A DNA stretch of 35,732 bases from an uncultured Lachnospiraceae bacterium. Its GTDB lineage: Bacteria > Bacillota > Clostridia > Lachnospirales > Lachnospiraceae. Below the pieces are notes generated by a model. That model did not search any database and was not told where the DNA came from. It saw nothing but the letters and a program-made list of their open reading frames with translations. Location of the stretch: the NCBI GenBank assembly GCA_902796425.1, contig CADBPC010000067.1, forward strand, positions 1 through 35,732. The letters are read 5' to 3'. The first letter of the stretch is position 1. Each line of letters starts with the position of its first letter. A program made the translations under genes and the position numbers. Positions 1 through 35,732 of this stretch are shown here, piece by piece.

Positions 1-2531
1 GCATCCAGATCCCACGCAGCATCCTGCTCCCACGCAGCATCCCGCACCGGAATCGCATCCTGCTCCTGCGCCGCGTCAAGAATAAGCTCTGCGCCCTCAA
101 GTCCGGGCGATGTGACGCGCACACAGATCCTGCCGCCTGCGTCGTCCGCGGCTATGATTGCAAGGAGCTTTCCCGAGAACAGTCTTTTCGACGTCCCCTT
201 TACGCTCTCGTAGTCCGTGCTGTCCCCGTTGTCGAGGCCGACAAGGTGCCCCGCGCCGCTCACTTCAACCGACACCCTGCTGCAGGCGTTTTCCACCGGG
301 GCGCCGTCCTCATCCACAGCCGAAATTGTGACAAAGAACAGCTTTGCTCCTGCTGCCTGACTGCCTGCTGCCCGGCTGCCCTCGTCCGCCTTCAGGACAA
401 TCCCTGCCGGATCCTTAAAGGAACGGATGCGCTCGGACGCGATGCAGTTTCCATCGCCGTCGTACCCCTTGGCGAGAAGCTCTCCCGACTCAAAGGCCAC
501 CCTGTAGTCCGCAATCAGATGCTTTCCGCTCCCCACCTTGTGCGTGAGCCTCTGTCTTCCGAGGCTCTTTCCGTTCAGGAAAAGCTCCGCCTCCACTGCG
601 TTGGAGGCGACCCGGATATCGATCATCTGCCCGGGGTTATGGTCCCAGTAAGGGAAAATATGGATCATGGGGTATTCGGCCGGATCCCTCCAGGCAGACT
701 GCCAGACATAATACGCGTCCTTCGGGAAGCCCGCGGTGTCGATCAGGCCGAAGAAGGAATTCCTCGAATGGTAGGGTGTCGGCTCGCCGAAATAGTCGGC
801 GCCGCTCCAGATAAACTGTCCCAGGGACCAGGGAATATCCCTGTCGATTGCAACGCAGTCCTCAAGACTCTGCGCGCCCCAGCTGGTCGGAGAATTGCCG
901 AGCGACGAGCACTGGCCGTCGTCCTCGCTCAGCTTCTTTTCCGAAAGAGGGAAATGATAGATTCCGCGGCTCTGTACGATCGAGGAGGTCTCACTCCCGA
1001 AAATCGCCCAGTCCGGGTGCTCTTCATGGTGCGCCGCATAATATTTTTCGCCGTAGTTATAGCCGACGAGCTTTAAAGAGTCCACGCACTTTCTCGTGTT
1101 TTCCCAGGGGAGCCAGTTGGAGCCGAGCGTTATGGCTGTATCCGACAGGGGATCGAACCTGCGCACGAGTTCGGTGAGGTGCTTCACAAGGTATGTCCCT
1201 CTCTCCGGATCCGCGTGGGTGTCGTAAATCTCATTCCCGATGCTCCAGAAAAGGAGCGAAACATGGTTCCTGTCCCTCTTTACCCACTGCTCCACATCGA
1301 AGGCATGCCACTTCGGGAAAAAGCGGGCATAGTCCCATGGCGTCTTCGGCCTTTCCCACATGTCGAAGGCTTCCGACATGACAAGAAAGCCCATTTCATC
1401 CGCAAGCTCCATAAACGCGGGCGCGGGAAGGGAATGGGCGCAGCGGAGCGCGTTGACCCCCATCTCCTTCAGGGTCTTAAGCTGCCTTTCAAGCGCCTGC
1501 CTGTGGAAGGCGCTTCCCAGCGCCCCCTGGTCATGATGAAGGCACACTCCCTGCAGCTTATAATGCCTCCCGTTAAGGAAAAGCCCCTCGTCCGGGGATA
1601 TTCTTATCTGCTTGAAGCCTGTGCGAATCCGCTCCTTTTCAAGAAGGACTTCCTCCCGGAAAAGGCAGACCTCGAGTGTATAGAGGCGGGGCTCCTCCGG
1701 GCTCCACAGATGCACGTCCGGACAGTCCAGATCTGCAGCAAATACAGCTGCGGCGTCGGCGTCGCCGGCCGCCTCTCCCGCGCCTTTGCCGCTCCCGGCG
1801 GCGCAGTCCTTCCCTTCCGCAAAGCCGCCTGGCTCCCTTCCGGCTTCCTTTTCGGCGATGAGCCGCTCCGCATCGTCATACAGGGCCGCCATAACGGTGC
1901 AGCCGTCCGGACAGACGCACTGCGCCTCGACGTGAAGGCGCCCGGAGGCCACATTCCCTGCAGGGCTTCCCGCCGCAGCTCCCGCCGGAACTCCCGCAGG
2001 AGATTCGGCCGCAGCTCCCGCTGTTTTCCCCTCCGCCTTTGTGACGACGTAGATTCCGTTCTCCGGAATATAGCTCCGGCCGGTAAAGCGGATCCACACA
2101 TCGCGGTTTATCCCGGCGCCCGAGTACCAGCGGCTGTTCGGCGCGCGGTGCCTTGCGCAGACGAGGATCTCGTTGTCCCCACCCGTCAGATAAGGCGTGA
2201 TATCAAGGGTAAATGTCGTATAGCCGCACGGACACTCCCCGGCCTTCTGCCGGTTGACGTAAACCGTGCTGTCCATGTAGATTCCTTCGAACGTAAGAAG
2301 GACGTGCCCGCCCTCATCAAGCAGGGCTTTCGCGCCGGGAACGCTGTCCGTGCGGAAGGTCTTTACATACCAGCCGCTCCCTTCCCGGTAGAGATCCCGC
2401 GAGTCGCCGATCAGCCAGTCGTGGGGTATGGGCACAGGAGAAAAGCGGGGGAGTAAAGCCGCCGCTTCATCTGCCCCCGCATCATATGACATCTCAAGAA
2501 AGCTCCAGTTGTCGTTAAATAAATATCTCAT
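1..2531 (-). CDS. Glycoside hydrolase family 2 enzyme (beta-galactosidase/beta-glucuronidase type), 3' end cut by window edge
   Basis: The reading frame starts at the ATG at 2531 and stays open to the left edge, so the C-terminus is missing. It shows the GH2 order: a sugar-binding jelly-roll domain (motifs IPHDWLIGD and NSRWYSGAGI), an immunoglobulin-like domain, then the catalytic barrel with GVCLHHD. The acid/base is probably Glu434 in FWSIGNEI and the nucleophile Glu514 in IFGSETSS; both are intact. Two Ala/Gly/Glu-rich simple-sequence stretches sit between domains, roughly residues 190-215 and 240-275, and the last visible part is made of DAAWEQDA-like repeats. No signal peptide is seen, so it probably acts in the cytoplasm on imported oligosaccharides. 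Its ATG overlaps the stop of the upstream GH67 frame by one base (TGATG), which suggests coupled translation. The substrate cannot be read from the sequence; the neighbours suggest a xylan- or uronic-acid-containing glycan. Confidence 0.9.
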   Translation of the reverse strand, partial: MRYLFNDNWSFLEMSYDAGADEAAALLPRFSPVPIPHDWLIGDSRDLYREGSGWYVKTFRTDSVPGAKALLDEGGHVLLTFEGIYMDSTVYVNRQKAGECPCGYTTFTLDITPYLTGGDNEILVCARHRAPNSRWYSGAGINRDVWIRFTGRSYIPENGIYVVTKAEGKTAGAAAESPAGVPAGAAAGSPAGNVASGRLHVEAQCVCPDGCTVMAALYDDAERLIAEKEAGREPGGFAEGKDCAAGSGKGAGEAAGDADAAAVFAADLDCPDVHLWSPEEPRLYTLEVCLFREEVLLEKERIRTGFKQIRISPDEGLFLNGRHYKLQGVCLHHDQGALGSAFHRQALERQLKTLKEMGVNALRCAHSLPAPAFMELADEMGFLVMSEAFDMWERPKTPWDYARFFPKWHAFDVEQWVKRDRNHVSLLFWSIGNEIYDTHADPERGTYLVKHLTELVRRFDPLSDTAITLGSNWLPWENTRKCVDSLKLVGYNYGEKYYAAHHEEHPDWAIFGSETSSIVQSRGIYHFPLSEKKLSEDDGQCSSLGNSPTSWGAQSLEDCVAIDRDIPWSLGQFIWSGADYFGEPTPYHSRNSFFGLIDTAGFPKDAYYVWQSAWRDPAEYPMIHIFPYWDHNPGQMIDIRVASNAVEAELFLNGKSLGRQRLTHKVGSGKHLIADYRVAFESGELLAKGYDGDGNCIASERIRSFKDPAGIVLKADEGSRAAGSQAAGAKLFFVTISAVDEDGAPVENACSRVSVEVSGAGHLVGLDNGDSTDYESVKGTSKRLFSGKLLAIIAADDAGGRICVRVTSPGLEGAELILDAAQEQDAIPVRDAAWEQDAAWDLD

Positions 2532-3064
2532 CAGAATATTTCTCTTCCGGCTTCGTCCGGAATTCCGCTTTTCCTGTAAAAATAGCTGTTTACCTGGTCT
2601 CTCCATTCAAAGGCGTTGATTCTCTGCCTTTCGAACCGGTCCTTAACCCGCAAAAAGACCTCTGCGTCCACTTCGCCTTCCATCTCATCCCAGGCCTTCT
2701 GCATGTCCAGCACAGCCTGCGCGCCCTCAAAGTGCGAATCGTAAATATGCTGGATCAGTGTCTTTCCCGAGGGCAGCAGGAAGGTGTAGGGAAGATGGTG
2801 GAAAAACAGCAGCAGCTCCTGCGGGCATTTCCCGGGATCATTATACATGGAAGCATTCGGTTCGTGGTACTGTCTTACGTAGCCGGTTCCCGAATCCGTC
2901 CTGTCGACGCCAAGCCCAAGGTGATCCGCACGGTGATAGGTTCCCCAGCGGGAATACTCGTACCCGTCAACCGAAGGCCCGTAGTGGAAGGCAGGATTTA
3001 CCATCCAGCCAATGCCGAGCGGCGCGGAGTATTTCTCATAGACTGCTCTCGACTCAAGAAGCAT
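2531..3064 (-). CDS. GH67 alpha-glucuronidase, C-terminal part (downstream of an in-frame TAG)
   Basis: This 177-residue frame is the C-terminal domain of a GH67 alpha-glucuronidase. It carries family-typical stretches near its start (YEKYSAPLGIGWMVNP, YGPSVDGYEYSRWG, TYHRADHLGLGVDRT). It is in the same frame as the 520-residue N-terminal part and separated from it only by one TAG codon at 3065-3067; its first ATG directly follows that stop. A possible ribosome binding site (TAAGG) lies nine bases before the ATG, so coupled re-initiation is conceivable. However, the Met also falls inside a helix conserved in the family, so the ATG may be coincidental. The domain has no catalytic carboxylates of its own; in the family it takes part in dimer formation and shapes the active site. 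It ends one base into the GH2 start codon. Confidence 0.85.
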   Translation of the reverse strand: MLLESRAVYEKYSAPLGIGWMVNPAFHYGPSVDGYEYSRWGTYHRADHLGLGVDRTDSGTGYVRQYHEPNASMYNDPGKCPQELLLFFHHLPYTFLLPSGKTLIQHIYDSHFEGAQAVLDMQKAWDEMEGEVDAEVFLRVKDRFERQRINAFEWRDQVNSYFYRKSGIPDEAGREIF

Positions 3065-4627
3065 CTAAAGGAGCCTTACGCTGTTCTTTTTGCCGAGCCG
3101 GAAGGTCAGTCCGATCCATTCCCTTGCGATCTGCTCCGTGCCAAGGCTGTTGTTAAAACACAGCCGCCCGAAGCCGTAGAGGTTTGCCGCCGCAAGGTCG
3201 TCCCCGGTCCAGCAGGCGTCATCGCCCGTGTTGCAGACCGCCGTCATGCCGCACATGCCGCTTTCCCTGTTTCCGAAGGTCCTGCCGCAGACGATATCGG
3301 ACACGGTGTCCTTCCCGTCCTTTGTGCAGTAGGTCTTAAAGGACAGCACCTCCTTGAACATCGGGATGAGATAGCAGAGGTCGATCTGCTGCCCGGTGTA
3401 TTCCTGCGCAATCTGGACCTCCAGCATCTGGTTTGTCCCGGTCATGCCGCCGATCAGGGGCGAGACGGGCTCCCTTATCTGGAAATCCATGGGGCCGTTC
3501 TTTATCTGGAGAATGACATTGTCGTCAAACTTCCCGTCGAGGTCAATGAAATTATCATAGCCTGCCCTTGCCCGGTCGGTCTTTTTATCCCTCCAGTCCT
3601 GGGTGCAGTTATAGACAAAGCAGCGCCAGAGGATGCATCCGCCGTGCGGCTTTACGCATCGCGCCAGCATATTGGCGCCATCCGCCTGCGTCCGTCCGTA
3701 GGTAAAGGGGCCGGGCCTTCCCTCCGAGTCCGCCTTTACAAGGAAGCCTCCGAGATACGGGACGGCCGCGTACAGCCGGTCCGTCGTCTCCTGCCACCAG
3801 GCGGCGACGCTCTCATCCAGAGGATCCGCGCAGGAAAGTCCCCCGATCTCCATGGGCGCCGCAAAATTGATGCTGATAAACAGCTTTATCCCGTAATCGG
3901 CGAAAATCCCGCCGACCCGGGCGAGGTCCTCATAATACCGCTCCGTTACAAGGCAGCTGGCGGCGTCCTTAACGTTGACGTTATTGATAACGACTGCGTT
4001 TATGCCGACACTGGAGACGATTCTCGCATAGTCCCTGATCCTGTCACTTCCGAGGAACTGGCTGTCCCTAAAGAAAAACGACCTACCGGAGTACCCTCTC
4101 TCAATGCTCCCGTCCATGTTGTCCCAGTGGTTTAACATGCGAAGCGGGGCGTCCGGCTCGAAAAGGCCGGCGGCTTCCTCCGGGTCACCGCAGAGCTGTG
4201 CGGAAAACAGGAGGCGGAAAATACCGTATAAAAGTCCGTTCTCATCCGGCGCCTCAAGGAAAATCACCGCGCCGCCCGCAGCGCTGTCCGCAGTGCTGTC
4301 TGCAGCGCCCGCGGGGCTTTCCGTCCTTACACGGTATCCCTGCGGGGCGATGTCCTTCTTCCTTTCGATGACAAGGCATGCGCCACGGGCCGACTGCACG
4401 CAGCTGACATCCGAAGCCGGCGCCGGAAGGATCTCCGGATCCTTCCCAGTCATGGAAAAGACGCCCCGTCTTAATTCCTCCAGGGCGCTTTTTACGATCC
4501 TGTTCTCCGGATCGAACCCGGATACGGAGACTCTAAGGAGTGCATTCCACGCCTTCGGAAGTCCTCCCTCCGGAGCTTTATACTGAAGCCACAGCTGTGT
4601 CCATTTCTTATTTTCGGGATTATTCAT
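3065..4627 (-). CDS. aguA: GH67 alpha-glucuronidase, N-terminal and catalytic part, ending at a premature amber codon
   Basis: GH67 enzymes remove (4-O-methyl-)glucuronic acid from the non-reducing end of short xylo-oligosaccharides (aldouronic acids), usually in the cytoplasm. The 520 residues contain the N-terminal domain and the catalytic barrel: MLNHWDNMDGSIERGY near 164-179, GGFLVKADSEGRPGP near 293-307, RTQADGANMLA, QDWRDKKTDRA, and NGPMDFQIREPVSPL near 378-391. The inverting base pair is probably Asp358 (GYDNF) and Glu386 (REP), 28 residues apart as in characterised members; the acid is Glu280 or Glu302. The frame stops at TAG (3065-3067) and resumes unshifted. The two parts plus one codon give 698 residues, close to the usual full length of about 690. 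Its start overlaps the stop of the upstream esterase gene by 8 bp. It could be a pseudogene, a split enzyme or a sequence error; the family assignment is secure. Confidence 0.9.
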   Translation of the reverse strand: MNNPENKKWTQLWLQYKAPEGGLPKAWNALLRVSVSGFDPENRIVKSALEELRRGVFSMTGKDPEILPAPASDVSCVQSARGACLVIERKKDIAPQGYRVRTESPAGAADSTADSAAGGAVIFLEAPDENGLLYGIFRLLFSAQLCGDPEEAAGLFEPDAPLRMLNHWDNMDGSIERGYSGRSFFFRDSQFLGSDRIRDYARIVSSVGINAVVINNVNVKDAASCLVTERYYEDLARVGGIFADYGIKLFISINFAAPMEIGGLSCADPLDESVAAWWQETTDRLYAAVPYLGGFLVKADSEGRPGPFTYGRTQADGANMLARCVKPHGGCILWRCFVYNCTQDWRDKKTDRARAGYDNFIDLDGKFDDNVILQIKNGPMDFQIREPVSPLIGGMTGTNQMLEVQIAQEYTGQQIDLCYLIPMFKEVLSFKTYCTKDGKDTVSDIVCGRTFGNRESGMCGMTAVCNTGDDACWTGDDLAAANLYGFGRLCFNNSLGTEQIAREWIGLTFRLGKKNSVRLL

Positions 4628-6641
4628 GGTCTTTTTCTTCTCCCCCCTCGACCGGCAAAATGAACGGGCTCATCGGAAGTCCATCGCTGTTAAAAATCAT
4701 ATTTACATGGTTTGTATCTGTAAACAGGTACCGGAGCTGCATAGGCAGGGGGTTCCCTACGCCCTCCCGGGGGCCCTCACTCGTAAACCACAGTCTGATT
4801 ATCCCGTCCTTTTCAAGGAGTTCTTCCTTTTCGGGATACAAAACTGTGCCGTCTTCCGTAAGCGCTTCAAATGCGGGCCGGAGTTCTCCCTCACTCCCGG
4901 GCTTCTCATACATTCCGGCGGCGTGGGTAAGGAAAAGATCAAGCACAAAGCCGTCCGCCCCCTGCCCGGCCTCCCGGCCAGGCTGCGCCTTCACGGGGAC
5001 CGGCCCGGTGTACTCGACGGGCATGCGGAGGTCCTTTGCCAGAACCAGCCGAGCGAGCCTCTCGCCGACAGGCTTTTTGGCAACGGGGTGAAGGTCGTTG
5101 TCCTCACCGGCGTCAAATGTTACGGCCATGCCGGTTCCGGGGATCTCAAGGAGACGCCTCTGCTTTTCGCGGAAGACAGGCCACTGCTCCGGGTCCGTCT
5201 GGTCGATGACAAAATTGGGGAGCTGGACATAATAATACGGAAGGTCCGGATCATTCCAAAGCTTCCTGTAGCCCGCGATCTGGCGCTTCGTGAGATCCAT
5301 GTAGTCCCAGGGCTCGTGCGTGTTCGACTCTCCCTGATACCACAGGACCGCTTCAATTACATAATTATGGCACGGCGCGGTCATCGCGTTATAGAGACCT
5401 GTCGCCTTCCAGTTGACAAAATCTGTCTCCGGCGCGGCCCCGCACGCTGCGCCGATCGTGTATTTCCACTCTCCGTCCAGGAAGACGGCCTTATTTTCCC
5501 CTGCGGCCTCCTCCGGCGTTACAAAGCGGGCGGGGAAAATTGCCATCGGCTTTCCGGGCGTGACCCGCCCGAGTCCCTGCTCCACGGTGAGCCTCACGGT
5601 CAGGATGTTCCTTCCGCTTTTAAGAAGGCTCCCCGGTACGGGATATTTTCTCGGGGGATACTGGTACTCCGTCCTCCCGACAGGGACTCCGTTGACATAG
5701 GCCTCATCCTTATCGACCATTGTGCCCAGCCAGAGCTTCCAGTCCGTGTCTTCGGGGCTTTCGCAGAGTTCTTTCTCTATATAAAAGTCTCTCTGCAGCC
5801 AGATACTCCCGGTAAAGCCCTTCAGCTCCGTATCCCTGAACATCACGGGCAGATGAATGGCTTTGTCCGCCGCCCCGTCCGGAAGGGGAAGGGGCGCAGT
5901 ATGGTACCGGTCCGCCTCGTCCAGCGCGCTCAGCCAGGTCTCCTGGTTCAAAAGGTTTCTCTGAACGACGCTGTCATAGAATTCCTTATCCGCGTAGCGG
6001 TCCGCCTCCGAGAGGAGCTCATCATATCCCTCCAGCATTTCCCGGCTCATCCAGCTCTCGATCCTCGAGCCGCCGAGCGTTGCGTTGATAAGGCCGACCG
6101 GCGTTCCCGTCTCCTTAAACAGCGCCTTCGCAAAAAAGAGCGCTGTCGCGGAAAACTGCGCGATGTCCGGCGCGGCAAGGCTCGTCCACTTCCCGGTCAG
6201 GCTCTCCTCAAGCGGTCCGTCATAAGACACCGCTTCGGTGATCTTAAAGGTCCGGATCAGCGGGTTTTCGATGCTCATCTCCTCAGGGTAGCGGTCCTTT
6301 ACGCGCTCCATCGGGAGCTCCATATTGGACTGCCCGGTGCAGAAGAACACACGCCCCGCAAGAACATCCTTTACCGTGCGGCTGTTTTCTCCGTCCGAAA
6401 ACGTAATCGTGTGACCGGCCCCCGCAGAGGGCGCCGGGATGCGGCAGTCGAACCGTCCGTCCTCCCCGGCCGTGCAGGATATACATTTCTCTCCGTCCAC
6501 AAGGACCGTTACGGCGGCGCCGGGCGCAGCCCACCCCCACAGGTGCGAAGGCCTGTCCATCTGCAGGATCATGCCGTCCGACAGGAGTCTGGGGAGCCTC
6601 AGCTGCGGCCCGTCTGCACTATGCAAATCTAGTTTATTCAT
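4620..6641 (-). CDS. SGNH-type carbohydrate acetylesterase (sialate O-acetylesterase / acetylxylan esterase family)
   Basis: This 673-residue protein removes O-acetyl groups from sugars. The SGNH-fold marks are visible: Ser105 in TGQSNMELPM (block I), an LWYQGESNT block near residue 430, and the Asp516-x-x-His518 pair in DNDLHPV. Between the blocks is an inserted jelly-roll domain (GSIWLQRDFYIE ... YVNGVPVGRTEY), as in sialate O-acetylesterase-like enzymes of polysaccharide utilization loci. There is no signal peptide, so it probably acts inside the cell. The start at 6641 has AAGGAAG seven bases upstream. It is the first gene of the minus-strand operon with GH67 and GH2, which argues for removal of acetyl groups from xylan-derived oligosaccharides rather than from sialic acid; this last point is inference from context. 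Confidence 0.87.
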   Translation of the reverse strand: MNKLDLHSADGPQLRLPRLLSDGMILQMDRPSHLWGWAAPGAAVTVLVDGEKCISCTAGEDGRFDCRIPAPSAGAGHTITFSDGENSRTVKDVLAGRVFFCTGQSNMELPMERVKDRYPEEMSIENPLIRTFKITEAVSYDGPLEESLTGKWTSLAAPDIAQFSATALFFAKALFKETGTPVGLINATLGGSRIESWMSREMLEGYDELLSEADRYADKEFYDSVVQRNLLNQETWLSALDEADRYHTAPLPLPDGAADKAIHLPVMFRDTELKGFTGSIWLQRDFYIEKELCESPEDTDWKLWLGTMVDKDEAYVNGVPVGRTEYQYPPRKYPVPGSLLKSGRNILTVRLTVEQGLGRVTPGKPMAIFPARFVTPEEAAGENKAVFLDGEWKYTIGAACGAAPETDFVNWKATGLYNAMTAPCHNYVIEAVLWYQGESNTHEPWDYMDLTKRQIAGYRKLWNDPDLPYYYVQLPNFVIDQTDPEQWPVFREKQRRLLEIPGTGMAVTFDAGEDNDLHPVAKKPVGERLARLVLAKDLRMPVEYTGPVPVKAQPGREAGQGADGFVLDLFLTHAAGMYEKPGSEGELRPAFEALTEDGTVLYPEKEELLEKDGIIRLWFTSEGPREGVGNPLPMQLRYLFTDTNHVNMIFNSDGLPMSPFILPVEGGEEKDHE

Positions 6642-6931
6642 AGAATTCTTCCTTAATTTTATCTGATTCTTTAATAATACGTTGCTCTCCCTGTTTGGCT
6701 TATCAAATATTGCGTTACATTTTGCAAATATTGCCGAATTTGTATTTAAATATTGCTGTAGGAATCGATCTGGGATAAGATCAGTTTATGCAGAATTCAT
6801 AAATTTCCGAAGTCTGCGCCGGCGGACAGCCGCAACTGTTCGTTATCCCTTAAACGTTATAAAAGCAATTAGTGCTTGCTGTAATTAGTGTCTGAACCAT
6901 TTTTATATGCAGTTTCTTTGAGGAAGTGCTG
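6642..6931. promoter_or_regulatory. Divergent promoter region between esterase-GH67-GH2 operon and ABC importer
   Basis: This AT-rich 290-bp stretch separates two divergent operons and contains no gene. It holds three copies of AAATATTGC (6705-6713, 6726-6734, 6748-6756), two copies of AATTAGTG (6867-6874 and 6883-6890) and the near-palindrome TTAAACGTTATAA at 6850-6862. A possible -10 for the leftward operon is TATTAT at 6674-6679 (minus strand), with no good -35, as expected for an activator-dependent promoter. No experimental support is available from the sequence. Confidence 0.6.
6705..6756 (+). repeat. Three AAATATTGC direct repeats, likely operator array
   Basis: Identical nonamers start at 6705, 6726 and 6748, so they are spaced 21 and 22 bp apart, about two helical turns. 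That places all three on the same face of the DNA. The copy at 6705 lies about 25 bp upstream of the candidate -10 of the leftward esterase-GH67-GH2 operon. The arrangement fits an AraC-type or other tandem-binding activator. The regulator is not encoded next to it. Confidence 0.55.
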
Positions 6932-7885
6932 ATGAAAACGTCTAAAACCACTCCTGCTCCGGCAGTAAGGAAACAGAGCTTCGGTTCCTACATAAAGCGC
7001 TACTGGCAGCTCTATCTGCTGCTGTTTCTGCCGATGCTGTACCTGCTCGTATTTAAGTACATTCCCATGATCTATGTACAGATCGCGTTCAAAAAGTACA
7101 GCATCGTCCAGAGCGTATGGGAAATGCCGCTCGCCAAGAACCACGGCATGCAGTATTTCATCCAGGCCTTCAGCAATCCGGATTTCATAAGGGCGCTGCG
7201 CAACACGATCGTCCTGAACCTTCTGGACCTCGTTGTCGGTTTCCCGATTCCGATTATTTTCGCGCTGATCCTGAATGAGCTTGTTTTCACAAAGTTCAAG
7301 AAGGCCGTCCAGACGATCACCTATATGCCGCACTTCCTTTCCTGGGTCATCATCTACGGTATTGCCCTTCAGCTGTTTGCTCCGAGCACCGGCCTTGTCA
7401 ACATGGTCATCACGAAGCTCGGCGGCGAGGCCGTCCCCTTCCTCAATGATACGGGCCACTGGGTGTGGACTTACATTTTCCTCGGCGTATGGCAGAGCTT
7501 CGGCTGGAATTCCATTGTATACCTTGCCGCAATCGCCGGCATCAATTCCGAGCTTTACGAAGCGGCCTCGGTCGACGGCGCCGGAAGGTTCCAGAAGATG
7601 TGGCACATCACGCTTCCCGGCATCAAGCCGACCATCGTCATCCTTCTGATCATGGCAATCGGCAATATCCTCGGTTCCGGATTTGACCGTCCGTTCGCTC
7701 TGCAGAACAACCTGGTCATGAGCTGGGCGGAAGTTCTCTCGACCTACATTTACAGATACGGTATCAAGGGTCTGCAGTTCTCGCTGACCACGGCCGTAGG
7801 CCTGTTCCAGTCCATCGTCGGCGTTATCTTCCTTCTGGGGGCCAACTACCTTTCCAGAAAGCTCGGAGAGCGCGGTCTCTGGTAA
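6932..7885 (+). CDS. ABC sugar importer, inner-membrane permease of the LplB type
   Basis: The 317-residue protein is an integral membrane permease of the binding-protein-dependent carbohydrate importers (CUT1, LplB/YteP branch). Six hydrophobic segments can be seen, the first being LYLLLFLPMLYLLVF. The cytoplasmic EAA loop that contacts the ATPase is present as LYEAASVDGAGRFQKMWHITLPG. The ATG at 6932 is preferred over the in-frame GTG at 6926 because GAGGAAG lies five bases before it. It is the first gene of the rightward operon, followed by the second permease 57 bp downstream. No ATPase gene is in the window, as is usual for this branch, which commonly shares an MsmX-like ATPase. The divergent GH67/esterase operon suggests aldouronates or acetylated xylo-oligosaccharides as cargo. 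Confidence 0.9.
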   Translation: MKTSKTTPAPAVRKQSFGSYIKRYWQLYLLLFLPMLYLLVFKYIPMIYVQIAFKKYSIVQSVWEMPLAKNHGMQYFIQAFSNPDFIRALRNTIVLNLLDLVVGFPIPIIFALILNELVFTKFKKAVQTITYMPHFLSWVIIYGIALQLFAPSTGLVNMVITKLGGEAVPFLNDTGHWVWTYIFLGVWQSFGWNSIVYLAAIAGINSELYEAASVDGAGRFQKMWHITLPGIKPTIVILLIMAIGNILGSGFDRPFALQNNLVMSWAEVLSTYIYRYGIKGLQFSLTTAVGLFQSIVGVIFLLGANYLSRKLGERGLW

Positions 7886-7942
7886 ACAGCCTGCTCCCTG
7901 CAGCACCTTTAGTTCCTCATTTGTGAAAGAAGGAAATCTGAC

Positions 7943-8815
7943 ATGAAAATAAAATCAACCACCGGAAAAATCGGAGACTGGGTATTTGTTATCATCTGCG
8001 TGCTTATATCGCTGATCTGCATACTCCCGATGATCAACCTTCTGGCAAGGTCGCTGTCCGGCACGGATTACCTGGTCCGGCATGAGATCTACCTGATCCC
8101 GAAGGGCATCAATTTCGGGGCCTACAGCACGGTTCTCTCAGATCCGAAATATATACGGGCGTTTTTCTACACGGTAGCGCTCACGGTGATCAGCACGGTT
8201 GTATCGCTCTTTATGACAACCATCTGCGCGTACCCGCTGATTTTCCCGCAGCTTCGCGGAAGGAACATTTTTAACATTATCATCACCATCACGATGTTCT
8301 TCAACGCGGGCACGATCCCCAACTACCTGCTGATCCAGAAGCTGGGAATGCTGGACAAGCCCATTGTACTGATCCTTCCCTACTGCCTTAGCATTTATAA
8401 CATGATCATCATGCGGAGCTTTTTCTACGGCATTCCGGACTCTCTCCGGGAATCGGCCGAGATGGACGGCGCGAGTTTCCTTCGCATCCTGTGGTCCATC
8501 TATGTGCCCCTCTCCAAGCCGGTTATGGCTACCCTGGCTCTGTTCTACGCCGTAGGAAGATGGAACGGCTATTCGGACGCCCTGATGTATGTCAAGAAAC
8601 CGCAGTACTATCCGCTGCAGCTTCTTCTGTACAACATCCTGAACAACATCAACAGCGTCGAGGTTGCGACACAGGAAGGGTTCTCCGCCCCGGGTCTTTC
8701 GGAGTCCTTAAAGGCGGCCATCGTCATGTTCTCGACGATACCGATCCTGTGCATCTATCCGTTCCTGCAGAAGTATTTTATTCACGGTGTCATGGTCGGC
8801 GCCGTGAAGGAATAA
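7943..8815 (+). CDS. ABC sugar importer, inner-membrane permease of the LplC/YtcP type
   Basis: This is the 290-residue partner permease of the importer. It has the hydrophobic segments of an LplC/YtcP permease, the typical N-terminal region with SLSGTDYLVRHE, and the EAA loop LRESAEMDGASFLRILWSIYVPLSKP. The C-terminal ending FIHGVMVGAVKE is characteristic of this branch. The start ATG follows AAAGAAGGAAA with suitable spacing. It lies between the LplB-type permease and the binding protein and forms a heterodimer with the former by family analogy. The same gene type recurs at 22035-22931, so the window holds two complete importer sets. Confidence 0.9.
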   Translation: MKIKSTTGKIGDWVFVIICVLISLICILPMINLLARSLSGTDYLVRHEIYLIPKGINFGAYSTVLSDPKYIRAFFYTVALTVISTVVSLFMTTICAYPLIFPQLRGRNIFNIIITITMFFNAGTIPNYLLIQKLGMLDKPIVLILPYCLSIYNMIIMRSFFYGIPDSLRESAEMDGASFLRILWSIYVPLSKPVMATLALFYAVGRWNGYSDALMYVKKPQYYPLQLLLYNILNNINSVEVATQEGFSAPGLSESLKAAIVMFSTIPILCIYPFLQKYFIHGVMVGAVKE

Positions 8816-8849
8816 GATATCTCATCATATTCAATTAAGGAGGATGAAG

Positions 8850-10547
8850 ATGAAGAAAAAAGTATTAGCAGCAGTATTGGCGTCTGCGATGGTCGTATCA
8901 CTTGCGGCCTGCGCGGCACCGGCAGCGGCTCCCGCAGCATCCGGCGGCGGTGAGGCGGCAGCTCCCGCAGCATCCGGCGAAGCAGAGGCAGAGGCTCCCG
9001 CTTCCGAGCTTACGGATGGCAAGTTTGCTGAAACTCGTTCCATCACGGTCGAGGTTTATGACCGCGGAAACGACGGCGGTTCTGATCCCGAGAACAACGA
9101 CTACACAAGATGGATCCAGCAGCAGATGCTGGAGAAGCACAATGTCGAAGTCAAGTTCCAGAAGGTTCCCCGCTGGACAGAGGTTGATGATATCAACAAC
9201 CTCCTTGCAGCCGGCACAGCTCCCGATGTCTGCGTGACCTACTCCTATCCGACCGTACAGACCTATGCGGATATGGGCGGCGTTATCGACCTTGCTCCTT
9301 ATCTTGAGCAGTACAAGGATGAGCTTCCGAACCTGTGGAACTGGCTCGGTGAGACCAACCTTTACTGGGACAAGGATCCCGAGACCGGCAACGTATGGGC
9401 AGTTGAGGCAAAGCTTGCGAACATGAACCGCATCCTTACCTTCATCCGTCAGGACTGGCTGGATACCCTCGGACTGGAAGCTCCCACAACAAAGGAAGAA
9501 TTCCACGACGTTCTCGTTGCCTTCAAGGACAATGCGGATACTCTGCTCGGCGCAGATGCCGACAAGATGGTTCCTTACTCTGTCAGCTATGACGTAGGCT
9601 GGAGAGCAGGAACTCTCATCGAGTCCTTCCTTGATCCGGAAATGACCGATAAGGAATACTATATCAACGGCTTTGATGACAGAAAGCTCACCCAGAACGG
9701 CACAAAGGAAGCTGTCCGTCTCCTGAACCAGTGGTACAACGAAGGCCTGATGTGGAATGATTTCGCGATCTATTCCAGCGGCGACACCACAGAGGATGAC
9801 ATGATGAAGGCCGGCTATGTAGGCGCCTTCTCCCACAACTGGGACTATCCTTTCCGCAACGGCGAGGATTCCATCAATGCCAACCTGAAGAGACTGGTCG
9901 GACCGGAAGCGGGCTATGTCGCAATCGATCCGTTTGAAGACAAGAACGGCACACACACGAAGTGGCTTGCAGGCCCTGTCGACCGTAAGGTATTCTTCCC
10001 TTCGACAAACGATGAGCCTCTTGCATCCCTCCTGTATCTCGATTTCATCTCCGAGCCCGAGACCATCGAGTACCTGCAGATCGGTGAAGCAGGTGTCACA
10101 CATGAAGATGTTGAAGACGGCGCTGTATCCATCATTGCCGCAACCGGCGATGCGATCCAGAACTCCGGCATGAACATCGACTACACCATCACCTGCAACG
10201 GCCTGCACCTGACAACCGATGAAAAGACCGCGAAGAGCCTTGCATACACCTATGCAGGAATCGATCCCGCAGTCGTTCAGGCAGCGGATGCGATCGCAAA
10301 GACCGACACCCGTATCGGCGTCAACGTCCAGACAGGAAATATCGAGGCAGAAGCAGGAGTAGGCGATGTCCTCTCCAGCAAGAGAGACCAGATCTATGAC
10401 CTCGCAGTCAGCGCTTCCGTCGCAGATTTCGATTCCGTATGGGACAGCGGCATGAGCGATTATCTGTCCTCCGGCGGCCAGGCGATCATGGACGAGCGTG
10501 CTGCCGCATGGGAGAAGGTCTACGGCGATGCTGAGATGCTTCCCTGA
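8850..10547 (+). CDS. Extracellular sugar-binding lipoprotein (LplA/YtcQ type)
   Basis: The mature protein should be lipid-anchored outside the membrane and deliver an oligosaccharide to the two permeases encoded just upstream. The start ATG at 8850 is chosen because AGGAGG at 8838-8843 sits six bases before it; the ATG at 8844 touches the ribosome binding site. From 8850 the signal peptide reads MKKKVLAAVLASAMVV and ends in a lipobox with Cys21 (SLAACA). A low-complexity Ala/Pro/Gly/Glu linker follows to about residue 50. The rest (565 residues in all) has the large size and the pattern KFQKVPRWTEVDDINNLLAAG ... APDVCVTYSYPTVQ of LplA/YtcQ-type binding proteins. It ends the operon; a strong terminator follows. 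Confidence 0.9.
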   Translation: MKKKVLAAVLASAMVVSLAACAAPAAAPAASGGGEAAAPAASGEAEAEAPASELTDGKFAETRSITVEVYDRGNDGGSDPENNDYTRWIQQQMLEKHNVEVKFQKVPRWTEVDDINNLLAAGTAPDVCVTYSYPTVQTYADMGGVIDLAPYLEQYKDELPNLWNWLGETNLYWDKDPETGNVWAVEAKLANMNRILTFIRQDWLDTLGLEAPTTKEEFHDVLVAFKDNADTLLGADADKMVPYSVSYDVGWRAGTLIESFLDPEMTDKEYYINGFDDRKLTQNGTKEAVRLLNQWYNEGLMWNDFAIYSSGDTTEDDMMKAGYVGAFSHNWDYPFRNGEDSINANLKRLVGPEAGYVAIDPFEDKNGTHTKWLAGPVDRKVFFPSTNDEPLASLLYLDFISEPETIEYLQIGEAGVTHEDVEDGAVSIIAATGDAIQNSGMNIDYTITCNGLHLTTDEKTAKSLAYTYAGIDPAVVQAADAIAKTDTRIGVNVQTGNIEAEAGVGDVLSSKRDQIYDLAVSASVADFDSVWDSGMSDYLSSGGQAIMDERAAAWEKVYGDAEMLP

Positions 10548-10593
10548 GTTATTACATTAAAATAGTAACAAATTTGTTTGTTCCTCCATGGCG

Positions 10594-10628
10594 GCCGGGT
10601 CGAAAGACCCGGCTGTTTTATTTTTTTG
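10594..10628 (+). terminator. Rho-independent terminator of the first ABC importer operon
   Basis: A perfect 8-bp stem GCCGGGTC/GACCCGGC (10594-10601 with 10606-10613) closed by a GAAA tetraloop is followed by a T-rich run. It lies 46 bp after the stop codon of the binding-protein gene and before the ASRT gene. Confidence 0.92.
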
Positions 10629-10703
10629 TTTTCTTAATTATTTGCCCTCAGGTGTATTACAATAATTGCAGCTGTAAACATTTTTCCGTGACAGGAGGTC
10701 ATT

Positions 10704-11060
10704 ATGTTCAAATACTATATTCCCGACTGCTTCTGGCCTGTAAAGGACCAGGGCGATTATGTCAGTCACGAAGCCGTCTGTGTCCTTAACACAAACGAAA
10801 CAGAGGTCACTGTGACCCTGACCCTCTATTTCGAGGACCGCGACAAGATTGACGGCATCAAGGTCAGCGTTGGCGCGGAAAGAACAAACCACATCCGTCT
10901 TGATCACCTGACACTGGACGGCCAGCCGCTGATCCCCCGCGGCGTGCCCTATGCAATCGTCGTATCCTGCGACAAAGAAATCACTGTTCAGTATACCCGC
11001 GTCGACACCACACAGCCGGCGCTGACCATAGCCACTACCATCGCCGGAGTACAGAAATGA
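10704..11060 (+). CDS. ASRT-family protein (sensory rhodopsin transducer-like small beta protein)
   Basis: This 118-residue soluble protein matches the family of the Anabaena sensory rhodopsin transducer: SHEAVCVLNTNETEVTVTLTLYFED near residues 21-45, RTNHIRLDHL, IPRGVPYAIVV, and the C-terminal QYTRVDTTQPALTIATTIAG. The cyanobacterial member relays a light signal from a rhodopsin, but most members occur in organisms without rhodopsin, and comparative work has proposed a small-molecule (possibly sugar) binding role. AGGAGG at 10693-10698 supports the start. Its stop overlaps the start of the response-regulator gene (ATGA, 10057+1000 region at 11057-11060), so the two should be translated together. 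The order after a sugar importer and before a PhoB/PhoR-like pair suggests a sensing or modulating role in that signalling pathway; this is inference. Confidence 0.85.
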   Translation: MFKYYIPDCFWPVKDQGDYVSHEAVCVLNTNETEVTVTLTLYFEDRDKIDGIKVSVGAERTNHIRLDHLTLDGQPLIPRGVPYAIVVSCDKEITVQYTRVDTTQPALTIATTIAGVQK

Positions 11061-11722
11061 TCTATTGCGTAGAAGACGACAGCAGCATCCGCGATCTCAT
11101 GATTTATACATTGAAAATAGCGGGGTTTGAGGCCGAGGGCTTTGCGGAGGCACAGTCCTTCTGGGAAGCCCTCGATAAGGAACTGCCCCAGCTGGTCATT
11201 CTCGATATCATGCTCCCGGGCGAGGACGGGATCTCGGTTCTCAGAAAGCTCCGCGCCCAGCCGCCGACATCCGGCCTCCCCGTAATTATGGCGACCGCAA
11301 AGGGCAACGAGTACGACAAGGTGGTCGGGCTTGACCTTGGCGCGGACGATTATCTCTGCAAGCCATTCGGCATGATGGAGATGGTTTCCAGGATCCGCGC
11401 CGTCCTCCGGAGGACAGACTACAGGGATCAGAAGACACTCCTTACGCACGGGGGCATCACGGTTGACGACGCGCGCCATAAGGTGACGTCAGGCGGCAGG
11501 GAGGTTACGCTCACTCTGAAGGAATACGATCTTCTTCTTTTGTTTATGCGCAATATCGGCCTGGTATTTACCAGGCAGCAGCTCCTCTCCCAGGTGTGGG
11601 GGCTTGAATACATCGGCGAAACCAGGACGATCGACGTTCATATCGGAACGCTCCGCACCAAGCTCGGCGAGAGCGGCGAGCTGATACAGACCGTGCGGGG
11701 CGTCGGCTACCGCATGGAATAG
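11057..11722 (+). CDS. phoB: OmpR/PhoB-family response regulator
   Basis: The 221-residue protein has a receiver domain and a winged-helix DNA-binding domain. The acidic pocket is Asp7/Asp8 (shown by VEDDSS), the phosphoacceptor Asp50 (VILDIMLPGEDG), Thr80 and Lys102 (CKPFG); all are intact. The C-terminal domain ends with DVHIGTLRTKLGE and the wing VRGVGYRME, typical of the OmpR/PhoB group. The start overlaps the ASRT stop by 4 bp. The kinase gene follows after 36 bp. Because the kinase is PhoR-like and the next gene is a phosphate transporter with Pho-box-like repeats in its promoter, a phosphate-response role is likely; the symbol is tentative. Confidence 0.9.
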   Translation: MIYCVEDDSSIRDLMIYTLKIAGFEAEGFAEAQSFWEALDKELPQLVILDIMLPGEDGISVLRKLRAQPPTSGLPVIMATAKGNEYDKVVGLDLGADDYLCKPFGMMEMVSRIRAVLRRTDYRDQKTLLTHGGITVDDARHKVTSGGREVTLTLKEYDLLLLFMRNIGLVFTRQQLLSQVWGLEYIGETRTIDVHIGTLRTKLGESGELIQTVRGVGYRME

Positions 11723-11758
11723 CATAAATAAGACCCCGACACAAAAGGGCTGCACTGC

Positions 11759-13105
11759 ATGAGCAAAAAAATATTCAATTCCATCTGGCTTATAACGCTG
11801 AGCGTCCTGATCGCTTCCCTTTTCATCATTCTGGGCGCTGTGTACAACAATTTTACGGACCGGCAGTTCGAGCAGCTCCGGGGAGAGCTCTCTCTTGCTG
11901 CCAAAGGCATTTCCCAGGGCGGCATGTCCTATTTTGACGATCTGGACATGCAGGATCTGCGCGTCACCCTGATCACCGGAAACGGAACGATTCTCTATGA
12001 CAACGAGGCCGACTCCTCGCAGATGGTCAACCATCTTGAGCGCGATGAAATCCGCGAGGCCATGGACTCCGGCTATGGGGAGAGCCTTCGCTATTCCGAC
12101 ACGCTCTCCGTAAAACAGCTCTACACCGCAAAGCTTCTGCCGGACGGAACGGTTCTCAGGCTTTCTGTCATACAGGACACCTTCTGGAGCCTGCTGCTAC
12201 ATCTTCTTCCCGCCATTATCCTTGTGCTGCTCCTTGCGCTTATTCTGTCGTATTTTCTTGCCTCCCGCATAACCAATATGATCGTCCGCCCGCTCAATTC
12301 ACTGGATCTTGCTTCCCCGATGACGGCCGCGCAGGACCCTGCCTATTCGGAAATCATGCCTCTTCTGGAGCGGCTGGAGGCCCAGCACCGCCAGATCGAA
12401 AAGGATCACGAGGAGCTCGAGCGGACCTCCCTCATCCGGCAGGAGTTCACCGCCAACGCCTCCCATGAGCTGAAGACCCCTCTCCATGTCATTTCCGGGT
12501 ATGCAGAGCTTCTGGAGAGCGGGATGGTTCCCGAAGACGACACGCAGCGCTTCCTTGCAAGGATCAGCGCCGAATCAAAGCGTATGTCAAAGCTTGTCGA
12601 GGACATCATCGACCTCTCATCACTGGACAGCGGCGCGGCCGACCTGCCGCGCGAGAAGGCGGATCTGTACCGGATCGCCCTCAACGCCGCGGAGAGCCTT
12701 GAGGAGGAGGCCGAGGAAGCCGGAATCCATCTTTCTGTCTCCGGGGAAAGTGTCTTTGTCAGCGGTATTCCGCAGGTTCTCTACAGCATGATTTACAATC
12801 TGTGCATCAACGCCATCAAATATTCCGAGCGGGGCGGGATAACCAATGTCACAGTGAGGAAAAACGCAGGCAGCGCAGTCCTTACCGTGGAAGACAACGG
12901 CATCGGTATCCCCCGGGAGGATCTCGACAGAATCTTCGAACGGTTCTACCGTGTGGACAAATCGCATTCCAAGGAGGTCGGCGGAACCGGGCTCGGGCTC
13001 TCCATCGTCAAGCACGGTGCGAAGATCCACGGCGCCGATATTCACGTGGAGAGTGTCCTCGGAGCCGGTTCTGTTTTCACACTGACCTTCCCCCTGCCCG
13101 CGTGA
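11759..13105 (+). CDS. phoR: PhoR-like membrane sensor histidine kinase
   Basis: The 448-residue kinase should phosphorylate the response regulator encoded just upstream. It has a first membrane helix at about 8-30, an extracytoplasmic domain of roughly 110 residues containing GNGTILYDNEAD and NHLERDEIREA, as in Firmicutes PhoR proteins, and a second helix at about 146-168. The dimerization and phosphoacceptor region follows with His236 (NASHELKTPLH). The ATP-binding domain has the N box (NLCINAIKYS, Asn351), G1 box (DNGIGIP, Asp379), F box (FERFYRVDK) and G2 box (GGTGLGLSIVKH). All catalytic motifs are intact. Its ribosome binding site is weak (AAAAGGG ten bases before the ATG). Phosphate sensing is inferred from context and the sensor-domain pattern. 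Confidence 0.9.
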   Translation: MSKKIFNSIWLITLSVLIASLFIILGAVYNNFTDRQFEQLRGELSLAAKGISQGGMSYFDDLDMQDLRVTLITGNGTILYDNEADSSQMVNHLERDEIREAMDSGYGESLRYSDTLSVKQLYTAKLLPDGTVLRLSVIQDTFWSLLLHLLPAIILVLLLALILSYFLASRITNMIVRPLNSLDLASPMTAAQDPAYSEIMPLLERLEAQHRQIEKDHEELERTSLIRQEFTANASHELKTPLHVISGYAELLESGMVPEDDTQRFLARISAESKRMSKLVEDIIDLSSLDSGAADLPREKADLYRIALNAAESLEEEAEEAGIHLSVSGESVFVSGIPQVLYSMIYNLCINAIKYSERGGITNVTVRKNAGSAVLTVEDNGIGIPREDLDRIFERFYRVDKSHSKEVGGTGLGLSIVKHGAKIHGADIHVESVLGAGSVFTLTFPLPA

Positions 13106-13127
13106 GGGTTTCCGGGAGGCCGTGGAC

Positions 13128-13182
13128 TTTACATAAATTTTACACTCGCGGGATAACCGTTTTGACAGACTGCCGATATAAT
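13128..13182 (+). promoter_or_regulatory. Candidate Pho-box promoter of the Na/Pi cotransporter gene
   Basis: Two perfect TTTACA hexamers (13128-13133 and 13139-13144) lie 11 bp apart, the period of PhoP/PhoB half-sites in Gram-positive bacteria. A related TTTGACA at 13161-13167 falls on the same phase (33 bp from the first) and is followed nine bases later by a perfect TATAAT (13177-13182). There is no -35 hexamer at normal distance, as is common for Pho-activated promoters. Confidence 0.5.
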
Positions 13183-13219
13183 ATCTGCGGTAATAAAAAG
13201 CTATTGCAAAGGAATACTT

Positions 13220-14878
13220 ATGTCTATCTATGAAGCTTTTACGCTGCTGGGCGGTGTCGGACTGTTCCTTTACGGAATGACCATCATGTCATCCGGTCTG
13301 AGGAACGCGTGCGGAGATAATCTCCGGCTGATTCTGGAGAAGGCTACAAGAAGCAAGGTCACGGCCGTTCTCGCGGGAATTGCCGTCACAGTCCTTGTCC
13401 AGAGCTCATCCGCGACGGATGTCATGGTAATCGGCTTTGTCTCCTCGGGTCTTATGACCGTGGCGCAGGCAATCGGCGTAATCATGGGCGCCAATATCGG
13501 TACCACTGTCACCGCGCAGATCACTGCTTTCAACATCAGTGCCTATGCACCGCTGATTCTTTTCCTCGGCGCCGTTGCCACACTTTTTATCCGCAACAAT
13601 ACCGTAAAGGCCTTTGGCTCGGTCGTCCTGGGCTTCGGCATGCTGTTCCAGGGAATTTCGCTGATGAAATCGGCGATTGCCCCTCTCGCCCAGCTGCCAG
13701 CGTTCGTAGCCTTTATCTCCACCCTTTCCAACCCGATTGTCACCGTCCTGTTCGGCGTATTATTCACGGCCATTCTGCAGAGTTCCTCCTCTGCGACGGT
13801 TATTTTTCAGGCCTTCGCCGTCCAGAATATCATCTCCTTTGATACGGCAATCTATCTCGTAATCGGCGCCGCGATCGGCTCCGTTACCCCGAATCTTCTC
13901 GCCGCCCTTACCTCCAACCGTCAGGGAAAGAGAAGTGCCGTTCTCAACCTCGTGTTCAACCTGATCCGCGCCGTGCTGATCATGACGCTGATCACCGTGT
14001 TCCCGGGAATCCTGACCTTTATCAAGAATCTTTCTCCGGACAACATCGCCCGCCAGATCGCTAACGCACACACTCTGTTCGCGATTATCGCAGTCCTGGC
14101 ACTCCTTCCCTTCACGGATAAGATTGTAGGCTTAACCGAGAAGATGATTCCTCAGTCAGAGAGTGAGAAGCGCAGGATGAACGATCACAGGCTGATCTAT
14201 CTTGTCCACACTGACAAGATGCCCCCCGCGGTCGCAATCCGCCAGGCACACCTGGAAATCATCCGTATGGGCAAAATCGCTCTGGAAAACCTCACCGTTT
14301 CCATTGAATGCTTCTTTGAAAAAGACCGGGATAAGGCACAGCTCGTGGAGGAAGGCGAAGAAAGCGTCGATTTCCTGACCCACAGCATCATGTCAAAGCT
14401 CGTCGAGCTCCGCTCCCTGGATCTGTCCGAGCGCAACATGAACCGCCTGTACAGCATGATCCAGGCAGTGGATGATATCGAGAGAATCTCGGATCACGCC
14501 GAGAACATCATTGAATACGAAGAAAAGCTCCATGACGGGCGGGCAACCATCAGCGATGAGGGCCTTCGTGAGCTCCGGAATCTGTGCGACCTCACCGTCA
14601 AATCCCTCTCGACCTGTCTCAACATCTTCGAGAGCGAGGATTTCTCCCTGCTTCCGGAGGCCGAGCATATCGAGGATATGGTAGATGACGCGACCGGCAA
14701 GTGCATTGACAGCCACGTACAGCGCCTGATGAAGGGTGTCTGCGATCCCCAGGGAGGCGTCTTCTTTACCGATATGACCATCGACCTCGAGCGCTGCTCC
14801 GACCACGCGATCAACATCGCAACCGCCTTCTACAACTACCCGGCACAGTCGGCGTCCGCAGGCGCAGCGACAAGCTGA
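13220..14878 (+). CDS. Na+/phosphate cotransporter family protein with C-terminal PhoU-like domain
   Basis: The 552-residue protein belongs to the NptA/YjbB-type Na/Pi cotransporters. The membrane half carries the two signature repeats, QSSSATDVMVIGFVSSGL near residues 59-76 and LQSSSSATVIFQAF near 186-199, and the conserved GANIGTTVTA near 91-100. From about residue 335 to 540 it has a helical, charged PhoU-like domain (for example MNRLYSMIQAVDDIERISDHAENI and DLERCSDHAINIATAFYNY). AAAGGA six bases before the ATG at 13220 supports the start. It follows the PhoB/PhoR-like pair by 114 bp and has its own candidate Pho-box promoter, so induction under phosphate limitation is expected. Function as importer or exporter cannot be decided from sequence. 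Confidence 0.92.
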   Translation: MSIYEAFTLLGGVGLFLYGMTIMSSGLRNACGDNLRLILEKATRSKVTAVLAGIAVTVLVQSSSATDVMVIGFVSSGLMTVAQAIGVIMGANIGTTVTAQITAFNISAYAPLILFLGAVATLFIRNNTVKAFGSVVLGFGMLFQGISLMKSAIAPLAQLPAFVAFISTLSNPIVTVLFGVLFTAILQSSSSATVIFQAFAVQNIISFDTAIYLVIGAAIGSVTPNLLAALTSNRQGKRSAVLNLVFNLIRAVLIMTLITVFPGILTFIKNLSPDNIARQIANAHTLFAIIAVLALLPFTDKIVGLTEKMIPQSESEKRRMNDHRLIYLVHTDKMPPAVAIRQAHLEIIRMGKIALENLTVSIECFFEKDRDKAQLVEEGEESVDFLTHSIMSKLVELRSLDLSERNMNRLYSMIQAVDDIERISDHAENIIEYEEKLHDGRATISDEGLRELRNLCDLTVKSLSTCLNIFESEDFSLLPEAEHIEDMVDDATGKCIDSHVQRLMKGVCDPQGGVFFTDMTIDLERCSDHAINIATAFYNYPAQSASAGAATS

Positions 14879-14943
14879 GAAGCTTTTATCTTTACATTTT
14901 CACTGCCGTCAAAAAGGACTGGAAAAAAGGAATAATTGCAAAT

Positions 14944-14992
14944 TTCCCTGCCCCGCAAACTTCTCAGAGCTTCGGTGGGCAGGGAATTTTTT
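14944..14992 (+). terminator. Rho-independent terminator after the Na/Pi cotransporter gene
   Basis: A 10-bp stem TTCCCTGCCC/GGGCAGGGAA (14944-14953 with 14977-14986) is followed directly by TTTTTT (14987-14992). A third copy of the left arm, TTTCCCTGCCCC at 15006-15017, could pair with the same right arm instead, giving an alternative hairpin that may serve the convergent acetyltransferase gene. Confidence 0.8.
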
Positions 14993-15069
14993 GCTTTTGA
15001 TACTTTTTCCCTGCCCCTTTTGCGTTATATGAATTGTTATGCCCGCCGCTTCTGTCCGTTACTGCCCGC

Positions 15070-15639
15070 TTATTTCCCATCCCACCTGCGCAGTACCTTC
15101 GCGGGAACTCCGCCGACAACGGTATCTGCGGGCACATCCTTTGTTACGACCGCGCCCGCGGCGATGACGGCATTGTCGCCGATCGTAACACCCTTTGTGA
15201 TGATGGCGCCGGCGCCGATCCAGACACGGTTCCCGATATGGATCGGTGCGTAATGGTTCTGCCTGGAATACGGGTCGAGATCATGGTCGATCGTCGCAAG
15301 GACCGTGTTATGCCCGATCAGCACGTCATCCCCGATAAAGATACCGCCCTGGTCCTGGAACTGGCAGCACGCGTTTAAAAAGACATTCTTTCCGAAATGG
15401 ATATTCTGCCCGAAGTCCGAATAGAAGGGCGGGAACATGTTAAAGGAGGGATCCACATCCTCGCCGGTAATCTCCGACATGATCCTTACCATTTCCTCCC
15501 TGCTGTGCCAGGCTGTGTTCAGCTCCATCGTCAGTTTATGCGTCCTCTCACAGGTTTCCAGGATGAGCAGATTCATCTCATCGGTCAGGACGGGATCACT
15601 GTGCGTATTGATATATTCCGTCACATCCTTTATTGTCAT
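15070..15639 (-). CDS. Sugar O-acetyltransferase (maltose/galactoside acetyltransferase family, left-handed beta helix)
   Basis: The protein (189 residues from the chosen start) transfers acetyl groups from acetyl-CoA to a sugar hydroxyl, by family analogy with LacA and Maa. It shows hexapeptide-repeat coils ([52 protein letters not shown]) and the typical ending [12 protein letters not shown]. The catalytic His is probably in ATIDHDLDP (His119). The ATG at 15639 is preferred over the GTG at 15648, because AAGGGAG lies eight bases before the ATG but touches the GTG. It stands alone between the cotransporter and the cyclophilin gene. The sugar substrate is unknown; in the family the role is often detoxification of non-metabolised sugars. 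Confidence 0.9.
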
Positions 15640-15784
15640 CGGTTCCACTCCCTTTTCATTATGCTGCCGCAGTCTGTTTCTGCTACAATGATACCGTTGC
15701 GATCATAAACGGCGCGCAGGGAATGCCGGAAGCGTTCCCTGAATGCCGCCGCGTTATTACAGAAAAAAGGATAACATAACCGTT

Positions 15785-16510
15785 ATGAGAAAGTACATTC
15801 TTTTACTTCTTTGCATACTGACCCTGGCACTCTCCGGCTGCGGCAGCAAAAAAGACGCCGCCCCCGCGGATTCCGGCGCGGAAAAGACGGAGCAGACAGA
15901 CATGAAAGAAACTGCCGCAGAGGCAGACAAGGCGCAGGAGACCGCCGCAGAGGCCGGCGAATCCGAAGAGCAGGCTGTAGAACAGGCTGATGAGCAGTCC
16001 GAGGAGCTCCTTTCCGGCGAGCACCATATCGTGATTTCCGTCAAAGACTACGGCGACATCAGCCTCACGCTCGATGCGGACGCGGCTCCCATCACCGTCA
16101 CCAACTTCATCGGGCTTGCAAAGAGCGGCTTCTATGACGGACTCACCTTCCACCGGATTATCGACGGCTTCATGATCCAGGGCGGCGACCCTCTGGGGAA
16201 CGGCACCGGCGGCGCGGAAAAGACCATCAAAGGCGAATTCGCCTCCAACGGCGTGCAGAACCCGATCGCCCACACGGAGGGCGTCATCTCCATGGCCCGC
16301 TCGCAGTTTAAGGACTCCGCAAGCTCCCAGTTCTTTATCATGGTCGGCGACGCCTCCTACCTCGACGGCGAATATGCAGCCTTCGGCCATGTGACGGAGG
16401 GTCTTGATATCGTAAAGAAAATCGCTGCCGACGCCCAGCCCATCGACAGGAACGGAACCATCCCGAAGGAAAACCAGCCGGTGATGGAGAAGGTTGCCGT
16501 TATTGACTGA
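15785..16510 (+). CDS. Cyclophilin-type peptidyl-prolyl cis-trans isomerase, lipoprotein
   Basis: This extracellular, lipid-anchored foldase catalyses proline isomerization. From the ATG at 15785 the signal peptide MRKYILLLLCILTLALSGC ends in a lipobox with Cys19. An acidic Ala/Glu/Asp/Gln-rich linker follows to about residue 80. The cyclophilin domain then shows TVTNFIGLAKSGFYDGLTFHRII, GFMIQGGDPLGNGTGG, GVISMARS, SQFFIM and FGHVTEGLDIV. The Trp often found before LDG in cyclosporin-sensitive forms is Tyr here (YLDG). An in-frame ATG at 15743 would add 14 charged residues in front of the signal peptide and is less likely, although the ribosome binding site for 15785 is distant. It is transcribed alone, toward the esterase gene on the other strand. 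Confidence 0.93.
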   Translation: MRKYILLLLCILTLALSGCGSKKDAAPADSGAEKTEQTDMKETAAEADKAQETAAEAGESEEQAVEQADEQSEELLSGEHHIVISVKDYGDISLTLDADAAPITVTNFIGLAKSGFYDGLTFHRIIDGFMIQGGDPLGNGTGGAEKTIKGEFASNGVQNPIAHTEGVISMARSQFKDSASSQFFIMVGDASYLDGEYAAFGHVTEGLDIVKKIAADAQPIDRNGTIPKENQPVMEKVAVID

Positions 16511-16523
16511 GAATGACCATGCG

Positions 16524-16556
16524 CGTCTTTGCCGGTCTTTAAAACCGGCAAAGACG
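16524..16556. terminator. Hairpin between convergent genes, probable bidirectional terminator
   Basis: A 13-bp stem CGTCTTTGCCGGT/ACCGGCAAAGACG (16524-16536 with 16544-16556) lies between the stop of the cyclophilin gene (plus) and the stop of the alpha/beta hydrolase gene (minus). No long T run follows on either strand, so termination may be partial. Confidence 0.65.
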
Positions 16557-16561
16557 ACTGC

Positions 16562-17605
16562 CTATCCGCGCGCAAAGACATGCAGGAGGAAGCTGTCCGC
16601 GAGGATAATCCAGGTTTCAAAGTTCGGATATTTCACATATCCGTCCACCAGCCTTCGTCCCGCCATGCCGTGAGGCACTCCCGAGAAGGTATGCACCTCA
16701 CAGTAGATCCCGTGCGAGACCAGTTCGGGATACAGGGCCTGGATATTTTCCAGATTGAAGTCCTCCATGCCCACTGCGTGGAAGGTCGGCGGATAGACGA
16801 CTCCTTCATAATCGAATACGGCATCGTGCATGCGCGGCCCGTAAATGCAAAGAAATGCGTTCATGTCCGCAGACACGTCATCCAGGGCATCCGGCGTGTA
16901 TCCGGGGAACACATCCTTCATCGTCTTATTCCCCGAGTAATACCGGATGCACCCTTCGCCGGTAAGACCGCCGTTTGAAAAGCCGGCATAGGCGATATTA
17001 TCCTCGCGGATACGATATTTCTCCGCATTTGCGCGGATGATACGGATCGCCCTTGCAGCGTCCGCTCCCGCCTCTTTGTCCGTCCAGGGATTGAGGTTCG
17101 GCCGGTTTAGCAGAAGGAAGCATTGGTATCCTCTTTCAAGAAAATCCAGCGCAGACTGATATGCCTCGCACAGGACCGGAAATCCGTGATCACCTCCTGC
17201 GCAGAACAGGATCGCTCCCTTCGGAGTTACACTCTCATCAAGAAGCATCTCGTACATGAACGGCTCAAAATCGGGATTATGGTTGTACAGATACTCGCTG
17301 TTATCCGTATACTCCGTGAGCGTCGGGATCTCCCCGTTCCACAAAAAGATTTTCCCGGCAGGCCTCTTTTTTGCCTCGATTTCCTCTCTCTTTTTCTTAA
17401 AGGCGGGAAGGAGTGAGCGCATCTCCTCTTCGGTCGTGCAGGACTCAATCTTCTCCGTCATCCTTGTAAGCTCTGCAAGGTCCTCTATGGGATAGGACAG
17501 ACATTCGTCAAAGAGAGGGACGGCTGCGAGGTTTTCCTCCCCGAAAATGCTGCGCACCCAGCGCCCGTGCTCTCTCATCTTTTTAAACAGCTCTTTCATG
17601 TCCAT
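16562..17605 (-). CDS. Alpha/beta-hydrolase, probable carbohydrate or acyl esterase
   Basis: This 347-residue protein has an N-terminal helical extension of about 85 residues and then an alpha/beta-hydrolase domain. The nucleophile elbow is GFSNGG (Ser210) and the catalytic His is probably His312 (GVPHGMAG); the acid is likely in GMEDFN (281-283). The oxyanion region is ILFCAGGDHGF near 132-142. No signal peptide is seen. AAAGGAG eleven bases before the ATG supports the start. It is the last gene of the seven-gene minus-strand operon with an ABC importer, two type-B carboxylesterases and an MFS carrier, which suggests removal of ester decorations from imported compounds. I cannot assign a named family or substrate. 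Confidence 0.8.
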   Translation of the reverse strand: MDMKELFKKMREHGRWVRSIFGEENLAAVPLFDECLSYPIEDLAELTRMTEKIESCTTEEEMRSLLPAFKKKREEIEAKKRPAGKIFLWNGEIPTLTEYTDNSEYLYNHNPDFEPFMYEMLLDESVTPKGAILFCAGGDHGFPVLCEAYQSALDFLERGYQCFLLLNRPNLNPWTDKEAGADAARAIRIIRANAEKYRIREDNIAYAGFSNGGLTGEGCIRYYSGNKTMKDVFPGYTPDALDDVSADMNAFLCIYGPRMHDAVFDYEGVVYPPTFHAVGMEDFNLENIQALYPELVSHGIYCEVHTFSGVPHGMAGRRLVDGYVKYPNFETWIILADSFLLHVFARG

Positions 17606-17651
17606 AGGGTATTATTCTCCTTTGTGCCTGTGTTCTCGTTTTTCTCCTTTG

Positions 17652-18896
17652 TCACTCGCCGGCTGTATTGTCCCTGCTCTTTCCCTCTGTCAGGCGGTAC
17701 AGGACAAGTCCCGCCAGAAGAAGCGCGGCGCCGGTCAGGAAGATTGCCCGGTGTCCGAACGAGCCTACAACAAAGCCGCCCACGATAGGGCCGAACCCCT
17801 GGCCGACATCTCCGCCGAGGTAGAACGTGCTGTTCGCGACTCCAGTCTTTGCGGCGCCTGCCTTCTTAACGCATGCCGCCTGGAGGGACGGATGCACGGC
17901 TCCCTGACCGATGGCCCTAAGTGCGGCAGCAGCCAGCAGCACAGGGAGCGAGCGGGCGCCGCTGAGCACCGCCATACTGAGCGCGGCAATGATTGTTCCG
18001 GGATACATGACCCTGTCAAGGCCGTACCGGTCCATGAGCCTTCCGCTGAACGGGCGGACCAGGAAAAGAATGACGGAATAAGCCGTAAAATACAGGCTGC
18101 TCTTTTCAATTCCGTTAGAGAGGCAGTACTCCACAAGATAGGCGGAGATTACGCCGTTCATGAACGAGAAGCAGCTCCCCGCGGCGGAAAGGGATAATAC
18201 CTCCGGCATGACAAGGTTCCTGAGTAAGAGTCCTTTTGCCGAAGCGCCCTGCGCACGGCCCGTCCCGCTCTTTTCGTCCTGTTCCTTCTTCGGATCCTTT
18301 GCGGGAAGAAACAGCACGACCGCAAAACCGGTAAACGCCATGAGAGACGCCAGGAGAAACGTCCCCTGAATGCCGAAGCGCTCCATCGCCATCGCGCCGA
18401 TTGCAGGTCCAATGGCGCCCGAGAGCACCTGGCTGAGTCCGAAAAAGCCGACTCCCTCGCCCAGCCTGTCCTTCGGGATAAAGCTGCAGGCGTAGGAGAC
18501 GACCGCCGTCCCATTGATGCAGAACCCGGTTCCGTGCAGTATGCGGATCAGCACAATCAGCAGAACGCTGTCGGTAAAAAGATAGCCGAGCGTTGCAATT
18601 CCCGTGATCAGGGCGGCTGCGGCGACAAGCCATTTCCTGCTCAGCCGGTCCGTAAGGAACCCCGTCGCAGGGCGGATCACAAGCGATGTGATTGAAAACA
18701 GTCCGATAATGATTCCGGCTGCCTCCGGCGCTATGCCGAGACTCCCCAGATGTCCCGACAGAAGCGTTACGATCATAAAGAAGCTGAAGGCATTGCAGAA
18801 ATTTACGACTGAAAGAAGTATAAAACCGGAGTTCCACAGCTGCCCCGTCCCCCGGTCCGTCCCGTGTGAGGCCCCGCGTCCCTGTCCGCTGCTCAT
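17652..18896 (-). CDS. Major facilitator superfamily (MFS) transporter
   Basis: The 414-residue protein has about twelve hydrophobic segments in two halves and the loop motif RPATGFLTDRLSRKW between segments 2 and 3, repeated in the second half as RPFSGRLMDRYGLDRV, as in drug- or sugar-exporting MFS proteins. It contains LHGTGFCINGTAVVSYACSFIPKDRLGEGVGFFGLSQV, typical of a group of Firmicutes carriers without an assigned substrate. Its start overlaps the stop of the upstream carboxylesterase by 4 bp (ATGA), so it belongs to the operon; 46 bp separate it from the next gene. It may export a released product or import a related compound; this is not decided by the sequence. Confidence 0.88.
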   Translation of the reverse strand: MSSGQGRGASHGTDRGTGQLWNSGFILLSVVNFCNAFSFFMIVTLLSGHLGSLGIAPEAAGIIIGLFSITSLVIRPATGFLTDRLSRKWLVAAAALITGIATLGYLFTDSVLLIVLIRILHGTGFCINGTAVVSYACSFIPKDRLGEGVGFFGLSQVLSGAIGPAIGAMAMERFGIQGTFLLASLMAFTGFAVVLFLPAKDPKKEQDEKSGTGRAQGASAKGLLLRNLVMPEVLSLSAAGSCFSFMNGVISAYLVEYCLSNGIEKSSLYFTAYSVILFLVRPFSGRLMDRYGLDRVMYPGTIIAALSMAVLSGARSLPVLLAAAALRAIGQGAVHPSLQAACVKKAGAAKTGVANSTFYLGGDVGQGFGPIVGGFVVGSFGHRAIFLTGAALLLAGLVLYRLTEGKSRDNTAGE

Positions 18897-20434
18897 CCCT
18901 TCCTTCTTTCATCCGCAAAGCGGTTTCTGAATTCGTAGATTCTCTCTTCCTTCTCCGACATTTTTTCAGAAACGGTCATGTCCTGACGGATTCCCAGGCG
19001 GAAGGGATCCTCCGGGGTATAGGGCTTCCACTGCGGAAGAGGATTTCCGAAGATATCCGTGCCGTTCGGGTTTCCTGTCTTTATGAAATTGGCCCAGTAG
19101 GAGCTCACCCTGCGCGCGAGGTCATAGTGGACTCCCGTAAACGGGCGGTGGCACCTTGCCAGAGAGTCATAGGCAAACCACATCTCCGCCCCGTGGTAGG
19201 CACCTGCGTTATCCTTCCCCGGTACCTTCTCCATAAATTCATAAAAATAGCAGCACCTTCCCTGCGCGCTGACGGCGTCCGCAAAGCGGCGCGCCCCTGC
19301 GGCGCCGGTAAAGGCCTGACAGTCAAAGAGTGCATCGACGTCCTCGTCGCGGACGCAGCCGCAAAGAGAAAGGAATTCCTCCTTTTTATCGCCGTATCTG
19401 TCCGCAAAGCGGTCAAGCTCTTCCAGCGTTCCCGGCATGCTGTGGAACATCCTGGTAAGAAGAACCAGCTCGTCCGAATTGTAGCCGCACAGAATGGGTA
19501 TCCGGGGCATGCGGTCACGAAGCCACATCTCATCCACCGCATCCGGAATATAGTTCCCTCCGGTCACGGGAGTAAAATGGAAGGCGCTGCCGAGGATTTC
19601 CTTTTCAAGCCTCCGGAGCTCTTCCCACGGAAGGGCCTTTGCCTGCTCCAGGGTAAGGCCTGCCTTTTCAAGAAACTCTTCTCCCTGTTTTAACGCGAAT
19701 TCTCTTCCCCGCTCGTGACCAGCCAGGTCGCCGAAGCCAAGGCTCGCACCGCTCTCACAGATGGCGCCCGCGATCAGCCCCCGCGTCTTTTGCATTGCCA
19801 TGAGAATCTGCACGGCGCCCGATCCCGCAGACTGTCCCGCGATCGTAATGCGCCCGGGGTCTCCTCCGAAAGCGCGGATATTGTCGCGTACCCAGCAAAG
19901 CGCCATGTACAGGTCCGCGATCCCATAGTTCCCAAAGCCCCCGTCCTTATCGATCAGTCCGGGATGGGCAAAAAAGCCCATGATTCCGAGCCGGTATCCG
20001 ACAGAAACGACCACCATCCCCTTGCGGGCCGTATGCTCCCAGTCAAACTCGATCTCATAGGAATAACCGCCCTGATAGCCGCCGCCATGGATGTAGAATA
20101 GAACCGGCAGGGCCTCGTCCTCGCTTCTTGCGGGTGTAAATACATTCAGGTAAAGGCAGTCCTCACTCCTTTTGAATTCGCTGCCCGTGGGATGGATTTC
20201 ATCCGTCCAGAATTCCTCCGGGTCCGTTCCCGGCTGGTCCTGCATTGCCATGGGGCGATATTCGATACAGTCAAGGTCACCCTCCCAGAAATCCGGCGCC
20301 TGCGGCATCTGCCACCGGAGTTCCCCCACCGGAGGCTTCGCGTACGGAATTCCGCGAAACGCCAGAACGCGCGGATCACTCCCCCAGGTTCCCCTGACAA
20401 TTCCCGAGACGGTTCTTACTCTGTTATTTTCCAT
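18893..20434 (-). CDS. Type-B carboxylesterase (first copy)
   Basis: This 513-residue protein is a carboxylesterase/lipase of the type-B (para-nitrobenzyl esterase-like) family. It shows the N-terminal FRGIPYAKPPVGELRW, the EDCLYLNVFTP block near 91-101, the oxyanion hole YIHGGGY (116-119), and the nucleophile Ser202 in TIAGQSAGSGAVQ. The acid is in GYNSDELVLL and the His in GAYHGAEMWF. The ATG at 20434 is preferred over an upstream in-frame ATG at 20527, because AGGAG is eight bases before it and homology begins right there. No signal peptide is seen, so it acts in the cytoplasm. The next gene upstream is a second member of the same family, only distantly similar, so this is not a recent duplication. 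Confidence 0.9.
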   Translation of the reverse strand: MENNRVRTVSGIVRGTWGSDPRVLAFRGIPYAKPPVGELRWQMPQAPDFWEGDLDCIEYRPMAMQDQPGTDPEEFWTDEIHPTGSEFKRSEDCLYLNVFTPARSEDEALPVLFYIHGGGYQGGYSYEIEFDWEHTARKGMVVVSVGYRLGIMGFFAHPGLIDKDGGFGNYGIADLYMALCWVRDNIRAFGGDPGRITIAGQSAGSGAVQILMAMQKTRGLIAGAICESGASLGFGDLAGHERGREFALKQGEEFLEKAGLTLEQAKALPWEELRRLEKEILGSAFHFTPVTGGNYIPDAVDEMWLRDRMPRIPILCGYNSDELVLLTRMFHSMPGTLEELDRFADRYGDKKEEFLSLCGCVRDEDVDALFDCQAFTGAAGARRFADAVSAQGRCCYFYEFMEKVPGKDNAGAYHGAEMWFAYDSLARCHRPFTGVHYDLARRVSSYWANFIKTGNPNGTDIFGNPLPQWKPYTPEDPFRLGIRQDMTVSEKMSEKEERIYEFRNRFADERRKG

Positions 20435-20511
20435 TCGTTCTTCTCCTCGTCTTTGGCGAATGCCTTTTCCGGCCTGCTGACTTTTCCGGCCTGCTGCACC
20501 CGGTCGAATTT

Positions 20512-22032
20512 TCACATCCCCTGCCATACGCTCCGGTAGGGGAGCGTCGGATCATCTGCCATTTCCCACTTCGTATCGATAATCATTGTCTCCTTATCCG
20601 GCCCGAACGGTTTCCAGACAACGTCCTCAAAGGACGGATCGGAGGTTCTTGCATAATTTGCAAGAGACAATGAGAGCTGCCGTGACATTTCCTCACACTG
20701 CGGATGCCTCACAATCCTGAACTGGAGCGGGAGCTCCGCGCCGTGCCAGGCACAGAACTTATCCGGCAGTATGCGGTGCGGCGCGTCATATGCATTGATA
20801 TAGCGGTACACAGGGGCGCCGATTCTCCTGCTGCAGTCCACTGCATGCTCGAAGGAAAAGGTCTCCAGCGGCCCGCACATCGAATTGATCTTCATAAGAA
20901 GATGCGCATTGTCCACATGCTTTTTGTCATTTTCCCTGAAGACCTCATACAGGCGGCCGGCCGTTTCTTCGTCCAGGTTCTTAAGATGCATCCAGGCAGG
21001 ACCGCACCCCCTGACAAGGCGGTCTGTAACCTCTTCCCTTGTCTTTACCTCGTGTTCTTCTTCCGACGCAAAGGCAGCCGTCTCATCCTCGGAGGTTCCT
21101 ATGAGCACAGAGACGCCGGGATCCGCCATCGGGAAGCAGTTCTCTGTGTTATATGGGATCGAAATCCCGTCGGCGACCGGCTCGAGTGCAAAGAGTCCCG
21201 TCGCGATGGCCGCCTCCTTTATGTGCTCCGCGCGAAGGCCTTTCAGCCTTTCAATCACATTGTCCTTAATACCCAGAAGGTACAGGAAATGGCCGGTGAC
21301 CTCGGCTGCCTTCTGAGGCGTGTGGCGTCCCGGCTTTCCGAACGCGCTCTCCATGACCGCCCTGCGGACTAGCCCCCGTGAGCGCGGCATGGAAAGGAGG
21401 GTCGCAATCTTGATCCCTCCGCCGGATTCGCCGATCAGGGTCACATTGTCCGGATCTCCCCCGAAGGCCGCGATATTTTCCCTGATCCATTCCAGAGCCA
21501 GGATCAGGTCCGTAATTCCCGCGCTTCCGGACTGGGCATAGTCGATGTCGATATGCCCCAGATACAGATAGCCGAAGGCGTTCAGCCTGTGGTTTATTCC
21601 GACAACGACCACATCCTGCTCATCAACCAGCCGGTCGGCGCCCAGAACCAGTGTGCCCGATCCGGCAGCAAACCCTCCGCCGTGAATATAGACAATGACA
21701 GGAAGACCCTTTGCCCCCTGTTTTGTCAGGATATTCAGATTAAGACATTCTTCCCCCTGCAGCTCTTCATAGCAGCCAAACCTTTCCGGGTGCCCCCCGG
21801 AGAAGTAGTCGCCGAAATCCCAGCTTGCCGTTATGCTGACACCCGCCTGCGGGCAGTAAAACCCGTTCCGGGTGCAGTCCCGTACTCCCGCCCACGGCTT
21901 TGGCGGGAGCGCCGGCAGGAAGCGCCGGTTCCCCACGCTGTCTGCATAGGGAATTCCCCTGTAGATTTCAACGCCGCCCCGAATGCTGCCTTTTACTTTT
22001 CCGTATGCTGTTTCCCTGACCGGTTCCATCAT
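20512..22032 (-). CDS. Type-B carboxylesterase (second copy)
   Basis: The 506-residue protein is another type-B carboxylesterase: YRGIPYADSVGNRRFLP near 24-40, EECLNLNILT near 94-103, oxyanion hole YIHGGGF (117-120) and nucleophile Ser203 in LIGESGGGIKIA. The acid probably lies in GTSEDETAAF and the His in CAWHGAELPL. Three possible ATGs lie close together (22038, 22032, 22029). The one at 22032 has AAAGG six bases upstream; the one at 22038 forms an ATGA overlap with the permease stop. The long upstream extension of the open frame to 22380 runs antisense-free through the permease gene and is not coding. Cytoplasmic by lack of a signal peptide. It follows the importer genes directly, so it probably acts on the imported compound. 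Confidence 0.88.
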   Translation of the reverse strand: MMEPVRETAYGKVKGSIRGGVEIYRGIPYADSVGNRRFLPALPPKPWAGVRDCTRNGFYCPQAGVSITASWDFGDYFSGGHPERFGCYEELQGEECLNLNILTKQGAKGLPVIVYIHGGGFAAGSGTLVLGADRLVDEQDVVVVGINHRLNAFGYLYLGHIDIDYAQSGSAGITDLILALEWIRENIAAFGGDPDNVTLIGESGGGIKIATLLSMPRSRGLVRRAVMESAFGKPGRHTPQKAAEVTGHFLYLLGIKDNVIERLKGLRAEHIKEAAIATGLFALEPVADGISIPYNTENCFPMADPGVSVLIGTSEDETAAFASEEEHEVKTREEVTDRLVRGCGPAWMHLKNLDEETAGRLYEVFRENDKKHVDNAHLLMKINSMCGPLETFSFEHAVDCSRRIGAPVYRYINAYDAPHRILPDKFCAWHGAELPLQFRIVRHPQCEEMSRQLSLSLANYARTSDPSFEDVVWKPFGPDKETMIIDTKWEMADDPTLPYRSVWQGM

Positions 22033-22034
22033 CC

Positions 22035-22931
22035 TCATCCTTTCACCGCGCCCATTGTGATGCCCTGCGCGAAATACTTCGACAGGAAGGGGTAGACCAT
22101 CAGGATCGGAATAACGCCGAGCGTTGCTATGGCCATACGAAGGCTGACATTCGGAATGGCAATTCCGGTCCCGACATAGTGCGCCGCCTCTCCGCTCGAG
22201 AGGAAATTGATCTCCTGGATCATCCGGTTCAGGAGGTTCTGGAAAGTATAAAGCGAAGAATTGTTGATATAGTACAGGCCGTTCGTCCAGTCGTTCCAGT
22301 AGGCAAGGCCGATCATGAGCCCGATTGTCACAAGGATCGGCTTCGAGATAGGCAGAACCACGCTCAGGAGCGTCCTCCATTCCCCGGCGCCGTCAAGCTC
22401 GGCGGATTCTATGATCTCAAAAGGAACATTGTTGGCAAAATAATTCCTTATGATCATGACGTTGAACGCGCCCATCAGCAGGTTCGGAACCAGATATGCG
22501 AACACTGTGTTTTTAATCGAAAAAATCTGCGTCCACATGATGTACTGGGATACGAGACCGCCGTTGAAAAGCATCGTAAAGAACACGATAAACGCGATGA
22601 TATTCCTCCAGCGGAAGTCCTTTCTCGAGAGCGGATAGGCCATCAGGACAGTCATGGACAGTCCGACCGTCGTGCCGATCGCCGTCACAAGAATGGACAT
22701 CCCGTAGGAGCGGACAATTGCGCTGCTGCTCTGGAAAATATAGCGGTACGCGTTCAGGCTGAAGGCCTTCGGGAACAGCTTGTACCCGTGGATCAGCAGT
22801 TCATTTTCTTCCGTCACCGACGACACTGCCATCAGGACAAACGGGAAAAGAATAAAGACTGTAAGAAGCGTAAATACTGCGACGCACAGAATCTGGAAGT
22901 TCCTGTGCCTTTTCGGTCCTTTCTTTTTCAT
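22035..22931 (-). CDS. ABC sugar importer permease, LplC/YtcP type (second system)
   Basis: The 298-residue membrane protein has the LplC/YtcP pattern: six hydrophobic segments, SVTEENELLIHGYKLFPKAF after the first, the EAA loop EIIESAELDGAGEWRTLLSVVLPISKP, and the ending YFAQGITMGAVKG. AGGAGG eight bases before the ATG supports the start. It lies 12 bp after the LplB-type permease gene and overlaps the start region of the second type-B carboxylesterase, so the importer and esterases form one operon. The ATPase is not in the window. The substrate is probably an acylated oligosaccharide, judged only from the esterases encoded downstream. Confidence 0.9.
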   Translation of the reverse strand: MKKKGPKRHRNFQILCVAVFTLLTVFILFPFVLMAVSSVTEENELLIHGYKLFPKAFSLNAYRYIFQSSSAIVRSYGMSILVTAIGTTVGLSMTVLMAYPLSRKDFRWRNIIAFIVFFTMLFNGGLVSQYIMWTQIFSIKNTVFAYLVPNLLMGAFNVMIIRNYFANNVPFEIIESAELDGAGEWRTLLSVVLPISKPILVTIGLMIGLAYWNDWTNGLYYINNSSLYTFQNLLNRMIQEINFLSSGEAAHYVGTGIAIPNVSLRMAIATLGVIPILMVYPFLSKYFAQGITMGAVKG

Positions 22932-22943
22932 CCTGCAAACCTC

Positions 22944-23867
22944 CTAAAACAGCGCGCTGTCCTTATCGATGCGGCGGATAATCAGATTGCTGGCCAGTAC
23001 AACCACAAAGCCGACAACCGACTGGTAGAAGGCCGCAGCGGCGGACATGCCGATATTGCTCATGGAACGAAGGCCGCGATATACATAGGTATCGATCGTC
23101 TGTGTGACCGGGAACAGCGGACCGGAATCCATGGGCACCTGGAAGAAGAGGCCGAAATCGGAATAGAAAATGCGTCCGATCATCAGGAGTGTCAGTGTGA
23201 TCATGGTCGGCCGAAGGAGCGGGAGCGTGATATAGCGGATCTGCTGCCATTTGGTCGCTCCGTCCATCTCCGCAGCCTCATACAGGTTGCTGTCGATTCC
23301 GACAACGGAGGCCAGATACAGGAGAGTCAAATAGCCGAGAGTCTTCCACACATGGACAATGATCAGGATGAACGGCCAGTATTTTTTCTGCTGGTACCAG
23401 TTGATGCTGCTCTTTCCGAGCGCCTTGAGCACGGTGTTGTTCATATAACCGCTGTCTCCGGAGAGCATCGCGTACACCAGATAGGAAACAACCACCATGG
23501 AAATAATCTGGGGCAGCAGGATCGATGTGGAATACAGCTTTTTCAGGGCGGCGTTGCGGATCTCATTGAGCATGATCGCAAGCGTGACGCCGACAATCAG
23601 GTTGAGCACGATAAACGCCAGATTATAAAGCAGCGTATTCCTGGTGATGATCAGGGCATCGCCGGTCGCAAACAGGAACTTAAAGTTTGCAAACCCTGCC
23701 CAGTCACTTTTGAAGATGCCCTTGGCGAAGTTGACATTCTTAAAGGCAATGAAAAGTCCTGCCATCGGCAGATAGTTATTGATCAGAAGATAGATCGTGC
23801 CGGGAATCAGCATTGACATCAGTGCCAGATCCTTTTTCCGGATTTTCTTTTTCTTTGTCTTCGTCAT
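22944..23867 (-). CDS. ABC sugar importer permease, LplB type (second system)
   Basis: The 307-residue permease begins with a strongly basic N-terminus (TKTKKKKIRKKD) followed by the first hydrophobic segment, as is common for LplB proteins. The EAA loop reads LYEAAEMDGATKWQQIRYITLPLLRP. The ribosome binding site is weak. It is separated by 70 bp from the binding-protein gene upstream, and this gap contains a hairpin that may set a lower level for the permeases. It pairs with the LplC-type permease immediately downstream. It is only distantly similar to the first-system permease at 6932, so the two importers probably differ in cargo. Confidence 0.9.
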   Translation of the reverse strand: MTKTKKKKIRKKDLALMSMLIPGTIYLLINNYLPMAGLFIAFKNVNFAKGIFKSDWAGFANFKFLFATGDALIITRNTLLYNLAFIVLNLIVGVTLAIMLNEIRNAALKKLYSTSILLPQIISMVVVSYLVYAMLSGDSGYMNNTVLKALGKSSINWYQQKKYWPFILIIVHVWKTLGYLTLLYLASVVGIDSNLYEAAEMDGATKWQQIRYITLPLLRPTMITLTLLMIGRIFYSDFGLFFQVPMDSGPLFPVTQTIDTYVYRGLRSMSNIGMSAAAAFYQSVVGFVVVLASNLIIRRIDKDSALF

Positions 23868-23891
23868 CGTTTTGCACCATTTTATTGAGAA

Positions 23892-23915
23892 GGGGCAGCA
23901 TTTTCATGCTGCCCC
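23892..23915 (-). other. Intercistronic hairpin between binding-protein and permease genes
   Basis: A 9-bp perfect stem GGGGCAGCA/TGCTGCCCC (23892-23900 with 23907-23915) lies 22 bp after the binding-protein stop codon. No run of U follows on the minus strand, so it is more likely an RNA-stabilising or partial-termination hairpin that keeps binding protein in excess over permease. Confidence 0.6.
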
Positions 23916-23937
23916 GCAAAGACCGGAACTGTAAGTC

Positions 23938-25539
23938 TTACTTCTTGCCGTTAGCCTCTGCCCAGGCATCCAGCTGAGCCTGCTTCTCGGCGATGATATC
24001 GTCGATGCCGGCAGCCTTCAGCTTATTGATGAAGTTGGGAAGCTCTACATCGGGATCCAGGATGCCGTACTCAAGACCCTTGCGGTACTCGTTCAGTACA
24101 TTCTGGACTGCTGTATACTGTGTGGACACATTGGAGCTGTCGAAATAGAAACCAAGGCTTCTGTTCTTGTCGCAGCTGAGCATGATGTCATAGCCGGTCT
24201 GGACAATACCTGCGCCGGTGTTTGTTGTATCCTTGCTCAGGTAGTAATTGCCGAACATGAAGTACAGGCAGGTTCCGCAGTTCTTAAACCATGTGGAGCC
24301 TTCGACGCCCTTGATCAGATCGCCTTCCATTGTCCAGTCCTTGCCCTCGACACCGTAGTACAGTGTGTTGACAAGATCTGCGTTCTTGTAAAGCTCGTTC
24401 AGGAAGATCATCGCTCCCTCGGGGTTCTTGGAGCTGGAAGGAATCGCATTCAGGTATTTCAGGAAGGTCGCCTTGCTGGGCATGATCTGCTTCGCAATGG
24501 ACTCAATGCCGTACTGTGCAGTGATCGCGTCAGAGTTGTTTTCCTCGGATACGGTTGTTGCACTCTGCAGATAAGAGAACGCATTTCCCGTCTTCCAGTA
24601 GGTATCGGAGGTCTCGTTGCTGGTCGTGATATCCTCGGAGATATATCCGGCCTCGAACCATGCATGCATGTCACGGCAGAGGTTCTCATATTCCTCGGTC
24701 TCGAAAACATCTACTACATCCCAGTTGTCCTCTCCCATAAGGACGCCGATGCCGTCGCCGAGGTTCTCATATTCCGGAACGCCCAGCATGAAGGGAGTCA
24801 GGCCGGAGAGCATGATCGCGCCGGAGATAACAGGCTTGATGCCGGGCTCGTTCTCATGGATGACGGAAAGGAGGGCATCCATATCCTTGTAGCTCTTAAC
24901 CGTTGACGCATCAAGATTATACTTTTCAAGGAGCGGGACGTTGAATACCGCATAGTCCTGCTGGAACTTGTTATCCATGACAGGGATTGCATACCTGACG
25001 CCGGAAACCTTTGTCGCATTTAAGAGCCAGCCAAGCTGATCGTCGCCGCCGTAAGCCGCGATGATATCCTGGCCATACTTCTCGAGCAGATCGTCCAGAG
25101 GCATAAGAGAACCGCTCTGGATGTATCCGCTGTAGCGGTTGTCCGTAATTCCGACAAGGTCTACCTGCTCCTGGCCGGCGATCTTCATTGCCAGCTCATC
25201 GTTATAAACAGAAGCGCTCGTAAACTCGAGATTGACATTGACGCCCAGCGGATTCATGGTCTTATTGACCTCTGCCATGACAGCGTCGATGGACTCCTGC
25301 TCAGGGATACTCATATAAATCGGCGCGAAAATATAAATATCCTTGATTTCTCCGGCAGCGGGAGCCGCCTCTTCCGCGGCGCCTGTCTCAGCTGCTGCTT
25401 CTGTCTGGGCTTCTGCCTCCGCTGCAGGTGCAGCCGCCGGAGCAGCGCCTGCCGCAGGTGCAGCCGCGGGTGCTGCGCAGGCCATCATTCCAAGCGCCAT
25501 TGTCGAAGCGAGTGTGATTGATAACAGCTTCTTCTTCAT
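23938..25539 (-). CDS. Extracellular sugar-binding lipoprotein (second system)
   Basis: The 533-residue protein starts with the signal peptide MKKKLLSITLASTMALGMMAC, where Cys21 is the lipidation site. A long Ala/Pro/Glu/Gln linker follows to about residue 70. The mature part has binding-protein features such as DELAMKIAGQEQVDLVGI and NPEGAMIFLNELYKNADLVN, the latter typical of the LplA-like family in which the C-terminal domain lists residues around a NPE motif. AAAGGAGG six bases before the ATG at 25539 supports the start. It is the first gene of the seven-gene operon and is divergent from the YesM/YesN-like pair, which probably controls it. Its ligand is unknown. Confidence 0.9.
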   Translation of the reverse strand: MKKKLLSITLASTMALGMMACAAPAAAPAAGAAPAAAPAAEAEAQTEAAAETGAAEEAAPAAGEIKDIYIFAPIYMSIPEQESIDAVMAEVNKTMNPLGVNVNLEFTSASVYNDELAMKIAGQEQVDLVGITDNRYSGYIQSGSLMPLDDLLEKYGQDIIAAYGGDDQLGWLLNATKVSGVRYAIPVMDNKFQQDYAVFNVPLLEKYNLDASTVKSYKDMDALLSVIHENEPGIKPVISGAIMLSGLTPFMLGVPEYENLGDGIGVLMGEDNWDVVDVFETEEYENLCRDMHAWFEAGYISEDITTSNETSDTYWKTGNAFSYLQSATTVSEENNSDAITAQYGIESIAKQIMPSKATFLKYLNAIPSSSKNPEGAMIFLNELYKNADLVNTLYYGVEGKDWTMEGDLIKGVEGSTWFKNCGTCLYFMFGNYYLSKDTTNTGAGIVQTGYDIMLSCDKNRSLGFYFDSSNVSTQYTAVQNVLNEYRKGLEYGILDPDVELPNFINKLKAAGIDDIIAEKQAQLDAWAEANGKK

Positions 25540-25728
25540 AAGGATCCTCCTTTATTGCACAGAAAACTGTATATAATGGTTAACTCCTGATAATTTTTAT
25601 ATGATTTTTTCAGCATAATATCTTACAGAATTTCACTGACTTCTTTTAAAATATCATCATATTTTCACTGTCAATGGTATTTATCTTCCGGGGTCTATAT
25701 AATATTCACAGTATCAGAGGTGCCGGTC
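25540..25728. promoter_or_regulatory. Divergent promoter region between importer/esterase operon and YesM/YesN pair
   Basis: This AT-rich gap carries a direct repeat TTTCACTGAC (25631-25640) and TTTCACTGTC (25663-25672), 32 bp or three helical turns apart. On the minus strand the second copy overlaps a TTGACA (25669-25674) that may be the -35 of the importer operon. A TATAAT on the plus strand at 25698-25703 is a candidate -10 for the kinase gene, but no clear -35 goes with it. Confidence 0.55.
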
Positions 25729-27462
25729 ATGCCATTATTCAGATCCTTACGTGTCAGAATCATTATCTTCATATTTGCCTCACAGCTTGCCGTCATCGGC
25801 ATCTTTTCTTTCTTTTTGAAGAACACGAACGACAGGGTTAATTCGGAAAACCTCTCGGAATGTGAAACCGCACAGATGAATGCCGTCCAGGCAATCGACG
25901 ATACAATGTACCAGACCTCCAACGCAGTCGCGATGATTAACACAAGAATCATCCGTGATCCGGGGCCGGGCATCTCCGAGCAATTCTTTTTTTACCAGGA
26001 TGTCCAGAATTTCCTGGATATCTTTGAGTACAGCTCCGCTAACAGCAGAATCATTCATTATTATCTGTATAATTCCGAGGACGATTACTTTTTAAAGAGT
26101 CTGAACACCTATTTTGACATCTATGATAAGGAGGCGCTCCGGGAATCTTTAAGAGCCCGCAGCGTTGCGGACGGCGGACTTTCCTGGCAGGCCGTTGTCC
26201 TTGACGATACGACCTATTTTCAGTATGACATAGCTTCGGAAAAATATTTTCTCGGCGTTCTCATCGACTGTCAGGAGCTGCTGAATCGCTATATGATCAC
26301 CCCGTCGGAAGCCTCTGCCATGGTAACCCGGCAGGGACAGGCCGTGAGCTCCCGGCAGGACAGCGTCCTTTCGCCGGATGGCATCTTTTCGCTTAAAGAC
26401 ATGGACCGGCTCCTGCAGGGCGGCACGGAATACAGGATCCGGCGCACGGATTCCGCGTACGGATATTCCATCGTTTCGGCTGTCCCCGTGACAGGAGCCC
26501 TCTTAGCCCTGCGCCGCAATCCCCGGATTCTGTACGCCTTTTTCCTTTACAGCCTGCTGATGCTGGTTCTTCTTTTTGTTTTCCTCAACAAGACGATCCT
26601 GGCCCCGGTCGACTATATCCTGTTCGCCTTTTCCAGGGTTTCGTCCGGTGACCTCACCTTCCGGGCGCAGGAGAAAATCTTCTCCACGGAGTTCCAGACA
26701 ATCAACCGCTCGTTTAATCTCATGATCCGGCAGATCCGGGACCTGAAGATGGATTATTATGAGGAAAAAATCCGGCAGCAGGAATATGAACGGCGGTATC
26801 TTCAGGCGATCTCCTACCCTCACTTCCTGCTCAATAACCTCAACATGATCAACACCTTTGCCTACCAGAAAAACGAGGCCGGAATCCACGAGGCGGTCCT
26901 CGGCCTTTCACAGTACCTGCGCTCGAATATGAACTCTTCCTCCAAAACGCACACCCTGATCAATGACGTCAATACAACGGAGAGCTACCTGAACCTGTGC
27001 ATGCTTGCCTACCCCGGCCGGATATCCTACACTCTCTCAAGGAACGAGCGCCTGCTGTACATGCATTTCCCGCCGCTGATCATCAGCACGATCGTGGAAA
27101 ACTGTGTAAAGCACGGGCTTCTTCCGGACCAGAGCCTCAGGATTGCACTGGTTCTGGATGTCACGGAGCAGGGCGGCGAGGAGTGTTTTTGCTTTACCGC
27201 GTTCAACTCCGCCTCACAGTTCCCGGCAGAGGTCCTCGAGGATTCCAGAAAGCCGGACGGCCTGGCAGATAAGGAAAACAGTCATATCGGCCTTGCCTAT
27301 GTAAAGAATACGCTCCGCCACCTGTTTGAAGACAAGGCCCTGTTTTCCATCGAAAACCGGCCCGACGGCGCCATTGTAACTATACTCATCCCTCTGAGCG
27401 CACTTGAGCAGTATGAGAACAGTCTTAAGGGAAGTGAAGCGGAGGCCGGGGAAATACTATGA
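25729..27462 (+). CDS. YesM-like membrane sensor kinase (His-kinase family) with degenerate ATP-binding motifs
   Basis: The 577-residue protein has a membrane helix at about 10-30, a large extracytoplasmic domain (about 31-265), a second helix at about 268-288, a HAMP segment (SRVSSGDLTFRA) and a YesM-type kinase region. The phosphoacceptor is probably His365, in YLQAISYPHFLLNNLNMIN; most family members have QINPHF at this place. The N box is present (STIVENCVKHG, Asn458). The G1 box, usually DNGxG, reads AFNSAS near 491-496, so the key Asp is missing; the later GLAYVKNTLRHLF resembles the G2 region. The ATG at 25729 with GAGG eight bases upstream is preferred over GTG at 25720. Its stop overlaps the regulator start (ATGA). 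It may sense a sugar or the loaded binding protein. Confidence 0.87.
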   Translation: MPLFRSLRVRIIIFIFASQLAVIGIFSFFLKNTNDRVNSENLSECETAQMNAVQAIDDTMYQTSNAVAMINTRIIRDPGPGISEQFFFYQDVQNFLDIFEYSSANSRIIHYYLYNSEDDYFLKSLNTYFDIYDKEALRESLRARSVADGGLSWQAVVLDDTTYFQYDIASEKYFLGVLIDCQELLNRYMITPSEASAMVTRQGQAVSSRQDSVLSPDGIFSLKDMDRLLQGGTEYRIRRTDSAYGYSIVSAVPVTGALLALRRNPRILYAFFLYSLLMLVLLFVFLNKTILAPVDYILFAFSRVSSGDLTFRAQEKIFSTEFQTINRSFNLMIRQIRDLKMDYYEEKIRQQEYERRYLQAISYPHFLLNNLNMINTFAYQKNEAGIHEAVLGLSQYLRSNMNSSSKTHTLINDVNTTESYLNLCMLAYPGRISYTLSRNERLLYMHFPPLIISTIVENCVKHGLLPDQSLRIALVLDVTEQGGEECFCFTAFNSASQFPAEVLEDSRKPDGLADKENSHIGLAYVKNTLRHLFEDKALFSIENRPDGAIVTILIPLSALEQYENSLKGSEAEAGEIL

Positions 27463-28232
27463 ATATTGTAATTGTGGATGACAGTTTATCTGCTCTTTAC
27501 CTTGTAAAGGAAACTCTGGAGAACGCGGATCTTGGCTTTGAGCGGGTCATGATCGCTGAAAGCGCGCGTGCCGCGAAGCAGATTTTTGCGGCAGAGCACG
27601 TGGACATTCTCCTGTGCGATATTGAGATGCCGGGACAGGACGGCCTTTCACTTATAAGAGAGCTCAAGGAGGGCGGGAGTGACGCAATCTGCGTCATCCT
27701 TACCGCGCACGCAAGCTTTGACTATGCACGAGAGGCCCTGCAGCTCGGCTGTTTTGATTACCTCCTGAAGCCCTTTACTCTTGAAGGTCTCCTGGATAAA
27801 ATCCGGCGGGCCATATCGCAGTACGAAGAGACCAAAAAGAAGGGCGAAGCGGCGCCGCCGTTTTTCGGAATGCCGAAGGAGCCCGAGGAGGAGCCCGCCG
27901 GAAAGAGCCAGGAGGTCGAGCTGGCCAAAAACTATATCCGTGACAATTACACTCAGAATATCTCCCTGAAGGATATCGCGGACTCCGTCCATTTAAGCCC
28001 CAATCACCTGATTCTGCTTTTCCGGAGAGAGGAGCAGACAACGCCCATGCAGTATCTCACAAAGGTGCGGATCAGCCAGGCAAAGCTCCTGCTCCTCAAC
28101 AGCAGGTTCAGCATCAGCCAGATTGCCCTTATGACCGGGTTCAGCAATATTCCCTATTTCACCAGTATTTTCCACAAATTTACCGGCTGCACGCCGTCCG
28201 TCTACAGAAAACGCGCGGGATCGCAGGCATAG
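27459..28232 (+). CDS. YesN-like response regulator with AraC-type DNA-binding domain
   Basis: The 257-residue protein has a receiver domain (Asp7/Asp8, phosphoacceptor Asp54 in LLCDIEMPGQDG, Thr82, Lys104) and, after a Glu/Pro-rich linker, two AraC-type helix-turn-helix motifs: ISLKDIADSVHLSPNHLILLFRRE and FSISQIALMTGFSNIPYFTSIFHKFTGCTPSVYR. All receiver residues are intact. It is coupled to the upstream kinase by a 4-bp overlap. It most likely activates the divergent importer/esterase operon by binding the TTTCACTG(A/T)C repeats; other targets in the window are possible. It lacks the middle domain seen in the longest YesN proteins. Confidence 0.92.
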   Translation: MNIVIVDDSLSALYLVKETLENADLGFERVMIAESARAAKQIFAAEHVDILLCDIEMPGQDGLSLIRELKEGGSDAICVILTAHASFDYAREALQLGCFDYLLKPFTLEGLLDKIRRAISQYEETKKKGEAAPPFFGMPKEPEEEPAGKSQEVELAKNYIRDNYTQNISLKDIADSVHLSPNHLILLFRREEQTTPMQYLTKVRISQAKLLLLNSRFSISQIALMTGFSNIPYFTSIFHKFTGCTPSVYRKRAGSQA

Positions 28233-28277
28233 GCCGGGCCCCGGGGACGCGGCGGGCCGGCCGGGCCGGGGAACAGG
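28232..28277. other. Very GC-rich, self-complementary stretch after the YesN-like gene
   Basis: About 46 bp made almost only of G and C (GGCCGGGCCCCGG ... CCGGCCGGGCCGGGG) start right after the stop codon and can form several overlapping hairpins, for example CCCCGG with CCGGGG. There is no T run. It may act as an inefficient terminator or be a remnant of a repeat. Downstream, TATAAT at 28307-28312 could be the -10 of mnmA, with no good -35. Confidence 0.35.
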
Positions 28278-28347
28278 AAAGTATAGTCCGGCTTTTCAAG
28301 GAAGTATATAATGAGTACAAAACCAAAATCCGGAGCGATATCTCATT

Positions 28348-29439
28348 ATGTCAAAGGTAATTGTTGGAATGTCCGGAGGCGTGGACAGCGCTGTCGCCGC
28401 CTATCTGCTGCAGCTCTCCGGTTATGAAGTGATCGGCGTTACGCTCAAGACCTGGCAGGGTACGGGCGGCGCTGACAGCCGCTGCTGCGAAATCGACGAC
28501 GCACAGAGGATCGCCGACACGCTGTCCATTCCCTATTATGTGGTCAACTGCATGTCTGAATTCAGGGGAAACATCGTCGAACCCTTCATGGAAGCGTATC
28601 TGAGCGGCATGACGCCCAATCCCTGTGTCCTGTGCAACCGCTGTATCAAGTGGGATAAGCTCATGTCGGCGGCACGGACGATGGGGGCTGATTATGTCGC
28701 CACCGGACATTACGCACGTGTCATCAGGCTCGATAACGGCAGATACACCGTAAAGACAGCAGAGCATGCCGCCAAGGACCAGACCTATATGCTCTACCGT
28801 CTTTCCCAGGAGCAGCTGGGGGCAACCCTTATGCCGCTCGGGGGCCTTTCAAAGGAGGAAGTGCGCGGGATCGCCCGGAGTGCGGGGCTTAACGTTGCTA
28901 ACAAGCCGGACTCGCAGGAGATCTGTTTCGTCACGGACGGAAATTACGCGGATTTTATAGAAGAGAACACGGATCGCGAGGTTCCCGGCGATGGGAACTT
29001 TGTGGACACGCAGGGCCATGTTCTCGGCCGCCACAGGGGGATCATCCATTATACCGTCGGCCAGCGAAAGGGCCTTGGCCTGCCGCTCGGTTACCCGGCT
29101 TTTGTCCGGACAATCGACGCCGGAAAGAATGAGGTCGTGATCGGCCGCAAAGAAGAGATTTACAGCAGGGAAATCCTCTGTGAGGACACCAATTTCCTGA
29201 GTATCCCCGCGCCTTCGCAGGGAGAAAGGATCCGCTGCAGGGCCAAAATCCGCTATCACCATTCTCCCCGGGAGGCCTCGGTAGAAATGACGGGCTCAGA
29301 TAAGCTGCGGATCCTGTTTGATGAGCCCGTGCCCGCTGCCGCTCCCGGACAGTCCGCTGTTTTCTATGATGATAATGACTGCGTCATCGGCGGCGGCATC
29401 ATCACAGAGAGCATCTTCAAAGACACTCTGACACAGTAG
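28348..29439 (+). CDS. mnmA: tRNA-specific 2-thiouridylase MnmA
   Basis: MnmA makes the 2-thiouridine at wobble position 34 of tRNA-Lys, -Glu and -Gln, using ATP and persulfide sulfur. The 363-residue length is normal. The PP-loop is GMSGGVDSAVAA near residues 7-18. The two catalytic cysteines are Cys96 (NPCVLCNRCIKW) and Cys193 (SQEICFVTDGNY). Further family marks are TGHYAR, AKDQTYMLYRLSQEQL, HRGIIHYTVGQRKGLG and RCRAKIRYHH. The ATG at 28348 begins the conserved N-terminus; its ribosome binding site (GGAG) is rather distant. It is a housekeeping gene inserted among carbohydrate genes and is followed by an esterase gene 82 bp downstream. Confidence 0.96.
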   Translation: MSKVIVGMSGGVDSAVAAYLLQLSGYEVIGVTLKTWQGTGGADSRCCEIDDAQRIADTLSIPYYVVNCMSEFRGNIVEPFMEAYLSGMTPNPCVLCNRCIKWDKLMSAARTMGADYVATGHYARVIRLDNGRYTVKTAEHAAKDQTYMLYRLSQEQLGATLMPLGGLSKEEVRGIARSAGLNVANKPDSQEICFVTDGNYADFIEENTDREVPGDGNFVDTQGHVLGRHRGIIHYTVGQRKGLGLPLGYPAFVRTIDAGKNEVVIGRKEEIYSREILCEDTNFLSIPAPSQGERIRCRAKIRYHHSPREASVEMTGSDKLRILFDEPVPAAAPGQSAVFYDDNDCVIGGGIITESIFKDTLTQ

Positions 29440-29521
29440 CAACATTAGATCCGGCTTCCGGTTCTTATACCGGTGCCGCACAGAGCTTATTAACCAATAT
29501 ATGAACGGGAGGAAATCATTT

Positions 29522-30457
29522 ATGGAAGTAAAGGCATGGACTTATGAAGAATTTCCGGAGTTTGCCCGGGAGGTAGAGGGAGCGAAAATCATCGAGACAA
29601 CCGGCGATGAGGTTGGCGTTCTCTATATGCATGATGTCGAGTACGCAAATGTATCCGGGACGGCGCTGCACCTGCAGATCCTGGTACCCTTCTCAAGGAA
29701 TGAGAATTTTGATTATCTTGGAGAGCAGAGCTTCAAAAAGCCCTGTGTCGTATTCGTCCAGGGCTCCGCATGGATGCAGCAGTATGTCTATATGAAAGTC
29801 GGGGAAATGGCGCCTCTGGCGAAGAAGGGCTATGTGTGTGCAATCGTGGAATACCGGCACTCAGGTATTGCCTCATTCCCCGCGCAGGCAGTTGATACGG
29901 GCAACGCAATCCGTTTCCTTAAAAAGAACTGCAGGCGTTTCGGCATTGATCCGGACCGCATGGTCGTTGCCGGCGACTCCTCGGGCGGCCACACAGCGAT
30001 GTGGACAGCAATGCTGCATAATGACAATGAGCCGACAAACCTTTATCCGGGCATCAGCGCGGATATCCGGGGCGTTGTGAATTACTACGGCTCGACCTCC
30101 GTCATGGCGCCGGATTCGAATCCCCAGACCGTCAACCACTGCCTCCCGGACAGCCCGGAGGGCATGGTCATGGGCGGAAAGAACCTTCTCGAAAATCCGG
30201 AGCTCGCCAGGGCTCTCTCGGTCGAATGCAATATCGATAATGAAACGGTCCTTCCTCCCGTTCTGATTTTCCACGGGACAAAGGACCGCACGGTCAACTG
30301 CGAAGGAAGCGTCATCCTGTTCCAAAAGCTCCGGGAAACAGGCCACGACGTGCAGCTGTATCTGATAAAGGGAGCCGATCACGGCGGTGCGGAGTTCTGG
30401 ACGGATAAGGTGATCGGGATTGTGGATGAGTTTATCCGGACGAAGTGTTTTGCCTGA
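29522..30457 (+). CDS. Alpha/beta-hydrolase, esterase/lipase (BD-FAE/hormone-sensitive-lipase-like)
   Basis: The 311-residue protein is a cytoplasmic alpha/beta-hydrolase. The catalytic triad is probably Ser153 (GDSSGGH), Asp255 (HGTKDRTV) and His287 (GADHGGAEFW). The usual HGG oxyanion motif is altered to VQGSAWMQQ near 79-87. The pattern resembles bacterial carbohydrate esterases that remove acetyl or feruloyl groups from xylan oligosaccharides, but the substrate is not certain. The ATG at 29522 is chosen because GGGAGG lies nine bases upstream; the in-frame ATG at 29501 has no ribosome binding site. It follows mnmA and is followed by the palindromic element and a bidirectional terminator. 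Confidence 0.85.
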   Translation: MEVKAWTYEEFPEFAREVEGAKIIETTGDEVGVLYMHDVEYANVSGTALHLQILVPFSRNENFDYLGEQSFKKPCVVFVQGSAWMQQYVYMKVGEMAPLAKKGYVCAIVEYRHSGIASFPAQAVDTGNAIRFLKKNCRRFGIDPDRMVVAGDSSGGHTAMWTAMLHNDNEPTNLYPGISADIRGVVNYYGSTSVMAPDSNPQTVNHCLPDSPEGMVMGGKNLLENPELARALSVECNIDNETVLPPVLIFHGTKDRTVNCEGSVILFQKLRETGHDVQLYLIKGADHGGAEFWTDKVIGIVDEFIRTKCFA

Positions 30458-30477
30458 ATTTATTCGAATGTGGATTT

Positions 30478-30712
30478 CCCAGCCCGGAGGCAGGGGATGC
30501 GCGCTCACGGGATCTCCTCGGCGGCGCTGCGCCGCTTATTCGTCGCCGGCTTCGGAAACTTGCGAACTTTGCTTTGACGGCTGTCCGATTGGGAATATCT
30601 TCAGCAAAGTTCGCTGCAGACAAAGTCCTCCGCCGGCTCCGCTATGCTCGCGCCGCCATCGTCGATTCTCCCGATGTTCGCGCTGCATGTCCCCGCCTTC
30701 CGGGCAGAACAA
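30478..30712. repeat. Long imperfect palindromic (MITE-like) intergenic element
   Basis: The whole stretch folds back on itself. GCCCGGAGGCAGGGGATGC at 30482-30500 faces its approximate complement at 30686-30705 (CCGGGC end), blocks around GGCGGCGC and GCCGGC match in order, and the core is a perfect 12-bp arm GCGAACTTTGCT/AGCAAAGTTCGC (30562-30573 with 30603-30614). Total length is about 225 bp with arms near 105 nt. AATGT occurs on both sides (30467-30471 and 30711-30715), a possible 5-bp target duplication. No convincing gene is inside it. It could be a mobile repeat or a structured RNA. Confidence 0.6.
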
Positions 30713-30736
30713 TGTATTTTTTAATTAATTCCAGGC

Positions 30737-30771
30737 AAAAGGCCTTCCCAATGTCCTTGGGAAGGCCTTTT
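30737..30771. terminator. Bidirectional rho-independent terminator
   Basis: A perfect 15-bp stem AAAAGGCCTTCCCAA/TTGGGAAGGCCTTTT (30737-30751 with 30757-30771) with a 5-base loop provides an A run before and a T run after the stem. It sits between the convergent esterase gene (plus) and GH2 gene (minus) and can end transcription from both sides. Confidence 0.93.
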
Positions 30772-30805
30772 ATGTTTATCTGACTATTTGTCCGATTGAT
30801 TCTGT

Positions 30806-33382
30806 TTATCCGATCTGGATGGAGATTTTCTGCTCGCCGAGTCCGGCGGCGGTGACGGTGAGGGTGGCTTCTCCGGGTTCGTAGCCCGCGCGAAGGACGG
30901 CAAGGGCTTCTCCTCTGTAGGCTTTAAAGCTCCCCTTCGTGTAGTTTTCGGCGGTGATGGGGTTGCCGGATCCGAAGCCGAGGAGCTCTGCCGCTCCGGA
31001 AACTTCAGCCCTCAGCGCGGTATCCGCAGCCGCTGCCGTCATGCCCTTTTCATCCTGAAGGACGACTCTCACATAGACAAGGGAGTGTCCGTCCGCGGGG
31101 GCCTCGTGTCTTTCGGGCACAAGGACGAGCTCTGCAGCCTCGCCGCAGGTGTCGAGCCTGCTTCTTGAAATCTCTTTTCCGTCCCTGCGGGCGATTGCCG
31201 TCAGGGTTCCCGGCTCGTAGGTGACGTCAAAGAGGAAGGTTCTCGGGAGCTCCGGCATCTTTGAAACGGGTGCTTCGCCTGCCTTCAGGACGCCCGCGGA
31301 CTCTCCGTTTACAATAAGTTCAACCTCATCTGCCAGGGAGAAAACAGCGACCTGCGCCTTGTGTCCTTCCTTACCCGGCCAGTACCATTTTGCCTCAACT
31401 GCGGGGAATCCCCACTTGCTGACGACCTCTGATTTGCCATAGGTGTCGGGATCGTAGGAGAAAATATAGGGCACGGGATCTCCCCAGACGACTCTTCTGT
31501 ACGCGCCCTGGGGAAGAAGTCTTCCGTTGATATCGAAGTCCGCGTCGTTTGCCAGTCTCCACGGGAAGACGGAGCTGTGGGACATGAGGCCGAAGGGACC
31601 CATCTTGAGAAGCGGATCCGAGGGCTCGACATAGACTGCCTTGCCGATTCCCGCCTCGCCGATGTAGTCGAATGCCGTCCAGGTAAAGTCGCCGATGACA
31701 TAATCGGTGGACTCCACCATCGGCCAGCGAATGCCGATCTCGTTGGGGTAATTCTCGGAACCGAGGATTACTCTGTCGGGGTAGAGCTTATGGCTCTGCG
31801 GATACTTGTTTTCCATGTAGTTGTAGCCGACGATATCAAGGCCGTTCGTGAAGGCCTCGGAAAGTCTCTCCCAGCTCGACTCGTCACTTCCCGCAAGGTC
31901 CGCATTCTGGATGCCGCCGCCGGAGGACGCCGATGACCGGAGTCTTCCGAAGCTGTCAGCCATCATTTCATCGTCCAGCCCGCTCCAGAAGGAGCAGATA
32001 CCGTTGGAAATCGGACGGCTCGGATCCAGGGAGCGCGCCTTGCCGGCGAGCTTTGCCGCCATCGTAAAGCCGTTGTTGAGGCCGCCTCTTTCGGGGATTT
32101 CATTGCCTGTGGACCAGATGATGACCGAGGGATGGATCCGGTCTCTTCTCATAAACGCGGTGAGGTCCTTTTCCCAGTCGCTCTCAAAGAACATGTTGTA
32201 GTCGCCGGGCTGCTTCGCGATTCCCCATGCGTCGAAGGCCTCATCGAATATGTACATGCCGAGTCTGTCGGCCGCCTCAATAAAGACTGCGGAGGGTGTG
32301 TTGTGTGTCGTCCTGACCGCGTTGAAGCCGCTCTCCTTCAGCAGGGAAAGCTTTCTGTATTCGGCGTCATAGAGCGAGACCGCGCCGAGCACACCGTTGT
32401 CATGATGAAGGCAGCCGCCCTTAAGCTTTACTGTTTTCCCGTTGATCTGAAGGCCGCGTCTTACGTCTGCGGTGACCGTGCGGACGCCGAAAAGCGCGGA
32501 CACGGTATCCGGTGCTTCTTCTCCGGAGGTGTCAGGAACCAGGTGGGTCTTGAAGATGCCCTTTGTGCGGACACAAGCAGTCGCAAGGTAAAGCGCCGGC
32601 TCCTCAGCGCTCCAGAGCCTGGGCTCATCCAGAACCATCTTAAAGCGCGCGGTCTCCTCCGACATGGGGTTTACCTGGACGCGCATGGTGCGCTCAAGAA
32701 CCGGATCCTGAGGCTGTCCGCCCCTTCCTGCGTCCGGCGCAAGCGATAAGGTGACCTCGACAATCCTGTTTTCGGGCGTGTCGTTGCGAAGGTCAACCTC
32801 GCCCGTCAGCGCAGCGTACAGGGGCTTTCCGTCTTCACTGTACTCGATTCTCTCGGTATAAAGGAAGATGCCGTCCTCTTTGATATAAACTTTCGGTGTA
32901 TGAACCAGCTCCACGCTGCGGAAAATTCCCGCGCCGGAGTACCAGCGGGAGTTGGGCTGCATGCTGGGATTGACGGTAATCGTCACGCGGTTTTTCTCTC
33001 CAAAGTATACATACTGCGTGATATCGACCGAAAACGGTGTGTACCCGTAATGGTGCAGCGCGCATTTGCAGCCGTTGATTTCGACCGTCGCGTTCATCAT
33101 GACGCCGTCAAAGTGAAGGAAAATCTTCTCGTTCTCCCACTCTTTCGGGATCTCAAGATATTTGCAGTAGCTCGCGACGCCCTCTGTATAATAGGCACCG
33201 GCAGGGCCCGCGGGAGCATCCTCCCGGACTTCTGAGGCGATCATGTAATCGTGTGGAAGATCGACCACCTTTTCCGGCGGGGTGTTCCTTGCGACCGTCA
33301 TGAAATCTGTCGTGCCGTGCCTGAACTGCCACTGTCTGTCAATGTTGATGTTTCTCATACTGCCTGCTGTCTCCTTTGTCAT
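30806..33382 (-). CDS. Glycoside hydrolase family 2 enzyme (beta-galactosidase type), complete
   Basis: The 858-residue enzyme has a sugar-binding jelly roll (DLPHDYMI near 41-48, NSRWYSGAGIFR near 144-155), an Ig-like domain, the catalytic barrel (KGGCLHHDNGVLGA near 321-334) and C-terminal beta domains. The acid/base is Glu428 (IIWSTGNEIPERG) and the nucleophile Glu543 (VILGSENYP). No signal peptide is seen. The start at 33382 overlaps the stop of the uridine phosphorylase gene (ATGA); Met9 at 33358, with AAAGGAG twelve bases upstream, is an alternative. It is a different GH2 branch from the edge gene: it is about as distant as expected for separate subfamilies and lacks the simple-sequence insertions. 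Substrate unknown; galactoside or glucuronide are the common options. Confidence 0.92.
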   Translation of the reverse strand: MTKETAGSMRNINIDRQWQFRHGTTDFMTVARNTPPEKVVDLPHDYMIASEVREDAPAGPAGAYYTEGVASYCKYLEIPKEWENEKIFLHFDGVMMNATVEINGCKCALHHYGYTPFSVDITQYVYFGEKNRVTITVNPSMQPNSRWYSGAGIFRSVELVHTPKVYIKEDGIFLYTERIEYSEDGKPLYAALTGEVDLRNDTPENRIVEVTLSLAPDAGRGGQPQDPVLERTMRVQVNPMSEETARFKMVLDEPRLWSAEEPALYLATACVRTKGIFKTHLVPDTSGEEAPDTVSALFGVRTVTADVRRGLQINGKTVKLKGGCLHHDNGVLGAVSLYDAEYRKLSLLKESGFNAVRTTHNTPSAVFIEAADRLGMYIFDEAFDAWGIAKQPGDYNMFFESDWEKDLTAFMRRDRIHPSVIIWSTGNEIPERGGLNNGFTMAAKLAGKARSLDPSRPISNGICSFWSGLDDEMMADSFGRLRSSASSGGGIQNADLAGSDESSWERLSEAFTNGLDIVGYNYMENKYPQSHKLYPDRVILGSENYPNEIGIRWPMVESTDYVIGDFTWTAFDYIGEAGIGKAVYVEPSDPLLKMGPFGLMSHSSVFPWRLANDADFDINGRLLPQGAYRRVVWGDPVPYIFSYDPDTYGKSEVVSKWGFPAVEAKWYWPGKEGHKAQVAVFSLADEVELIVNGESAGVLKAGEAPVSKMPELPRTFLFDVTYEPGTLTAIARRDGKEISRSRLDTCGEAAELVLVPERHEAPADGHSLVYVRVVLQDEKGMTAAAADTALRAEVSGAAELLGFGSGNPITAENYTKGSFKAYRGEALAVLRAGYEPGEATLTVTAAGLGEQKISIQIG

Positions 33383-34158
33383 GCTTCTTGTTTGTCCTGT
33401 CTTATCAGTATACGCATTGCCTCCGCAGCAATCGCGATTGCCTGTGACGAATCCATGCTCATCGGATCGTCCAGTCCCAGTTCACGCCTTGTCTGGTTGG
33501 CAAAAACGGTCATAATCGAGCCTGCCCTCACCCTGCGGACAGCCGCGATGATAAAGAGTGCTGCCGACTCCATCTCACTTGCGAGCGCGCCGCATTCGAT
33601 CCACGCGTTCCACTTGTCCTTCAGTTCGTACCCGACAGGCATCGTGGAGGGATCGTGCTGTCCGTAGAAGCTGTCCTTGCACTGCAGGACGCCCACATGT
33701 GCTTTCACGGGAAAGCCCTTCGCGGCATCGATCAGCGCGTTTACCACCTTCCAGTCCGCGACCGCGGGATACTCGATCGGCGCGTACTCTCTGGTCGTTC
33801 CTTCCATCCGGATCGCGCCGGTTCCGATCACGACGTCGCCGCCCTTTACGTCGACCGCCATGCCGCCCGAGGTACCGACACGGATGAAGGTATGGCACCC
33901 GCAGTGGATCAGCTCCTCAAGGCAGATCGCCGTGGAGGGACCTCCGATCCCGTGGCTGCACACGCTCACTTTCTCGCCCTCCATGGTTCCGGTATAGATC
34001 GTATACTCCCTGTTGGAGCTGACAAAGTGCGCATCGTCAAATTGCGCCGCAATCGTCTCGCACCGGGCAGGATCCCCGCAAAGAAGCACGTGTTTTCCCA
34101 CGTCCTCTTCCGTAATGCGCAGGTGAAACTCCTTATCCTTTGAATAAACTGTACTCAT
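33379..34158 (-). CDS. udp: Uridine phosphorylase
   Basis: The enzyme splits uridine with phosphate into uracil and ribose 1-phosphate. The 259-residue length and the motifs fit the NP-I nucleoside phosphorylase family: LCGDPARCE near 26-34, SHGIGGPSTAICLEEL near 68-83, RVGTSGGM near 93-100, and CGALASEMESAALFIIAA. DSFYGQHDPSTMP marks the uridine-cleaving subgroup. Its stop overlaps the start of the GH2 gene by 4 bp, an unusual partner. Upstream on the minus strand there is a short hairpin (34203-34219) and the terminator of the preceding gene, so transcription probably starts in the 34159-34254 gap. Confidence 0.9.
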   Translation of the reverse strand: MSTVYSKDKEFHLRITEEDVGKHVLLCGDPARCETIAAQFDDAHFVSSNREYTIYTGTMEGEKVSVCSHGIGGPSTAICLEELIHCGCHTFIRVGTSGGMAVDVKGGDVVIGTGAIRMEGTTREYAPIEYPAVADWKVVNALIDAAKGFPVKAHVGVLQCKDSFYGQHDPSTMPVGYELKDKWNAWIECGALASEMESAALFIIAAVRRVRAGSIMTVFANQTRRELGLDDPMSMDSSQAIAIAAEAMRILIRQDKQEA

Positions 34159-34254
34159 GATGTTCCCGCCCTTTCCCGGTAGCCCGCAAACAATTCACAG
34201 AAGCTCCTTTTGCCGGAGCCTGAATTAATCATATCATACGGCGCCCGCAAGGTG

Positions 34255-34279
34255 CCAAAAAAACAGCCGCGAGGCTGTT
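34255..34279 (-). terminator. Rho-independent terminator of the repeat-containing secreted-protein gene
   Basis: On the minus strand, AACAGCC/GGCTGTT (34262-34268 with 34273-34279) with a 4-base loop is followed by a run of seven T. It lies about 115 bp after the stop codon at 34395. A second GC-rich hairpin (34284-34316) lies in the same gap. Confidence 0.85.
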
Positions 34280-34394
34280 CCGGATGCGGGGCGCCGCACA
34301 TACGCGCGCCGCCCCGTTTTCATATTTCTTATTATGTCTGCTCCGGCTGTTCTGGCATATGCCGGCGCATTCCGCCTTATCCGGCCCCTGTTTC

Positions 34395-35210
34395 TCAGTT
34401 CAGGAATCCGCTGGCAGAGCTTGAGTTGAAATCTCCGTGCGTTGTACTGGATACGATCTGATATTCCCCGTCCGCATCAAAGGTATACAGGTCGCTCACA
34501 CTGTAATGTCCTGACGGGCCGAACGCCTGGCTGTCAGAGATCCAGGCTGTGCCTTCCGCTGTCTTCAGCACATATTTTCCTGCAGGGAAGCTCTTGGTGA
34601 CAGTCTGTCCGGGTGTCAGGAATACTATGAACTCCACACTTCCGTCAGTTCTGACGAGCCGGTAGCAGGCGGACAGGCTGTCTGCCTTCAGCGTCAGCTT
34701 CGATGTGCCCGGACCGTACCCCGGAAGGGGAGCTGCCGGCTTGGGAGCTGCGGGAGCGGCGGGGGCGGCAGCGGCAGGAGCTGCCGCGGTTTTGCCGGTG
34801 GCGGCGGCTGCATAAGGAAGCCTTCCTTCCGCCATTCCATGCTCTTTGTAGTGCTGGTACAGGAGCTTTTCATTATTTCCGAATACTGCAGCGACATCCG
34901 GATAAGTTTTGAAGTAAAATGCGGGGTCAAACAGAGCGCCGTCCGGCATGACCTTCGCGCCTGCGGCGATTGCAGCCGCGGTTGCCGCGGAATAAGGAAG
35001 TCTTCCTTCCGCTTTGCCGTGGCGCACATAGTGTCCGTACAACTCCTTCTCGCCTGTCCCGAAAACAGCGGCAGCGTCCGGATAGGTCGCAGCATAGAAT
35101 GCCGCGTCAAATATTCCTCCGTCCGGCATCGCCTTCGGTGCAGCGAAAACGGTCGTTCCAAATAACAGCACCATAATCACGATCAGCATAAGAGAGATTG
35201 TTTTCTTCAT
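34395..35210 (-). CDS. Secreted protein with two 60-residue repeats and a small C-terminal domain
   Basis: The 271-residue protein has a signal peptide (MKKTISLMLIVIMVLLFGTTVFA, cleavage after about residue 24) with no lipobox. Two repeats follow, residues 28-73 and 88-133, with an exact 60-residue period: MPDGxxFDxAFYxxTYPDxAAVFG and the end HYxxHGxAEGRLPY. This repeat type occurs in Clostridia surface proteins. An Ala/Pro-rich linker (about 136-165) leads to a C-terminal domain of about 100 residues (LTLKADSLSACYRLVRTDGSVEFIVFLTPGQ ... ), whose function I do not recognise. GGAGG six bases before the ATG supports the start. A single gene with its own terminator. A surface or matrix role is plausible, but not shown. 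Confidence 0.8.
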   Translation of the reverse strand: MKKTISLMLIVIMVLLFGTTVFAAPKAMPDGGIFDAAFYAATYPDAAAVFGTGEKELYGHYVRHGKAEGRLPYSAATAAAIAAGAKVMPDGALFDPAFYFKTYPDVAAVFGNNEKLLYQHYKEHGMAEGRLPYAAAATGKTAAAPAAAAPAAPAAPKPAAPLPGYGPGTSKLTLKADSLSACYRLVRTDGSVEFIVFLTPGQTVTKSFPAGKYVLKTAEGTAWISDSQAFGPSGHYSVSDLYTFDADGEYQIVSSTTHGDFNSSSASGFLN

Positions 35211-35310
35211 ATTAAACCTCCATGGTCTTGAAACATCGGATTATTATGTCTGACCAAAAGCTGCTATATACATTCTGCACTATGGAAAAACAAAAGACAA
35301 TCATGTTTCC

Positions 35311-35324
35311 TGAAAACGTTATCC
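35311..35324. promoter_or_regulatory. Candidate catabolite-responsive element (CRE) before the GH1 gene
   Basis: TGAAAACGTTATCC matches the CcpA-binding consensus TGWAANCGNTNWCA at all fixed positions except the last base. It lies 131 bp before the GH1 start, in the 244-bp gap between two divergent genes, where it could mediate glucose repression. Nothing else gene-like is in this gap. Confidence 0.5.
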
Positions 35325-35454
35325 TGCACTGTGATTCCGTTCCCTCATCCGATATAATTATCTGCGGCGCTTGTTATTCCTGCCGTTTTCTTTGGAATAA
35401 CAGTTTTATATCACCGGAAATACAGCGGGAAAAAAGCAGAAAGGAAAGGTAAAT

Positions 35455-35732
35455 ATGGGATTTTCCAGGGATTTTCTCTGGGGCGCAGCTTCCGCGGCGC
35501 ACCAGGTAGAAGGTGCATATAATGAGGACGGAAAGGGCCTCGGGATCTGGGATGCTCTGACACAAGAGCCCGGGCATGTCGCCCATGGTGAGAACGGAAA
35601 TGTGTCCTGCGATCACTATCACCATATGAAGGAAGACGTTGCCCTGATGAAGGAGCTGGGGCTTAAGAGCTATCGGTTCTCTGTGAGCTGGCCGAGGGTC
35701 ATGCCCGAAGGCACAGGCAGGGTCAACGAAAA
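35455..35732 (+). CDS. GH1 beta-glucosidase, 5' part only (cut by the window edge)
   Basis: The 92 visible residues are the N-terminus of a family 1 glycosidase: FSRDFLWGAASAAHQVEGAYNEDGKG (the substrate-binding Gln and His region), GLGIWDALTQEPGHV, and YHHMKEDVALMKELGLKSYRFSVSWPRVMPEG. The pattern resembles beta-glucosidase rather than 6-phospho-beta-glucosidase, but the active-site Glu residues lie beyond the edge. AAGGAAAGG five bases before the ATG at 35455 supports the start. The candidate CRE upstream suggests repression by preferred sugars. Confidence 0.92.
   Translation, partial: MGFSRDFLWGAASAAHQVEGAYNEDGKGLGIWDALTQEPGHVAHGENGNVSCDHYHHMKEDVALMKELGLKSYRFSVSWPRVMPEGTGRVNE

Follow-up and report, generated by a model that had tools for sequence, protein, structure and literature searches.

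An isolated in-frame TAG in a GH67 alpha-glucuronidase gene of an uncultured Lachnospiraceae bacterium, most probably a recent nonsense allele or an erroneous consensus base

Introduction

Does a single stop codon inside a conserved glycoside hydrolase gene mark a special way of making the enzyme, or is it one damaged codon in a gene that is otherwise sound? The question is raised by a GH67 alpha-glucuronidase gene from an uncultured Lachnospiraceae bacterium (GenBank assembly GCA_902796425.1), located on contig CADBPC010000067.1 (C67 in our numbering), whose 35,732 nucleotides were analysed as a whole and are called the window here. The assembly comprises 3.08 Mb in 224 contigs and is 92.55% complete and 4.56% contaminated. 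We compared the gene with its relatives, the stop codon with the decoding apparatus of the genome, and the locus with other interrupted genes in the same assembly.

Results and discussion

The interrupted gene and its operon

The GH67 frame lies on the minus strand and, according to the sequence and the list of open reading frames, consists of 520 + 1 + 177 codons with one in-frame TAG (3067-3065), directly followed in the same frame by an ATG (3064-3062; Table 1). When read through the TAG it yields 698 residues with a single X at position 521, and aligns with the solved GH67 structure 1k9d over residues 43-698 (E 4e-226). An earlier note on this DNA had described a single TAG, with an adjoining ATG, splitting an otherwise complete GH67 of normal length; the ORFs at 3065-4627 and 2531-3064 are indeed in phase, and that description is confirmed. 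The GH67 middle domain (PF07488) spans residues 157-473 (E 1e-143; 478.7 bits, above cut-off), and the C-terminal domain (PF07477) also exceeds its cut-off with the TAG read through (300.6 bits), while the N-terminal family PF03648 reaches just 19.8 bits, under its cut-off. In PF07477, a profile of 223 positions, the match upstream of the TAG ends at position 40, and the part downstream matches positions 49-222 (E 7.8e-73). The gene therefore carries the middle and C-terminal domains expected of GH67, but not an uninterrupted frame. Residues E302, D381 and E409 (positions counted by hand) align with E285, D364 and E392 of 1k9d and are invariant in two alignments, A1 (6 sequences) and A2 (26 sequences). 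We take these to be the catalytic carboxylates of GH67; all three lie upstream of the TAG, where the earlier note had placed them.

Table 1. Features of the GH67 locus in the window, and isolated in-frame stops elsewhere in the same assembly (G000)
Feature	Location	Strand	Stop	Remarks
Downstream GH2 glycosidase	3..2531	-		PF02836, PF02837 and others; frame runs off window start
Remaining GH67 C-terminal domain	2531..3064	-	TGA (2533-2531)	177 codons, ATG to TGA
In-frame TAG, codon 521	3065..3067	-	TAG	Sequence and ORF list; variable alignment column in 88 relatives
520-aa ORF including stop	3065-4627	-	TAG	
GH67 N-terminal region, catalytic middle domain and C-terminal-domain positions 1-40	3068..4627	-		520 codons
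Upstream esterase gene, SASA domain	4620..6641	-		PF03629, E 5.9e-21; 8-base overlap with GH67 start
GH67 (genome scan)			TAG	Family match across stop
mutS, domain V	L148:4031-6706 (G000:C52), stop at 4531	-	TAG	
GH28 rhamnogalacturonidase-like	L167:13378-14766 (C24)	-	TAG	NCBIfam 585 bits across stop, cut-off 650; Pfam match stops short
M19 dipeptidase			TGA	Family match across stop
PEP synthase-like	L147 (G000:C24:1-20000) 3-2225	-	TGA	
Membrane-protein frame	L145:15213-16892 (G000:C117)	-	TAG	Stop in hydrophobic stretch; no Pfam or NCBIfam match

Both operon junctions around the gene are of the overlapping stop-start type, with the likely GH2 start overlapping the GH67 stop at a TGATG downstream and the esterase overlap upstream. 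In the same-genus genome G015, the GH67 frame at L003:1495-3669 (minus strand, contig C59) extends upstream, within an open frame of 1357 aa, into what by eye resembles an esterase end, and perhaps encodes one fusion protein, where the window instead has two genes. Elsewhere in the window, a protein with an Anabaena-sensory-rhodopsin-transducer (ASRT) domain is encoded at 10704-11060 on the plus strand, directly preceding a PhoB/PhoR-like two-component pair and a Na/Pi cotransporter.

Comparison with GH67 relatives

Comparisons were made with 88 distinct relatives, consisting of the best 80 of 579 named loci and 8 from other genomes, with L130 and L131, which repeat L003 and L004, excluded. 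Among the matches listed, from which records of this genome or its nearest kin may be missing, the best named GH67 relatives came mostly from Lachnospiraceae metagenome-assembled genomes, at ~60% identity. None of the 88 has a stop within the aligned GH67 stretch and none is split, and no relatives were found in viral contigs. Column 521 holds 14 residue types across these relatives (D 19, R 10, G 10, K 10, E 8, Y 6, S 5, N 5, T 4, Q 3, A 3, F 3, P 1, C 1), and of the 676 columns no more than 6.2% equal or surpass it in entropy. In five orthologues from the same genus the codon reads CAG (twice), AAG, ACG and GAC, making the earlier suggestion of a lost CAG or AAG plausible, at a site too variable for proof. 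The position after column 521 is isoleucine in 44 of the 88 relatives and methionine in 33, so that an ATG there represents a normal family residue and not a new start.

Constraint along the gene was assessed at 146 near-invariant positions, defined as those where at least 97% of the other sequences agree. The window GH67 deviates at none of them (0/100 before the TAG, 0/46 after), but the median relative itself deviates at only ~1 of the 146, so the test is a weak one that shows just the lack of visible decay. On sequence comparison, such a result would fit a young mutation, a base error or a working gene alike and does not separate them.

Genetic code and tRNAs

The earlier note had regarded TAG as an ordinary stop here and genome-wide recoding as unlikely, and both views hold up: the three TAG stops that it cited are real, TAG makes up 5 of the 24 terminal stops listed in the window and, in the part of the genome sampled, terminates 70 of 613 long ORFs, and release factor 1 (RF1) is present (505.9 bits against a cut-off of 423.25). 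TAG is thus neither rare nor absent at ORF ends, and RF1 has not been lost, as recoding would lead one to expect; a weak suppressor could nevertheless coexist with both. The best match to PylS, in an assembly 92.55% complete, reached 24.3 bits, far under the cut-off of 178.15. ARAGORN named 29 of 31 tRNA matches in the assembly, and none of the 29 has a CTA anticodon, in a tRNA set that is itself incomplete (lacking, for example, tRNAs for Met, Ile, Asp, Phe and Tyr). Two tRNAs cut by contig ends were read by eye, one as tRNA-Lys(TTT) (L034) and the other with GGA in the anticodon loop (C162:1-76). A pattern search for CTA tRNAs allowing up to three mismatches returned 72 matches, against 45 in the backward control, with no CTA tRNA among them by eye.

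Other interrupted genes in the genome

The GH67 TAG does not stand alone in this genome, where other frames too are interrupted by a single stop. Scanning 965,140 bases (31% of the genome) for coding potential, by a design that misses interruptions with a weak coding signal or in genes without a known family, turned up 58 candidates (46 in 756 kb and 12 in 209 kb), of which 32 were checked against Pfam. In five genes, GH67 included, a domain or family match spans a single stop (Table 1); a further nine candidates of another scan yielded none with a domain across the stop. In relatives the interrupted residue is Y (10) or H (20) in mutS (in 30 of the 58 matching relatives), W in 8/8 for GH28, C in the single relative for M19 and W in 2/2 for the PEP synthase-like gene. 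If these relatives show the old codon, the Trp codons would point to transitions, and Tyr in mutS and Cys in M19 to transversions.

Together with the membrane-protein frame, the isolated stops observed are four TAG, two TGA and no TAA. One-step mutation from the codons of this genome predicts 50-58% TAG, 22% TGA and 20-28% TAA, and the mix fits random point mutation; an excess of TAG among the interruptions was considered and rejected, four of six being no over-representation against that expectation. Suppression of TAG by insertion of Gln as a common cause was rejected in view of the residues replaced (Y/H, W, C and W).

In two same-genus controls none of the checked candidates had a domain match across the stop, either in G015 (348 kb; 10 candidates, all 10 checked, 3 without any family) or in G069 (400 kb; 19 candidates, 10 checked, 3 without any family). 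Raw candidate densities per Mb were 60 in the genome studied here, 29 in G015 and 48 in G069, and under equal rates the chance of all five interrupted genes falling in the former is 0.057, making the excess over the controls suggestive only. A genome search had counted one stop in six of eight GH28 relatives and a TAA in the mutS relative G073. On realignment, no GH28 relative has a stop at the site and a single stop is left, at residue 454 of 463 (L254), which places the other counted stops in terminal parts that the realignment did not span; G073 mutS is stop-free over residues 7-890.

Contig C24 has three damaged-looking genes: the PEP synthase-like and GH28 rhamnogalacturonidase-like genes of Table 1 (TGA and TAG, respectively) and a GPH-type symporter (L147, G000:C24:1-20000, 9420-10415, plus strand) that matches its profiles at both sides but not in their middle part. 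The TAG in mutS, if real, would suggest a population deficient in mismatch repair, and such a deficiency could in turn account for an accumulation of point mutations. In a coarse frame-switch scan, raw candidates lacking a start signal numbered 79 in 965 kb and, in a same-genus control, 25 in 348 kb, with no clear excess; a mutator is neither supported nor excluded by it.

Explaining the interrupted frame

The reading that best accounts for these observations, and one in which we have considerable confidence, is that the GH67 gene is sound apart from this one codon, which reflects either an isolated nonsense allele of recent origin or an incorrect base in the consensus; a true allele and an assembly base error are about equally likely. 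A single random base change would have converted a sense codon, in all likelihood CAG or AAG, to TAG, whether in the population that was sampled or through an incorrect call in the assembly consensus. The TAG would then act as a normal stop and give a protein of 520 residues, with the catalytic residues kept, most of the C-terminal domain lost and probably no activity, and special decoding would play no part. Three points temper this account. The site of codon 521 is unusually tolerant, as functional read-through or a split would require; constraint past the TAG is also expected under continued function; and the ATG adjoining the TAG is suggestive, although isoleucine or methionine is usual there. 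Among the four options of the earlier note, a nonsense allele in the population and a sequence error are nonetheless, taken together, by far the likeliest.

Leaky or programmed suppression, in which a tRNA would read TAG as sense often enough to supply full-length enzyme, was another of those options and has lost ground, and we now consider it improbable. The conservation of both halves and the 14 residues accepted at site 521 are what it would predict, most of the isolated stops are TAG (4/6), and a suppressor could be missing from the incomplete tRNA set. Set against these are the presence of RF1, the lack of a CTA tRNA among the 31 matches or the pattern matches, and a TAG share in line with the prediction from random mutation. 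TGA interruptions occur as well, and the interruptions are confined neither to one stop codon nor to positions of one residue, so no single suppressor explains them all.

The remaining option, re-initiation, envisages a stop at the TAG, a restart at the adjoining ATG and assembly of two chains into a split enzyme, with translation continuing to the overlapping GH2 gene. A restart at TAGATG is physically possible given the overlapping stop-start junctions of the operon, and a TAAGG does end nine bases upstream of the ATG, as earlier noted, its AAGG being a four-base Shine-Dalgarno-like match. Among internal ATGs in long ORFs (n = 4245), however, 13.9% have a match of at least four bases in the same distance range (3.3% of at least five), and the re-initiation signal is accordingly weak and near chance level, with nothing in the sequence to indicate selection. 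In a structure model built with Gln at 521 and 26 sequences (mean pLDDT 84.9; 95 for residues 511-520 and 93 for 521-530), codon 521 falls inside a confidently predicted helix (513-534), within the Pfam C-terminal domain and not in a linker or at a domain border. A break at such a predicted site speaks against a built-in split, even if the halves might still reassemble. With an ATG that is the usual family Met codon and no split gene among the 88 relatives, the split enzyme appears slightly less probable still than suppression, and has lost ground likewise. A literature search found no title on split GH67 or split alpha-glucuronidase genes, or on suppression in Clostridia.

Taken jointly, the two mechanisms would have TAGATG serve as a working re-initiation site that maintains coupling along the operon and yields GH67 as two chains, associated by way of the interrupted helix, or have full-length enzyme provided by a weak amber suppressor that the assembly does not contain; so combined, they gain a little in probability over either one and are still unlikely. 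That the gene is a long-standing pseudogene within a decaying locus, for which the damaged-looking genes of contig C24 in the same assembly might speak, is very hard to credit given an unblemished set of near-invariant sites and family matches for most scanned genes in the window (with none for 34398-35210 or the open-ended 35374-35730, and a weak, partial one for 16565-17605).

Conclusion

The premature stop in GH67 looks like an ordinary point mutation or assembly error, and the locus looks to involve no new reading of the code and no new way of assembling an enzyme. The more interesting facts lie outside GH67 itself, in that this genome has several codons of this kind, including one in mutS. 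The case serves mainly as a caution: when a draft assembly shows a single stop within a frame, the whole genome should be surveyed before any special mechanism is put forward.

Compared with known systems, the gene resembles the GH67 alpha-glucuronidases of PDB entries 1k9d and 1gqi in its alignment (to 1k9d over residues 43-698) and in retaining the presumed catalytic carboxylates, and differs from them by one TAG at codon 521, where the aligned stretch is stop-free in 88 of 88 relatives. With bacterial stop codon reassignment it shares a stop in the frame of a conserved gene. All known bacterial code changes, as stated in a 2021 paper (PMC8629427), reassign UGA, whereas the codon here is TAG, a frequent normal stop in a genome with RF1. 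There is also a likeness to pseudogenes and isolated nonsense alleles that carry stops within the frame, in the single-base origin, the mixed stop types and the Trp codons hit twice; in contrast to these, GH67 is otherwise an intact gene, and, provided that the relatives show the old codon, the changes at Tyr in mutS and Cys in M19 would be transversions.
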